This document shows positions 1 through 64,000 of a stretch of 64,000 bases of DNA, one piece after another. The position numbers and the translations under genes were made by a program. Under the pieces are notes generated by a model. That model saw nothing but the letters and a program-made list of their open reading frames with translations, did no database searches and was not told the origin of the DNA. This DNA is from an uncultured Chloroflexota bacterium. GTDB taxonomy: Bacteria > Chloroflexota > Dehalococcoidia > GIF9 > AB-539-J10. The first letter of the stretch is position 1; each line of letters starts with the position of its first letter. The DNA is taken from positions 1 to 64,000 of the forward strand of contig CAISEW010000041.1 of the NCBI GenBank assembly GCA_903884455.1, written 5' to 3'.

Positions 1-221
1 AGAGACTGGTGAAGCAAGTCATAGATGCTGCGCACCGTCACAAACCGAGGAGAAAAGTAGGGATATGTGGTCAGGCGCCGAGTGATTTTCCTGAATTTGC
101 CGACTATTTAGTTGAGTGCGGCATAGATTCGATGTCTTTGAACCCGGATGTGGTATTGGCAACGAGGTTAAATATTGCAAAGGTGGAAAAGAAGATAAAA
201 TCAAAGACCAAAAGAAAATGA
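1..221 (+). CDS. ppsA: Phosphoenolpyruvate synthase / PEP-utilising enzyme, C-terminal fragment (5' truncated by window)
   Basis: Frame open from window edge; KVGICGQAPSDFPEFADYLVECGIDSMSLNPDVV resembles the PEP-utiliser C-terminal domain (GICGQ, G(I/V)DS(I/M)S(L/V)(N/T)PD). Confidence 0.75.
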   Translation, partial: RLVKQVIDAAHRHKPRRKVGICGQAPSDFPEFADYLVECGIDSMSLNPDVVLATRLNIAKVEKKIKSKTKRK

Positions 222-272
222 GTGTGAGGACGTGAGGGTGCTGCTGTAATAAATTAAGGATTTTGCCTTGAC

Positions 273-1328
273 TTGCTATACAGTGATTCCATGGTTAACA
301 AGCCTAATATACGTGAGCAGACAGAGAAGAGAGAAGAAGCCCTTTCCCCTTATGCCGCTAAGAGTAAGTTCAGTCGTGGTCGGCTGAAGTGGGAAGAACC
401 ATGTCCCATAAGAACCAGTTTCCAACGTGACCGTGACCGTATCATCTATTCCAAGGCCTTCCGTCGGCTAAAACATAAGACACAGGTTTTTATTGCTCCC
501 TTGGGTGACCATTATGTCACCAGGCTTACTCACACTCTGGAAGTATCCCAAATAGCCAGAACTATAGCTCGAGCTCTAAATCTCAACGAAGACCTCGCTG
601 AGGCTATCGCTCTCGGACATGATTTAGGGCACACGCCTTTTGGTCATATAGGCGAGGAGGTCCTAAACGAGTTGTATCACGGTGGCTTCAAGCATAATGA
701 GCAAAGCTTAAGAGTAGTTGATTTATTGGAGAGGGAAGGACAGGGGCTAAATCTTACCTGGGAAGTGCGAGATGGCATTCTCAATCATTCCAAGGGGCAA
801 GCTGACATATTAGGAGAGGGATGGGGAGATGTCAATACTTTAGAGGGACAAATATGCAAGATAGCTGATATCGTGGCCTATGTTAACCACGACGTCGAAG
901 ATGCTATAAGAGCTGGCATTATCTCCCAGAATGATTTGCCTAAGCCAGTATTAGCAACTCTGGGACCTACGCATTCACAGCGAATTAATACTCTGGTTTG
1001 TGACATTATAGACTGCTCCTGGCCTGTTAATGGCAATGGCAATTTAACTAATCCAACTATAGGCATGAGCCCTGAAGTCATTAGAGCAACTAACATACTC
1101 CGCCAGTTTCTATTTGACAAAATATATTATCCCAGCTTAACTGAAGAGGAGGCAGTAAAGGCGGGAAAAGTATTGCGTCTGTTATATTCTCATTTTCTGA
1201 AGCATGAGGATAGATTACCTCGAGAATTTGCCTCTTTGCCGGATAATAAAGAGCGTAAAGTCATTGATTACATCGCTGGAATGACCGATCAATATGCGCT
1301 AAGATTAGCTGAAGAGATATCTCAATGA
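273..1328 (+). CDS. dgt: Deoxyguanosinetriphosphate triphosphohydrolase-like HD protein
   Basis: RDRDRIIYSKAFRRLKHKTQVF, RLTHTLEVSQIARTIAR, GHDLGHTPFGHIGEEVL HD-domain motifs. True start may be ATG at 291. Confidence 0.93.
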   Translation: MLYSDSMVNKPNIREQTEKREEALSPYAAKSKFSRGRLKWEEPCPIRTSFQRDRDRIIYSKAFRRLKHKTQVFIAPLGDHYVTRLTHTLEVSQIARTIARALNLNEDLAEAIALGHDLGHTPFGHIGEEVLNELYHGGFKHNEQSLRVVDLLEREGQGLNLTWEVRDGILNHSKGQADILGEGWGDVNTLEGQICKIADIVAYVNHDVEDAIRAGIISQNDLPKPVLATLGPTHSQRINTLVCDIIDCSWPVNGNGNLTNPTIGMSPEVIRATNILRQFLFDKIYYPSLTEEEAVKAGKVLRLLYSHFLKHEDRLPREFASLPDNKERKVIDYIAGMTDQYALRLAEEISQ

Positions 1329-3142
1329 GCGTAATAGCAGAGGTAAAGCAGAGGTTAGATATAGTAGAGTTTGTCTCTGAGTATGTTACTATGCAAAAAG
1401 CGGGGCGTAACTTCAAAGGCTTATGCCCCTTCCACAGTGAGAAACATCCTTCCTTTTTTGTCTTTCCTGAGCAACAAAGCTGGCATTGCTTTGGTGCCTG
1501 TGGAACTGGCGGTGATATCTTCTCTTTTATCATGAAAAAGGAGGGCATTGATTTTGGCCAAGCTCTGCGTCTTTTAGCTCAAAGGGGAGGCATAACTTTA
1601 AGCCCCCTTGAGGCGCCAAACAAGGCTGAGGATGAGAAGAAAGAGAGATTATTTCAGATTAATGAGGCAGCTACTGAATACTATTACCATTTACTTTCGA
1701 GCGCTAAGGCGGGGGAGGTAGCGAGAAGCTATCTGGCAAGAAGAAAAGTCATGCCCGAGACTATCAAAGAGTTCCGTCTCGGTTTCAGTCCTGATGCCTG
1801 GGAAACCATTAAGAATTACCTACTGGGTAAAGGTTACACAGAAAAGGAGCTAGTAGAAGCTGGTCTAATAATCGAAAAAGAGGAAGGAGGTAGTTACGAT
1901 CGATTTCGCAACCGATTGCTGTTTCCTATATGTGATATCCAGGGGCGAGTGACTGGTTTCGGAGCTAGAGTTCTGGATGACTCCCTGCCCAAATATATCA
2001 ACTCTCCCCAAACACCAATTTTCGATAAGAGTAGCAACTTGTATGGCATTGACAAGGCTAAATCTGCTATTAGAAAGAAAAACTTAGTGATAATCGTAGA
2101 AGGCTACATGGATGTTCTCACTGCACACCAACACGGCTGGCAAAATGTCATTGGCTCAATGGGAACTTCTTTAACCGAGAAGCAAGTGGAAGGCATTAAA
2201 AGATTAACCAATAACATAACCCTGGCACTCGATGCCGATCTTGCCGGAGAGGAAGCTACCTTGCGGGGCAAGGCTATATTAGCTTACTCCAATGCTGAAG
2301 CAGATGTCATTTTATTGCCTCCGGGCAAAGACCCGGACGAAGTAATAGGAGAGGAGCCTACTCTCTGGCAGAAACTGGTAGAACAAGCTATGCCTATTCT
2401 AGACTTCGCCTTTCAATCTGTAATAAGTAAAGTCGATATCAATAAAGCCAGAGACAAGTCCCTAGCTGTACAAAAACTCCTGCCCTCAATTTATGGAATA
2501 AAAGACCCTGTACAGCAATCCCATTACCTGAAGAAACTGGCACGTGAATTAAAAATCGAAGAGTCCGCCATAAGAGCCGCCTTGCGGGAATCAAAAGCCG
2601 GTCAGAAAAGGTCTCAACCTAGCAAGCCAACAGAACAATCTCGCCTGACCCGCCAGTTTGTATCCAGCCATATTGAGGAACGCTGCTTGGCACTTCTCCT
2701 TCAATACCCAGAGCTTCGTCCTTTAGCTCGAGAGCTATCACCGGAACACTTCGAATCCACGGAAAATCGGGAAGTCTTTGTCAAATGGCAGCATTCTTCT
2801 GATATCTCGGACCTTGAAAGTAAACTTGACACTAGTTTATTAGAACATTTATACTATTTGGTTAATAATAAAAATTTCCCGCCAGCCATACGGGAAAGCG
2901 AGCAAACACGACACCGTGATTTAGCCCAGTGTATTCTCCGTCTACAGGAGAAGTTATCCCGGAAATTAGAAACTGAGAAAGAGGCTACGCTTGAGATTGA
3001 GAGAGAAAAGGGTGGTATAAGCGCAGAGTTGTCCAAACTAGAGGAGCAAGGAATAAATTCCGGGCAACAACTTCAGGAAGTCTTTGTTAAAAAGGAAGAA
3101 AAACATGGATTCAATGAAGGAAGGACCCATCAACTTGGATAG
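1325..3142 (+). CDS. dnaG: DNA primase
   Basis: N-terminal zinc finger [60 protein letters not shown]; overlaps dgt stop by 4 nt. Confidence 0.97.
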
Positions 3143-4583
3143 TGATGAGGTAGTGGCTGAAGGCTTACTCAGCGAGGAAGCCGAAGTTGAGGATGTTAGC
3201 ACTTTAGCCGAGGAAGTGGAAGAAAAAGAAGAAAACGAAGAATTACTCGCTGAGGAAACTGAAGAAATCAAGCCACCGGCACCACCAGAAGAACATGAGA
3301 TAACCGATGACTCAGCTCGTATGTATCTTCAGGAAATTGGCAGAGTGCCACTTCTAAATGTCAATGAAGAGAAGTTACTATGCCGGAAGATAGAGCTGGG
3401 CAGGAGCTTAGACGGAATTGAAGAAAATCATTTCAAGAAATACAAGAAATTTCCTTCACCCGTTGAGATAGGTATTCAGCTAATTTCTCAATTATCAAAG
3501 ACATATCAAGTTGTTCAGATTGTCGAAGAGTATATTGGTATCGACCCCACCAGCAATGTGGTGGAGACGATCAGGGATCCTAAATTTCGCTCCGCCATCG
3601 ATAATGTTATAGATTCATCGTTAATAGAGGCAACTGCTAAGGGCATAAGCAAAGGAATCACTGCAGCCGAAGAAGCGATAGTAAATCTTTCCATAAGCAG
3701 TCAACTTTTGCCACCGCAGTTGCTAGAGATCCTGGCTAGAGATAAAACTTCATGGCAAAAACTAAAGACTCTCCTGACTAACGACAGATTCCTATCTAAA
3801 ATCGATTCTCATAGTGATGAGTTCAAAGCTTACTTTCGGCAGGCACAGGCCGAAGCAAAAGTTTCAGAAAGGCACCTCACTGAAGCAAATCTACGCCTGG
3901 TGGTGAGCATAGCCAAGAAATACATTGGGCATGGCATGCCTCTCCTTGAGCTTATCCAGGAGGGAAATATTGGCCTTATCCGGGCTGTAGATAAGTTTCA
4001 ATATAGAAAAGGCTACAAGTTCAGTACCTATGCCACCTGGTGGATCAGGCAAGGTATAACTCGTTCTATAGCTGACCAATCCCGTGCCATTCGCATTCCG
4101 GTACACATGGTAGAAACAATTAACAAGCTATTACGCACAATGCGGCAGTTAGTTCAAGAACTTGGACGCGAGCCAAGTTATGAAGAAATTGGCGGTCGCC
4201 TAAGTATGTCGCCAGAAAGAGTAGAAGAAGTCATGGCCTTGTTTTTCCGTGAGCCAATATCGCTAGATATGCCTATTGGCGAGGATGAAGATAGCCGGTT
4301 AGGCGACCTTGTTGAAGATCGTGCTAGTTTAGCGCCGACTGAAGCCACCTCACAGCAGCTACTCAAAGAACAAATAGATAAAGTGCTTGATGAACTTACC
4401 GAGCGCGAAAAAAAGGTGTTGCAGCTTAGATTTGGCCTTAAAGACGGACATGCTCGAACTCTGGAAGAGGTGGGTAAAGAATTCAGTGTAACTCGGGAAA
4501 GAATACGACAGATTGAAGGCAAAGCTCTGCGCAAGTTACGTCATCCCACCCGCAGTCGAAAGCTCAAGGGCTATCTAGACTGA
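3105..4583 (+). CDS. rpoD: RNA polymerase sigma factor RpoD (sigma-70)
   Basis: [56 protein letters not shown] and region 4 [23 protein letters not shown] opens at 3084; start chosen at MDSMKEG. Confidence 0.97.
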
Positions 4584-4585
4584 TT

Positions 4586-5926
4586 TCATCTTAAGGGCAT
4601 GTCAAGTATAGTCCCCATCTTTTTAGGCAACTTGCCTCGTGTTAGTGACTTACTCAACTTTTGTATCTCACGAAACTGATTAAGAAGTTGATTAACATCT
4701 TTGGATGTGGTGCCGCTCCCCCGAGCAATACGGTTTCGCCGTTTACCATCAATAATGGCTGGATTTCGCCGCTCCTCATAAGTCATAGACAAGATAATAG
4801 CTTCTATCTTCTTTAACTGTTTCTCACCTTCGTCATCTGGCAGATGAGAAGCGAATTTGGAAAAGCCCGGTATCATTTCCACCAGTCGCCCTAAGGGACC
4901 CATCTTGTGAATTTGACGCATTTGGCTGAGGAGGTCCTCAAGGTCAAAATCCCCGGTGCGCATTTTCCCTTCCAAATTCTTGACCTGTTGCTGGCCAAAA
5001 GCTGTCTCAGCTCGCTCGATGAGGGTGAGCATATCTCCCATACCCAGGATGCGAGACGCTAAACGGTCAGGATAAAATACTTCCAGCGCATCAATCTTCT
5101 CACCCGTGCCGAGGTATTTTATGGGCACCCCGGTAACAAATCTAATAGAAAGAGCAGCTCCACCCCGGGCATCTCCATCCATCTTCGTCAGGATGAGTCC
5201 TGTGAGCCCGATTCGACTGTGAAATTCTTGAGCCACTCTTACGGCATCCTGCCCCATCATAGCATCTACCGTAAGTAATACTTCTGAAGGCTGTACCAGG
5301 GATTTGATATCAGCCAATTCCTGCATCAGGGATTCGTCAATATGCAGGCGCCCTTGAGTATCTACTATAACCCAGGTCAATCCCTTTTCTTTAGCCTGCT
5401 TTAGAGCATGCTGACAAATTATTGTTGCTGCTACGCTAGCATCCTCACTATATACGGGGATGTCTTGTTGCCCACCCAGTAATTTGAGTTGTTCAATAGC
5501 AGCAGGTCGGCGAGTATCAGCAGCTACTAATAAAGGACGCTGCCCTAGATGTTTGAGCTGAACAGCTAGCTTCACTGCTGTAGTGGTCTTACCGGAGCCC
5601 TGCAATCCTACAAACAAAGCGACCGCCGGTGAGTCAGCAACTGAAGCTAAACGGCCAGGCTCTCCACCTAGGATAGCGATTAATTCTTCATTGACAATTT
5701 TAATAATCTGCTGGGCTGGTGTTAGGCTGCGCAATACTTCAGAGCCAAGAGCACGCTCTCGCACCTTGGACAAGAATTCCTTGACTACCTTAAAATTTAC
5801 ATCTGCTTCCAAAAGCGCCAGCCGTACTTGACGCAAAGCATCGTCAATGTCCCCTTCGTTAAGCTTGCCTTTCCTGCCAAGCTTATCAAATACAGCGGTC
5901 AACTTTTGAGTCAAGACTTCAAGCAT
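4586..5926 (-). CDS. ffh: Signal recognition particle protein Ffh (SRP54)
   Basis: GLQGSGKTTTAVKLA, ADTRRPAAIEQL, VDAMMGQDAVRVA, LTKMDGDARGGAALS; M domain present. Confidence 0.97.
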   Translation of the reverse strand: MLEVLTQKLTAVFDKLGRKGKLNEGDIDDALRQVRLALLEADVNFKVVKEFLSKVRERALGSEVLRSLTPAQQIIKIVNEELIAILGGEPGRLASVADSPAVALFVGLQGSGKTTTAVKLAVQLKHLGQRPLLVAADTRRPAAIEQLKLLGGQQDIPVYSEDASVAATIICQHALKQAKEKGLTWVIVDTQGRLHIDESLMQELADIKSLVQPSEVLLTVDAMMGQDAVRVAQEFHSRIGLTGLILTKMDGDARGGAALSIRFVTGVPIKYLGTGEKIDALEVFYPDRLASRILGMGDMLTLIERAETAFGQQQVKNLEGKMRTGDFDLEDLLSQMRQIHKMGPLGRLVEMIPGFSKFASHLPDDEGEKQLKKIEAIILSMTYEERRNPAIIDGKRRNRIARGSGTTSKDVNQLLNQFREIQKLSKSLTRGKLPKKMGTILDMPLR

Positions 5927-6055
5927 ATTAACCCCGAAGTATTTTATTCTTGGCTAGATCCCATAGTCAACTCATTTTGCCACGTCCAGAACTTTTCATC
6001 TCAAACTAGGAATTCTGTTGCACTTAACCCAGAATCAGCATACTATATAGATTTG

Positions 6056-6529
6056 ATGGAATATCTTTGGGCACCATGGCGAATAGAATATATACAAAGG
6101 GTCACAGAAAGCGGTTGTATTTTATGCCAGAAACCCAGGGAAAATAACGACGAGGCAAATTTTATCCTTTATCGCGGTCAACACAATTTTATAATCCTGA
6201 ACGCCTTCCCCTATAATCCAGGGCATTTAATGGTCGCCCCCTATCGGCATATAGCAAATTTACAGGACTTAACGGATAAGGAAGCAAAGGAACATTTTGA
6301 CATTATCAAGAAAGGCTTAGAACTTCTGAAAGAGGTAATGAAGCCAACTGGCTTCAATATCGGCTTAAATGTGGGCAAAGTTGCCGGAGCCGGTATAGCG
6401 GAGCACCTCCATACTCACATAGTCCCCAGGTGGCAAGGTGACACTAACTTTATGCCGGTGTTGGCTGATACCAAAGTCGTATCGGAAGCCGTGAGTGGCA
6501 CATACAAAAAGCTAAGGGCAAAGTTATAG
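6056..6529 (+). CDS. HIT family hydrolase
   Basis: MEYLWAPWRIEYI...CILC; HIT motif AEHLHTHIVPRW. ORF track start (5828) is too far upstream; ATG 6056 fits the family start. Confidence 0.92.
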   Translation: MEYLWAPWRIEYIQRVTESGCILCQKPRENNDEANFILYRGQHNFIILNAFPYNPGHLMVAPYRHIANLQDLTDKEAKEHFDIIKKGLELLKEVMKPTGFNIGLNVGKVAGAGIAEHLHTHIVPRWQGDTNFMPVLADTKVVSEAVSGTYKKLRAKL

Positions 6530-6671
6530 CATAGTTGCCAAATTTTATTGTGACCGTTCAGCGACTCTCCTTATAACCAAAACAATTCCTTTAACTTAGA
6601 AAGTTCGCTAAAATGACGCCAAAACAAGACAGTTGGGCAAGCAGTAACGCAAAAATATAAAGGGGTTTGCT

Positions 6672-7811
6672 GTGTACTTTATCATTCTCCTGGGGATTGT
6701 CAGCCTATTCGGGGATGTAACCTACCAAGGAGCTAGGAGCGTTACCGGGCCTTACCTAGCTACGCTGGGAGCAGGCGCTGGTGTCGTCGGTTTGGTAGCT
6801 GGCGTCGGCGAATTCGTTGGCTATGCTTTGCGCCTGGCCTCTGGCTCTCTTGTCGATCGCACTCAGGCATATTGGCCTTTGACCTTTATTGGTTATGGAC
6901 TGCTCCTGTCCATTCCCTTACTGGCATTCGCTGGCTATTGGCAGCTTGCTGCCGTGCTTATCATTTTGGAACGGATGGGGAAGGCAATAAGAAGTCCAGC
7001 AAGAGATACCATGCTTTCTTATGCCGCAAAAGGGGTGGGGAGGGGCTGGGGGTTTGCTGTTCACGAGGCACTAGACCAGATTGGCGGCATCATTGGCCCT
7101 ATTGTCTTTTCACTTGTCTTCCTTTTCCACGGCGACTATCGCGAGGGTTTTACCTTGTTATGGATACCCGCTTTGCTAACCCTGGCTGTTCTGACCATAG
7201 CCAGGAAGAAAGTCCCTTCACCACAGAAACTTGAGGCCCCCGGGGAAGCGAGCAAACAAGGCGACAAAGGTAAGCTTCCCCGAGTTTTCTGGTTCTACAC
7301 TATATTTACCTTGCTCTCCGTGGCGGGATTTGCCAATTTCCAGTTAATTTCCTACCATCTCCATGTCCAAGGTATCGTCCCGGATGCTCAAATTCCCATA
7401 ATTTACGCCATTGCTATGGGTGTGGATGCCCTATCAGCTCTTCTCGTGGGCAAAACGTACGATAGAATTGGGCTTATATCGCTATTGGCGGTCCCTTTAT
7501 TAACCTTGCCTATTCCCTTCCTGGCCTTTTCCCGTAGCTACAGCCTGGTGCTAATTGGCATGGCATTATGGGGTGCGGTGATGGGGGTTCAGGACATCAT
7601 TATGCGTGCTGCCATCGCTGATCTAACACCTGTGGAGAGAAGAGGATTTGCCTACGGAATCTTCAATACAGCGTACGGAGCTGGCTGGCTTCTGGGAGGC
7701 GCCCTGATGGGGCTACTCTATGAGCTTTCTATCAACTACTTAATCCTGTTTGTTGTGGTCATGGAGCTAATCTCAATCCCGCTATTCTTCTTGGTCAGAA
7801 GAGCAGCTTAG
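6672..7811 (+). CDS. MFS transporter
   Basis: Multi-TM protein, GDVTYQGARSVTGPYLATLGA and RxGKAIRSPARDTML, typical MFS. Confidence 0.85.
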   Translation: MYFIILLGIVSLFGDVTYQGARSVTGPYLATLGAGAGVVGLVAGVGEFVGYALRLASGSLVDRTQAYWPLTFIGYGLLLSIPLLAFAGYWQLAAVLIILERMGKAIRSPARDTMLSYAAKGVGRGWGFAVHEALDQIGGIIGPIVFSLVFLFHGDYREGFTLLWIPALLTLAVLTIARKKVPSPQKLEAPGEASKQGDKGKLPRVFWFYTIFTLLSVAGFANFQLISYHLHVQGIVPDAQIPIIYAIAMGVDALSALLVGKTYDRIGLISLLAVPLLTLPIPFLAFSRSYSLVLIGMALWGAVMGVQDIIMRAAIADLTPVERRGFAYGIFNTAYGAGWLLGGALMGLLYELSINYLILFVVVMELISIPLFFLVRRAA

Positions 7812-7892
7812 CCTTTTACCAGAGTGAAAGCTGGAAGGGAATTTCCAGAATCTGAACAGGATTGAAAAAGTAGGGTTATGGGCAGTTTAACT

Positions 7893-8708
7893 TCAGGTAG
7901 CTTGAGGATAGGAGCCAAGTATCTTAACGAAGGCAGCTTCTCTTTGTAACTCTCTCATAGCTTCTTGGTAAACTTCGCCATCTAAGTGACCTTCGAAATC
8001 AGCATAAAAAACATATTCCCAGGGCTTAGTTCGGCTCGGTCTGGACTCCAATTTTGTTAAATTTATATTCCGCGTAGCGAAGATACCCAAAATTCTGTAT
8101 AGAGAGCCAGGCTTATGTTCAGCGGCGAAAACGAGAGAGGTTTTGTTTCTCTCCGCCGGTTTAGCTTTCTGCTTTGAGATGGCCACGAATTTGGTGTAGT
8201 TATTGACATTCGTCTCAATTTCCGGTGCCAGGATTTCCAGCCCATAAATATCAGCAGCTCTTTTGCTAGCTATGGCAGCACAGTTCCTCAATCCTTTCTC
8301 TTTTATCATTTTGGCACTGCCCGCGGTATCATAGCTAGGCATAATTTCAACTTTCAGTTTACCTAAAAATTCCTCACATTGAGCTAAGGCTTGAGGATGA
8401 GAGTAAATCGTTGCTATGTTAGCCAACTTTTCCCCTGGCAAAGCCATCAGGCAATGGCTTACTTTGAGAATAACTTCGGCAAATATATTAAGAGAATACA
8501 CCAATAACAAGTCGTAGGCCTCGTTGATACTGCCGGCTTGAGAGTTCTCCACAGGGACTACCCCAAATTCAACCTTATCCTGCGATACAAGTTCAAAAAC
8601 CTCTTTCAGCCGGATACACGGCAAAAAATCAATGTTCTTGCCAAAAAGCTTTGCTGCAGCATCCTCGCTGAAAGCGCCTCTTTCTCCTTGAAAAGCAACC
8701 TTGACCAT
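7893..8708 (-). CDS. pheA: Prephenate dehydratase
   Basis: VAFQGERGAFSEDAA; GVVPVENSQAGSI; ACT domain KPGSLYRILGIFATRNINLTKLESRPS. Confidence 0.95.
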   Translation of the reverse strand: MVKVAFQGERGAFSEDAAAKLFGKNIDFLPCIRLKEVFELVSQDKVEFGVVPVENSQAGSINEAYDLLLVYSLNIFAEVILKVSHCLMALPGEKLANIATIYSHPQALAQCEEFLGKLKVEIMPSYDTAGSAKMIKEKGLRNCAAIASKRAADIYGLEILAPEIETNVNNYTKFVAISKQKAKPAERNKTSLVFAAEHKPGSLYRILGIFATRNINLTKLESRPSRTKPWEYVFYADFEGHLDGEVYQEAMRELQREAAFVKILGSYPQAT

Positions 8709-8969
8709 AAACCTATTGCAAAGTATAGCCTAAACCCGCTTTGAACTTCCACTGTGGCTTGATTAGCCTTTCCAATAGCGAGTTAACTTTGCTATCCTTA
8801 TTAATGAATCAGCAAACTAATGCTGAAAAGAGGAGTTCAGATCAAGGAGTAAATAAACTTGAAGATTGACTTAGAATGCTAAGCACTCTCCATTCACATA
8901 CTTTACTATTCCACTGCTTTTAAGCATCGAGCGATTGTACCTCCCTAACATGCTTGTCAAGTACTGAGT

Positions 8970-9788
8970 TTACATGGCGGCAATTTCTTTTTTTAACTCT
9001 TTTAGCCAGGTCAGTGATTTAAGCTCTCGTTGCAAAATATATCTTATATACTCGCCCAGTACTCGCTCTAACTCCCAGGATAATTCCGGTTTTACTCTGA
9101 CCCGCCTTGCAGTAGCATAGTCACAGCTTTGCCACAAACGAAGGACCTTCAAAGCCCCGACCGAAAGGGGAAGAGAGGGTTTTAATGAAATTGCTTCTAT
9201 TTGCTCGTAACGGTGATCTTCTTCGGAATTACAATGAGGGCACAAGAGCCCACCCTTGCTGGGGCTGAAAAAATTGACTACCGGCTTAAGGGGCAAATCA
9301 CAGCTAACACATCGGTGCAACTGAGGACGGTAACCAAGGTGGTGAAGAAGGTGTAGCTCAAAATAACGCAGTACAGTCTCATTGCTGTCTGGCTCGCTCA
9401 ACTGATTTAAGATATCCAGCAATAAATCAAACAAAGGACGATTCTCACCGCCCTCAACAGTAAAGGAATCAATAAGCTCTAGGATGTAAAGGCCACAAGC
9501 CATGCGCCATAAATCGCTTTTCAAAGCTAGGAAACCATTTATCGTTTGACTTTGGGTAACAATATCGAGATTACGCCCTTTAGCTAGCAACATCAAACTA
9601 TGCGTCAGTGGTTCTACGTTGCCGCCCAATTTGCTCTTGGGACGACAAGCCCCCTTAGCTACTGCCCGTAACTTGCCAAATTCCGGAGTATAAATAGTGA
9701 TAATCTTGTCGAATTCGCCCAGTTTAGTTTGTTTTAAGATGATGCCTTGTGTTTGATAATTCCGAGATGTACCCACCTTAAGTCCCAA
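8970..9788 (-). CDS. recO: DNA repair protein RecO
   Basis: TQGIILKQTKLGEFDKIITIYTPEFGKLRAVAKGACRPKSKLGGNVEPLT; Zn motif CVSCDLPL...LLCPHC. Confidence 0.93.
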   Translation of the reverse strand: MGLKVGTSRNYQTQGIILKQTKLGEFDKIITIYTPEFGKLRAVAKGACRPKSKLGGNVEPLTHSLMLLAKGRNLDIVTQSQTINGFLALKSDLWRMACGLYILELIDSFTVEGGENRPLFDLLLDILNQLSEPDSNETVLRYFELHLLHHLGYRPQLHRCVSCDLPLKPVVNFFSPSKGGLLCPHCNSEEDHRYEQIEAISLKPSLPLSVGALKVLRLWQSCDYATARRVRVKPELSWELERVLGEYIRYILQRELKSLTWLKELKKEIAAM

Positions 9789-9972
9789 ACTCTAAACACT
9801 AAATCCTAAACAAATCCAAATATCTAACTTAAAGTTCAAAACCTTTATTTTGAGGCGTCTGGATTTTGGCAAGTATAGTAAAGTTTCTCTCCATTGCTGT
9901 TACCTTTCCTTTTGGTATTATACCCTCGCCAGCCCAGCAACCGTAATCAAGCGCAGCTACCCGAGTTTTCGT

Positions 9973-11406
9973 CTAAAACTTTTTGGGCTGTTTCTCGGTG
10001 TGGTTCAATACTAAGTTGATGGCGTTGGCGGCGGCGGCAAAAGAGTAGTACACAGGCAACCCGGACGAAATACAACTACGAATAGCAGCCAGAATAGCCT
10101 CAGCCTCTTTGGGCATAATACTGGGTTCAAGCACCATGGCCACTGGCTTGGGGAAAAGGCCCTGCTTTATGGAAAACCTACTCATTAACAAATCTAGCTG
10201 GTTTTCTGAAATCCGAGACGCTGTGAATTGACCTGTCCTGACAAACGTAACTAGGAAGTCAGCCCCTTCCCACCTTGATAATATACCGAAGGTTTTGATT
10301 ACGCCCTCAAGGTTCATCATAGCTTGTGAATAATCCACGGGATTTCGCAAGATATTGCCTGCGATGGGGGTAAACTCCCGTATCTGAGCAATGACCTCCG
10401 GGGGGAGCGGAGGGACTCTTAGCCCTCTGTTTCCAAACTCGTCAGCGATTAGGACGCTGGCTCCACCTCCAGCACCGAATAACAACGCATTCCTGCCTCT
10501 GGGAATAGGCAAGAACAGAAGTGTGACCAATACATCGATCATTTCTTCGATGCTACCGACACTAATGATTCCCAACTGCTTGCAGAGGGCATCCCAAGCG
10601 GCTCGGCTTCCAGCGAGTGACGCGGTATGGCCGGCGGCTGCTCGAGCGCCTCCCTCGGTAGTCCCTCCCTTAAGCAGTATCACTGTCTTTTCCTTCGTTG
10701 CCTCCTCCAGAGTCCTGCGGAATCGTTTCCCATCCTTAATTCCCTCGATGTAGAGGGCTATTATTTTGGTATCTGCATCATTAGCAAGATATTCGAGCAA
10801 ATCGGTCTCATTGATGTCACATGCGTTGCCGTAGCTTATGACCTTGCTGAAGCGAATGCCTCGCAACGCTGCTTGCCTGACCAAATAGATGGAATTGCCA
10901 CCGCTTTGACTAATGACTCCCACCGGGCCGCTTTCTTTGGGGAAAGCTGGACTGAAGGATAGACGTGATTGGGGGCAGTAAATGCCCATACAGTTAGGGC
11001 CGAGAATCCTGATCCCCTTCCTGCGGGCGACTTCCGCCAGTTCAGATTCCAGCTTTATTCTCTGTTCATCACCGGTCTCACTAAAGCCCGCTGTACAGAA
11101 GTGAATTGCTCGTACCCCTTTTTCGGCACATTCTTCCACAAGCTTGGGAGCAATCTGGGCATTAACCAAGCCGATTACGTAGTCGATGTTGCCAGGGACA
11201 TCTTTGAGACTGGTATAAATCTTATGACCATTGATCTCCCCTCCCTTGGGATTAATGAGATAGAGGGGGCGGTCGAATTCAATTTCGATAAGGCCTTCTA
11301 GGAAAGTGCGCGTCCAGTGCCAAGTCTCGGCAGTTGTGATGCCAACAAGGGCGATCGAATTAGGGTGGAAGAGGAAGTCCAAGTTATGCTGACGCGTATT
11401 TTTCAT
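9973..11406 (-). CDS. Acyl-CoA synthetase (NDP/ADP-forming) alpha-like, CoA-binding protein
   Basis: FLFHPNSIALVGI, GPNCMGIYCP, GVISQSGGNSI, AGHTASLAGSRAAWDAL motifs of ADP-forming acyl-CoA synthetase; no ATP-grasp domain in the ORF. Confidence 0.85.
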   Translation of the reverse strand: MKNTRQHNLDFLFHPNSIALVGITTAETWHWTRTFLEGLIEIEFDRPLYLINPKGGEINGHKIYTSLKDVPGNIDYVIGLVNAQIAPKLVEECAEKGVRAIHFCTAGFSETGDEQRIKLESELAEVARRKGIRILGPNCMGIYCPQSRLSFSPAFPKESGPVGVISQSGGNSIYLVRQAALRGIRFSKVISYGNACDINETDLLEYLANDADTKIIALYIEGIKDGKRFRRTLEEATKEKTVILLKGGTTEGGARAAAGHTASLAGSRAAWDALCKQLGIISVGSIEEMIDVLVTLLFLPIPRGRNALLFGAGGGASVLIADEFGNRGLRVPPLPPEVIAQIREFTPIAGNILRNPVDYSQAMMNLEGVIKTFGILSRWEGADFLVTFVRTGQFTASRISENQLDLLMSRFSIKQGLFPKPVAMVLEPSIMPKEAEAILAAIRSCISSGLPVYYSFAAAANAINLVLNHTEKQPKKF

Positions 11407-11821
11407 ACTCCTTACTCAGTAATACTTCGTTAGCTCAGGTGGATGGTGAGGCAAATTCACGGTAAAGAAGCTGCATGGCTATAATGACCTGCGACTGATA
11501 ACTCTTAATATCAACTTTCTTGAGATTGCCATGCTGCGTGATGTTATGTGAGTGAAGATGCATGGTTACCTCCGCCGAAGTATAGCAAAGAGTTTATGGG
11601 TTGTAAATGTCACTTTGAGCTTGGAGATTTCCTCTGAGCGAGCTACTCGACAGCTTTTCCAAAAAGTGTATTCGCTAGGCTAATTTGATAGGCTAATAAA
11701 AATATGGTAAATTGCGTTTAGATTTTGGAAAAACAAAAGCCTTGCATAATGCTTTTGCTACAACTTAATCGTAACCCAGTCTGAAAATTTCTCAATTCAC
11801 ATCGTAATTAGGAGGCTTGTA

Positions 11822-13273
11822 TTGAAAGCAGAGAAACTAGGAAAATTCGAGTATATTTTCAACCCAAGAACGGTAGCTGTAATAGGAGCTTCCGACAGCG
11901 ATGGCTTCTCACAGGCTTTAATGGGCACAAAACTCAGAGACAGTCTGTTCTTGGTTAATCCCAAGTATAAAGAACTCCACGGTAAAAGGTGCTACGCCAG
12001 CATCTTAGATATAGAAGACGGGATTGACTATGTTGTCATAGCAGTGCCAGCATTACTCGTCCCAAGAGTATTGGGCGAATGTATAGAAAAAGGCGTAAAA
12101 GCGGTCCATGTATTTACAGCCGGTTTCAGTGAAACTGGAGCAGAAGAAAGGAAAATTTTAGAAGACGAGGTGCAAAAGATAGCCAGAGGTAAAGTCAGCT
12201 TAATTGGTCCTAACTGCATGGGAATATGTTGCCCTAAGTCTGGCTTAGCTTTTATTCCCGATGTCTTAACTGAGGAAGGTCCGGTTGGAGTGATTTCACA
12301 AAGTGGCACATTTGCCGAGCAATTCTTGTCCATCGGGAAGCTAAGAAATGTAAAGTTCAGTAAGGTTATCAGCTACGGGAATGCTATAGACCTCGACTGT
12401 CCCGATTTCTTGGAATACCTGGCACATGACTCCGAAACCGAGGTTATAGCTTTATATATAGAGGGGACAAAAAACGGTAAGCGTCTCAAAGCAGCGATGA
12501 CCGAAGCTGCAAAACTAAAGCCGGTACTGGCACTCAAAGGGGGAGTAACCGAGCACGGCCGCCGGGCAGCATCTTCTCACACAGGATCACTAGCTGGTTC
12601 GCCTGAAATATGGAGTTCACTTTTCAGACAGGCCAGGGTAATCCAAGTGGAGGATTTCGACGAACTACTGGATACCACTTTGGCATTGTCCTGTGTTCCA
12701 CTTCCTTCAGAAAAAGGGACCGCTATTATTACCAACTCCGGTGGCTTTAGCGTGCTTGAAACTGATTTATGTGTGAAAGCAGGGCTGGAAGTCCCTCAAT
12801 TCACGAAGGAAACGATAGCTGAATTGCGCAAAATGGTTCCACTAGCAGGAACAAGCATAAATAATCCCTTGGACGCTTGGCCAATATTTTATAACATGCC
12901 TGGAACAACAGGGACACTTGCAGATGCTATCAAAACCTTGTCTCACGATAAGAATATTAATTCAATAGTGTTGCATTTTGACGAAGTGCGTTACCTGCGG
13001 CTTGTGTTAGGAGAAGCAACTGAAAACTTCCTGAAGGAGCTTGTTAAGATTATGGTCCAGGGGTGTAGATATGCTCGAGATGAAATGGGCAAGACCATAA
13101 TGATTTGCGTTTCACTCGATGCCTATTCGGAAGATGAAGAGGATAGAAGGTATCACTTGCTGGCTAAAAAGGCTTTTGAAAGCGAGCAATTCCCTGTATA
13201 TCCCGCGCTTGGTGCCTCAATTAAGGCTCTATCCAACTTGTACAGGTACAAGGCGCAGCGTCGCAACTCATAG
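11822..13273 (+). CDS. Acyl-CoA synthetase (NDP/ADP-forming) alpha-like, paralogue of 9973..11406
   Basis: IFNPRTVAVIGASDSDGF, GPNCMGICCP, GPVGVISQSGTFAE, SSHTGSLAGSPEIWSSL; TTG start with AGGAGG upstream. Confidence 0.85.
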   Translation: MKAEKLGKFEYIFNPRTVAVIGASDSDGFSQALMGTKLRDSLFLVNPKYKELHGKRCYASILDIEDGIDYVVIAVPALLVPRVLGECIEKGVKAVHVFTAGFSETGAEERKILEDEVQKIARGKVSLIGPNCMGICCPKSGLAFIPDVLTEEGPVGVISQSGTFAEQFLSIGKLRNVKFSKVISYGNAIDLDCPDFLEYLAHDSETEVIALYIEGTKNGKRLKAAMTEAAKLKPVLALKGGVTEHGRRAASSHTGSLAGSPEIWSSLFRQARVIQVEDFDELLDTTLALSCVPLPSEKGTAIITNSGGFSVLETDLCVKAGLEVPQFTKETIAELRKMVPLAGTSINNPLDAWPIFYNMPGTTGTLADAIKTLSHDKNINSIVLHFDEVRYLRLVLGEATENFLKELVKIMVQGCRYARDEMGKTIMICVSLDAYSEDEEDRRYHLLAKKAFESEQFPVYPALGASIKALSNLYRYKAQRRNS

Positions 13274-13424
13274 GCTCTGTCACCACCGCCAATCGCCAAC
13301 CCTGTCGGATAGAGTACCCGAACCTCAGATTTCTGGAGTCGCCAGACAATATCAAACGAGGACTAGCAAAAACTCCGCTCCCCACAGATGAGGGCTAATA
13401 AGCTACTTATTATAGGATGGGATT

Positions 13425-14558
13425 TCAGACCAGTCCCATTTTCTGGGCCACTATCTCCCTGTGGAAGTCAGTATTGCCAAAAGCGATATCTGCGGCTTTG
13501 CTTCTACGGTAATAAAGGGGTATGTCATGGTCAGCACTGGTAGCGATTGCCCCGTGTAGTCTCACTGCCCACTTGCTAATATTCTTGTAGACTTCGTTGA
13601 CATATGCCTTTGCCATAGAGGCTTCTTTAGCGCAGGGAAGACCCTCCGACTCCATCCAGGCTACTTCATAAACCAGATAACGGCTGGTTTCCATCGCCAT
13701 CCACATGTCAGCCATCTTGTGTTGAAGTGCTTGGAAAGAGCCTATGGACCTCTCATATTGAACCCTTTCTTTGGAATAAGCCACGGTCATTTCTACACAA
13801 GTCTCTATAGCACCTATGGATTCGGCACACTTAGCGATGGCGCCTTTGCGCAACATCATTTCCACAATGGGCCATCCCTCATCTATCTTACCGAGTATAT
13901 TTTTCTTGGGCACATTGACGTTCTTAAAACGCACTTCGCATAGCTTATCTGCGGCGGTGGTAGGCATTACCTCACAACTTATTCCAGGAGTTTTGGAGTC
14001 GACAATAAAAAGGGTGATTCCCTTCTCGGGCGAAGTGCCATCTTTTGTCCTGGTGACACAGAGGATGTGGTTGGCAACATGGGCCATTTCCACGAAGAGC
14101 TTTGTACCGTTTATTATGAAGTCATTGCCTTTTGGTGTTGCCTTAACGGCGATTCCAGAAGCATCGAAGACGCCGTCACCTTCGAGGAGAGCCGTGGTAA
14201 GAATTAGTTCACCTTGAGCTATCTTGGGCAGTAATTCCTTCTTTTGCTCTTCAGTTCCCGCCTTGAGTATGGGGAAAATGCTAGTTATAGTAGCTATTAA
14301 TGGTCCCTGAAGAATATTTCTACCTATCTCCTCCAATAGAACAACAAGGTCCTGGAAGGTATAACCCATACCGCCGTATTCTTCAGGTATGATGAGGCCC
14401 ATCCAACCCAGCTCAGCCATCTTCTTCCAGAGTTCGGGAGAGTATCCTTTCTCACTTTGTTCGAGTTTTCTTACCAGAGTCTTGGGACATTCTGTAGTAA
14501 GAAAATCCCGTGCCATTTTCTTCAATATTTCTTGTGTTTCAGTAAATCTAAGGTCCAT
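13425..14558 (-). CDS. Acyl-CoA dehydrogenase
   Basis: GWMGLIIPEEYGGMGYTFQDLVVLLEEIGR; RLHGAIATSADHDIPLYYRRSKAADIAFG. Confidence 0.92.
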   Translation of the reverse strand: MDLRFTETQEILKKMARDFLTTECPKTLVRKLEQSEKGYSPELWKKMAELGWMGLIIPEEYGGMGYTFQDLVVLLEEIGRNILQGPLIATITSIFPILKAGTEEQKKELLPKIAQGELILTTALLEGDGVFDASGIAVKATPKGNDFIINGTKLFVEMAHVANHILCVTRTKDGTSPEKGITLFIVDSKTPGISCEVMPTTAADKLCEVRFKNVNVPKKNILGKIDEGWPIVEMMLRKGAIAKCAESIGAIETCVEMTVAYSKERVQYERSIGSFQALQHKMADMWMAMETSRYLVYEVAWMESEGLPCAKEASMAKAYVNEVYKNISKWAVRLHGAIATSADHDIPLYYRRSKAADIAFGNTDFHREIVAQKMGLV

Positions 14559-14582
14559 GATTCCTCCTTATCGAAGCTTGGT

Positions 14583-15767
14583 TTATCTTATCCTGGGTAA
14601 GCCCAGGCCGTACCAGGCGATGATATTCCTTTGTATCTCATTTGTTCCCATGGATACGGTGGTTATGAAATGTTCGTGGAACATCTTCTCCCATACCCCG
14701 CCTAAAGGAGCCCATCGAGAAGTCTTGACCTGGCCATAGGGACCTAAAATGTCCGTAGCCACAAAAGCAAAACGCTCGCCCAGTTCACTGAAGAAAATCT
14801 TACCTGCTGAGGCATCCATCAGAGACATCTCGTTTCTGTTTTGCAAATCAGCGACACGGTATGCCAGAGCACGGGCTGCCTCTAAGTCGCAGGCTAGCTC
14901 AGCCAGCCGATTACGGACAAGCGGGTTCTTGGCCAGTGGCTGCCCGTGTCGTTTGGTCTCGTTGCAAAATGTCACCAGTTGTTCTAGCCCGCGGATCATG
15001 CTCATGATTTCGCTTATGCCAGATCTCTCGAAACCAGCCAGAAGATTTACAACAGCCCAGCCTTCGTGTTCTTGGCCGACAATATTTTTGGCTGGCACAT
15101 GAACATCGTCAAAATAAACCTCGCAATAAGGAGCATGGCCATCCAGGTATGGAATTGGCCTTACCGTGATTCCTGGCGTCTTCATGTCGTGTAGAATGAA
15201 GGTCATGTTGTGATGTTTTTTAGCAGCCGGGTCTGTCTTGAATACGCCAAAGCCCCAATCAGCTCGATGAGCGCCGGTGTTCCAGGTTTTCTGACCATTT
15301 ATAATGTACTCGTCGCCCTTTTTTATTGCTGTTGTGCTCAAAGAGGCTAGGTCTGAGCCGGCATTGGGTTCGCTCCATAGCTCACACCACATAACCTCTC
15401 CATGGGCAATAGGTGGCAGGAATGCTCTCTTTATTTCTTCACTTGCAGCTTGCAACAAGGTTGGGGCAAGCATTTGCACTCCAAAAATATCTACTCCGGG
15501 AATGCCATAGTATCCTCTGGCTTCAGCAAAGAGGACGCGGTCCATCATGTCTCCTTTGCCCTCATATTCTGGTGGCCAGCCTAAGGCGAGCCATCCCCTT
15601 TTGGCAAATTCCTTGGCACAATATAGGTTGTACTTCCAAGACTCGTCATCTTCATAGATAGTCTCAAATCCCGTAAAGCTTGGCGGTTTCCTTTTTTCGA
15701 GTTCTTTACATACGTCATAGAACTCCTGTTTGCGAACTTTTTGTTCGTCTGTAAGCGAAAGATCCAT
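14583..15767 (-). CDS. Acyl-CoA dehydrogenase
   Basis: WCELWSEPNAGSDLASLSTTAIKKGDEYIINGQKTWNTGAHRADW; C-terminal TNEIQRNIIA. Confidence 0.93.
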   Translation of the reverse strand: MDLSLTDEQKVRKQEFYDVCKELEKRKPPSFTGFETIYEDDESWKYNLYCAKEFAKRGWLALGWPPEYEGKGDMMDRVLFAEARGYYGIPGVDIFGVQMLAPTLLQAASEEIKRAFLPPIAHGEVMWCELWSEPNAGSDLASLSTTAIKKGDEYIINGQKTWNTGAHRADWGFGVFKTDPAAKKHHNMTFILHDMKTPGITVRPIPYLDGHAPYCEVYFDDVHVPAKNIVGQEHEGWAVVNLLAGFERSGISEIMSMIRGLEQLVTFCNETKRHGQPLAKNPLVRNRLAELACDLEAARALAYRVADLQNRNEMSLMDASAGKIFFSELGERFAFVATDILGPYGQVKTSRWAPLGGVWEKMFHEHFITTVSMGTNEIQRNIIAWYGLGLPRIR

Positions 15768-16106
15768 ATATACCTCCTTTGAGTTTAAAAATATTATGAC
15801 AATGCCGCTCGATTTTGCGCCATATTTTAAATTGTGTAGAAAAATTTGTCAAAAAGTTTATGGTGGTACGAGCCTCAGAGCAGAAATTTAAAAAGAAAGG
15901 AGGTCTACCACCATGGCCAAGGGCCAGGAAAATGGAATCACACCCCTGCTGTGACTTAAAGATTACGTTTGATAAGGACAGAAACTACTCTCAGGGATTA
16001 AAAATCCCTTTCATAAGGATTGCCAACTTCCTCGAAAACTGTGACCCAGGCTGTGCACATAATTTTAGACTAGCAAACCTTGAGAAGTGGCTGTTATCAA
16101 TCCTAA

Positions 16107-16334
16107 TTACACTATTTCCAGTCTGACTCTGGTATCAGTTTTAGCTGCTTTTACTCGAAGTAGCGTTCGTAGCGCTTGAGCTACGCGACCTTGCCTGCCG
16201 ATAACCCTTCCCTTGTCATCGGGAGCGACCTCTAATTTAATCAGCAAGCCTTCATCACTATTTTCCTCGGTGATCTTTACTGCGTCAGGTTCTGCCACAA
16301 TGGATTTAATAATGTATTCCAGCAGGTCTTTCAT
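16107..16334 (-). CDS. khpA: KH-domain RNA-binding protein
   Basis: VAPDDKGRVIGRQGRVAQALRTLLRVKAAK (GxxG KH motif); directly downstream of rpsP. Confidence 0.93.
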   Translation of the reverse strand: MKDLLEYIIKSIVAEPDAVKITEENSDEGLLIKLEVAPDDKGRVIGRQGRVAQALRTLLRVKAAKTDTRVRLEIV

Positions 16335-16350
16335 TTCACCTCCTTAACAG

Positions 16351-16620
16351 TTAGTTTTGGCCTGAGGTCGGCTTAAATTTATCCATAATGCCTAGTTTGC
16401 CGAGCAAGCTGCGCACCGTATCTGTAGGCTGAGCTCCATATCTAAGCCACTTTAAAGCTTTTTCTTCATTAATGCTGATAGTTGCGGGGTCAGTCAAAGG
16501 ATTGTAATGGCCTATAATATCAATGAATTTACCATCACGGGGAGAGCGAATATCGGCTACTACCACTCGGTAGAATGGTCTGTTTCTCCTCCCCATACGG
16601 CGTAATCTGATTTTAACCAT
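16351..16620 (-). CDS. rpsP: 30S ribosomal protein S16
   Basis: [43 protein letters not shown]. Confidence 0.98.
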
Positions 16621-16830
16621 TTAATTAAGGTGATTATCTCTTAAATGTCAATGTTTGTCAATGGCTTTTGGCTTAGAGGGCATAATTTATTCAACCCCAA
16701 AAAGTCTTGCGACTTTAGCAAGGTTAGTTGTGGTTTATATATCCTAATCCTTCTTTCCTCGCATGTAACCGGCATATTAAGCGCTTTTGATATGACATTG
16801 ATGATTTGGTTAAGTTAACTCTTAGTTGTT

Positions 16831-17826
16831 TCATTTTCTCACCATAACCACTGATGCAGATGGCTCTATCAATCTCTTTCTGGCTCGGCTTCTCCGAGTA
16901 GCCTTCCTAAAATATGCAGCCCGCTTCTGCTTCTCGGTATGTGGTCTGTGGCTAGGTCTGAGTTTTATAAACTTAAACCTAGCAGTTTCGGCAACATCAG
17001 AATGTCTTACCACATCGTTCCAATCTGCAAATGGCATCTCTATCTTCATATGTTTGGCTGGTGATACATTGTCTAGGGATTCGTGGTCTTTGAAGAAGTT
17101 ATAGTGTATTAGCCAGCCTTCGGTTAATAATCTGGCAGTTTCCAAATCCTTGAAGTGGCGAATCACATTTGTCCGTTGCTTTAGCGTACCCTGAAACCGC
17201 TCTATCAGACTGGTGCTGTTCTCGTCTGTGAACGGATAACTTTGAATATGCCTTACCCTACCACCGCTTGCCAAATCAATGCCGTCAATATAAGCTCGCA
17301 GTTTATCGGTGATTATTTTCTCTGGCATTTTGCCAGCCCTTTTGATTGCTTTCTCAATGAGTATCTGAGCATCTTCGGTTGTTCTAGTGGCTGATATGTG
17401 AGATGCCAGCAAGTACCTTGATTTCGCATCTATGACATCCCAAAACCAGACATTGCGATTCCCCACGTTTACTCCAGTCTCATTGGCAAGCCAGACATTG
17501 CCTACTTTCGGTTTGAAATCCTTTGCCTTTACAATAGCCTCTTTGGTGAATCGTACTATCCATTTATAGATTGCTGGCTCTGATAAATGCTTGTCGTACT
17601 CTTGCTTTAGCTGTGTTTGTATGGCATCAATAGGCATACCGCCATAGTACATATTGAGCACAGAGCCTATCTCGTTAATAGGTGTTTTCATCTTAGGTAA
17701 GGTGTCTAGCTCTGTAAACTTACGCTGGCAATCTTTACACCAGTAACGCTGGATGCCCTGAAAAGTGCCAAACTTAATTATGTTCGGTGATTGACAGTAT
17801 TTGCATATCGGCTGCTCATTTTCCAT
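16831..17826 (-). CDS. DDE transposase with N-terminal zinc ribbon (IS6/IS240-like fold)
   Basis: CKYCQSPNIIKFGTFQGIQRYWCKDCQRKF zinc ribbon; WFWDVIDAKSRYLLASHIS, IITDKLRAYIDGI, TSLIERFQGTLKQRTNVIRHF. ORF opens at 17844; MENEQ start 17826 overlaps the upstream ORF stop. Confidence 0.88.
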   Translation of the reverse strand: MENEQPICKYCQSPNIIKFGTFQGIQRYWCKDCQRKFTELDTLPKMKTPINEIGSVLNMYYGGMPIDAIQTQLKQEYDKHLSEPAIYKWIVRFTKEAIVKAKDFKPKVGNVWLANETGVNVGNRNVWFWDVIDAKSRYLLASHISATRTTEDAQILIEKAIKRAGKMPEKIITDKLRAYIDGIDLASGGRVRHIQSYPFTDENSTSLIERFQGTLKQRTNVIRHFKDLETARLLTEGWLIHYNFFKDHESLDNVSPAKHMKIEMPFADWNDVVRHSDVAETARFKFIKLRPSHRPHTEKQKRAAYFRKATRRSRARKRLIEPSASVVMVRK

Positions 17827-18433
17827 GTCTAGCCTCTCTATCATTCCTTATCTCCTCAACCAGCTTCTCGATGCTCTTTGTTAATCGGCTTATGTCTTCA
17901 CTGTTTTGCTTGGCGTTGTCACTTAATGCCTTGTTGCTCGCAATCAACTTATCTAGTTTTGCGTTTATATCTCTTTCGAAACGTACTTCGTGGCTATGCT
18001 GATATATTTTCCAGTACATCCAAATGACAAATATCACCGTTAATGCTATGTAGTACTGCATATGAGTTCTCGAATCCAAATCCAATAGCTGCCAAAAACT
18101 GTATTGCGGGTAGGTCTGACCATACTCCTGAATAGCTTGCAATCTCTGAACAAGTGTGACCAATGCGTAGCCGTAAAATACAGGGTCAATAAGAACGATG
18201 GCGGTAGATTCCCACCACCACACAGCGGATACTTTGTGCCTATTCCACCATTCTTGGCGTCTCTGACGAAGGCGAATAAAGAATCCACGTTGGGATAACC
18301 ATTTGTAGAACATCGTGCCAAGCTTGTAAACAAGCGAAAAGAAACCAAAGAACACGGCTGCAAAGCCCAACGTGATAAGTATGAGCATAAGGGCGCCAAG
18401 AATGACGTTTGGAATATTGATGCCCGATTCCAT
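17816..18433 (-). CDS. Membrane protein with C-terminal coiled coil, passenger ORF inside the IS-like element
   Basis: N-terminal TM LGALMLILITLGFAAVFFGFFSLVY, second TM YIALTVIFVIWMYW, heptad-like tail; overlaps transposase start (ATGGAAAATGA). Confidence 0.75.
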   Translation of the reverse strand: MESGINIPNVILGALMLILITLGFAAVFFGFFSLVYKLGTMFYKWLSQRGFFIRLRQRRQEWWNRHKVSAVWWWESTAIVLIDPVFYGYALVTLVQRLQAIQEYGQTYPQYSFWQLLDLDSRTHMQYYIALTVIFVIWMYWKIYQHSHEVRFERDINAKLDKLIASNKALSDNAKQNSEDISRLTKSIEKLVEEIRNDREARHGK

Positions 18434-18480
18434 AATTCTATTTTAGCATCCTGCCAACCACGAGTATACTTAACCGATGA

Positions 18481-18509
18481 TTTACAATTAAAGTGGAATG
18501 CTTTATAAT
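18481..18509 (+). promoter_or_regulatory. Putative sigma70 promoter for leader ORF-hppA: TTTACA-17-TATAAT
   Basis: -35 TTTACA 18481-18486, -10 TATAAT 18504-18509; homologous to the region upstream of nfi. Confidence 0.5.
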
Positions 18510-18529
18510 CCAAGATTTATAATCAAGAT

Positions 18530-18688
18530 ATGAGAGTGCATGCATTACACGGGTGGGAGGTGCGCGTTGCCCGGGCAAGGGAAATACAATTGAGCCTGGC
18601 GAAAAAGGTGGTAACTGAAAACGAAGTTATTAACCTACCCCATTCTGTTGATGGTCAAGGGATGGCTCATCCCAGGAGGTTTAACTAA
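18530..18688 (+). pseudogene. Internally deleted nfi (endonuclease V) copy; in-frame 52-codon leader ORF overlapping the hppA start
   Basis: ATG AGA GTG CAT...TAA encodes MRVHALHGWEVRVARAREIQLSLAKKVVTENEVINLPHSVDGQGMAHPRRFN*, matching nfi N-terminus fused to its DGQGIAHPRR motif; TAATG overlap with hppA. Confidence 0.85.
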
Positions 18689-21000
18689 TGAATATAACAC
18701 TGTTTGAAGTCTTCCGTACTGGCGTTGCCACTGACTTTGAAAGGTATGCTTTAATCGCTGTCCTAGTAGTGGCTGTATGTGGTTTACTTTATGCCGCTTT
18801 TCTTAACCGCCAGATCATGAGGGAGCCGGAGGGGACGGAAAAAATGAAGCGTCTATCCATGGCTATCCGCACTGGCGGCAATGCTTATCTTAGGCGGCAG
18901 TTCCGCACTATACTCGTGATTTTCTTTGTCTTAGCAGTGTTTGTATTTTTCACCGGGTGGTTTTCTCCATCAAAATACAACCCCAACTGGGTTATCGGTC
19001 TGGGTCGCGCTGGTGGCTTCTTGATAGGTGCTCTATTCTCTGCCCTGGTAGGTTACCTGGGTATGAATATGGCGATGCGAGGCAATGTCAGGGTGGCTCA
19101 AGCTGCCCGCAGCAGTTTTGCCAAGGCTCTCAAGATAGGCTATCGCACCGGCACTGTAACCGGCATGCTCACCGACGGTCTTGGGCTTCTCGGTGGCACT
19201 GTACTCTTCATTATCTTCTTTAAGGATGCTCCCTTGGTGCTAATAGGCTTTGGTTTCGGCGGCACGCTACTTGCCCTGTTTATGCGTGTTGGTGGTGGCA
19301 TTTATACCAAAGCTGCTGATGTTGGGGCTGACCTGGTGGGTAAGGTAGAAAAGGGTATCCCTGAGGATGACCCCCGAAATGCCGCGGTGATTGCTGACCA
19401 GGTTGGCGATAACGTAGGTGACTGTGCCGGAATGGCAGCCGATATCTTTGAGTCTTACGAAGTTACCATTGTTGCTGCTTTAATCTTAGGGATTTTGCTA
19501 ACCATTGCCACTGGCGCCCTTTACTGGATTATCTTGCCGCTTTTGATACGGGCTTGCGGCGTTCTGGGTTCCATTATTAGCACCTATACGGTTGGGCGTG
19601 GTAAGGGGGAGAATGCGATGGATGCTATACACCGTGCTTACTGGCTCGGTGCGGCAATCACTTGTGTATCTGCCTTCCTTTTTGCCCATTTTTACTGCCA
19701 CGACCTTCGTTTCTTCTGGGTGATAATGATAGGTGTATTCTTAGCCATAGCCACAAACTATATCGCCGATTACTACACTGGAGACAGACATGCCCCAGTA
19801 AAGGAAATCGCCAAATCAACCAAAACTGGACCAGCTACTGTCATCCTCTCCGGGTTTGGCTGGGGATTTGAGAGCACTGTTATGGCTATACTTGCTATTG
19901 CATTAGCCATCTTAGGCTCAGCAATCGTGTGGCGGAATGGTATCCCCGGTTTCGACATGATATCAGGCATGCCAGCAAGTTTACTCTGCATATTCTACGG
20001 CGTAGCTCTTTGCGGCATTGGTCTACTTACCTTGACCGGCAACAATATTGCCATGGATACCTTTGGTCCCGTGGTTGATAATGCCAATGGCATCGGGGAA
20101 ATGGCAAAGCTCGAACCTGAGACTCGCCAGACTTTGAATGACCTGGATGCGGTAGGCAACACTACCAAGGCTATCACCAAGTGCATTGCTATCGCTTCGG
20201 CAGTCCTGGCAGCAGTGGCTCTATTTGCTGCCTTCTACGCCGACTATCAGCTTAAAACAATTGACTTAATTCAGTGGAAGGTCTTCGTTGCCTTCCTTAT
20301 CGGGGGTGCCATACCGTTTCTGTTCAGTTCTCTCACCATTAGAGCTGTGGGTAGAGCGGCACATGAGATTATAAATGAGGTGCGTTACCAGTTTGCCAAT
20401 GTTAAAGGAGTCTGGGAAGGCACAGTTGACCCTGACTATGCTAGGGTGGTTTCTATTTGCACTGGAGCGGCTCAGAGAGAGTTGATCACTCCGGCACTTT
20501 TGGCTGTCCTTTCACCCATAGCCATAGGCTTACTCCTTGGCCTGGAAGCGCTGGCAGGATTCCTGGCAGGGGTGATACTGGTGGGGCAACTCCTGGCAGT
20601 ATATATGGCAAATACGGGGAATGCCTGGGACAATGCCAAGAAGTCCATTGAAGACGGGTTATACGGTGGCAAAGGCTCCGAGGCGCACAAGGCAGCGGTG
20701 ATAGGCGATACCGTAGGTGACCCGCTTAAAGACACCGCCGGGCCAGCTTTGAACCCGCTGATTAAAGTCATTAACCTGGTTTCGGTCCTTGCTGCCGCAC
20801 TGATGGTGGTAGTAGTGAACGGTCAAATTGTGCCGCGGGGACTCACACCGGTTACCGTCAGCGTAGCGGTGGCAGCGATTATAGTCATACTTGTAGCCGT
20901 CTGGCGTTCGAGGAAAGAGGAATCCTTCGGTCGCGAATACGAAACAATGGAAGGGGTTTCCACAACGAATCCAGGAAAACAGGGCCCGCCCAACAAATGA
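18688..21000 (+). CDS. hppA: Membrane-bound proton-translocating pyrophosphatase
   Basis: DVGADLVGKVEKGIPEDDPRNAAVIADQVGDNVGDCAGMAADIFESY signature; ~15 TMs; GDTVGDPLKDTAGPALNPLIK. Confidence 0.97.
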   Translation: MNITLFEVFRTGVATDFERYALIAVLVVAVCGLLYAAFLNRQIMREPEGTEKMKRLSMAIRTGGNAYLRRQFRTILVIFFVLAVFVFFTGWFSPSKYNPNWVIGLGRAGGFLIGALFSALVGYLGMNMAMRGNVRVAQAARSSFAKALKIGYRTGTVTGMLTDGLGLLGGTVLFIIFFKDAPLVLIGFGFGGTLLALFMRVGGGIYTKAADVGADLVGKVEKGIPEDDPRNAAVIADQVGDNVGDCAGMAADIFESYEVTIVAALILGILLTIATGALYWIILPLLIRACGVLGSIISTYTVGRGKGENAMDAIHRAYWLGAAITCVSAFLFAHFYCHDLRFFWVIMIGVFLAIATNYIADYYTGDRHAPVKEIAKSTKTGPATVILSGFGWGFESTVMAILAIALAILGSAIVWRNGIPGFDMISGMPASLLCIFYGVALCGIGLLTLTGNNIAMDTFGPVVDNANGIGEMAKLEPETRQTLNDLDAVGNTTKAITKCIAIASAVLAAVALFAAFYADYQLKTIDLIQWKVFVAFLIGGAIPFLFSSLTIRAVGRAAHEIINEVRYQFANVKGVWEGTVDPDYARVVSICTGAAQRELITPALLAVLSPIAIGLLLGLEALAGFLAGVILVGQLLAVYMANTGNAWDNAKKSIEDGLYGGKGSEAHKAAVIGDTVGDPLKDTAGPALNPLIKVINLVSVLAAALMVVVVNGQIVPRGLTPVTVSVAVAAIIVILVAVWRSRKEESFGREYETMEGVSTTNPGKQGPPNK

Positions 21001-21215
21001 AAGCTAAGGGGCCGTAATACTAGATGATGTAACGCTCCCTCGGGCTTGGTTTCTATCACTCACAGGAAGCGTAGAAGCGTACCTGGATACTCTCCCTGGT
21101 GGGGGTTTAGAGGGGGAAATTTCACAAGGTTTCACCTCGGCTATTCCTCTCCCTTGGAAGGACAGGAATTCTATACAAAGCCATGGGAAAGACTATAAAT
21201 TGTTGTTTTCGAGCT

Positions 21216-21243
21216 TTGTCATAAAGTAGCAATGCTTTATAAT
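21216..21243 (+). promoter_or_regulatory. Putative sigma70 promoter of nfi: TTGTCA-16-TATAAT, start codon 7 nt after -10 (possible leaderless mRNA)
   Basis: -35 TTGTCA 21216-21221; -10 TATAAT 21238-21243; ATG at 21251. Confidence 0.5.
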
Positions 21244-21250
21244 AAGCTGT

Positions 21251-21952
21251 ATGGTAGTGCACAAATTACACGACTGGGAGGTGAGCGTTGCCCGAGCGAG
21301 GGAAATACAATTGAGCCTGGCGAAAAGGGTGGTAACTGAAAACGAAGTTATTAACCCACACCTCGTTGCCGGTATTGACATATCTTCTCCTGATGCTCAG
21401 GGCGTAGCCAGAGGAGCAGTGGTAGTTCTCCGTTACCCCGAGTTTAGCATGGTCGAGGTAAAGGTAGTGGAAGGTAAGATTACATTTCCCTATATTCCTG
21501 GTCTATTGTCTTTTCGAGAAAGTCCCTTGATTCTGGCTGCCTGTGAAAAAATAAATAATACTCCCGACCTTATTCTGATTGATGGTCAAGGGATTGCTCA
21601 TCCCAGGAGATTGGGGCTCGCCTCACATGTGGGACTCTTTCTCGATTTGCCTACTATAGGCTGTGCAAAATCTATCCTTTGTGGCCAGCATCGGCCTGTG
21701 GGAGAAGAGGCTGGCTCTCATGCTGAACTGCTTGATAATGGGGAGCTTGTTGGAGCAGCGTTAAGGACTAAATCTGGAGTGAGGCCAATATATGTTTCTG
21801 TGGGTCATAAAATTGACCTGGCATCGGCTTTACAATGGGTGATAAAGTGCTGCCGTGGTTATAGACTTCCTGAACCTACCCGCTTGGCTCACCTTGCTGC
21901 CGGAGGAATGTTGACCTCCGAACCGAGCTGCCAAGGGAAATTATTTAATTAA
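21251..21952 (+). CDS. nfi: Endonuclease V
   Basis: VAGIDISSPDAQGVARGAVVVLRYPEF; DLILIDGQGIAHPRRLGLASHVGL; KSGVRPIYVSVGHKI. Confidence 0.95.
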   Translation: MVVHKLHDWEVSVARAREIQLSLAKRVVTENEVINPHLVAGIDISSPDAQGVARGAVVVLRYPEFSMVEVKVVEGKITFPYIPGLLSFRESPLILAACEKINNTPDLILIDGQGIAHPRRLGLASHVGLFLDLPTIGCAKSILCGQHRPVGEEAGSHAELLDNGELVGAALRTKSGVRPIYVSVGHKIDLASALQWVIKCCRGYRLPEPTRLAHLAAGGMLTSEPSCQGKLFN

Positions 21953-21964
21953 GGAGTATTTCAG

Positions 21965-23063
21965 ATGCAAGAAGAGAAAGAAAACCTAGAAGCCTTGCTT
22001 CGCCAAATCTCAGACATCATGGTGCATCTTTGACGTCCCGGGCAGGGAAAAAGAAATTGCCAGGATAGAGGCAGAGTCAGCCCAACCTGATTTTTGGCGT
22101 GACCCGGCTAAAGCTCAAGCTATCATGCGGGAGCTCAGGGGCCAGAAGAATCTAGCCAATGTTTGGCGCGGGCTGGAGAAGAAAGCCACCGATCTGCTGG
22201 AAATGATTGTTCTAGCTATTGGGGAGGAAGATTACTCTCTTAAGGAAGAGATACAACTGGAACTAAAAAAGCTGAGCTCTCGGTTTGAACAGTTGGAGAG
22301 CCAGCAGCTTTTTACTGGCGATTACGATAGTCGAAATGCCATGCTTGCCTTTCATGCTGGTGCTGGTGGCACAGAGTCTCAGGATTGGGCAAACATGTTG
22401 CTCAGGATGTACTTGAGGTGGGCAGAGCGGCATGATTATGAAGCTGAAGTCTTAGATGTCTCCCCGGGAGAAGAGGCTGGTATCAAAAGTGCTATCGTGG
22501 AGATTAAGGGGGATTATGTCTATGGCTATCTCAAAAGTGAGCATGGGGTACACAGATTGGTACGGCTGTCCCCCTTTGATGCTGACCATGCTCGCCACAC
22601 ATCTTTTGTCCTGGTGGAAGTCCTCCCTGAAGCTGAAGAGACGGTGGATGTCAAAATAAACCCGGAAGACTTGAGAATAGATACTTTCAGATCCAGTGGT
22701 CCTGGCGGGCAACATATGCAGAAGACAAGCAGCGCTGTCAGGATAACTCACTTACCTACAGGGCTGGTAGCTACTTGCCAAGGTCAGAGGTCTCAGCACC
22801 AAAACAAGGAAGCTGCGTTGAAAGTCCTTTATTCTCGCCTCCTAGAACTTGACCGCAAGAAGAAAGAGGAGGAGAGAGCCAAGATAAAAGGTGAGCGTAT
22901 TGAAGCGAGTTGGGGAAATCAAATTAGAAGTTATGTTCTTCACCCCTACAAAATGGTGAAGGATCACCGCACCGATTATGAGGTTCACGATGCCGAAGCT
23001 GTGTTAGATGGAGAACTAGATGGATTTATCACTGACTACCTTCGGTCTAGAGTAGGGGAATGA
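21965..23063 (+). CDS. prfB: Peptide chain release factor 2, with programmed +1 frameshift
   Basis: Frame 1 MQEEKENLEALLRQISDIMVHL then CTT TGA C at 22028-22034; +1 frame continues DVPGREKEIARIEAESAQPDFWRDPAKAQAIMREL...; GGQHMQKTSSAVRITHLPTG. ORF track only shows 22125..23063. Confidence 0.96.
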
Positions 23064-24298
23064 TTAGACGCATTGCTTTATTAACTTGGGCGCTTCTCAT
23101 GCTTTTAAGCCCCTCCCTCGTCGCAGCCCAGGTTGGTATTACAGTTACAGCTAGCAATGTGGATGTGAGTTTCCCAAGCCAGGCTGTGTTCACTGTTAAT
23201 GCTGAAAGCTATGTTGATATCGTTGATGTCCGTCTTTATTACCAGGTGAATAAGATGAACTACGCTGAAGTTGTCAGTGAGGGTTGGGCTGATTTTACTC
23301 CAGCAAGCAAGGTAGAGGCTAATTGGACGTGGGATATGACGAATGCCAGCTTGCCCCCTGGTGCTGAAGTCACATATTGGTGGAGGATTGAGGATGCTGC
23401 CGGGAACAAAATTGAGACCTCACCCAAGATAATGCATTTCGATGACGGTCGCTATACTTGGCAGAGCTTGACTGGTACCGTACCTCAGGATGGCGAGCTG
23501 ACCCTTTTCTGGTATACAGGCAGCGATTCTTTCGCCCGAGAGTTGATGGATGCTTGTCAAGAAGGACTTGCCAGATTGACCCAGGATATTGGTACCTATC
23601 CAAAGAGGCCCATCAAGATATATATTTATGCCTCCGATAGTGATTTAAAGGGGGCTATGATTTCTTCTAACGAATGGAGTGGCGGCGTTGCCTTTACTGA
23701 TTTTGGCATAATCGCTATTAGTATTTCACCGAGCGAACTTGATTGGGGCAAAAAGGCGCTGGTTCACGAGCTGACGCATCTTGTTGTTCGTCAGGCGACT
23801 TTTAGCCCCTATGGGCAGCTTCCTCTCTGGCTTGACGAAGGATTAGCTATGTATAACGAGGGCGGGCTTGACCCTGTTCTTCGCTCCTATCTAGAAGAGG
23901 CTATTTTGAAAGATGAACTTATTTCTGTGCGCAGCCTGTGCAGTCCCTTTTCCGCTTACTCTGAAAAAGCTTACCTTTCCTATGCTGAAAGCTATAGCCT
24001 TGTGGAGTACCTTCTGGATAATTATGGACAGGACAAGATGCTCGATTTATTAGCTCTTTTGAAGCAGGGTAATACCTATGATGAAGCTTTGACCGAAGTC
24101 TATGGTTTTGATATGGATGGTCTTGATGCTTGTTGGCGCGCAACGCTGACGAGCCCGGTAGTTCCAGCTCCAAGGACATCGCTACCTCCTGCTTTGATTG
24201 CTGTGTTAGCGGCATTAGCGACAACACTGACCTTATGGGGTGCTCTGGCTCTGGAGAAGCGGACCTGGCGAAGGTCGTCTGGGAAATCAACCATGTAA
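23060..24298 (+). CDS. Peptidase MA-family (gluzincin) metalloprotease, secreted/anchored
   Basis: Signal peptide; LVHELTHLVVRQ (HExxH) with LPLWLDEGLAMY; C-terminal TM. Confidence 0.85.
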   Translation: MIRRIALLTWALLMLLSPSLVAAQVGITVTASNVDVSFPSQAVFTVNAESYVDIVDVRLYYQVNKMNYAEVVSEGWADFTPASKVEANWTWDMTNASLPPGAEVTYWWRIEDAAGNKIETSPKIMHFDDGRYTWQSLTGTVPQDGELTLFWYTGSDSFARELMDACQEGLARLTQDIGTYPKRPIKIYIYASDSDLKGAMISSNEWSGGVAFTDFGIIAISISPSELDWGKKALVHELTHLVVRQATFSPYGQLPLWLDEGLAMYNEGGLDPVLRSYLEEAILKDELISVRSLCSPFSAYSEKAYLSYAESYSLVEYLLDNYGQDKMLDLLALLKQGNTYDEALTEVYGFDMDGLDACWRATLTSPVVPAPRTSLPPALIAVLAALATTLTLWGALALEKRTWRRSSGKSTM

Positions 24299-24306
24299 GA
24301 TAAGCC

Positions 24307-24996
24307 ATGAAAGACTCTTTTACTGTTCACGATTTACCCCTCAGTGAGCGCCCCCGGGAGAGGCTGCTTAAGCTGGGTAGCGAAGCTCTTTCTGCCCAGG
24401 AAATTTTAGCCTTAATCCTGGGTCGAGGAATTAAAGGTGAGTCTGTCATGGTGACTAGCCAGAAGCTGTTAAGCCGATTTGGCAATCTCAAGGGCGTTGC
24501 CAATGCCTCTATGGAGGAGTTGACTCAGACGAGAGGTATTGGGCCAGCCAAGGCGGCGCAAATTAAAGCTGCCCTTGAATTAAGTAAAAGGCTGGAAGCC
24601 GATGCCGATGAGAACCCCAAGCCGATGCTCAAGTCCCCGGAGGATGTGGCTGCCGAGGTGAGGAGCCAGTTGAAAGGCAAGAAGAAGGAACATTTTTTGG
24701 TACTTTGCCTGGATACTAGAAACAGGTTAATAAATTGCAAGCCAGTTTCCATAGGCAGTTTGGACACCAGCATCGTCCATCCCCGTGAAGTGTTTAAGGA
24801 GGCGATATCTTCCTGCGCCGCCTCGGTAATTTTTGCTCATAATCATCCTTCGGGTGACCCTGAGCCATCCAAAGAGGATGTTGAGCTAACCAAGCGGCTG
24901 GCTAAAGCTGGTGAAATCATAGGAATTGATGTCCTTGATCACATCATTGTCTGCGATAAAAGCTATTTAAGTCTGAAGGCTAGAAATTTGTTCTAA
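24307..24996 (+). CDS. radC: RadC family JAB-domain protein
   Basis: DLPLSERPRERLLKLGSEALSAQEILALILGRG; FAHNHPSGDPEPSKEDVELT. Confidence 0.96.
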   Translation: MKDSFTVHDLPLSERPRERLLKLGSEALSAQEILALILGRGIKGESVMVTSQKLLSRFGNLKGVANASMEELTQTRGIGPAKAAQIKAALELSKRLEADADENPKPMLKSPEDVAAEVRSQLKGKKKEHFLVLCLDTRNRLINCKPVSIGSLDTSIVHPREVFKEAISSCAASVIFAHNHPSGDPEPSKEDVELTKRLAKAGEIIGIDVLDHIIVCDKSYLSLKARNLF

Positions 24997-25049
24997 ATCA
25001 ATTTACTGCGGCTTAATTTCTGAGATATACTATTGGGCAAGCGAGTATC

Positions 25050-26165
25050 ATGAAAACTAGCGAAAGAAGCGAGGTTTTCTTTTTCCCCTATGATAGAGGC
25101 AGAGCTTTCCTCAGAGGGTTGAGGATTCTTTTCTCTAAAGTAGCCAATGTTGTTTCTACGGGTGATTCAGTAGCGGTGAAAGTTCATATGGGAGAATATG
25201 GCGGTAGTGCTTACCTTCGCCCGCCGATAGTGCGCCGAGTATGTGATTTGATTAAGGAAGCTGGGGGCAAACCGTTTGTCACGGATACCACTACTCTTTA
25301 TCCCATGGGGAGATTCACTGCCAGCAAATATCTGTCTACAGCAGCCTACAATGGCTTTACCGAGGAATCGGTAGGAGCGCCTGTGGTTATCGCTGATGGA
25401 GAACGAGGCTATGACGGAGAGTGGGTGGATATTCCCAGGCAGGTTTCTGATTGCTCTTTAGATAAGATAAAGATAGCCAAGAAAATTTTCAATGCCGACT
25501 CTCTGATAGTTCTTTCTCATGTGAAAGGGCATGATCTAGCTGGCTTTGGCGGCTCTATCAAGAATGTGGCTATGGGCTGTGTTACCAAGGAATCGAAGGC
25601 TGCTCAACATAGGGTAAATCGTGGTGTCATCGACCTCTCTAAATGCACAGGTTGTGGACAATGCGTTGAAGCTTGCCCCTTCAAAGTTTTGTCGTTACTT
25701 GAGGAGAAAATGGTTCGTGACGAAGAGAAATGCATGAATTGCAATAGTTGTCTTTATCTTTGCCCGGAGAGTGTTTATTCCATGCCTCCCCAGGCACAGG
25801 AAAGGTTTCAAGTTTCTCTAGCTCACGCTGCCACGGGGGTGCTAAGCCGGTTTCACTCTAAAGTGGCTTTCATCAATTTCGTCCAGGATGTAACGCGATC
25901 GTGTGACTGTGTCGCGCCGTCAGGTTTTCCAGTAGTTCCCGATATTGGCATCCTCGCTTCCACAGATGTGGTAGCTATTGACAAGGCATCGTTGGACTTG
26001 ATTGCTCAAAGCAAGCCCCTAGGCAAATTTGCTAGCATCAACTCTCCCGATATACTAGGCAAGATAAATGGGACGGATAGCCTGGTTCAAATAAGAACCG
26101 CCCAGGAGCTTGGCTTGGGCAACATGACATATGAGCTAAAAGAGCAAAATAAAAATGCAAAATGA
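25050..26165 (+). CDS. DUF362 / 4Fe-4S binding protein
   Basis: VAVKVHMGEYGGSAYLRPPIVR; two ferredoxin motifs CTGCGQCVEACPF and CMNCNSCLYLCPE. Confidence 0.9.
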   Translation: MKTSERSEVFFFPYDRGRAFLRGLRILFSKVANVVSTGDSVAVKVHMGEYGGSAYLRPPIVRRVCDLIKEAGGKPFVTDTTTLYPMGRFTASKYLSTAAYNGFTEESVGAPVVIADGERGYDGEWVDIPRQVSDCSLDKIKIAKKIFNADSLIVLSHVKGHDLAGFGGSIKNVAMGCVTKESKAAQHRVNRGVIDLSKCTGCGQCVEACPFKVLSLLEEKMVRDEEKCMNCNSCLYLCPESVYSMPPQAQERFQVSLAHAATGVLSRFHSKVAFINFVQDVTRSCDCVAPSGFPVVPDIGILASTDVVAIDKASLDLIAQSKPLGKFASINSPDILGKINGTDSLVQIRTAQELGLGNMTYELKEQNKNAK

Positions 26166-26308
26166 CAAGGCAAAATTTCAAAATGGATTTAAGGGGCAAA
26201 GGAAGCAAATGGTTTTTGCATTTTAATTTGTAATTTTGATTTTTTATCTTTGCTTTTTGATATTCCTCTCAAGATTTAATCACTGTTTAGAACACTATAC
26301 AGAGTAAT

Positions 26309-26734
26309 ATGGAAGATATTGACCTGGCTCGCTCTCTTTTGGAGGAAGAGAAATGGAATCTCGTTATAGTGAAGGGAGGGCAAGTTCTTTTCAGCTCCAG
26401 AGAGCGCGGAGTAGCCCCCTTTTTCCAGGCTGTTCAGAGTATGAGAAAGAGTTTACATAATGCTGCAGTGGCTGACCGCATCGTGGGCTTAGCTGTAGCT
26501 ATGCTTTGCCTTCATGCCCGGATAGCCGCGGTGTATGCTGTCATAGCAAGCCAGGGAGCACTTGACATGCTCAAGAAGAAAGGAGTGGCCGTTAGTAGTA
26601 AGAACACAGTTTCTCATATCTCTAACTATGATGGCACAGACTTGTGTCCTTTCGAGAAGCTGGCAGGAAGTTGCCAAAAGCCTTCTCAATTGTTGGCGGC
26701 GTTACAGTCTCTTTTTGCCGAAGGTGACCAGTGA
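26309..26734 (+). CDS. DUF1893 domain protein
   Basis: NLVIVKGGQVLFSSRERGVAPFFQAV; ADRIVGLAVAMLCLHARIAAVYAVIAS; NRDGTDLCPFEKL-like tail. Confidence 0.8.
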   Translation: MEDIDLARSLLEEEKWNLVIVKGGQVLFSSRERGVAPFFQAVQSMRKSLHNAAVADRIVGLAVAMLCLHARIAAVYAVIASQGALDMLKKKGVAVSSKNTVSHISNYDGTDLCPFEKLAGSCQKPSQLLAALQSLFAEGDQ

Positions 26735-28314
26735 AAAGAATTTGGCAGCTTGCATTATTAGCTCTTCTCGTCGCTGCTTTATTGTTTTTGCCTTTGACTG
26801 CTTGCCAGCCATCTTCCAGCGGTCAAGGCGTCCTTAATCTATGGGATACTGGCCCTCTAACGCTTGACCCGGCGATTGCTGCCGACATGTCTTCTTATGT
26901 CTATGTCATGCACATCTTCTCTGGATTGGTTCGCCTTGACCAGAGTCTGAACATAGCGCCCGATATTGCTGAGAGCTGGGAGCCAAGCTCTGATAACAAA
27001 ACATATACCTTCCACCTGCGCCAGGGAGTGAAATTTCATGACGGCAGGGAGGTTAAAGCTGCCGATTTCAAATACTCCTGGGAACGAGCTTGCGACCCTG
27101 CTACTGGCTCTGGCACGGCCGCTACGTATCTGGGCGATATCGTTGGTGCCAAAGATATGCTGGCGGGAAAAACGGGAGAAATCCCTGGAGTCAAAGTCCT
27201 TGATGACTATACTCTTCAGGTTACCATTGATGCTCCCAAGGCTTACTTCTTGAACAAGCTGGCTTATCCTACCGCCTTCGTGGTTGATAGGGCTAATGTG
27301 GAATCCGGGAAGAATTGGTGGCGGGAACCAAACGGGACAGGCCCATTTAAGCTAAAGGAATGGAAAGAAGGGCAGCGGCTGATTTTGGAGCGTAGCCAGA
27401 TTTATTACGGCGAACCTGCCAAATTGGGGCAGGTCGTCTTTCGCTTTCTCGCTGGTGTGCCCATGGCTCTCTACGAAACAGGGCAGATTGATGTTTCCCC
27501 TGTTTCCACGAGTTACATTGACGAGGTTAGTGATGTGACTAATCCGCTTCATCAAGAGTTAACTGTAACGCCTGAGCTCAGCCTCTATTATATTGGCTTC
27601 AACACTGCCCAACCTCCTTTCGACGACGTTAACATCCGCCGTGCCTTTTGTCTAGCTGTGAATAAAGAGCATATCGCTAAGGTGATATTGAAGGATATGG
27701 TAAATGAAGCTGAGGGTATTTTGCCGCCGGGCATGCCTGGCTATAATGAGACTCTCGAGGGACTGGACTACGATGTGGAAAAGGCGAAAGAGCTCATCGC
27801 CGCCTCGAAATACGGAGATGTCTCGAACTTGCCCCCTATCACCCTGACTATGGAAGGCTATGGCAATAGCGTTCCCAGTTATCTTGGCGCCATCATCCAG
27901 GAATGGCAGCAAAATCTCGGCGTGGAAATCTCGGTGAGGCAACTGGAAACAGAGAATTTCCTCTATAACCTGAAACAAGAGAAGGATGAGCTGTTCATAC
28001 TGGGCTGGGTAGCTGACTATCCCGACCCCCATAATTTCCTGGATATTCTCTTTTATACCGGAAGCGAAAATAATATCTTCGAATACAGCAACCCCACCCT
28101 GGATGCTTTACTTGACCAGGCAGCTATAGAACAGAATAAGGCTGACCGCCTGGATATGTACCAGCAAGCTGAGCAGCTGGTAGTTGATGATGCTCCTTGC
28201 CTCCCCCTGTTCCATGGCACTAACTATATCCTGGTGAAGCCTTATGTCAAAGACTATGCGCTCAGTCCCTTGGGTATTCCCGACCTGAGCAAGGTGTATA
28301 TCGACAGGGGCTAG
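26731..28314 (+). CDS. Oligopeptide ABC transporter substrate-binding lipoprotein (SBP family 5)
   Basis: Lipobox LPLTAC; TYTFHLRQGVKFHDGREVKAADFKYSWERA; YIGFNTAQPPFDDVNIRRAFCLAVNK. Confidence 0.95.
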   Translation: MKRIWQLALLALLVAALLFLPLTACQPSSSGQGVLNLWDTGPLTLDPAIAADMSSYVYVMHIFSGLVRLDQSLNIAPDIAESWEPSSDNKTYTFHLRQGVKFHDGREVKAADFKYSWERACDPATGSGTAATYLGDIVGAKDMLAGKTGEIPGVKVLDDYTLQVTIDAPKAYFLNKLAYPTAFVVDRANVESGKNWWREPNGTGPFKLKEWKEGQRLILERSQIYYGEPAKLGQVVFRFLAGVPMALYETGQIDVSPVSTSYIDEVSDVTNPLHQELTVTPELSLYYIGFNTAQPPFDDVNIRRAFCLAVNKEHIAKVILKDMVNEAEGILPPGMPGYNETLEGLDYDVEKAKELIAASKYGDVSNLPPITLTMEGYGNSVPSYLGAIIQEWQQNLGVEISVRQLETENFLYNLKQEKDELFILGWVADYPDPHNFLDILFYTGSENNIFEYSNPTLDALLDQAAIEQNKADRLDMYQQAEQLVVDDAPCLPLFHGTNYILVKPYVKDYALSPLGIPDLSKVYIDRG

Positions 28315-28315
28315 A

Positions 28316-28452
28316 TTCCAAATCCCAAAGGCGCTCCGCTTCAAATCCCAAATTCTAAGCACTAAATACCAAACAAATACTAAATTCAAAATCCTAAATG
28401 TTCGGTCATTTGTGCTATGATATTGTTTAGGATTTAGAAATTAGTATTTAGA
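28316..28452. repeat. AT-rich imperfect inverted repeat (AAATCCCAAATTCTAA... type)
   Basis: aaatcccaaattctaagcactaaatacc...aatcctaaa / tttaggatttagaaattagtatttagagttt; related sequence at 9783-9850 and 38664-38700. Confidence 0.6.
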
Positions 28453-28544
28453 GTTTTCCCCTTCAGGGATTGTCCTCGCCTACAGCACTGCCAAGCCGTC
28501 TCGAAGCTATGTTGGTGGTGTCCGTGGTGGTATAATGATAAGGG

Positions 28545-29555
28545 ATGGAAAGGGAGGCGATGCTCTATGAGACACTCCCTGGTGGCAGGGCGAGGTGTCA
28601 TGTTTGCCAGTGGAGGTGCCTTATTAATCCCGGTAAGCTTGGCGTCTGCCGTATGCGCATCAATCGGGATGGCAAGCTCTTTAGCATGAATTATGCCGAG
28701 GTATCCTCCATGGCGGCTGACCATATTGAGAAAAAACCTCTATTTCATTTCTTCCCTGGTACCTACGCCTTCTCCTTAGGCACCTGGGGATGCAATTTCC
28801 ACTGCAAGGGATGCCAGAACTGGGAGATTTCCTGTGTGGATATTCCGCGGGGTTCCCAGCAATTGCTCCCGGAAAGAGAGATAGAGCTGACCAAGAGGTA
28901 TAACTGCCAGGGCATTGCCTGGACTTACAATGAGCCGGCGATTTGGTTTGAATACACCTTGGACTCAGCCAAACTGGCTAAGAAGAATAATCTATACACT
29001 GTGTATGTGACCAATGGCTATGCCACGCCTGAAGCTCTGGATACCATAGGTCCCTGGCTTGATGCCTGGAGGGTGGATGTCAAGGGCTTCACCGACGGGT
29101 TCTATCGGCAGCTAGCCAAGATCCCTCAGTGGCAGGGCATTCTGGACGTCGCTAAGCGGGCTAAAGAGAAATGGCATATGCATGTTGAGGTGGTGACCAA
29201 TATCATTCCTGCGATGAATGACGACGAGGAGCAGCTCAGGAACATTGCTACCTGGATTCGAGATAATCTAGGTGAGCTCACTCCCTGGCACGTAACTCGT
29301 TTCCATCCCCTGCACGAATTTACCCATCTGTCGGCTACTCCGCTATCCACTTTAGAAAGGGCATATAAGATTGGGAAAGAGGCGGGGCTGAAATTTGTCT
29401 ATCTGGGCAATGTGCCGGGGCATGAGTATGAAAATACCGTATGTTATTCTTGTGGCAAGAAGGTTGTTCAGCGCATTGGCTATGATACCCAGGTAGTGGG
29501 GCTGGATGGCTCAAGGTGTAAATTCTGCGGAACTGAGCTTGGTTTCCGGACATGA
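28545..29555 (+). CDS. amrS: AmmeMemoRadiSam system radical SAM enzyme
   Basis: GTWGCNFHCKGCQNWEIS (CxxxCxxC); GIAWTYNEPAIWFEY; CRVCQWRC-like N-terminus. Confidence 0.94.
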   Translation: MEREAMLYETLPGGRARCHVCQWRCLINPGKLGVCRMRINRDGKLFSMNYAEVSSMAADHIEKKPLFHFFPGTYAFSLGTWGCNFHCKGCQNWEISCVDIPRGSQQLLPEREIELTKRYNCQGIAWTYNEPAIWFEYTLDSAKLAKKNNLYTVYVTNGYATPEALDTIGPWLDAWRVDVKGFTDGFYRQLAKIPQWQGILDVAKRAKEKWHMHVEVVTNIIPAMNDDEEQLRNIATWIRDNLGELTPWHVTRFHPLHEFTHLSATPLSTLERAYKIGKEAGLKFVYLGNVPGHEYENTVCYSCGKKVVQRIGYDTQVVGLDGSRCKFCGTELGFRT

Positions 29556-29567
29556 GAGAGGTGCTTT

Positions 29568-30083
29568 ATGGCAAGGGGACTTCATCCTGTGGTAAAACTG
29601 GCTAAGGAGGCTGTGGAAAGCTATGTTCGAGCTGGGAAAATGCCCAAGCCGAAGGAGTTGACTCCGGAAATGAGAGAGCGGGCAGGGGTTTTTGTTTCCC
29701 TTCATAAGCATGGGCAATTAAGAGGATGTATTGGCACCTTTGAGCCAACCAAGGATAATGTGGCTGAAGAAATCATGGCCAACGCTATTAGCTCATCTAC
29801 CGCAGACCCTCGCTTTCCCCCGGTGGCTGCGTCTGAGCTTGATGACCTGGAATATAGTGTGGATATCCTTACTAAGCCTGAGCCAGTCACAGATATCAAC
29901 CAACTTGACCCTCTGACATACGGCGTTATCGTGGAGAGTGGTTGGAAAAGGGGACTTTTACTGCCTGCTCTGGAAGGTGTAGATAGCGTTGAGGAGCAAA
30001 TCGCTATTTGCCGGCTCAAGGCGGGGATATCAGCCAGCGAGCCGATTGAACTTTATCGCTTTCAGGTGAGAAGATTCAAGTAA
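29568..30083 (+). CDS. amrA: AMMECR1 domain protein (AmmeMemoRadiSam protein A)
   Basis: [55 protein letters not shown]. Confidence 0.94.
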
Positions 30084-30102
30084 CAGATTGTGATTACCAA
30101 TA

Positions 30103-31446
30103 ATGGACAGGATGCCTCTTTTCGACCTACCGGAGGAAAAGGACTTACCTCAGAGTATGCCCTTGGCGGCAAGGATGCGACCACAGACGTTTGCTGAGTT
30201 CGTGGGGCAGGAACATTTGGTTGGCGAGGGACGGGTGCTCCGGAAATGCATCGAGGCAGACCAGCTACCTTCTATGGTATTCTGGGGACCGCCAGGCAGC
30301 GGAAAAACAACTCTGGCTCACATTATCGCCAATGTGACCAGAGCGCACTTCAGCTCTCTTAGTGCCGTGAGTGCCGGGGTAGCTGATTTGCGGCGTGTTA
30401 TCGGGGAAGCTAAAAAGAGACTGAAATCATCGGGACAGAGAACCATTCTTTTCGTTGATGAGATTCACCGTTTTAATAAGGCGCAACAGGACGCCGTATT
30501 GCCTTTCGTGGAAAATGGTACAGTGACTTTCATTGGAGCCACTACGGAAAATCCCTCCTTCGAAATTATCTCTCCGCTTCTTTCCCGGTGCCGGGTTTTT
30601 CGATTGAATCTGCTGAGTGACGACGAGGTCAGGCTCATTGTGGAGCGAGTCATTGAGAATAAAGAAAGAGGGCTGGGGAAGTTCCAGATTACCATAGGTG
30701 AGGAAGCTCTGCGCCACTTGGTGACCATGTCCAATGGAGATGCCCGGGTGGCATTGAACGCTTTAGAGATGGCGGTATTTGCTACTTTGCCTGACAGTGA
30801 TGGCTTGCGGTCAATAGACCTGCCGGCCATTGAGGAGGCACTACAGCACCGTGCTTTGCTGTATGATAAGAGCGGTGACCAGCATTATGACCTGATTTCG
30901 GCACTGCATAAATCCTTACGAGGCTCCGACCCCGATGCTGCTTTATATTGGTTGGGGCGTATGCTTGAAGCCGGGGAGGACCCTTTGTATATCGCCCGTC
31001 GCCTGGTGCGCTTTGCTTCTGAGGACGTTGGCGTGGCTGACCCTCAAGCACTGGTGATAGTGGTAGCTGCCCAGCAGGCAGTGCACTTCGTGGGCTTACC
31101 CGAAGGGAATCTTGCTTTAGCTGAGGCCGTGGTTTATCTGGCCGTTGCTCCTAAAAGCAACTCGTTGTACCAGGCTTACTCCCGGGTTCAACAGGACATC
31201 CAGCATGGCCGAAATGAGCCTGTGCCACTCCACCTGCGTAACCCGGTAACCGGCTTGATGCGGCAGACGGGATATGGCCGGGGCTATAAATATGCCCATG
31301 ATTATCCTGACCATTTTGTCAAGCAACAAAACCTACCGCCTTCGCTTCAGGGAAAACGCTATTACACCCCCGGTGACCAGGGCTATGAAAAGGAGATTGC
31401 TGACAGGCTAAAGAAGTGGTGGGGGAAGTCGCATGAAGAGGTGTAA
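30103..31446 (+). CDS. rarA: Replication-associated recombination protein A (MgsA/RarA AAA+ ATPase)
   Basis: LAARMRPQTFAEFVGQEHLVGEGRVLRKCIEADQLPSMVFWGPPGSGKTTLAHIIA; FVDEIHRFNKAQQDAVLPFVE. Confidence 0.97.
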   Translation: MDRMPLFDLPEEKDLPQSMPLAARMRPQTFAEFVGQEHLVGEGRVLRKCIEADQLPSMVFWGPPGSGKTTLAHIIANVTRAHFSSLSAVSAGVADLRRVIGEAKKRLKSSGQRTILFVDEIHRFNKAQQDAVLPFVENGTVTFIGATTENPSFEIISPLLSRCRVFRLNLLSDDEVRLIVERVIENKERGLGKFQITIGEEALRHLVTMSNGDARVALNALEMAVFATLPDSDGLRSIDLPAIEEALQHRALLYDKSGDQHYDLISALHKSLRGSDPDAALYWLGRMLEAGEDPLYIARRLVRFASEDVGVADPQALVIVVAAQQAVHFVGLPEGNLALAEAVVYLAVAPKSNSLYQAYSRVQQDIQHGRNEPVPLHLRNPVTGLMRQTGYGRGYKYAHDYPDHFVKQQNLPPSLQGKRYYTPGDQGYEKEIADRLKKWWGKSHEEV

Positions 31447-31538
31447 AGCATAGTGGGAGTTTCTTACCGCGTGCTATAATGCGAGACGGACCTGAGGGGA
31501 TCCTGGAGATAGAAGGTATGTATTGATGGAGGTGCACT

Positions 31539-32171
31539 TTGGCTAAGTTTTCCCTAATCCCTAGAGATATGAAGTTCTACGACCTGTTCGAACAGGAGAC
31601 GGCTAATCTGGTCGTTGCTGCCGAAAAGCTGGTTGACCTCTTTAACAACTACGAAAACGTGGAAGCAAAAGCAGGAGAGCTTAAGGATTTCGAACATAGA
31701 GGCGACGTTATAACACACGAGATAATAGCCCGGGTGCATCGGAGCTTTGTGACACCCATTGACAGAGAGGATATTACTCTTCTCGCCCACAGCTTGGACG
31801 ATGTCATGGATTTCATTGAGGCTGCGGGCAGGACAGCCTACCTTTATCATATTGCTCAACCCACGGAGAGGGCCCGAGAGCTGGCCCAAATTGTGGATAA
31901 GATGGCACGCAAATTGAACGAGGTAATGCCTCAGTTACGTCATCGTGACAAGTTCAAATGGATTCTAAAGCAATGTGTGGAGATTAACACTCTGGAAAAC
32001 GAAGCTGATGATGTGCAACATGCTGCCCTGGCTGAGCTGTTCGAAGCCTGTGCCGGTAACGCATGTGAGGTAATCAAATGGCGCGAACTGTATGGACACT
32101 TGGAAGATGCCACTGACCGAGGGGAAGATGTCGCCAATGTACTTGAGGGGGTAGTCCTCAAGTATGCCTGA
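31539..32171 (+). CDS. DUF47 / PhoU-like phosphate transport regulator
   Basis: DLFEQETANLVVAAEKLVDL; FVTPIDREDITLLAHSLDDVMDFIE; next to PiT transporter. Confidence 0.93.
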   Translation: MAKFSLIPRDMKFYDLFEQETANLVVAAEKLVDLFNNYENVEAKAGELKDFEHRGDVITHEIIARVHRSFVTPIDREDITLLAHSLDDVMDFIEAAGRTAYLYHIAQPTERARELAQIVDKMARKLNEVMPQLRHRDKFKWILKQCVEINTLENEADDVQHAALAELFEACAGNACEVIKWRELYGHLEDATDRGEDVANVLEGVVLKYA

Positions 32172-32361
32172 CGGCAGCTTTCTTCTGATAGCCGCTTTAG
32201 TATTAGTGCTGGCCGCCGAGTTTGTTAATGGCTGGACGGACGCTCCCAATGCTATCGCTACCGTGGTTTCTACTCGTGTCCTTTCCCCATCTCAGGCTGT
32301 GCTTATGACTGCTGTCCTTAATCGCACCGTGATTAGTGTTGCACTGAGGACTTTATGGTGA
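32164..32361 (+). pseudogene. Truncated PiT-family phosphate transporter (N-terminal ~55 aa only)
   Basis: EFVNGWTDAPNAIATVVSTRVLSPSQAVLM parallels DFTNGMHDAANSISTIVSTRVLSPRLAVIW of the next gene, then the reading frame ends. Confidence 0.8.
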
Positions 32362-33365
32362 CATTAGGCCTGCCATTCATAATCTTTGTCATCATTATAG
32401 CCCTTACGTTCGATTTCACCAACGGCATGCATGATGCCGCTAATTCAATTTCCACTATTGTCTCTACCAGGGTCCTATCACCGAGACTGGCTGTCATCTG
32501 GGCAGCTTTCTTCAACTTTATCGCTTTTCTTATATTTGGCACTACTGTGGCGTCGACAATTGGAAGGGGAATGATTAATGTCAATGCAGTAACTCCGACT
32601 GTGGTCTTTGCCGGATTGCTTGGAGCTATATCATGGAATCTGATTACCTGGTATTTCGGGCTGCCCAGCAGTTCTTCTCATGCTCTAATCGGCGGATACG
32701 CCGGAGCAGCGATAGCAAAGAGCGGCCTGGGAGTACTAATCGCCGCTGGCTGGTACAAGACATTGATTTTTATTGCCCTGGCGCCCATAATCGGCCTAGT
32801 TCTCGGTTTCTTTCTAAAGATTGCTGCCACCTGGATGATATATTTGAATAAACAAGCTCCAGCTACTGTTGACAGATGGTCTCGGATATTGCAACTTTTT
32901 TCTGCGGCAGCCTATAGCCTGGGCCATGGTAGTAATGATGCACAGAAGACCATGGGTATCACCACCAGTCTTCTTTTTGCCGGCGGGTTGATTTCTGAAT
33001 TCAAGATACCTCTGTGGGTTATTCTCAGCGCACATGCCGCCATAGCTCTGGGCACGCTCAGTGGCGGCTGGCGGATTGTCAAAACAATGGGGCAAAGGAT
33101 TACCAAATTACAGCCAATTGATGGTTTTTGCGCCGAAACATCCAGTGCAGCCAGTATTTTCTTGGCTACACATCTCGGTATTCCGGTGAGTACCACCCAT
33201 GTTATCACCGGGGCAATATCTGGTGTTGGTTCTGCCAATCGGCTTTCTGCTGTCCGCTGGAACGTGACCATCCGCATTGTTTGGGCCTGGATTTTCACCA
33301 TCCCAGCTGCCGCTGTAATGTCTGGCCTCATCTATTTCCTGGCTAGGGTATTTCTTCCTGCCTAG
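32355..33365 (+). CDS. pit: PiT-family inorganic phosphate transporter
   Basis: NGMHDAANSISTIVSTRVLSPRLAV; GLPSSSSHALIGGYAGAA; LGHGSNDAQKTMGI; PVSTTHVITGAISGVG. Confidence 0.95.
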   Translation: MVTLGLPFIIFVIIIALTFDFTNGMHDAANSISTIVSTRVLSPRLAVIWAAFFNFIAFLIFGTTVASTIGRGMINVNAVTPTVVFAGLLGAISWNLITWYFGLPSSSSHALIGGYAGAAIAKSGLGVLIAAGWYKTLIFIALAPIIGLVLGFFLKIAATWMIYLNKQAPATVDRWSRILQLFSAAAYSLGHGSNDAQKTMGITTSLLFAGGLISEFKIPLWVILSAHAAIALGTLSGGWRIVKTMGQRITKLQPIDGFCAETSSAASIFLATHLGIPVSTTHVITGAISGVGSANRLSAVRWNVTIRIVWAWIFTIPAAAVMSGLIYFLARVFLPA

Positions 33366-33556
33366 ATGAAGTGGTTTTAGATAAATGTCTGGCTGTCATC
33401 ATCGTACATTTAGTCTGGTACGACGCCCGGCTGGGTAATAGCGTCGCTTCTGAAGATTGCCTTGTGAAGTGACAAAACCTCTTTGTCTCTTTAGAACACC
33501 TGTGCCATAATTTAGCTTCGCTAAATGGGTAATAAGGGTTCAATAAGGAAAGTAGA

Positions 33557-33703
33557 TTGAGTTTGAAGCTATTGCCGGCGGCTCTTCAGAGGCAAGATTA
33601 CAACCTGGCAGCTCATGTTCTCGTCTATGGCTTGGTCAAAGCCTCGGTAGAAAACCCCAAAAAGTGTTATGGCAGCAAAAGGAAAAGGCCAGAGAAAGAG
33701 TAG
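33557..33703 (+). CDS. Small ORF (48 aa) upstream of and overlapping the 118-aa phage-module gene
   Basis: TTG start preceded by aaggaaag: LSLKLLPAALQRQDYNLAAHVLVYGLVKASVENPKKCYGSKRKRPEKE*. Not in the ORF track. Confidence 0.5.
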   Translation: MSLKLLPAALQRQDYNLAAHVLVYGLVKASVENPKKCYGSKRKRPEKE

Positions 33704-34025
33704 CCCACGGGGTTTCTATAGCCGGGCCTTGGACGAGGCAGAAAAGCTCGAGCTGGAAGAAGCTTCTCATGTCGAAGGAATCGACGAGGAGATTGCCCTT
33801 CTCAGAGTAAAGCTCAGGGAACTTCTGGAAGAGCAGCCAGAGCGAATCGACCTGCACTTCGAGGCTGCCAATATCATAGCCCGGCTGGTAAGAACCCGAT
33901 ATCAAATTACCAAAGAGCAAAAGAAGTCCCTCAAGGAAGCCATCCAGAAAGTCTTGACCGAAGTCGCTATGCCCCTGGGGGTTGGGGTGGGCGGAAAAAT
34001 CCTAAGCACTAAATCCCGAAATTAA
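33669..34025 (+). CDS. Small charged/helical protein at start of phage module (possible small terminase-like)
   Basis: Position immediately before terminase large subunit; helix-rich; no signature motif recognised. Confidence 0.45.
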   Translation: MAAKGKGQRKSSPRGFYSRALDEAEKLELEEASHVEGIDEEIALLRVKLRELLEEQPERIDLHFEAANIIARLVRTRYQITKEQKKSLKEAIQKVLTEVAMPLGVGVGGKILSTKSRN

Positions 34026-34026
34026 T

Positions 34027-34083
34027 AGTCAGTAGTCAGTAGATTCCTCTACTGGCTACTGGATTCTGTATTCTTGTTACTAC
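34027..34083. repeat. CAGTAGTCAGTAG-type palindromic repeat; inverted copy at 38713-38786
   Basis: ctactggattctgtattcttgttactac (34056-34083) is perfectly complementary to 38713-38740. Confidence 0.85.
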
Positions 34084-34093
34084 CACTATTTTT

Positions 34094-35495
34094 ATGGAAC
34101 TAAGACCTTATCAAATGGAAGTAGCGCGGGCGGCTATGGACTCTATCCAGAAGGGAATGGGACTGACCTTTTCTGTGGAGATTGCTAGGCAAGGCGGCAA
34201 AAACGAGCTTTCAGCGCATCTGGAAATTCTGCTGTTAACGCTCTATATGGCTAAGGGAGGCAATCTTATAAAGTGCTCCCCGACCTTTAAGCCTCAAACC
34301 ATTATATCTATAGAAAGGTTAAAGCAGAGGCTGGATGATTTCGGTTTTGCCGGCATTTATCGTCTCCAGATGGGCTATATTGTTCAGCTCGGCAACGCTA
34401 AAGCCATCTTTCTATCGGCTGAGGGCTCGTCTTCAGTGGTGGGACACACCCGCTGACATACTTCTGGAGATTGATGAATCGCAAGATATTAGCAAGGAAA
34501 AGTACACCAGGGAATTCCGCCCCATGGGTTCCGCTACCAACGTGACTACGATTCTTTATGGCACTACCTGGGATGATAGCACCTTGCTGGAAGAGGTAAA
34601 GCAGGCTAATCTGGAACTGGAAAGAGAGGACGGCATTAAGCGCCACTTTAGATATGATTGGCAGGAGGTAGGCCGGTACAATCCTGACTATGTCAAGTTC
34701 GTCCAGGCGGAGCGGCAAAGACTGGGTGAAGAGCATCCCCTGTTCAGGACTCAATATGCTTTATTACCTATCACCCATGGCGGGGGCTTCCTATCACGGC
34801 AACAGATAGCTCTGGTGCTGGGAGAACACCACAGGCAATCGCAGCCTGAGGGGAAGAGGACTTATATTGCTGGTGTAGATTTGGCCGGAGAACATGAGCC
34901 GGAAATGACAGGGGAAGACGCTCCTGACAATAATAGGGGAAAAGGATGTGATTCCACAGTAATCACCATTGCCGAGGTGGATGCCCGCCTGCCAAGCCTT
35001 GGCGGGCAGGCCACCAATCCATCACAGCCACTGTTGAAAGTTGTGGAGCAATACCGGTGGACGGGAACGCCCCATAGCCAACTTTTTACCCAGATGACGG
35101 ATATCCTTAAGAACGTCTGGAACTGCCGCAGGATAGTGGTGGACGCCACCGGCATTGGTCAGCCTGTAGCTAGCTTTCTCAGAAAGGAACTGGGAAGCCG
35201 GATCATCCCATTTGTCATTACCTCCAAAAGCAAATCCGACATGGGCTTTGAGCTATTGTCCTTTATCAATTCCGGGAGGCTTAAACTCTACAAGCAGGAT
35301 GGCTCCAGGGAGTATAAGGAGACCCTGTTTGAGCTAGAAAGAGCCAGGGTGCAATATCGCCCCAACCAAACGATGAACTTTTATGTTGACCCTCAAGAGG
35401 GGCATGATGATCTTCTCGTGAGTCTGGCTCTGGTGATCCAGGCCGCTAAAGGTCTTAGCCCCCGGGGAGCCAAAGGTTGGCTCCGGGAAAGCTAG
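34094..35495 (+). pseudogene. Phage terminase large subunit, split by a +1 frameshift
   Basis: ORF 34094-34456 (SVEIARQGGKNELSAH, Walker A-like) ends ...VVGHTR*; skipping one nt at 34451 gives VVGHT-ADILLEIDESQDI (Walker B), continuing to the nuclease part VVDATGIGQPV, HDDLLVSLALV. Confidence 0.85.
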
Positions 35496-35520
35496 GCAGG
35501 GGTCGGGCTTGCCCCCGGCT

Positions 35521-36699
35521 TCATTCCAATTTAGGCAAGTCTTTGCCTAGCTCAGCCAGGGATTCAATCCTCTTCTTAGTTTCTTCTAATTGTCCCTTAT
35601 GTTCATGGGCAAACTGCGTAGCTTGCTCGTAAAACTCTTTTATCCTGGGCACAAAGGCTAACTGGGATAATATCAAGGTAACGTCGATGTAGTGCTTTTC
35701 TCCGGGAAAATCGCCGCCGCGAATCAGGGCGGTGGGTGCCAGTTCCTTGATGTAATCGCTAATGTTCTTGACCATGTCCATATTCAGATCTTTTTCCGGA
35801 CCAGATATGATATATATAGCTTTGCCGGCATCCTTAGGGCTACAAGTAAGGGAAAGGTCAGAGATGGTGGCGTCTAGGGCTTGTGTCCCCCTGAAGCTTT
35901 CCAGAGCTTTGTCGCGGAAAGTCTTCTTCCTTATCTCCCAGGGAAAACGGAATGAAGGAAGCTCAGTTCTCCCCAGGCCAATGGTGGTCCATCCCTCTAG
36001 GCTGGCAATTATGTCCCCGGCGTCTATCGTCCGCGAACCTACGTATTTGGCCTTGGTTACCTCACCGGCGCACATTAAATCATAGAAGGGCTCGGCAATC
36101 ATCCTGTTTATTATATCTATGTTACTAACGAGACTGGCATCTTTTCTCACATACCTCTGGTTATCCGCGAGAAAAACGGCATCCACTAAGTCATAAGTGG
36201 ATTTCAGGCAAGTGGCGGTGTTATATGTGCTCCTGGACTCTGTGGTCTGCTCGTGCTCAAAAGGCAAAACTATCAGGGCATAAACTGGCTTGCCAATATA
36301 TCTATCCTTAACTGCCTTGGCTATTATGGGTAGCGCTCCCGACCCTGTGCCGCCGGCAGCGCCAGCCATGAGAAGAAAACCATGTGTCTCGTAAAACTGT
36401 GAACTAGCTTTCACGGCATCCAGTACCTTATCACCGTCCTCCTTAGCCAATTGAGCTCCTAGCTCGTTTATCTTGCCTACCCCGTGTCCCAGGGTCTGGC
36501 GCAAGCCCAGGAGCACCCGGTGCGTGTAGTCGTTCTTGATAAACCTTAGTCCGGTCAAATCAGCCTGATCTGTATTCACGGCAATGACGACGGGGGCTAT
36601 GGTGGCCTTGCGCTGAGCATGCGCCTTGAGATTTAGCCTGGCAAAGTGGTCAGCAATCCGGCATCCACACTGCCCCAGTCCAATAACTGTTAGCTTCAT
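35521..36699 (-). CDS. Tubulin/FtsZ-superfamily GTPase
   Basis: VIGLGQCGCRIAD; AVNTDQADL; tubulin signature MAGAAGGTGSGALPIIAKAV; ALIVLPFEHEQ; T7-loop-like SRTIDAGDII. Confidence 0.88.
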   Translation of the reverse strand: MKLTVIGLGQCGCRIADHFARLNLKAHAQRKATIAPVVIAVNTDQADLTGLRFIKNDYTHRVLLGLRQTLGHGVGKINELGAQLAKEDGDKVLDAVKASSQFYETHGFLLMAGAAGGTGSGALPIIAKAVKDRYIGKPVYALIVLPFEHEQTTESRSTYNTATCLKSTYDLVDAVFLADNQRYVRKDASLVSNIDIINRMIAEPFYDLMCAGEVTKAKYVGSRTIDAGDIIASLEGWTTIGLGRTELPSFRFPWEIRKKTFRDKALESFRGTQALDATISDLSLTCSPKDAGKAIYIISGPEKDLNMDMVKNISDYIKELAPTALIRGGDFPGEKHYIDVTLILSQLAFVPRIKEFYEQATQFAHEHKGQLEETKKRIESLAELGKDLPKLE

Positions 36700-36742
36700 T
36701 TTTCCCTCCTTCTTTCTTTACCGTTGTTTACCCTCTTGTTGG

Positions 36743-36892
36743 TCATTGCGAGCGGAGCGAATGCGGAGCGCGGCAATCTCCTTCCCCCGTAGCCCCTCCG
36801 AGATTGCTTCGTCGCCCCGATGAATCGAGGCTCCTCGCAATGACAAAGGGGAGGGTATTGCTTCGGCTGACGGAGTCAGCCTCGCAATGACA
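36743..36892. repeat. Cluster of three TCATTGCGAG palindromic elements
   Basis: tcattgcgagcggagcg...ggcaatctc; gagattgcttcgtcgccccgatgaatcgaggctcctcgcaatgac; attgcttcggctgacggagtcagcctcgcaatgac. Confidence 0.9.
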
Positions 36893-36923
36893 GGAAGGGA
36901 CCGTGCCTGGCAATGGCGCTCCT

Positions 36924-38486
36924 TTAGTAGTAGTAATGTGTTCTTCTCCTTATTACGAAAAAGTAAACCAGGGCGCCGATGAGCACCACTATTGCGACTA
37001 TGCTGGCAATGAATACCCATAGGGGCAGGAGTCCAGCATGTAAGGAACGGGCTGCGGTCCAGTTGCCTGCGTTCTCTGCTCTATCTACGGCTTGCACAAT
37101 CCAGTAGTAGGTGCCATAAGGCAGGGCTTCTGTCGCATTCAAGGTATAGTTCGTTCCGACTATGTCCGGAACTGAAACTATGGGGTCAGCAAATCCTTCA
37201 GTGGTGATGTTGGCACTGGTCGCTATCTGCAGGCTATAGCGAACTCCACTGGGATCGGATACCGCCGACCATTCAAATGTCGGCCTCACCTTGCCTATGA
37301 ATCCCACGCGGCTTCCGTCGGCTGGCGATTTGAGTTCCGGCACAGGTGGAGGGACTGATTCCATGGTGAAGTTGGCGGTGGCGTTGTTCCCGGCAGTATC
37401 GCCGGCTGTTACCGGGCGCTCGCCGTGTTGACTTTCAGGCACGGCAAAACTTGCCTCAAAGTTGCCGTTGTCGTTGGTTTCGGCTGTCGCTTTCTGGCTA
37501 CCATCGTACTTTATGGACACATCTTCGGTGGCGGCAAATCCGCGACCGGTGACGGTCAGGTTTGTGCCCACGTGTCCTTCGTCAGGAGACAGCACGATGC
37601 CAGGCTCTATCTTGAAGCTGAGTGCAGTGATGGCGGCTTTTGGAGTCGATTCTCCGTAGGCAGTCACGTTATACGTGCCTTTGGGCATTTCGGGCACCTC
37701 GAAGCTTTTTTCCCAGTAACCTTCGTCGTCAGCATCAACCCTGATTTCTGTCCCCACTTCCTCTCCTGCAAATAATATCCTGATGTACCTGTCGTTAGCA
37801 TAAAATCCGTTGCCTGTCATAGTTATGTTGTCGCCTACGGTGCCCGATGATTTATCCAGGCTTATCCCCGGCGTTACTTCGAAGGTGGCATCCTTGACTT
37901 GATAGAAGCTGCTGCTGGCACCCTGGGCGTCTATTTTATGGTTTCCCGTGGTGGAAGGAGGAATTTGGAAACTCCGCTGCCAATTGCCCGTGGCATTCGC
38001 CGTGATATTCCCTGGTATCGGTGCATAGCCGGTGCTATTGAGGTAATACCTCAGCTCGATGCCTGTTTCATTCTTGGCAAATCCATGGCCTTGCACGGTA
38101 ACATTAGTGCCCACAGGACCTTTGGCAGGACTTATTGTCAGCCCCGGCTTCACGGTAAAGTTTTCCGTAGCTTGAGGGGTAGTGTCTATATCAGCACGCA
38201 CTTCGTGTGCGCCTTTGCAGCTTTCGGGAACGGTGAAGGTGACATTGAAGCTTCCCGTACTGGTGGTCTGGACATCTATCATCCAGTCCCCGGCATAGTA
38301 AATATCAACCCACTTACGAGCCGTAAAGTTATAGCCATAGACGGTAACCTCTGTTCCGGGCACTCCGTCACCGGGGTCGAGCGTGATAGAAGGTCCTATG
38401 CCATCGGCTTGTGCAGGCGTAGCCGGCAGGGCCATAGCTACAAGGCAAACGATGAAAACAACCAGTAACCGAGATAGCACACGCAT
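36924..38486 (-). CDS. TIG/IPT-type repeat surface protein, signal peptide + C-terminal TM, ends RRRTHYYY
   Basis: Repeated GPVGTNVTVQGHGFAKNE / GTVGDNITMTGNGF / GHVGTNLTVTGRGFAATE units; TM WVFIASIVAIVVLIGALVYFFVIRRRTHYYY. Confidence 0.8.
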   Translation of the reverse strand: MRVLSRLLVVFIVCLVAMALPATPAQADGIGPSITLDPGDGVPGTEVTVYGYNFTARKWVDIYYAGDWMIDVQTTSTGSFNVTFTVPESCKGAHEVRADIDTTPQATENFTVKPGLTISPAKGPVGTNVTVQGHGFAKNETGIELRYYLNSTGYAPIPGNITANATGNWQRSFQIPPSTTGNHKIDAQGASSSFYQVKDATFEVTPGISLDKSSGTVGDNITMTGNGFYANDRYIRILFAGEEVGTEIRVDADDEGYWEKSFEVPEMPKGTYNVTAYGESTPKAAITALSFKIEPGIVLSPDEGHVGTNLTVTGRGFAATEDVSIKYDGSQKATAETNDNGNFEASFAVPESQHGERPVTAGDTAGNNATANFTMESVPPPVPELKSPADGSRVGFIGKVRPTFEWSAVSDPSGVRYSLQIATSANITTEGFADPIVSVPDIVGTNYTLNATEALPYGTYYWIVQAVDRAENAGNWTAARSLHAGLLPLWVFIASIVAIVVLIGALVYFFVIRRRTHYYY

Positions 38487-38570
38487 TTAACTCACCTCCC
38501 TTTTGCTATTATAAACGAAAATGACCAGAAAAAGTAAGTAGTCTTGACTATTTTGGGACAAATTTGTTGA

Positions 38571-38654
38571 GATTGCTTCGGCTGATTTCATCAGCCTCGC
38601 AATGACAGGAAGGGAATGTCATTGCGAGCACCTGAAAGGTGCGTGGCAATCCCC
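38571..38654. repeat. Two TCATTGCGAG palindromic elements
   Basis: gattgcttcggctgatttcatcagcctcgcaatgac and tcattgcgagcacctgaaaggtgcgtggcaatcc. Confidence 0.9.
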
Positions 38655-38702
38655 ACAGTTAAATTCCAAAATCCAAACTCCAAACAAATCCCTTCAAAAT
38701 GC

Positions 38703-38787
38703 AAAAATAGCGGTAGTAACAAGAATACAGAATCCAGTAGGGAAATCTTCTGAATACTGAATTCTGACTACTGGCTACTGACTATTA
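38703..38787. repeat. CAGTAGTCAG-type repeat, inverted partner of 34027-34083
   Basis: gtagtaacaagaatacagaatccagtag (38713-38740) then tgactactggctactgactatta. Confidence 0.85.
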
Positions 38788-40347
38788 CTAGTAGTAGTAT
38801 CTTCTCCTTATTACCAAAGCGCGAATCAAAGCGCCGAGAAGCACCGCTATTGCCACTATGATGAGAATGAATGCCCACATAGGCAAGAGTCCAGCACGGA
38901 AAGAGTGAGCCGCAGTCCAGCCTCTTTCGTTCCCTGCGCCGTCTACGGCTTGCACAATCCAGTAGTAAGTGCCATCAGGCAGGGCATCTGTCGCATTCAG
39001 GGTGTAGTTCGTCCCGACTATGTCCGCAACTGAAACTATGGGGTGAGCGAATTCTCCGGTGGTGGTGACGTTGGCACTGGTTGCTATCTGCAGGCTATAG
39101 TGAACTCCACTGTCATCGGATACTGCTGACCAACTGAACGTCGGCGTCACCTTGCCCATGAGTCCCGCCCAACCTCCGTTGGATGGTGAAATGAGTGTTG
39201 GTATGTCCGGAGGATGTGATTCCATGATGAGGATAGCAGTGGCATTATTCCCCCCAACATCCGTGGCTATTATTTGGCGCTCACCATGTGGGCTCTCAGG
39301 CACGACAAAGATTGCCTCAAAGCTGCCTGTGTCGTTGGTCGTGGCTGTTGCTTTCTGGTTACCATCGTACATTATGACCACATCTTTGTTGGCGGCGAAT
39401 CCATGGCCCGTGACGGTCAAGTTCATGCCCACGTATCCTTCGTCGGGGGGCAACACGATGTCCGGCTCTATCTTGAAGCTGAGCTCGCTGATATCTTCTT
39501 TCTTAGTCCATTCTCCCTCGGCGGCCACGCTATACGTGCCTGCGGGCATTTCGGGCACCTCGAAGCTTCCCTCCCAGTTACCTTGAGAATCGGCTTTGAT
39601 GCCTGTGACCACTGCCTCCCCATCAAACAATATCTGGATGTTCTTTTCATAAGCCACAAATCTGCTGCCCGTCATGGTTATTGCATCGCCCATGCTGCCC
39701 CATGGTTTATCTAGGCTTACCTCTGACGTTACTCTAAAAATGGCATCTTGGACCTCATAAAACTGGCTCTCAGCACCCTGGGCATCTATCTTATGTTCTC
39801 CCTTGGTGGAGGGGGGAATTGAGAAACTCGTCTCCCAACTGCCCGTGGCATTGGCTACTATACGCCTTTGTATCGTTTGGTAGTTGTCATTGAGGTAATA
39901 CATCAACTCGATGCCCTGTTCATTCTGGGCAAAGCCCTGTCCTGTCACGGTAACATTAGTGCCCACAGGACCTTCGGCAAGACTTATTGTCAACCCCGGC
40001 TTCACGGCGAAGTAAGTATCTACTCTGACAGTCCCTATGTAGGTCCCTACCACAGCGAGTAATTTGTGGTCTCCCTTACAGCTTTCAGGGATGGTGAGGT
40101 GGATTGTGAAATCTCCACTGCCATCGGTCTGGCCTGTGGCTACGTGGGTCTCGTCATAATAGATGTCCACATACTTGCCGTCATCAAAGTACTGGCCAGT
40201 GACGATGATCTCTGTTCCGGGGGCTCCTGAGCCAGGGGAGAGCTGGATGGAAGGTCCTCCACACTGAGCCTGTGCGGGCACAGCTGGCAGGGTCATAGTG
40301 ACAAGGCAGACGACGAGAACGATGACCAATCGAGATAGTAAGCGCAT
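38788..40347 (-). CDS. TIG/IPT-type repeat surface protein, tandem paralogue of 36924..38486, ends RRRYYY
   Basis: Near full-length similarity by eye (GPVGTNVTVTGQGFAQNEQGIELMYYLN; GYVGMNLTVTGHGFAANKDV); same signal peptide and C-terminal TM. Confidence 0.8.
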   Translation of the reverse strand: MRLLSRLVIVLVVCLVTMTLPAVPAQAQCGGPSIQLSPGSGAPGTEIIVTGQYFDDGKYVDIYYDETHVATGQTDGSGDFTIHLTIPESCKGDHKLLAVVGTYIGTVRVDTYFAVKPGLTISLAEGPVGTNVTVTGQGFAQNEQGIELMYYLNDNYQTIQRRIVANATGSWETSFSIPPSTKGEHKIDAQGAESQFYEVQDAIFRVTSEVSLDKPWGSMGDAITMTGSRFVAYEKNIQILFDGEAVVTGIKADSQGNWEGSFEVPEMPAGTYSVAAEGEWTKKEDISELSFKIEPDIVLPPDEGYVGMNLTVTGHGFAANKDVVIMYDGNQKATATTNDTGSFEAIFVVPESPHGERQIIATDVGGNNATAILIMESHPPDIPTLISPSNGGWAGLMGKVTPTFSWSAVSDDSGVHYSLQIATSANVTTTGEFAHPIVSVADIVGTNYTLNATDALPDGTYYWIVQAVDGAGNERGWTAAHSFRAGLLPMWAFILIIVAIAVLLGALIRALVIRRRYYY

Positions 40348-40428
40348 TTGACTATTCTTTCGTTATTATAACCGAAAAGTATACCAGAAAGTAAAGCGGG
40401 CTACCCCTGCCACTATGCTTTTCTATAT

Positions 40429-40518
40429 GTCATTGCGAGTCCCGATTTATCGGGACGTGGCAATCCCTGCCCCTCCGAGATTGCTTCGGCTGACTAAAGT
40501 CAGCCTCGCAATGACAAA
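40429..40518. repeat. Two TCATTGCGAG palindromic elements
   Basis: tcattgcgagtcccgatttatcgggacgtggcaatcc; gagattgcttcggctgactaaagtcagcctcgcaatgac. Confidence 0.9.
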
Positions 40519-40624
40519 TGGGAATACACTGAGCATTTGTGGAAAAAGGGAGGGGCGGCTTTCGCCGCCCCTCTTGGAAATCACCTTTACCTCTCCCTCG
40601 AAGAGAGGGTTAGGTGGGGTGTGC

Positions 40625-43600
40625 TTATACCCGACGAGTCCTGAAGATGAGCACTATGACCACAATCACCAGAACCGCGCCGATGGCGATAACTACCCAC
40701 ACCCAGAATGGGGTTGCGGGAGCTGGGTGCGACGTAGCTTCGTGCGCTTGCAGTGCCGCCGCACTGTCGAAGCACAGACCGTCAATTGGATCACAGAACG
40801 CACCCTGTGCTCCTGTGGTAAAGGTGCCTATGACGCTCGTGCTTATGACAGCACCTGCATTGTAGGCGGTCACCTGCCAGTAGTAGGTGGTGCCGTGGGT
40901 CAGCGTTCCGGTATAAGTGCAGGCTGTGGTGGTCAGGCCGGTCTTGGTTTGGAGGGGGCTGGAAAGATCAGCGTTGGCCGACAGCACCCACTTGAACGCA
41001 TCAGCAGTAGCTGTCATGTGCCAGCTGAAGCCCACATTCATTGTACCCACACCGGTGGCTCCGGGCGCAGGAGCGACAAGGTCGATCGCGGCAGCTCCCA
41101 CACTGGGAGCAATTGTGACCTTCATGGGATCAGACCACCAGCTGTGGATTACTTGACAGGTCCCAGCCTGGGTAGCTCTGACTCTCATGTAGTAGGTGGT
41201 TTCACAAGAAAGCCCTTCTCCACCCACTCCTCCCGCGACCAAGTAGCTAGTAGGGGTTTTACTGCCTTCGCGAGGAGCTGATATGGTGTCAAACACAGCG
41301 GTGAAGTCCTCGTCCAGTGCAAACTGTATTTCATAGTGGCAGGCATCGCACAGGCCGTCCCACGTGATGCCAAACGGTGCATTGTAGCATGAGCAGGGGT
41401 CGGCTTTGATGGTCGTGTTGCCAGTAGGAGATGTCACGTCGGGAGCCTTCTTGGCATAGCAGTCCTCGAAGGTCCAGACAGCGCCATCTTCGTGATTGGA
41501 CATGTCGTAGCCATATTCCGAGGCGCCCCAGGAGTCAATGGCAAAGAGCTTGCTGTTGCTATCTGGAGTCAGACAACCGCAGATCTTCAGGGCATTGGGC
41601 GTTGCCTGGAAGCCTACCTCGTAGTCAAGGCCCACAGTCAGGTAATCCCACTCAACACACGTCGCGCACTCTATGGTTTCGGCAGGGTTGAGCGAGCGGG
41701 CCACGCCGGTCTGCCAACACGTCCAGGTGTTACAGTCAGGGGCACCGGCGTAGTCACAATACTCTCTGGTGAAGCTGGCGTAGAGGACGCCGCCGGTGGC
41801 AGCGCTGGTGTAGGGATTGCCATTAATATTGCTCAGTACCAGGCCGGTGTAGCTCAAGTCATGCCTGGCACCCGTGTCTGCCCAGTCATCGCTTGTGCCA
41901 AGGACCCAGCGGTAGATGCCGCCGTTGTAGTCGTCGCCGCCCCATCCCTCTATAGCAGCGTAGATTATATTATTGGTGTCGAAGTAGGTATCGAAAGCCA
42001 CGCTGGTGTGGCCCTCAACGGGAGTCGTCGCGTCGTTGCCAGCTGCATCCTGCAGATGGGTGAAGGTCTCACCTCCATCGTCGGAGTAAGCAACCTCACC
42101 ATCAAACATGCCGCCGACAAGGACATAGTCGCCATGGACAGCGATGCTCCAACCATAAGTGTTCAGCTTGCTGTCCACCGCGTCATGCCAGCCATCAGAA
42201 TCGTACATGGAAACGTCGCCATTATAATCCAGGGCATAGAGGGTATCGGCGTCTTTGGCGACCAGGTCCACGATCTCGGTTAGCGTGGTGGATGGTAAGG
42301 GGGTCCAGCAACCCAGGGTTTCCAGGTCATTCCGGTACACATTGCTGGTCCCATAGTCCACGAGATAGACGGTATCTCCGGTTGTTTCAGTCAGAGGCAG
42401 CCTGAGCAAGCCCGCTTCGGAACCATCTGTGTATTCATACCATGTTGTGCCTGTGAGCTCGCCGCACCAGGTCCTCAGCCATTTGCCGCTGTATTCCTCA
42501 GCCTCGGGAAGGCTCGTAGCTTTGAGCCAGACGCTGTCACAGCCAGCACCCTGACGCTGCCCGTTATTAACGCTGACAAGCATCATCTTGTTGCAGTCGG
42601 GCGAGACCGCGACATCGGACAGGTAGTCGATCGCAGTGTCAACCAGGCTGAGCTGGTTCCAGGTATTGCCGCCGTCGAAAGTTACCGACCAGGCGCCCTC
42701 GTCGTAATCGAAAACGCCCTGGAGGGCGACAGCGTAAGCCTTGTCTGCGCTGACAAAGGATACCGCCATGGCGGTCTCTCCGGTGGGTGGCTTGCAAGCC
42801 TTCAGCCATCGCTGACAGCAGATATCCATGTTGTGGATGCCCGTGTTGCGATAGACCTGGACGCCCGCACAGCCGCCACCGTTATAGAGGCTGGTTCCGC
42901 TGCCTAGCACGCCGGCGATAGCCTCACCTTCGGCTATGGTACCGTAGTAGGAGACATTGGTCAGCCAGAGTTCGCCGTTCTTGACCTGCTGTACTACGGG
43001 GTCGGCGGAGTCATTGTCCACCCGCACTATCTTGCATGCGGAATAGCCCGTATTATAATCATAGTAGTTCACCCAGACCCAGAGAACTCTGGTATCGGTG
43101 CTCTTACTGTTGTAGTCGCTGGGCAGGGTCAGGCCGGCTATTGATCTGACGTCGTACGAGATACCGCTTGATAGCAGATTCTCATTGTGTAGTACGAGCA
43201 CAGCGTCGATGCCCAGAGTGGACTTCGCGTTCCAGCCCGGGGTTGATAGCATACTACCGGACTGCAGGTAGATATCCGAGTAGGGCATGTTGTAGGGAAC
43301 AACGGTGGTAACCAGGAGGGTCTTGTCCGTCGCATAGCTGGGTGAGAATTCCATGAAGGTAACGCCAATCGAGGTAAAGCTGGCAGCGGTAGAGCTGCCG
43401 ACGTTATCCCAGCCAGCATAGGCTGTGGCATCCTGCCAGGCACCGGCGCTCTCTCCGGTAACCGTGCAGCGGAAAAGCAGGGAGTATCCGCTCAAATCGG
43501 AGCCACCGGCGACGATATCCCGCTTGCCGGCCACTTCGGGGGAGACGGCGAGGTCAGCGACTGACCCGCCTGAGGGGTTGAAGTATTTGCCGTTATCCGT

Positions 43601-44101
43601 AACTTCGCCGGCGTCATTGAAGGTCGTGCCGCCGTCGTTGGAGAAGTAAACACGGAGTTCAGTGGTATTAGTCCAGAAAACGACAGCCACGAAGTTGGGG
43701 TCCACCCCGTCGGTCTCGACTCGCAGCAATTGACTTATGCTGACTGTCTTGTCTACTTTCGCCAGTGCATCGGTGAGGTCGGTCCAGGTGGCAGCGCCGT
43801 CATCGGACTTCAGCACGCGATAACTCTGATTACTCCAACTCTCATCATATCCATATACCACGGCGTAGGTCACTGCTCCTTCGGAAGCCAGGGCATAATC
43901 GATAATCGTGCTCTGTGGTGACAGGACCCAGCCGGCCATGGTGGGAGTGTCCGTCATGCTCCATTCGGCCTTTACATTATTATTGCCATTGGCGGCGCTC
44001 ACCTTGTGGGCGGGTGCCGCTGTAATAAACAGACTGAGCGCCAGTGCCGCAGCGATGAGTATATACATCGCCCTCACTGGCCACTCTCTTGATTTAATCA
44101 T
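40625..44101 (-). CDS. Large surface/S-layer-like protein with BNR-type (Asp-box) repeats, Fn3-like domain and C-terminal TM
   Basis: SDDGAATWTDL, SNDGGTTFNDAG, SDDGGETFTHL Asp-box-like motifs; C-terminal VWVVIAIGAVLVIVVIVLIFRTRRV. MIKSREW start at 44101 has an AAGGAGG upstream; the ORF extends to 44173. Confidence 0.75.
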   Translation of the reverse strand: MIKSREWPVRAMYILIAAALALSLFITAAPAHKVSAANGNNNVKAEWSMTDTPTMAGWVLSPQSTIIDYALASEGAVTYAVVYGYDESWSNQSYRVLKSDDGAATWTDLTDALAKVDKTVSISQLLRVETDGVDPNFVAVVFWTNTTELRVYFSNDGGTTFNDAGEVTDNGKYFNPSGGSVADLAVSPEVAGKRDIVAGGSDLSGYSLLFRCTVTGESAGAWQDATAYAGWDNVGSSTAASFTSIGVTFMEFSPSYATDKTLLVTTVVPYNMPYSDIYLQSGSMLSTPGWNAKSTLGIDAVLVLHNENLLSSGISYDVRSIAGLTLPSDYNSKSTDTRVLWVWVNYYDYNTGYSACKIVRVDNDSADPVVQQVKNGELWLTNVSYYGTIAEGEAIAGVLGSGTSLYNGGGCAGVQVYRNTGIHNMDICCQRWLKACKPPTGETAMAVSFVSADKAYAVALQGVFDYDEGAWSVTFDGGNTWNQLSLVDTAIDYLSDVAVSPDCNKMMLVSVNNGQRQGAGCDSVWLKATSLPEAEEYSGKWLRTWCGELTGTTWYEYTDGSEAGLLRLPLTETTGDTVYLVDYGTSNVYRNDLETLGCWTPLPSTTLTEIVDLVAKDADTLYALDYNGDVSMYDSDGWHDAVDSKLNTYGWSIAVHGDYVLVGGMFDGEVAYSDDGGETFTHLQDAAGNDATTPVEGHTSVAFDTYFDTNNIIYAAIEGWGGDDYNGGIYRWVLGTSDDWADTGARHDLSYTGLVLSNINGNPYTSAATGGVLYASFTREYCDYAGAPDCNTWTCWQTGVARSLNPAETIECATCVEWDYLTVGLDYEVGFQATPNALKICGCLTPDSNSKLFAIDSWGASEYGYDMSNHEDGAVWTFEDCYAKKAPDVTSPTGNTTIKADPCSCYNAPFGITWDGLCDACHYEIQFALDEDFTAVFDTISAPREGSKTPTSYLVAGGVGGEGLSCETTYYMRVRATQAGTCQVIHSWWSDPMKVTIAPSVGAAAIDLVAPAPGATGVGTMNVGFSWHMTATADAFKWVLSANADLSSPLQTKTGLTTTACTYTGTLTHGTTYYWQVTAYNAGAVISTSVIGTFTTGAQGAFCDPIDGLCFDSAAALQAHEATSHPAPATPFWVWVVIAIGAVLVIVVIVLIFRTRRV

Positions 44102-44683
44102 TATTTCCTCCTTTATAGGTATCCAACTTATCTTCACTCTCGCCCGAGGTCGACCCCTCAGGGCTCGAGTCATTGGAAACGTTTTTTCAGTAAACCTAGT
44201 TTTAAGCCTGCCTCATTTCAGGCTGCCCTTTTTGAGATTGCGGAGCTTGTTCCGAGTGAAACAAGGAATCTCGCTCCTCGCAATAGCTTCTTGCCCGGGC
44301 CAGGCATTGTTCTCTTCCCCTCGACTCCTCGCAATGGCGATTCGCTTCGGGACTTTGCCATAGGCGTCACCTCCTTTCCATTTTATTGAGTAATGCCATT
44401 CTGAGGAGCCCCGATTCATCGGAGCTGGCTCAGAATGACCGGCAAATGTCATCTAACAATATTCAATTATTAAAGTTCCAACAAAATCAAATTTCTCGCC
44501 AAAAGCCATAGTAATAGGCTTTAGGCCTACCTAACCTTCTACTTTAAACCTATATATCTATTTTGTCAATAGGTGAATTAAGAAATTTGCCAAAATAGCT
44601 TAGGTTTATTATAACCCCCAGCTTTCTTTTGTCAATATGCCTCATATAGCGAGGTATAAGTGAGGCAGGGACAATCCCCCTCC

Positions 44684-44726
44684 TGTCATTGCGAGGCTGA
44701 CTTCGTCAGCCGAAGCAATCTCGGGT
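44684..44726. repeat. TCATTGCGAG palindromic element
   Basis: tgtcattgcgaggctgacttcgtcagccgaagcaatctc. Confidence 0.92.
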
Positions 44727-44798
44727 CGGGATGGTTGAGGCTAACAGGACAAAAATTCCTTGCCCTTTTAGAACAAAGGTGCTAATTTATACTCTATT

Positions 44799-45182
44799 AT
44801 GGAAAATGGATTGCTCTGGGATTTGTTGCCCGAGGAATTCCCCTACGAAGATAAAGGCTGTGAGCTCTTTTCCTCCTGTCTTAACTGCCCCTTTCCTGAT
44901 TGTCTTGAAGAGGAGCCCTGGGGGAAGGAGAGATTCTTAAAGCGCAGGCGAGCCGGGAGAATGCTGGAGTTGAAGCGGGAAGGGAAAAGCGTTAAGGAGA
45001 TTGCCCGCATATTTGAGGTGAGCCCGAGAACGGTACAGAGATGGTTGAAGGCGGTGGAAGCAGCTACCCCCTCTGTCGTTGCGAGAAGCCGAGATTCCTC
45101 GTTTCACTCGGAACCTGCTCCGCAATCCCATGGGGCTGTTGACGATGGAGATTGCCACGCACCTTTCAGGTGCTCGCAATGA
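44799..45182 (+). CDS. Cys-cluster + helix-turn-helix protein preceding the portal gene
   Basis: CELFSSCLNCPFPDC cluster followed by MLELKREGKSVKEIARIFEVSPRTVQRWLKAVE HTH; C-terminus reads through a palindromic repeat. Confidence 0.7.
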   Translation: MENGLLWDLLPEEFPYEDKGCELFSSCLNCPFPDCLEEEPWGKERFLKRRRAGRMLELKREGKSVKEIARIFEVSPRTVQRWLKAVEAATPSVVARSRDSSFHSEPAPQSHGAVDDGDCHAPFRCSQ

Positions 45183-45261
45183 CACTCCCTTCATGTCGTT
45201 GCGAGGCTGATTTCGTCAGCCGAAGCAATCTTGTGGAGGACAGCTAAAGGAGGCTTAAGAG

Positions 45262-46788
45262 ATGACTGATTTTACCCCATCCCAACTAGCCCGCATGGAC
45301 ACCCAACGCCTGGCTAATTACCGTGCTAACCTGGACTTTTACCAGGGCAATCACTGGCCCACGCAGTCACGTCACCGCCAGCTCGTCTTTAATTACGCCA
45401 AGGTCTCCATTGACAAGGTCACCAGCTTCCTTATGCCGGGGCTGGGCTTTGCCTGCTACCCCAGCGGCGCCCCCTTGTCATTGCGAGGAGCGCAGCGACG
45501 AAGCAATCTCGAAAGTGAAGAGGCTCGGGTGAGAAAGGCCGAGCAGCTCCTTCGCCAGGTCTATGAGCAAAACAACCTCCAGCAGCTTGATTACGAGACG
45601 GAGATTGACACCGCCATCTTGGGCGACGGTTGCTATAAGGTCATCTGGGATACTGGCGAGAAGCGAGTCCGTATCACCGCCCCTGATGTCTCAGGCATCT
45701 ATGCCTGGTGGCTGGGAGACGATGCGTCACGAGTGTGGAGAGTCGCTTCACGCTACACCCTCACCCAGGACGAAATCCAGATGCTTTATGGTGATGTCAT
45801 TGCGAGCACAGCGAAGCAATCTCAAGGGATTGCCACGTCGCCCCGATTCATCGGAGCTCCTCGCAATGACACCCCTCTGTCATTGCGAGGCACGCCAGTG
45901 CCGAAGCAATCCCAAGGAAAGGACAGAGTCGTGGTAACCGAGCTCTGGACGGCTAAGGACTTTGAGCTTTACCTGGATAACGACCTTATACAGTCCAAGC
46001 CCAACCCCTACGGCTTCATCCCCTTTATTATCTTCCCCAACATCAAGCAGCCCAAGAAGTTCTGGGGAGAGTCGGACATTCCCATCCTTATGCAGCCTCA
46101 GCGGGAGCTTAATAGAGCCCTGAGCCAGTTATCCCGCATCCTGGAGCTTTCTGGCAATCCCATCGCCGTTCTCGAAAACATCGCCTCAGCCGAGGACATC
46201 AAGGTCCAGCCCGGCGCCCTGTGGACGATACCGGAGGACGCTAAGGCATATCTTCTGGACTTACTGCAAGGCGGTGGAGTCAGGCTTCATGTCGATTACA
46301 TCGAGTTGCTATACCGCTCGTTGCACGACATCTCCGAGCTTCCAAAGGCCGCCTGGGGAGGCGCTGAGAGAGACCTCTCAGGCTCAGCTATGAGGATTGA
46401 GCTCGGTAGCCTTATCCAGAAGGTAGTCAGGAAACGCACCATCAGGATGAACGTGTATCACCAGCGAAACGACATGATATTGAAGCTCGCTGAGAGATAT
46501 ATGGACGAGAACTTTGAGGGAGTAAACCACAGAGTAGTCTGGGGCCCTATCTTGCCACAGGATGCAGATAGGCAAGCCCAGACCGAGCAGCTTTTGGTCC
46601 AGGCGGGAGTCCACTCACGAAGAACCGCTATAGACGAAATGGGAATCCAGGACCCCGATGAGGAGTTTAACAGGTGGCTAGAGGAGAGGGAGAAAATCCT
46701 GGAAATGAACAGGGAGTTTAGGGCAGCGTCCACTCGTGGCGGAGCGAGAGAGAGAGCGGTAGCCGCAGAGATGGAAGTGCCTGAGTAA
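45262..46788 (+). CDS. Phage portal protein, carrying in-frame palindromic-repeat insertions
   Basis: GNHWPTQSRHRQLVFNYAKVSIDKVTSFLM; IPILMQPQRELNRALSQLSRILELSGNPIAVLEN; repeat-derived peptides LSLRGAQRRSNL and VIASTAKQSQGIATSPRFIGAPRNDTPLSLRGTPVPKQSQ. Confidence 0.85.
   Translation: MTDFTPSQLARMDTQRLANYRANLDFYQGNHWPTQSRHRQLVFNYAKVSIDKVTSFLMPGLGFACYPSGAPLSLRGAQRRSNLESEEARVRKAEQLLRQVYEQNNLQQLDYETEIDTAILGDGCYKVIWDTGEKRVRITAPDVSGIYAWWLGDDASRVWRVASRYTLTQDEIQMLYGDVIASTAKQSQGIATSPRFIGAPRNDTPLSLRGTPVPKQSQGKDRVVVTELWTAKDFELYLDNDLIQSKPNPYGFIPFIIFPNIKQPKKFWGESDIPILMQPQRELNRALSQLSRILELSGNPIAVLENIASAEDIKVQPGALWTIPEDAKAYLLDLLQGGGVRLHVDYIELLYRSLHDISELPKAAWGGAERDLSGSAMRIELGSLIQKVVRKRTIRMNVYHQRNDMILKLAERYMDENFEGVNHRVVWGPILPQDADRQAQTEQLLVQAGVHSRRTAIDEMGIQDPDEEFNRWLEEREKILEMNREFRAASTRGGARERAVAAEMEVPE
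45478..45510. repeat. TCATTGCGAG element inside portal CDS
   Basis: tcattgcgaggagcgcagcgacgaagcaatctc, translated SLRGAQRRSNL. Confidence 0.93.
45797..45913. repeat. Three consecutive TCATTGCGAG elements inside portal CDS
   Basis: tcattgcgagcacagcgaagcaatctc / gattgccacgtcgccccgattcatcggagctcctcgcaatgac / tcattgcgaggcacgccagtgccgaagcaatccc. Confidence 0.93.
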
Positions 46789-46864
46789 TAACTCAACCCC
46801 TTGTCATTGCGAGCCCTGAGCTCGGCAAAGGGCGAAGCAATCTCAAGAGGAATAGGAGAAATGT

Positions 46865-47377
46865 ATGGAAAACGAAACTCAAGAAACCTTGGAAACTCAA
46901 GAACCCGGGAATACTGCCCCAGACCCTGAGGACTTATCAATCATCAAGGCCGAGCTTGAGGAGGGGAGGAAGGCGAAGGCCGAAATCGAGGCAGCGTTAG
47001 CCGACAGAGCTAAACGTATCACCGAGCTGGAGGCCTCGCTAAATGTAGTCTCTCAGGCCAGCGAGGCGGCGGCAGCCGAGCTCGCCGCAGTGAAGGGCGC
47101 TAGCTCGAAGGCCGTCTCTAAATACCTCGAGGCCGCCAGAGCTCTTAATTCCACCATCCCCAAAGACGTCATCTCTGGCCAGACTATTGAGGAGATAGAC
47201 GCCTCTGTGGAGAAGGCGAAGGCCATCGCCAATGCCGTCAGGGCTAACCTCGAAGCTCAGGCCAAAGAGGCTAAGGTCCCGGCAGGAGCACCCACCAGAA
47301 GTGAGATATCCCTTGAGGGACTTTCCCCCCGGGAGAAGATCGCCGCTGGAATAATGTCATTGCGAGGAACGCAGTGA
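46865..47377 (+). CDS. Phage scaffold-like protein (Ala/Glu-rich coiled coil); C-terminus ends within a repeat
   Basis: Coiled-coil between portal and MCP; ends AAGIMSLRGTQ* where MSLRGTQ comes from a repeat at 47358-47390. Confidence 0.65.
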   Translation: MENETQETLETQEPGNTAPDPEDLSIIKAELEEGRKAKAEIEAALADRAKRITELEASLNVVSQASEAAAAELAAVKGASSKAVSKYLEAARALNSTIPKDVISGQTIEEIDASVEKAKAIANAVRANLEAQAKEAKVPAGAPTRSEISLEGLSPREKIAAGIMSLRGTQ

Positions 47378-47408
47378 CGAAGCAAACTCAAAAAGGAGGA
47401 ACAAGCTA

Positions 47409-47639
47409 ATGCAAGACATCATCGAAATGGGAGTTTGGGCTATTATTGGAATAGCCATTCTCAGTGTGCTAGCCACGCTGTCCATCCACTTCCTGTCGCA
47501 GCGTTCGCAGCAGCACATGAACGAAACCTCCCAGTCTAACCTCTACAACCTACACTCGTTGGGCATCCAGGCCATTATCGGAGCTAACGAGATGAAGATT
47601 GTGGACGATAGCCTGCAAGACACCGAAAAGAAAAGCTAA
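47409..47639 (+). CDS. Small membrane protein in phage module
   Basis: Single TM VWAIIGIAILSVLATLSIHFL; SD aaaggagg. Confidence 0.55.
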   Translation: MQDIIEMGVWAIIGIAILSVLATLSIHFLSQRSQQHMNETSQSNLYNLHSLGIQAIIGANEMKIVDDSLQDTEKKS

Positions 47640-47659
47640 AAAGGAGGAACTAGCTAGAC

Positions 47660-48732
47660 ATGACAATATCTTTAGCAGAAGCCAGTAAACTCTCGAGCGA
47701 TATCCTGCTTAAAGGTATCATCGAGACAATAATCAAGGACAGCCCCATCTTAGAGAGGCTGCCCTTCATTCAAATCGTCGGCAATAGCCTTAAATACAAC
47801 AGGGAGAAGACCTTGCCGACCGTTGGCTGGTATGCCCCGGTAACCGGTACCTGGACTCAGTCCGAGCCGGCTTTTGAGCAGTGCTCGGCCAGCCTGGGCG
47901 TCCTCGGCGGAGACGCCGACGTGGACAACTTTCTTAAGGCCACCCGGAGCAACATCCAGGACCTCGAGGCCGCCGTCATCGAGCAGAAGGCCAAGGCTCT
48001 CAGGCACGAGTTCGAGAACACCTTCCTTAACGGAGACTCGGGCGTCGACGCCAACCAGCCCGATGGCCTCTATAAGACCATGAAAGGCACCGCCTGGGCA
48101 GCCAGCACCGCCTATACATTAGGCCAATTTGTCGTGCCCACGGCCGGCCTCGAAAACGGATTCCGTTACGAGTGCACCACCGCCGGCACCTCAGGATCCT
48201 CAGCGCCTACCTGGCCCACCACGGAAGGGGCCACGGTAGCCGACAACACCGCCGTCTGGACCTGCCGTTACGGCAGCCATCAGGGCTCAGGAGCCAACGG
48301 AGCCACCCTTTCCTTGACCAGCCTGGATAAGCTTATTGACCTGGTCAGAGGCGGCAAGCCCGACTTACTCTTAATGAGCCGCCGGTCCCGCAGGAAGATT
48401 GTGACCCTGGCCAGAGCTGCGGGCACCAATCTACTTATCGGAGAGGGCGCGCTCGGCCAGGTCGTTGAGTACTTTAACGGCATCCCTGTGGCCATCTCCG
48501 ACTGGGTAAAGGATAACTACACCGTCGGCACGTCGTCCGACTGCTCTGCCATCTTCGCCTTCCAGATGGGTGAGGGGGGAGTCTGTGGACTTACAGCCCT
48601 GAGATGATTCAGGTTGAGCGTCTTGGCTCACTGGAGACTAAGGACGCCACCAGAACCAGGGTCAAGTGGTATGTATCACTGGCTCTCTTTTCCGTAGTGA
48701 AGGCTGCCATGCTGACGGGGGTGAGAGACTAA
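47660..48732 (+). pseudogene. Phage major capsid protein (HK97-like) with inserted domain, C-terminus out of frame
   Basis: ILLKGIIETIIKDSPILERLPFIQIVGNSLKYNRE; ORF stops at 48607 but a -1 frame from 48601 continues EMIQVERLGSLETKDATRTRVKWYVSLALFSVVKAAMLTGVRD*, a typical MCP C-terminus. Confidence 0.8.
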
Positions 48733-48752
48733 CAGAAAGCGGGAGTCAGGAG

Positions 48753-48813
48753 AAAGCAGTAGTCAGTAGTCAGAATTCAGAATCTACTGGCTCCTGACTC
48801 CTGTCTACTGACC
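48753..48813. repeat. CAGTAGTCAG-type palindromic repeat
   Basis: agtagtcagtagtcagaattcagaatctactggctcctgactcctgtctactgacc. Confidence 0.85.
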
Positions 48814-48822
48814 AGGTGAACT

Positions 48823-49413
48823 ATGAACCTAACCCAAATGAGAGCCAGGGTCCGACAGGACCTCCAGGATACTGATAGCCAGAACTACTGCTGGACGGAC
48901 GACGAAATCGAAGCAGCTATCCAGAGAGTAGCATTGGAGTATTCTCTCCATGCTCCCATCGAGCAGCAGACCGATATCGCCACCACCTACGGAAGCACCG
49001 AGCTCGATATATCAGGACTGCAAGGAGCCCTTAGAATCGAGTCCGTCGAGTTTCCCATCGGCAAGACCCCGAAATATATACAGAGGTTTGAGTACTGGGG
49101 CACCAGCCTGCACATGGAAGACCAGGGAAACGGCCAGAACGCCCGGGTGAGATGGCTAAAGAAGCACACGCTCACAACCGAGTCCACGACCATCCCAACC
49201 GAGCACGACGAAATCATTATCCTGGGGGCCACAGGCTACCTGGCTATGTCAGCGTCAGCCTATACAGTGGACAGAGCCACTATCGCTGGGCGTTACGGCA
49301 CCACGAGCTACAAGGCCTGGGGTCAAGAACGCCTTGACCGCTACGACAAGCAGCTCAAGGCCGTTAGCCGTTCTAACCAAGTTGTTCGGAAGGAGCTCTA
49401 TACAGATGATTGA
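48823..49413 (+). CDS. Phage head-tail connector/adaptor-like protein
   Basis: MNLTQMRARVRQDLQDTDSQNYCWTDDEIEAAIQRVALEYS, immediately downstream of MCP. Confidence 0.65.
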   Translation: MNLTQMRARVRQDLQDTDSQNYCWTDDEIEAAIQRVALEYSLHAPIEQQTDIATTYGSTELDISGLQGALRIESVEFPIGKTPKYIQRFEYWGTSLHMEDQGNGQNARVRWLKKHTLTTESTTIPTEHDEIIILGATGYLAMSASAYTVDRATIAGRYGTTSYKAWGQERLDRYDKQLKAVSRSNQVVRKELYTDD

Positions 49414-49615
49414 AAAAGGCATCCTACGAAGCTACGACCCTATTAACCACAGAGCCAGCGTTCAGCTCATGGGCTCTTTGACCACCTATTTTGACAACGT
49501 CCGAGTTGCCAGGAATATCCCTTCCCTTGAAATGGTACTCGGCCGACACGTGTTTATAGCCATTCCCGAGAACAACCCCGGGAACGCCGCTATCATCGCC
49601 ATTTTTGACCCGTAG
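49406..49615 (+). CDS. Small phage-module protein (69 aa)
   Basis: ATGATTGA overlap with upstream stop: MIEKGILRSYDPINHRASVQLMGSLTTYFDNVRVARNIP... Confidence 0.6.
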   Translation: MIEKGILRSYDPINHRASVQLMGSLTTYFDNVRVARNIPSLEMVLGRHVFIAIPENNPGNAAIIAIFDP

Positions 49616-49680
49616 CACCAAACTACCCCTCTTAAATTAAGAGGGGATAGGGGAGTTATGACAGCGAAAAGGAGGGAAAC

Positions 49681-50019
49681 ATGAGTAAACTAACAGAAGC
49701 ACTTACAAAGGAGAAAACCAAGGAGGGCCTCCCCAAAGAAGCCTTCGCCATCGTGGAAGACCCTGATGACCCCAGCACCTGGAAGCTTCCCCATCACACC
49801 AAAGCTATACTGAGAGCTCTTAAAGGCCGTCTCGATATCGAAAAGACTGTGGACTGGGATAGAATGCCAGCAGCCATCGCCGCTCTCAGCAGAGGCGGAT
49901 ATCGGGGGGAGAGGGTCCAAGCCTCAGAGGAGGACATCATCAAGGCCGCCCGTCACTTAGCGGCCCACTATGAAAAGGCCGACAAGTCCGTCCCCGACAC
50001 CCTGGGCGCCCTCATTTGA
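49681..50019 (+). CDS. Phage-associated small protein (LPHH-type domain)
   Basis: LPKEAFAIVEDPDDPSTWKLPHHTKAILRALKGRLDIEKTVDWDRMPAAIAALSRGGYRG resembles the tail of phage prohead protease-type proteins. Confidence 0.55.
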   Translation: MSKLTEALTKEKTKEGLPKEAFAIVEDPDDPSTWKLPHHTKAILRALKGRLDIEKTVDWDRMPAAIAALSRGGYRGERVQASEEDIIKAARHLAAHYEKADKSVPDTLGALI

Positions 50020-50029
50020 GCAGAAGACA

Positions 50030-50084
50030 GTAGTCAGAATCCAGAATCTACTGTCTACTGACTCCTGACTACTGATTACTACGG
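50030..50084. repeat. CAGTAGTCAG-type palindromic repeat
   Basis: cagtagtcagaatccagaatctactgtctactgactcctgactactgattac. Confidence 0.85.
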
Positions 50085-50091
50085 AGGAACC

Positions 50092-51270
50092 ATGGCTAAA
50101 TCAGGACTCAAGCATATAGACGTCGGAGCAGAGCTCACCAAAACCGAGTGGGAGAGTGAGGAGAGCCACGAGGTCGTTCACGGCACCAGCTTCTCATCCT
50201 CGCCCGTCGAACGTCAGCTCTTTTATCGGGACGACGAGCACAAGTGGTACGTCTACAACGGCTCAACCTGGGTGTGGCTCGGTGGAGGCGGAGTAAGCAC
50301 ATTCCTTCAGCTTACAGACACGCCGTCCAGCTACTCGGGCCAGGGCGGGAAAGTCGCCAAAGTAAAGTCCTCAGAGGACGGCCTCGAATTCGGCCAGGTC
50401 ACTGGCATGCAGGAGCACGGCAACGAGTATCACGACCCCGACTTCGCCGAAGTATCCCACACGCACTCCGACCTGTCCCCCGCCCACAAGGACCAAGCAA
50501 CTGGCGTTCATGGAGTAGGGGGGAGCGCAGTCGAAAGTGCCTCTGGCTCTCAAGCCAAAGTCGACGCCCACAAAGACCTCCCCACCGGCGTTCACGGCGT
50601 GGGGGTGGGAACAATCGCCAAAGTGGCGGACATAGCCGTCGATAGCAACCTGTCTTCTGCGGCTCAGGACGCAATCAGTAAGAGGCATACACAGAATACC
50701 GACACCGAAATCAGGGATACCGATAACGATACCCAAGTTGACGTCGAGCAGTCTGCAGATGAAGACCAAGTCCGCATGAAGGTCGCAGGCACTGAGGCTT
50801 TTTTGCTCTATAACAATGGGGTATTAACTCTAAACAAACAAAGTGGATTTAGAGCCTATAGGACAGCAACCCAGAGTGTAAGCCCTATGACATGGACTAA
50901 GGTTCAATACAACACCGAGGAATACGATATTCAGGGTGAATATGACCATGTAACAAATTTCAGGTTTACGGCTACAAAAGCTGGAAGATACTTAGTAACA
51001 GCTATATGTGGACTTGACAACCTATCTGATGGGAAAGCCGTAACACTCGTAGTAGTTAGGAATGGTGATACAACTACTTGGGTGGGAGCTAGGCGATTAG
51101 TCACCGCAACCACTGGTGCTGCTGGAGGCCTTTGCTTCTCTGGCTCAGGCACAATGAACTTAGCAGCTAACGACTACATTGAAATCTACATACTTCACAC
51201 TGACACCGCAGCAAAAAACACCCCAGCAGAGGCAATGTCTGTGTCGGTTGAGGTAATTAAGGTAGCCTAA
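50092..51270 (+). CDS. Phage fibre/receptor-binding-like protein with C-terminal C1q/TNF-like jelly roll
   Basis: Low-complexity stalk, then FRAYRTATQSVSPMTWTKVQYNTEEYD...FTATKAGRYLVTA...GSGTMNLAANDYIEIYILHTD (C1q-like). Confidence 0.65.
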   Translation: MAKSGLKHIDVGAELTKTEWESEESHEVVHGTSFSSSPVERQLFYRDDEHKWYVYNGSTWVWLGGGGVSTFLQLTDTPSSYSGQGGKVAKVKSSEDGLEFGQVTGMQEHGNEYHDPDFAEVSHTHSDLSPAHKDQATGVHGVGGSAVESASGSQAKVDAHKDLPTGVHGVGVGTIAKVADIAVDSNLSSAAQDAISKRHTQNTDTEIRDTDNDTQVDVEQSADEDQVRMKVAGTEAFLLYNNGVLTLNKQSGFRAYRTATQSVSPMTWTKVQYNTEEYDIQGEYDHVTNFRFTATKAGRYLVTAICGLDNLSDGKAVTLVVVRNGDTTTWVGARRLVTATTGAAGGLCFSGSGTMNLAANDYIEIYILHTDTAAKNTPAEAMSVSVEVIKVA

Positions 51271-52277
51271 GACATCTATGAAAACCTTAACCTCCACTCT
51301 GCTCGCAAGCCAGAAGAAAGCCAACCACCTCCCCTACGTCGAGGCTAAAGTCTATGACTATGAGGCGGGCATCAAGAGGCTATCCTGGACACGCATTTAT
51401 GAAGGCAGCGAGCCCGACAACCATCACGGCATTGCCTTCGACGGCCAGGGCTCTATGCACCGCATCAGGAGCCAGGGCAACAATCTTTATTATCAGAAGC
51501 AGACGCTTCCTTTTGGTGTCCCGTCATCCTTCCCCCTTATCTTCCCCGTCTCCCTGGTCGACGGCCCAGCCCTTGACCAGTGGACGTTAATAGCGGAGGA
51601 CTGCTACGGTCCCTGCGCTATCGCTGCCTATGGCAGCAAGGTCTATATCTTCTACAAACCCAACGAACCCAACAAACTCAACAAACTCTATAGTCATGAC
51701 TACGGCCAGTCCTGGAATAATGCTCAGCTCGCAGCCTACGATGAGGTCGTTTCCCTGGCGGCGTGTTGGTGGAGGACAGGGAACAATGTCGTCTGCTTCG
51801 CTCTCAAAGGGAGCTATCCAGTCAAGATCAACGGCATAGTCTTAGACACCTCCGACCAGAGCACCAGCCAGCACGAATGGTACGACGCCACCCACCCTTT
51901 GTTGGACACCTATGGCATCGGAGCTACCTTTAATCCTTTCTGGCCTGCTATCGAGATCATCTTCGCTGGCAGGGAGTCTGATTCCCCCTATAATCACTAT
52001 GACCTTTTCCGTACCAAGTTTAGTTCATCATACAACTTCCTGGCCCTGGAAAGCTTTCTCATGGCCCCCGATGGAGAGGGCATCACCTATGAATACCCCG
52101 ACTGCCATTTACCCGCCGTAGCCTCCGGCGAAGGCGGGCCGGACTACGAGACTAACCGCATTGTCGCCGTCGAGAAGTTCATGGGGACGACCGCCTACAC
52201 CCGCCCTATTACTTGCCACGTGGTAAAAGGAACATACTGGTCCGATACCACTTTTACTGAGCCCAAGCCCCTCCCTG

Positions 52278-52304
52278 TCATTGCGAGCGGAGCGTGGCAA
52301 TCTC
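52278..52304. repeat. TCATTGCGAG element in tail gene
   Basis: tcattgcgagcggagcgtggcaatctc. Confidence 0.9.
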
Positions 52305-52649
52305 CCTACGGGCTCAGAATCGCCAGCACCGCCGATTATTGGTGGCTCTCCGAAGCCCGACGGAGTCTGGAGAGCCACCCGCCCCGCCGACTCGCCCCTC
52401 GACTTGACTGGCGATATTGTCTCCGTCACCTTAACCCAATCACCCCAACAAACTCAAAGAACTCAAGGAACTCTCATTATCGAGCTCAACAACTCCAAGG
52501 GACAGTATGCCAACCCTGGCAGCGGAGTCCTTGCTTCTCTTCGCTTCCGCAGTGAAGTCGTCCTTAAGCTCGGCTATAAGACCTCTGTCGGGAACGAAGC
52601 TGTCGAAGTTGGGACTTACTGGATTGATTCCTGGGAGTACCAGTCCGTG

Positions 52650-52679
52650 TCATTGCGAGGCGAAAGCCGAAGCAATCTC
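52650..52679. repeat. TCATTGCGAG element in tail gene
   Basis: tcattgcgaggcgaaagccgaagcaatctc, read as SLRGESRSNL. Confidence 0.9.
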
Positions 52680-53252
52680 AGCACTTTCACCCTCACCTGC
52701 CTGGACGGCTGGGGGCTCATGAACCGCTGGTCAGCTCGCTACCAGATGCGCTGGAACAAGGACGCCGTCAACCCCAAGTCCGTCTGGCAAATCCTCTATC
52801 AACTCTTAGCCAGGGTCGGCATCAAGCTCACCAACACCCCACCCAAACCCCAGTCCTCCGCCATCAACAACTTCTATCCCGACTTCACCATTAACCCTGG
52901 CACCAAGGGGGATGCTGCTATCAGGAGGCTGCTTTCCTTCGTCCCCGACCAGCTCGTCTTCAGAGGCCAGGAAGCCTTCACCAAGAACCCTTTACCCGCC
53001 GAAGCCCCCTCTTACTCCTACGGCGTAGGCGCGGCCGCCCACCCCATCATCTCCGGCCGATACCAGGACGCCGTCACCGCTTCCCGGGCCCGTGCCATCG
53101 GCCAGGACGAAGATGCCAACCGCATCGTTAGAGACGCCTTTGATTGGGATTTACTGAAGCTTGACATTGATATATTAGAACAAGACTATGACCCTAACCT
53201 TAGCGAGGAGGCCAGGGCCCAGGAGAGAGCCGATGCCCTCCTAAGGGAGGCG

Positions 53253-53279
53253 TCATTGCGAGCGGAGCGTGGCAATCTC
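53253..53279. repeat. TCATTGCGAG element in tail gene
   Basis: tcattgcgagcggagcgtggcaatctc, read as SLRAERGNL. Confidence 0.9.
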
Positions 53280-53452
53280 GTAGTCCCCACCAACGTCGGC
53301 CAAGAGCTCTTAGATGTCGTGGGGTTCACCGACGCCCGCTGCGGCGTCGACCAGGAGAACTACCGGGTCCAGGGGATTCGAACCCTCTACGACCGCCGTC
53401 AGGGACGATACGAGCAGGCTCTAACCTTGGGAGCACCGTGATTTGTTTCCCG

Positions 53453-54007
53453 TTAGCTAATTAATGCTTGCTTCAAATCATTGAGCCTTGGGGTAAAAGC
53501 TTCAACGAGCTCCTGCCGGGCTAGTTGCCATTGGTTGTTAGTTTCGATATTGATAGCATCCACTGCTGTTCCTGAGATTCTCAATTGGTGCAGGGTTTCC
53601 CTGTAGTTGCTTTCTAGGTCCTGTCTTATCTTCTGTTCTGCCTCTTCATATTCTTGAACAAGCTGGCCTATTTCTTCTGCCTTTGGCTGCAATTCAGGCC
53701 TTAAGCTGCTTATCGCCTCGACTACCCTTTTCACGCTATTTATACCCTGGGTAGTTGTAAACCCGATAGCCTCTACGAGGTGCTCGATTACGGCCTGCTT
53801 TATGATGTCTCTCCCCTTCTCTTCATGCTTGTTTAGCTCCGCAGTCATATCCAGTTGTCGGGAACTGTCTAGCCATTTTTGTGCCAGCACCTGACCGATT
53901 TGACGATACCCTTGTCTTTCTTGCTGTTCCTTTTCCTCGGTTGACAGCTTGCCCAATCTATTTGCTCTCTCTTGAGCAATTTCCCAGGAACTCTTTAACT
54001 CACCCAT
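53453..54007 (-). CDS. Conserved-looking coiled-coil hypothetical protein
   Basis: Open 184-aa ORF, helix-rich, convergent to the tail gene. Confidence 0.6.
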   Translation of the reverse strand: MGELKSSWEIAQERANRLGKLSTEEKEQQERQGYRQIGQVLAQKWLDSSRQLDMTAELNKHEEKGRDIIKQAVIEHLVEAIGFTTTQGINSVKRVVEAISSLRPELQPKAEEIGQLVQEYEEAEQKIRQDLESNYRETLHQLRISGTAVDAINIETNNQWQLARQELVEAFTPRLNDLKQALIS

Positions 54008-54089
54008 ACAGGCCTTCAGTTTATTAGCACTAGCAGTGCATTTTAGCCTATAATATTGAGGGGTTCAACAAAGCGAGTTTGAGGTTATA

Positions 54090-54821
54090 GTGATGATTTA
54101 TTATAAATCTGTGAAGTTGGCCGAGTATTTTTATTGTTATGTATGGCAAGGCAGGGGCAATAACTGCAATGCCATTCTCTGGCCCTCGGTTTTAAGGGGG
54201 GAGCGTCCGCACGTATTAATTGACCCTGGCCATGTTAGGAATGAGCTTGGGGAGCCCTGTTTTGATTCACTGGCTCAGGCTATAGAGAAGGATGGCTTCA
54301 AAATGGAGGATATTGGCCTGGTGATTGGCACCCATAGCCATCCTGACCATATTGAAGCCACCGATTTGGTAGTGGGAAAAAGCGGAGCTTTGTTTACTTT
54401 ATCCCGTGAGGAGGATGAATTTTATCGCACGATGGGGAAGATGTTCTTTCAGGCATTTGGCGGTAAGCCGCCGCAGGTTAATCCCTTCTTTTATCTTAAG
54501 GAGGGCGATTTGTCTCTGGGGGCTAAAAATAATAAAGTCGCGGTCAAGGTTTTCCTTACCCCGGGACATTCTCCCGGTTCTATTTCCCTTTATCTGGAAG
54601 AGGATAAAATATTGATCAGCGGTGACGTGGTCTTTGCGGGCAGCATAGGTAGGACTGATTTCCCTGGTGGCAGCCCTTCCTTGCTACGGAAGAGCATTGA
54701 TGAGCTGTCTCAGCTTGATGTGGAATACCTTGTTCCTGGTCACAGCACCGAAGCGGGCAGCATAATTGTCGGCAAGGATAAAGTAAGGCGTAACTTTTAC
54801 ACGGTCAAGATGTTTATTTAA
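54090..54821 (+). CDS. MBL-fold metallo-hydrolase
   Basis: GTHSHPDHIEATDL; FLTPGHSPGSISLYLEEDKILISGDVVFAGSIGRTDFPGGS. Confidence 0.92.
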   Translation: MMIYYKSVKLAEYFYCYVWQGRGNNCNAILWPSVLRGERPHVLIDPGHVRNELGEPCFDSLAQAIEKDGFKMEDIGLVIGTHSHPDHIEATDLVVGKSGALFTLSREEDEFYRTMGKMFFQAFGGKPPQVNPFFYLKEGDLSLGAKNNKVAVKVFLTPGHSPGSISLYLEEDKILISGDVVFAGSIGRTDFPGGSPSLLRKSIDELSQLDVEYLVPGHSTEAGSIIVGKDKVRRNFYTVKMFI

Positions 54822-54873
54822 CAAATGATAAGGAGTGAAGAGCTTAGAATAACAGGTTGAATTGGGGTCTATT

Positions 54874-55548
54874 ATGGAGACGGATGACAAAGTTAAATAT
54901 GCTCTGGAGCACACGGAATTAATCCGAGCACCACAGCAAAACCTGGCCACTTTTGGCAGTTCTGTTATTGATTATTACGTTGTCACTGAACTGGTGGGGA
55001 ATCTCAGTGTGGTCCGGGATGGGAAGGTAATTGCGGAAAGACCCAAAATTGTCACTCCTGCTTACCTGGTCAATGTTGAAGGATTCAGTGAGCAGGCGAG
55101 AAGATACATAGCGATGATGGCTCGGGAGCGCCCTTATGAGTCGGGCATTTTTTACCGATATAAGAACGAACCCAAGGGGATGAATGTTGTCTCCGAGCCT
55201 ATCAGGCAGGTGATAGAAAAGCTCAGCTCTCAAATAGAGGAGCAGAATAACCCCTTAAGCACCATAATCAGAGGGGTGGAGGAACTATGGGATGTATCTT
55301 TGCTCATGTTCATCTATGAGATAACTAACAGGTCGGTTCGCACTAATGTAGTCGAATTTAATCGTCGGGGCTTTTTAGAAGTAGATGCCGGTGGAGTGCC
55401 TCAGGGTGCCCGAGATTACATTGAGGAACTTTTCGAGCAAGCGAGTCGCAACCTTTCCCGAGCCCCGGAGCTGGTGGTTGAGTTAAACCGCTGGGGTCTA
55501 TTCCCGGAATATCAAGACCGTTTCTTTGCCCTGTTCAGAAGAAAGTGA
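54874..55548 (+). CDS. Hypothetical protein
   Basis: Long ORF METDDKVKYALEHTELIRAPQQNLATFG...; no family motif recognised. Confidence 0.7.
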   Translation: METDDKVKYALEHTELIRAPQQNLATFGSSVIDYYVVTELVGNLSVVRDGKVIAERPKIVTPAYLVNVEGFSEQARRYIAMMARERPYESGIFYRYKNEPKGMNVVSEPIRQVIEKLSSQIEEQNNPLSTIIRGVEELWDVSLLMFIYEITNRSVRTNVVEFNRRGFLEVDAGGVPQGARDYIEELFEQASRNLSRAPELVVELNRWGLFPEYQDRFFALFRRK

Positions 55549-55559
55549 GCCTGCCCGAG

Positions 55560-56333
55560 TCACCACAGTCCCAGGTACCAGCTTAGTATATTACTTCCCC
55601 AGAGTAGTGTTACCATGGCGGCTAGGGCCAGGAAGGGACCGAAAGGAATCGTCTCCCGGCGTTTTCTCTTTTTAGCTATCATCAAGACCACAGCCACTAT
55701 GCCACCGATGATAGCTCCCATAATAATGGCGAGAAGAACCAGAGGAAAGCCGGTTGCCAGGCCAATCAAAGCCGCGAGCTTAACATCTCCCCAACCCATG
55801 CCCCCACGGGAGACTATGGCAATCACAAGGAATAGAGCAAAACCAATGCCTCCGCCTAGAGCGGCGTAAGCAACTCGCATAACTATCGAATCAGTAAGCC
55901 ATGGCCAGGGATATAAAGACAGGAGCAAAGCCACAACCATGCCGGGATAGACTACCTTGTTCAGGATGAGCCCCTGCTCCAGGTCGATGACGAAAATGAT
56001 AATGAATAGGCAGGCGTAGAAAGCCATAACTCCCAGCTCCGCACTTAAGCCATAGTGCCAGTAGAGTAAAGCGAATATCAGGCCGGTGGCCAGCTCCACC
56101 CAGAATATCCTGCGGGGTATGGAAGCCTGACAGTACCGACAGCGACCACGAAGCCGGAGGTAGCTAAATACGGGAATGTTGTCTTTAGCGGCTAGCTTGT
56201 GCTGGCAAGCTTCGCAATGAGACGGTGGAAGTACAATGGACTTGTTCTGGGGTAGACGGTCAATGCATACATTAAGGAAGCTGCCTATAGCCAGACCCAG
56301 AAGGGCAAATATGAATATCAAAAGTATTTCCAC
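55560..56333 (-). CDS. pilD: Prepilin peptidase (A24 family)
   Basis: GLAIGSFLNVCIDRLP; CEACQHKL...CRYCQA; IDLEQGLILNKVVYPG; GMGWGDVKLAALIGL. Confidence 0.95.
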   Translation of the reverse strand: MEILLIFIFALLGLAIGSFLNVCIDRLPQNKSIVLPPSHCEACQHKLAAKDNIPVFSYLRLRGRCRYCQASIPRRIFWVELATGLIFALLYWHYGLSAELGVMAFYACLFIIIFVIDLEQGLILNKVVYPGMVVALLLSLYPWPWLTDSIVMRVAYAALGGGIGFALFLVIAIVSRGGMGWGDVKLAALIGLATGFPLVLLAIIMGAIIGGIVAVVLMIAKKRKRRETIPFGPFLALAAMVTLLWGSNILSWYLGLW

Positions 56334-56418
56334 GGGTGTTTATTGTGGACGTATTATGTGCCTGAAGTCAATACCTGCTCTGATAAAATCGGAGTTATTG
56401 CCAGGCGTAGCTTCTTCT

Positions 56419-56490
56419 GTCGTTGCGAGGAGCGTAGCGACGAAGCAATCTCGTGGAGCCAATGAGATTGCCACACTTCGCTAGCAACGA
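56419..56490. repeat. TCATTGCGAG-type element (variant TCGTTGCGAG)
   Basis: tcgttgcgaggagcgtagcgacgaagcaatctcgtggagccaatgagattgccacacttcgctagcaacgac. Confidence 0.85.
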
Positions 56491-56538
56491 CAATATAACC
56501 GTACCTCCGCCCTTAGGGGCGGAGGTACGGGGGAAAAT

Positions 56539-57684
56539 TCAATTGAGATCCCAGCCGCCGACATTGCACTGACCATTGGAGTTCCATCCCACGGCGACCA
56601 CAGCGCCGTTGGACTTAAGCCCCACTGTGTGGAAGACGCCTGTAGCGACCTGGACGATGTCCGTCCAGTTGCCGACATCATACTGCCCGAAGGCGTTAGA
56701 TCCCACGGCGACCACGGTGCCGTTGGCACAAAGCCCCACCGTGTACAAGCCGCCTGCGGCGACCTGGACAATGCTCGTCCAGTTGCCGACATCACACTGC
56801 CCGGAGGTATTATCTCCCACGGCGACCACGGTGCCATCGAGCTTAAGCCCCACCGTGTGACCGCCACCTGCGGCGACCTGGATGATGTTCGTCCAGTTGC
56901 CGACATCACACTGCCCGTAGGTGTCATTTCCCACGGCGACCACAGTGTCGTCGAGCTTAAGCCCCACCGTGTGACCGCCGCCTGCGGCGGCCTGGACGAT
57001 GCGCGTCCAGTTGCCGACGTCGCACTGCCCGGAGTCGTTCAATCCCACGGCGACCACGGTGCCGTCAGGCTTAAGCCCCACTGTGTCTGAGCCGCCCGCA
57101 GCGACCTGGATGATGTCCGTCCAGTCGCTGACATTACACTGCCCGTCCCAGTTCAATCCCACGGCGACCACAGTGACGTCGGATTTAAGCCCCACCGTGT
57201 GATACCTGCCGGCGGCGACCTGGACGATGTGCGCCCAGCCGCTGACATCCAACTGATGATAGTAATTGCTCCCCATGGCGACCACGGTGCCGTCGGACTT
57301 AAGCCCCACTGTGTGCTTCTCGCCTGCAGCGAGGCCATATTGCTTGACAAAGTTGGCTGTTACAGAGTAGTTGTGGCCCATCGTGATGGTAGTTGTGGCG
57401 GCATTGACATTGGCAATCGTGCCTGCGTCACCAGTCCAGCTGGCAAACAGATAGCCGTTATCAGGAGTCGCCACCAGGTGGACCACCGTTCCGTTAGAAT
57501 AGGTAAAATTCCCCCCTCCAGGGGTGGTTACCAACCCTCCAGCGGTACTGGCGATAGTGAGGGTATAATAAGAACGAGTAGTCTGAGCACAGCTTACCAT
57601 CCCGCCAATTAAGGCTACCGCAATCAAAAGGATGCTAACTCTGGCCACGTAACAGTGTTTCCTCAAGCTAAGTATTATCCTCAT
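56539..57684 (-). CDS. RCC1-repeat secreted protein with N-terminal InlB/Listeria-Bacteroides-type repeat
   Basis: VHLVATPDNGYLFASWTGDAGTIANVNAATTTITMGHNYSVTANF then ~7 units HTVGLKxDGTVVAVGxNxxGQCDVGNWTxIVQVAAGG. Confidence 0.9.
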   Translation of the reverse strand: MRIILSLRKHCYVARVSILLIAVALIGGMVSCAQTTRSYYTLTIASTAGGLVTTPGGGNFTYSNGTVVHLVATPDNGYLFASWTGDAGTIANVNAATTTITMGHNYSVTANFVKQYGLAAGEKHTVGLKSDGTVVAMGSNYYHQLDVSGWAHIVQVAAGRYHTVGLKSDVTVVAVGLNWDGQCNVSDWTDIIQVAAGGSDTVGLKPDGTVVAVGLNDSGQCDVGNWTRIVQAAAGGGHTVGLKLDDTVVAVGNDTYGQCDVGNWTNIIQVAAGGGHTVGLKLDGTVVAVGDNTSGQCDVGNWTSIVQVAAGGLYTVGLCANGTVVAVGSNAFGQYDVGNWTDIVQVATGVFHTVGLKSNGAVVAVGWNSNGQCNVGGWDLN

Positions 57685-57866
57685 TTTTCACCTCTAGATT
57701 CTTGTAGTTGCCTGATTCGGCGCAATAGAGTGCTCTTGCTTATGCCAACTATCTGGCAAACTTCAGCAGTTCCATAACAGATTCGGCTGTTTATTTTTAC
57801 ACGCATATAGAACTCCCTCACAAGACTAATTGAATATAGTCTAAGATCTGTTCGCTTCTCCGTCAA
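57681..57866 (-). CDS. Small MerR/excisionase-type HTH protein
   Basis: ICYGTAEVCQIVGISKSTLLRRIRQLQ; overlaps start of the RCC1 gene (possible coupling). Confidence 0.65.
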   Translation of the reverse strand: MTEKRTDLRLYSISLVREFYMRVKINSRICYGTAEVCQIVGISKSTLLRRIRQLQESRGEK

Positions 57867-58111
57867 TCACCCATTAGTAACCGTACTTTCGTAAGGGAAG
57901 GCTTGTCCTCTCCCGATTGGTAGGAGCACACAAGGAGTTCTCTGTAGAAAATCTCATTACCACAGTACCAATCAAGCCTACTATAAATTAGGTATTATTT
58001 CCCCAGAATAATCCGGTTTGCCCAGACTAGGGGTCAATGAAGTTTGAGGATAGCTTGAGGCTTTATCGGAGGATTGAGCAACTCTTGTCATTGTGGGGCA
58101 CTTTTCTCTTG

Positions 58112-58146
58112 TCATTGCGAGGAGCGAAGCCCCGAAGCAATCTCAA
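58112..58146. repeat. TCATTGCGAG palindromic element (last copy)
   Basis: tcattgcgaggagcgaagccccgaagcaatctc. Confidence 0.9.
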
Positions 58147-58216
58147 TTATGAGACTGGACACTGGATTAGGATGATAATATAGTAATGTGGTTGCCAAAA
58201 TCGGGGGTGAGGCAAT

Positions 58217-58948
58217 ATGTCAGTGAAGTACTATGTTGGTTGCAGTGGCTGGCATTATGAGCACTGGCGCGGGCTTTATTACCCCGAGGAATTGCCCAGG
58301 CCGAAATGGTTGCCATTTTACGCCCGGCAATTTACTACCGTAGAGCTCAATAACAGTTTTTATCATATGCCTTCGGAGAAAGCGTTCACCACCTGGAGAG
58401 AATCTACACCCGACAACTTTATTTTTGCTGTTAAGGTGAGTCGATTCATCACGCACATAAAAAGGTTAAGGAATTTAGGTTCAGCGGTGGAGAACTTTCT
58501 ATCGCGGGCTAGTTTTTTGGGAGAAAAACTGGGTCCCTTGCTGTACCAACTGCCTCCTAGCATGAAGCGCAACGATGAGCTATTACAGAATTTTTTATCT
58601 TCATTGCCGCCAAAATATCAGCATGTAGTTGAATTTCGCCACGAGTCATGGATTGACGATGCTGTGTTCGATATTTTACGAGGACACAATGTTGGGTTGT
58701 GCGTTTTTGACATGCCGGGCTTTAGCTGCCCCCTTGTCGCTACCAGTGATTTTGCCTATGTCCGTTTCCATGGCAGCGAGGGTCTATATTCCAGTTGTTA
58801 CTCCGACGAAGAGCTTTCCCAATGGGCACAAAGAATTGCTCGGCTGGGGCAAAACGTTAGGGCTAGCTATATCTATTTTAATAACGATGCAGAGGCATTT
58901 GCGGTTAAGAATGCTATAACGTTGAGGAATCTTTTAAATATTCCTTAA
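58217..58948 (+). CDS. DUF72 family protein
   Basis: YVGCSGWHYEHWRGLYYPEELPRPKWLPFYARQFTTVELNNSFYHMPSEKAFTTW; YIYFNNDAEAFAVKNA. Confidence 0.95.
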   Translation: MSVKYYVGCSGWHYEHWRGLYYPEELPRPKWLPFYARQFTTVELNNSFYHMPSEKAFTTWRESTPDNFIFAVKVSRFITHIKRLRNLGSAVENFLSRASFLGEKLGPLLYQLPPSMKRNDELLQNFLSSLPPKYQHVVEFRHESWIDDAVFDILRGHNVGLCVFDMPGFSCPLVATSDFAYVRFHGSEGLYSSCYSDEELSQWAQRIARLGQNVRASYIYFNNDAEAFAVKNAITLRNLLNIP

Positions 58949-60764
58949 CTTTCTTCGCCAGGACTGGGGTTATGCCTTCTGTCTGGCTGAGCTCCTCTAA
59001 CGAAGCTTCCTTGATAGCTTGAATTGAGCCAAGCTTTTTTAGCAGAGCCTTTTTTCGCTTTGGCCCGATGCCGGGTATGTTATCCAGAGCGGAAGCGATG
59101 ACTTCTTTGTGGCGCAACTTCCGGTGGTAGCTTATAGCGAAGCGGTGGGCTTCATCCCGGGCTCTTTGTAGGATATGAAGGGCCGGAGAGTCTTTAGCTA
59201 TATAAACCGGCTGGGGGTCGCCGGGTATAAATACCTCCTCATTTTCTTTAGCTAGGCTGACCATGGGGATAGAGTCTAGCCCTAATTCTTGCCTCACCTC
59301 CAGAGCGGCATTGAGTTGTCCCTTGCCGCCATCAATGAGGACAAGGTCGGGAATAATTGCCCAGGTGCCTTCGCCTGTCAGGCCCCGTTTAAACCTGCGC
59401 CTCAATGTCTCTTGAATCATGGCATAATCGTCAGCGCCAGTCACAGTTTTGATACGGAAGCGGCGATAATGTGCCGGTTTAGGCCAGCCTTTTTCCAGAA
59501 CAACCATGCTGCCCACAGCCAAAGCGCCCTGAATATTAGAGACATCATAACATTCTATTCTCCGGGGCATCTTAGGCAAGTGTAGTCTGTTTTTTAGCTC
59601 TTGTAAGCCGGAGCTTATAGTCTCTACCTTCATCTCTTTAGCTTGGGCTAGTTCTAAACCTTGTGCAGCGTTTTCGGCTGCTGTGTCCACCAGCTTCTTT
59701 TTGGCTCCCCTTTGAGGCACTTGAAGCTCCACCCTGCTCCCTCTTTGCTGTTCAAGCCATTCCGAAAGCACTGCTGGCTCGTCCACGGGGTGCTGAAGCA
59801 ATATCAGCGGTGGGATATATGAAGCCGAGGCATAGTATTGTTTCACGAAACTGGTCATTATTTGCCCGGGAGACTCGCCCTGGATGCCTTCCATAATAAA
59901 ATGGTCTTGGCTGATAAGTTTATTATTGCGAATAGAAAAGAGCTCGACATAAGCCTGTTTTTCATTTTGTGCCAGACCAATGACGTCCTTTTCCCCTTGT
60001 AATGTTATAGCAATCCTCTGCCCCTCTATGACTTTTCCTATGGCGTTAATTTGGTCGCGCAACAAAGCTGCCCTCTCAAACTGAAGCTGCTGCGCTGCGG
60101 CTTTCATCTTGGTGTTTAATTCACGAAGAATAAGTTCCTGCTTCCCCTGTAAGAATAAGATGACCTGGTTTATTACGTCGTGGTATTCCTGTTTTTCCAC
60201 TGCCCCAATGCATGGTCCGAGACAGCGGTGGATATAATAATCGAGACAGGGCCGCTTATCTTTACCCTCGATGCGCTTGCTGCAGCTACGAAAAGGAAAG
60301 ATTTTCTTTATTAACCTTAAGGTTTTGCGTACTGAGCCAGCACTGGCAAAAGGTCCAAAGTATCTAGCTCCGTCTTTCTGAACCCGGCGAGTGATGTAGA
60401 CACCCGGCCAATCTTCGTTAATGTCTATCTTGAGGTACGGGAAAGTCTTGTTATCTTTAAGGCGCACATTGTACCTGGGGGTATATTTCTTTATCATGTT
60501 GCATTCTAGGATAAGCGCCTCTTGCTCGGAATTGGTAACTACGAACTCGAAATCTTGTATTTTTGACACTAATCGTTGAATCTTGGATGATAGGTTGGAA
60601 GGAGCGCCAAAATAACTCCTTACCCGACTGTTCAAGTTGGCAGCCTTGCCAACGTAGATAACCTTACCCTCGTTGTCCTTAAACAGATAAACTCCGGGCT
60701 TTGCTGGCAAAACTTTTAATTGCTCTGATTTCACGGCAAATTTATTGTAGCAAGCGGCTGGCAT
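58914..60764 (-). CDS. uvrC: Excinuclease ABC subunit C
   Basis: LPAKPGVYLFKDNEGKVIYVGKAANLNSRVRSYF; KRPCLDYYIHRCLGPC; IECYDVSNIQG; VLIDGGKGQLNAAL. Confidence 0.97.
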   Translation of the reverse strand: MPAACYNKFAVKSEQLKVLPAKPGVYLFKDNEGKVIYVGKAANLNSRVRSYFGAPSNLSSKIQRLVSKIQDFEFVVTNSEQEALILECNMIKKYTPRYNVRLKDNKTFPYLKIDINEDWPGVYITRRVQKDGARYFGPFASAGSVRKTLRLIKKIFPFRSCSKRIEGKDKRPCLDYYIHRCLGPCIGAVEKQEYHDVINQVILFLQGKQELILRELNTKMKAAAQQLQFERAALLRDQINAIGKVIEGQRIAITLQGEKDVIGLAQNEKQAYVELFSIRNNKLISQDHFIMEGIQGESPGQIMTSFVKQYYASASYIPPLILLQHPVDEPAVLSEWLEQQRGSRVELQVPQRGAKKKLVDTAAENAAQGLELAQAKEMKVETISSGLQELKNRLHLPKMPRRIECYDVSNIQGALAVGSMVVLEKGWPKPAHYRRFRIKTVTGADDYAMIQETLRRRFKRGLTGEGTWAIIPDLVLIDGGKGQLNAALEVRQELGLDSIPMVSLAKENEEVFIPGDPQPVYIAKDSPALHILQRARDEAHRFAISYHRKLRHKEVIASALDNIPGIGPKRKKALLKKLGSIQAIKEASLEELSQTEGITPVLAKKVKEYLKDSSTL

Positions 60765-60793
60765 AGAGGCAAAATGACTCGGATTATGTTAAA

Positions 60794-61648
60794 ATGACTC
60801 TGATGAAGCTAGATATCGAAGCCTTCCTTCAGTATTTGACCAAGGACAAAGGCTATTCCCAGAATACTGTGGCTGCTTACCACAATGATTTGACTCAAAT
60901 GGCAGCCTTTATTACCGCAGAGCAAGCCAAGGGCATAATCACGTCCTACGATGGGCTTTTAAAGGGCTATTTGCTCAAGCTCAGGGAGAAGAGATACGCT
61001 GTGGCAACAACCGCTCGCAAAGTTGCATCAGCCAAATCATTCTTCAAATTTATGGTTGATTCGGGGAGGATGAGGGAGAATCCAACACAAAATTTGCCCT
61101 CTCCTCAAGTTAGCAAGCATGCACTCAGGTTCTTATCTCCGTCTGAGTACCAAAAGTTACTTGCCGAGCCAGCCAAGCTATCCTCTCCGGAAGCTAAAAG
61201 AGATGCGGTGATGCTGGAATTACTATATGCCACTGGTGTACGCATAAGCGAGTTAGTGTCATTAAATGTTAAAAATATTGATTTGGAGCAAAATCGTGTG
61301 CATATTGATTCTAAAAGACAAGTTCCTTTTGACCATCGCTTAAGCCTGATTTTAGGAAATTTCCTCAGAAGTGATAGGCTGGATTTATTATATGATGAGA
61401 GAGAGGAAGCCCTATTTCTTAACCGACGTGGTAAGAGGCTGACTCGACAGGGGTTCTGGCAGATTATTAAGGGTTATGCCTCTAAGGCAGGTCTGGGTGG
61501 CAAGATCACGCCGCAGACCTTGCGTCATAGCTTTGCCAGACGTAAATTACAGAGTGGCATTGAGCTCCGTCAACTCCAGCAACTTTTAGGTCACGCATAT
61601 ATTTCCAGTACAAGAATTTATAAGCAATCTGCACCAAGGAGAGGATAA
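60794..61648 (+). CDS. Tyrosine recombinase XerC/XerD-like
   Basis: FLQYLTKDKGYSQNTVAAYHNDL; LLYATGVRISELVSLNVKNID; TPQTLRHSFARRKLQSGIELRQLQQLLGHAYISSTRIY. Confidence 0.93.
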   Translation: MTLMKLDIEAFLQYLTKDKGYSQNTVAAYHNDLTQMAAFITAEQAKGIITSYDGLLKGYLLKLREKRYAVATTARKVASAKSFFKFMVDSGRMRENPTQNLPSPQVSKHALRFLSPSEYQKLLAEPAKLSSPEAKRDAVMLELLYATGVRISELVSLNVKNIDLEQNRVHIDSKRQVPFDHRLSLILGNFLRSDRLDLLYDEREEALFLNRRGKRLTRQGFWQIIKGYASKAGLGGKITPQTLRHSFARRKLQSGIELRQLQQLLGHAYISSTRIYKQSAPRRG

Positions 61649-61920
61649 TGGCAAAAAAATCACGACGTGCTAAAGCTAAACAGCGGGCTAGAATGGCGAA
61701 GGCGGTAGAGCAGAGACAGCCACAACAACCAACACAACAACCAATGTCAATGCCTACTAAGCTGCAATCACCGGCCCGAGTGTCTCCGAAAGCTCAAGCC
61801 CCAAAAGCTCAAGATTTAACCAGCCGCTATCAATATGTTCTGCCTGACGTAAAACGCATCGGCATCATTGCCGGCTCCATAATTGTGGTCCTCATAATCC
61901 TGTCTTTCATTCTTGGTTGA
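61648..61920 (+). CDS. Small basic protein with C-terminal TM
   Basis: KKSRRAKAKQRARMAKAVEQRQ... then IGIIAGSIIVVLIILSFILG; overlaps the xer stop (ATAATG). Confidence 0.7.
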   Translation: MAKKSRRAKAKQRARMAKAVEQRQPQQPTQQPMSMPTKLQSPARVSPKAQAPKAQDLTSRYQYVLPDVKRIGIIAGSIIVVLIILSFILG

Positions 61921-61939
61921 CATCTTCGGCTGGTGAACT

Positions 61940-62578
61940 GTGGCGGATTTAGAGTGGGCTAGGGAAAATTTACTTAAATATCTTGACCACGAAATCGCTG
62001 ACAAGCGTATAGTTGAAGCTATGAAGCATGTTCCGCGTGAAGCCTTTGTATCACCAGAGCAATATCATGCTGCTTATGACGATAGACCCTTGGGCATTGG
62101 CTTCGGGCAAACTATCTCTCAACCCTTCATTGTGGCTCTGATGGTGCAAGCTTTGGAGCTCAGGGAGAATGGAAAGGTGCTGGAGCTGGGTACTGGGAGC
62201 GGCTACGAAGCAGCGATATTAGCTGAGTTAGCTCAAAAGGTGGTTACCGTGGAGTGTATACCTGAATTGGCGGAATCGGCTAAGCAAGTTCTGGATAAGC
62301 TTGGTTATTCCAATATCGAGATTCACGTAGCTGGCAAAACTCTGGGTTGGCCAGAGGGAGCCCCTTACGATGCTATTATAGTTTCTGCTGGTGCTCCCAG
62401 TGTGCCTCAAGTTCTTTTGGAGCAACTAACTTGGGAGGGGCGATTGGTAATCCCTGTGGGCTCTCAATGGCAGCAAGACTTGCTCAAGATTACCAAGCTC
62501 AGAAAGGGTAACAGGATAGAGAACTTAGGTGGTTGCTACTTCGTGCCCCTTATTGGTGAAGGTGCTTGGGAGAAGTGA
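61940..62578 (+). CDS. pcm: Protein-L-isoaspartate O-methyltransferase
   Basis: VPREAFVSPEQYHAAYDDRPLGIGFGQTISQPFIVALM; VLELGTGSGYEAAILAELA. Confidence 0.95.
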   Translation: MADLEWARENLLKYLDHEIADKRIVEAMKHVPREAFVSPEQYHAAYDDRPLGIGFGQTISQPFIVALMVQALELRENGKVLELGTGSGYEAAILAELAQKVVTVECIPELAESAKQVLDKLGYSNIEIHVAGKTLGWPEGAPYDAIIVSAGAPSVPQVLLEQLTWEGRLVIPVGSQWQQDLLKITKLRKGNRIENLGGCYFVPLIGEGAWEK

Positions 62579-62678
62579 AAAGGGTAATTGGCAGTGGGAA
62601 TGTTGTTGGTGCTGGAAGCGGAGAACTGTGAATGTCTATCGGAAGACCATCTGCAAAATAAGCTAACGGAGGTGAAAG

Positions 62679-63812
62679 ATGGATTTTAACTTGAGTCGAG
62701 AGCATGAGATGCTGAGGGATATGGTGAAGGAATTTGCTAACAATGAACTGGCGCCTCGCGCTTTGGAACTGGACAATAAAGGCGAATTTTTCTGGGAACA
62801 GGTGAAAAGATCAGGGCAGTTGGGTCTCATCGGGGTGATAAACTCCAAAGAGTATGGTGGCACGGCTATGGGTCATCTGGCCCGGATGATTCTAATCGAG
62901 GAAATCTCGCGCGTTTATCCACCGATGGGCTTCTTCCATCAGACGGGCAATCTGTTAATGTACGCCATAGAGACTTTTGGCAATGACCAGCAGAAGAAAA
63001 AGTATTTGCCTGCCCTCTGTAAAGGTGACAAGGTGAGTGCTTTTGCTCTTACTGAGGCTAGTGGCGGTTCTGACCCAGCCAATATGCAAACTGAGGCTAC
63101 TCTGAAAGGCAACGATTACGTCATTAACGGTCGAAAGTGCTGGATCACTGCAGTCGACCCGGCAGATGTTGTGGGCTTTGTTGCCAAAACCGGGGATAAG
63201 TTCAGTGCATTTATCGTAGAAAAGGGCACACCAGGCTTTGAAGTCACCCGGAGGGAGGAAACTATAGGTCTGCGTTCTCTGCCGGTCAACGAATTTGCTC
63301 TGACCAACTGCCGCCTGCCTAAGGGAAACCTCATAGGAGAGGAAGGACGTGGTCTTGTCTGTGCTCTGACCACTATTGCCACTATCGGCAGGACAGGTGC
63401 CGCCGGAGTAGCCTTGGGCATTGCCCGTGGCTGCTACGAGATAGCTTTGAAGTTCGCCAAAGAGCGTGTCCTCTATGGCAAGCCGATAGCTGCCCTCCAG
63501 GCGATACAGTTTATGCTGGCTGATATGAATGTGGAGATTGAAGCCGCCAAGTGGCTTTGCTACAGCACTGCCTGGCAGCTTGACCAGGGCAAGACATCCC
63601 GGGACCTGGCAGTGGATATAGCCAGATGTAAGCTCTATGCCGTTGATGTTGCTAACCGCTGCGCCTATAAGGCGGTGGATATCATGGGCGCTTACGGGTT
63701 GTCTCCCGAGTACCGTGTCATCGGTCTACTGAGAGATGCTCTAGAGCTGGGCGTGGCTGCTGGCAGTCAAGAGGTAATGAAGATTACCATCGGGGCAACC
63801 ATTACAAGGTAA
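62679..63812 (+). CDS. Acyl-CoA dehydrogenase
   Basis: AFALTEASGGSDPANMQTEATLKGNDYVINGRKCWIT; RGLVCALTTIATIGRTGAAGVALGIARG. Confidence 0.94.
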   Translation: MDFNLSREHEMLRDMVKEFANNELAPRALELDNKGEFFWEQVKRSGQLGLIGVINSKEYGGTAMGHLARMILIEEISRVYPPMGFFHQTGNLLMYAIETFGNDQQKKKYLPALCKGDKVSAFALTEASGGSDPANMQTEATLKGNDYVINGRKCWITAVDPADVVGFVAKTGDKFSAFIVEKGTPGFEVTRREETIGLRSLPVNEFALTNCRLPKGNLIGEEGRGLVCALTTIATIGRTGAAGVALGIARGCYEIALKFAKERVLYGKPIAALQAIQFMLADMNVEIEAAKWLCYSTAWQLDQGKTSRDLAVDIARCKLYAVDVANRCAYKAVDIMGAYGLSPEYRVIGLLRDALELGVAAGSQEVMKITIGATITR

Positions 63813-63821
63813 TCTGGCTCT

Positions 63822-64000
63822 ATGGGTCTTGAAATCTTAGTTTGTATTAAACAGGTGCCGCACCCCGACCACTTCTCTGAAATCCGGCTGGATGTAGGCA
63901 GCGGGCACATTATCCGGGAGGGTGTCCCGGCAATCATAAATCCACTGGACCGCAATGCCCTCGAAGAGGGGCTGAGGGTTAAGGAGAGGTTTTCAGGGAA
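63822..64000 (+). CDS. etfB: Electron transfer flavoprotein beta subunit (3' truncated by window)
   Basis: MGLEILVCIKQVPHPDHFSEIRLDVGSGHIIREGVPAIINPLDRNALEEGLRVKE. Confidence 0.9.
   Translation, partial: MGLEILVCIKQVPHPDHFSEIRLDVGSGHIIREGVPAIINPLDRNALEEGLRVKERFSG

Follow-up and report, generated by a model that had tools for sequence, protein, structure and literature searches.

The 64,000-nucleotide stretch of uncultured Chloroflexota DNA analysed here (the window) carries, at positions 16808-18475, an element of 1668 bp that is defined by an 8-bp duplication, inverted ends and two overlapping minus-strand genes. The target-site duplication, GATGATTT, is exact over its 8 bp and flanks the element at 16800-16807 and 18476-18483. 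The terminal inverted repeats, GGTTAAGTTAACTC at the transposase 3' end (16808-16821) and GAGTATACTTAACC on the passenger side (18462-18475), are complementary at 12 of 14 positions. The first 16 nucleotides at the transposase 3' end are the same in this element, in a sister element of the same genome and in an element of genome G063. A 205-aa membrane protein, the passenger, is encoded at 17816-18433 and its start codon lies 42 bp from the passenger-side element end; the transposase gene (16831-17826) specifies 331 aa from an ATG that overlaps the upstream stop codon. This stop/start overlap, ATGGAAAATGA, spans 11 nt at 17816-17826 on the minus strand.

An earlier note on this DNA had recognized the inverted ends and the exact direct repeat, and had interpreted the two overlapping frames as a complete, translationally coupled mobile unit. 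The coordinates and repeats stand as first noted, both genes lie inside the ends, and the overlap supports coupling of the membrane ORF, as part of the mobile unit, to the transposase. The ends and duplication cannot be attributed to chance, since the same search delimits, in related loci, 42 further credible elements whose ends match and whose 8-bp duplications are exact. The window element is a true small transposon, composed of a transposase and a membrane-protein gene. A gene other than the transposase that is enclosed by the ends and mobile with them, the hallmark of a passenger-carrying insertion sequence (tIS), was found in the window element and in relatives, one of which (L061) is a nested insertion, with its own 8-bp duplication, within the zinc-ribbon codons of another transposase.

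The surrounding region has been rearranged relative to congeneric genomes. Congeners (L168, L171) harbour a V/A-type ATPase operon of about 8.5 kb between the rpsP region and nfi; in the window (16620-21000) a membrane pyrophosphatase gene takes the place of this operon, and no more than 11 bp separate the element from the scar. A search of the window genome for the V/A-type A subunit gave no clear match, only F-type-like ones. Because the operon was lost at the window locus, leaving homologous flanks that are approximately 9 kb apart in relatives, comparison with the empty site in congeners is not clean. The nfi gene (endonuclease V) is partially duplicated around hppA, with a truncated 5' fragment ahead of the pyrophosphatase gene at 18530-18690 and an intact copy behind it at 21236-21952. 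One congener shows an independent insertion near the same locus: L037 (G024:C9), a related element with a different passenger, adjoins the rpsP-KH genes from the other side. A short intergenic stretch at 16684-16716, CAACCCCAAAAAGTCTTGCGACTT, has copies at numerous sites in congeneric genomes.

Transposase domains and catalytic residues

The earlier note had also described the product of the second gene as a zinc-ribbon DDE transposase of IS6 type. Its domain structure is as proposed: an N-terminal four-Cys zinc ribbon of the IS1/IS1595 type, encoded at 17710-17805 on the minus strand (NF050000, 44.7 bits, cut-off 28), is combined with an IS240/IS6-type DDE domain (PF13610, 58.6 bits, above the cut-off of 27). 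The family assignment is correct for the DDE core, which matches IS6/IS240, but does not extend to the whole protein, in that the full-length IS6 transposase model NF033587 yields 103.8 bits, under the curated NCBI cut-off of 125, and the N-terminus is that of IS1/IS1595. DDE_Tnp_IS1595 (PF12762) scores 13.6 bits, below its cut-off of 27. At the level of the element, two IS6 traits are present, namely the 8-bp target duplication and terminal inverted repeats of about 14 bp starting with GG (12/14); the third, a lone transposase ORF filling the element, is replaced by a two-gene arrangement with the additional gene of 205 aa. The transposase frame itself is open to 17844, beyond the overlapping ATG.

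Of 14 transposases aligned, 13 keep the first catalytic Asp, located in a WxADET motif; the exception is the window copy, in which the codon at 17482-17484 (minus strand) reads AAT and specifies Asn. When the comparison was broadened to the 90 of 105 surveyed transposases in which the motif could be located, Asp was found in 88, Asn only in the window copy and Ala in one decayed copy; the sister-element transposase retains the Asp. Given this replacement, the window copy is probably catalytically dead and would no longer be able to move by itself.

The membrane-gene slot and the exchange of its contents

The passenger (minus strand) is predicted to consist of two or three transmembrane (TM) helices and a C-terminal coiled coil. 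Our TM calls employ a simple hydropathy threshold, which places helices at residues 10-28 (18350-18406) and 77-95 (18149-18205), the latter within the part common to relatives L035 and L124. A likely third helix, at residues 127-145 (17999-18055), is below the threshold in the window copy and aligns with a TM segment of the L035 relative, while residues 149-203 (17825-17989) form a long helix or coiled coil in a structure model (pLDDT about 74). The protein has no significant family match in Pfam, NCBIfam, PHROG or PADLOC, and no anti-phage defence family of PADLOC or Pfam was matched. Fold searches with the window and sister passengers returned nothing below E = 6, the models having been built from only three and four sequences and that of the 205-aa protein reaching a pTM of only 0.33. 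Weak matches to histidine kinases and spanins arose through the coiled coil, and these identities were dropped; a plasmid or phage origin was rejected as well, as collections of plasmids and phages contained no match.

Two distant relatives of the 205-aa protein were recovered (L035, L124), both 5' of the same type of transposase, and a search through 394 genomes of the class yielded no further clear one. The relative in G063 resides in a 3768-bp element with the exact duplication TCCGCTGT, where approximately 1.4 kb with an antisense ORF lies between it and the transposase; the L124 relative is directly upstream of the transposase, on a contig binned as Patescibacteria. The window genome encodes one further copy of the transposase, 81% identical, within the sister element of 2021 bp, which has an exact duplication, AAAATCCA, and a right end identical over 16 nt to that of the window element. 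Its passenger is a membrane ORF of 152 aa, unrelated to the 205-aa protein and joined to the transposase by an ATGA overlap. The earlier note had supposed a conserved membrane passenger, and had named beforehand, as a finding that would speak against this, an element with the same transposase and ends and no 205-aa ORF; the sister element is precisely such a case. As it lacks the 205-aa gene, and as only two distant relatives were recovered, the conserved-passenger reading is rejected: although truly a passenger, the gene is not conserved.

To place this pair in context, 105 distinct transposases were assembled from a class search and a scan of a genome collection, the majority from metagenome-assembled genomes of Dehalococcoidia. 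Most sequences derive from metagenome bins, and host names for odd taxa are therefore uncertain. In bins assigned to archaea (Thermoplasmata, Methanomassiliicoccales) and to Ignavibacteriales (L144, L147, L148, L141), where binning errors are possible, related transposases are likewise immediately preceded by a TM ORF. The search for ends required a GG start, and all delimited relatives begin with GG; ends and 8-bp duplications were found for 44 elements, of which a doubtful one (L046) was dropped, leaving 43 including the window element. In two loci (L086, 1518-5104; L137, 752-3647), two different elements of the group adjoin and the same 8-bp duplication occurs three times, as if the later arrival had used the duplication of the earlier element as its precise target.

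Most of the 43 delimited elements contain a co-oriented gene 5' of the transposase; about 12 have no 5' ORF, and several of these possess small membrane ORFs on the 3' side. Counted once per element, with two possibly spurious ORFs (L035, L043) omitted, the 5' slot encodes TM segments in 28 of 29 cases. Among 5'-slot ORFs of at least 100 aa, a tally that includes these two and leaves out the L107 ORF, a frameshifted transposase fragment, 29 of 30 have TM segments, compared with 56 of 193 flanking ORFs (29%; Fisher p = 5e-13), 6 of 14 ORFs 3' of the transposase (p = 1e-4) and 43% of amino-acid-shuffled passengers. The 5' ORF ends no more than 30 nt from a transposase start in 25 of 28 elements, with 17 overlaps. 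Passenger frames are open for up to 446 aa, and most contain no recognized domain. Their architectures vary: the two-TM-plus-coiled-coil build of the window passenger is shared by L051, L053, L055 and L058, the sole TM segment in the delimited elements L072 and L092 is a C-terminal tail anchor, and L048 encodes an in-frame fusion of a TM hairpin with the transposase, within an element that has an exact 8-bp duplication.

The contents of the slot do not track transposase identity. Upstream ORFs are homologous in 3 of 42 transposase pairs of at least 70% identity, a count that includes loci without delimited ends, where some upstream ORFs may be host genes. Among delimited elements, the pairs window/L034 and L038/L040 have near-identical ends and transposase regions that agree at approximately 85% of nucleotides, and the genes lying between these are unrelated; unrelated passengers occur even beside transposases that are 80-94% identical, and homologous passengers are also found on transposases sharing only 38-55% identity. 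Of the five clear members of the sister-element passenger family (with L041, L042 and L055), four lie in these elements and one, L180, has no such transposase within 1.5 kb; the family of L055, L058 and L051 includes a weaker member, L185, also without such a transposase nearby. Two of the three passenger families tested are nearly confined to these elements. The slot and the membrane type of its product are conserved, and the sequence is exchanged.

Possible roles of the slot

The interpretation we prefer, and to which we assign roughly even chances, is that the slot holds interchangeable cargo of membrane effectors. The group consists of passenger-carrying insertion sequences with a zinc-ribbon IS6-like transposase, in which a fixed slot between the left end and the transposase accepts one membrane-anchored gene, coupled to that of the transposase, and the contents of the slot are swapped while the ends and transposase are kept. 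Such cargo might consist of small membrane effectors that help the element or host, for instance in resisting phages or rival mobile elements. The sequences themselves show the element boundaries, the two-gene unit, the membrane bias and the exchange; expression from the end of the element and the effector role are what we infer here. Because passengers are exchanged without co-varying with the transposase, cargo is a better fit than a dedicated partner. By association, cargo on the 3' side of related elements points to defence or competition: a HEPN AbiU2 protein (PF18734, 37.3 bits, cut-off 26.8), a three-TM protein weakly resembling PycTM and, inside the delimited elements L119 and L120, DNA methyltransferase-like ORFs of 415 aa and 471 aa. 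As most passengers have no recognized domain, the defence reading rests on few neighbours, and the lack of a family or solved-fold match for the 205-aa protein counts against cargo. Purely opportunistic cargo, moreover, does not explain the near-constant membrane anchoring of the 5' slot, nor would a freely recruited pool predict passenger families so nearly confined to these elements.

A second reading, favoured by near-universal TM segments in the 5' slot only and by translational coupling, makes the 5' gene an accessory of transposition, a tether or regulator in the membrane that would keep the transposase, or the DNA being moved, in place there. The in-frame fusion in L048, bounded by an exact 8-bp duplication, and the N-terminal extension with signal peptide in IS6 clade VIII transposases (PMC6807381) are in keeping with this proposal, which is doubtful but deserves serious attention: the L048 fusion is a single case in 105 transposases, about 12 of the 43 delimited elements manage without a 5' ORF, and a specific protein contact cannot be general when passengers beside 80-94% identical transposases are unrelated. 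It is also conceivable, but in our view unlikely, that these insertion sequences depend throughout the class on membrane anchoring as such, any membrane protein just ahead of, or fused to, the transposase confining transposition to the membrane, so that the slot would be functionally obligatory and its sequence free. One could also imagine that a membrane protein encoded first on the shared mRNA brings transposase synthesis to the membrane co-translationally, damping or localizing transposition irrespective of protein sequence. This would explain together why the slot favours TM segments, tolerates any sequence and sits in a coupled position 5' of the transposase, but in at least two delimited elements (L072, L092) the only TM segment is a tail anchor, which emerges too late; we hold the idea to be quite improbable. 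Similarly small is the likelihood that passengers are addiction or toxin-like membrane proteins stabilizing the element in its host, for despite their small size and the two-TM-plus-coiled-coil build of the window, L051, L053, L055 and L058 proteins, neither an antitoxin gene nor an antisense RNA was identified, many of the elements occur only once, and the family libraries matched no known toxin family. Least credible, and in our view very improbable, is that the ORFs are remnants without function, trapped inside the element; most passengers do lack a recognized domain and the window transposase lacks a catalytic residue, yet frames remain open for up to 446 aa, homologous passenger families span distant elements, and the TM bias is far above that of neighbouring and shuffled ORFs.

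Comparison with known elements and features of the left ends

A single IS6-family member with a passenger gene, ISDsp3 from Dehalococcoides sp. BAV1, has been reported (PMC7986276); it measures 1456 bp, has no intact zinc finger (PMC6807381) and its passenger is only called hypothetical. By its published description, on which our comparison is based, ISDsp3 shares with the window group an IS6-like transposase, an extra ORF and the bacterial class, but is one element, whereas the window group comprises many with a fixed, exchangeable membrane slot. IS6 clade h/VII (ISCpe7 and relatives) likewise unites a zinc-finger N-terminus with an IS6-like DDE core in a long transposase, although these elements are from Clostridia and have no described passenger gene, in contrast to the passenger-bearing group of Dehalococcoidia. 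Clade i/VIII (ISTet2, ISHahy6, ISHco2) has a zinc finger and a further N-terminal extension of 100 aa bearing a signal peptide (PMC6807381), reminiscent of the L048 fusion; the extension is fused within a single ORF there, whereas the window group has a separate gene that can be exchanged. IS1595 elements resemble the window transposase in the N-terminal zinc-ribbon type (NF050000 spans IS1 and IS1595) and differ in the DDE domain, which in the window is IS240/IS6-like rather than DDE_Tnp_IS1595. Tn3-family transposons with toxin-antitoxin passengers (PMC7157771) resemble the window group in having accessory genes, which are described there as integral to the transposition module; they differ in transposase family and in their toxin-antitoxin pairs, the window group having single membrane proteins and no identified antitoxin.

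We found no description of a group-wide exchangeable membrane slot in the literature searched, subscription journals and ISfinder being outside the search. One IS6-family passenger element, ISDsp3, was already reported, and the group-wide slot appears new relative to the literature found. IS6-family elements have been treated as transposase-only with one reported exception, and most members of a related zinc-ribbon group carry a membrane gene in a slot that is fixed in place and exchangeable in content. Should this be cargo, the elements form an extremely compact cassette system and supply uncharacterized membrane effectors; should it be an accessory, bacterial transposition would be linked to the membrane.

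A conserved GGTTG at about positions 17-21 of the ends could serve as a -35-like box; as only 10 of 43 left ends reach 9 of 12 consensus matches in a promoter scan, we do not claim promoter function. Perfect stems of 8-12 bp lie just inside the left ends of L047, L049, L058, L062, L063, L069, L070 and L137, near a putative -10 box and the start codon. Stems average 5.6 bp in left ends versus 4.6 bp in shuffled sequences, with no excess in right ends. In IS10 and IS50, element ends are protected from read-through translation, and the left-end stems may possibly provide similar protection.
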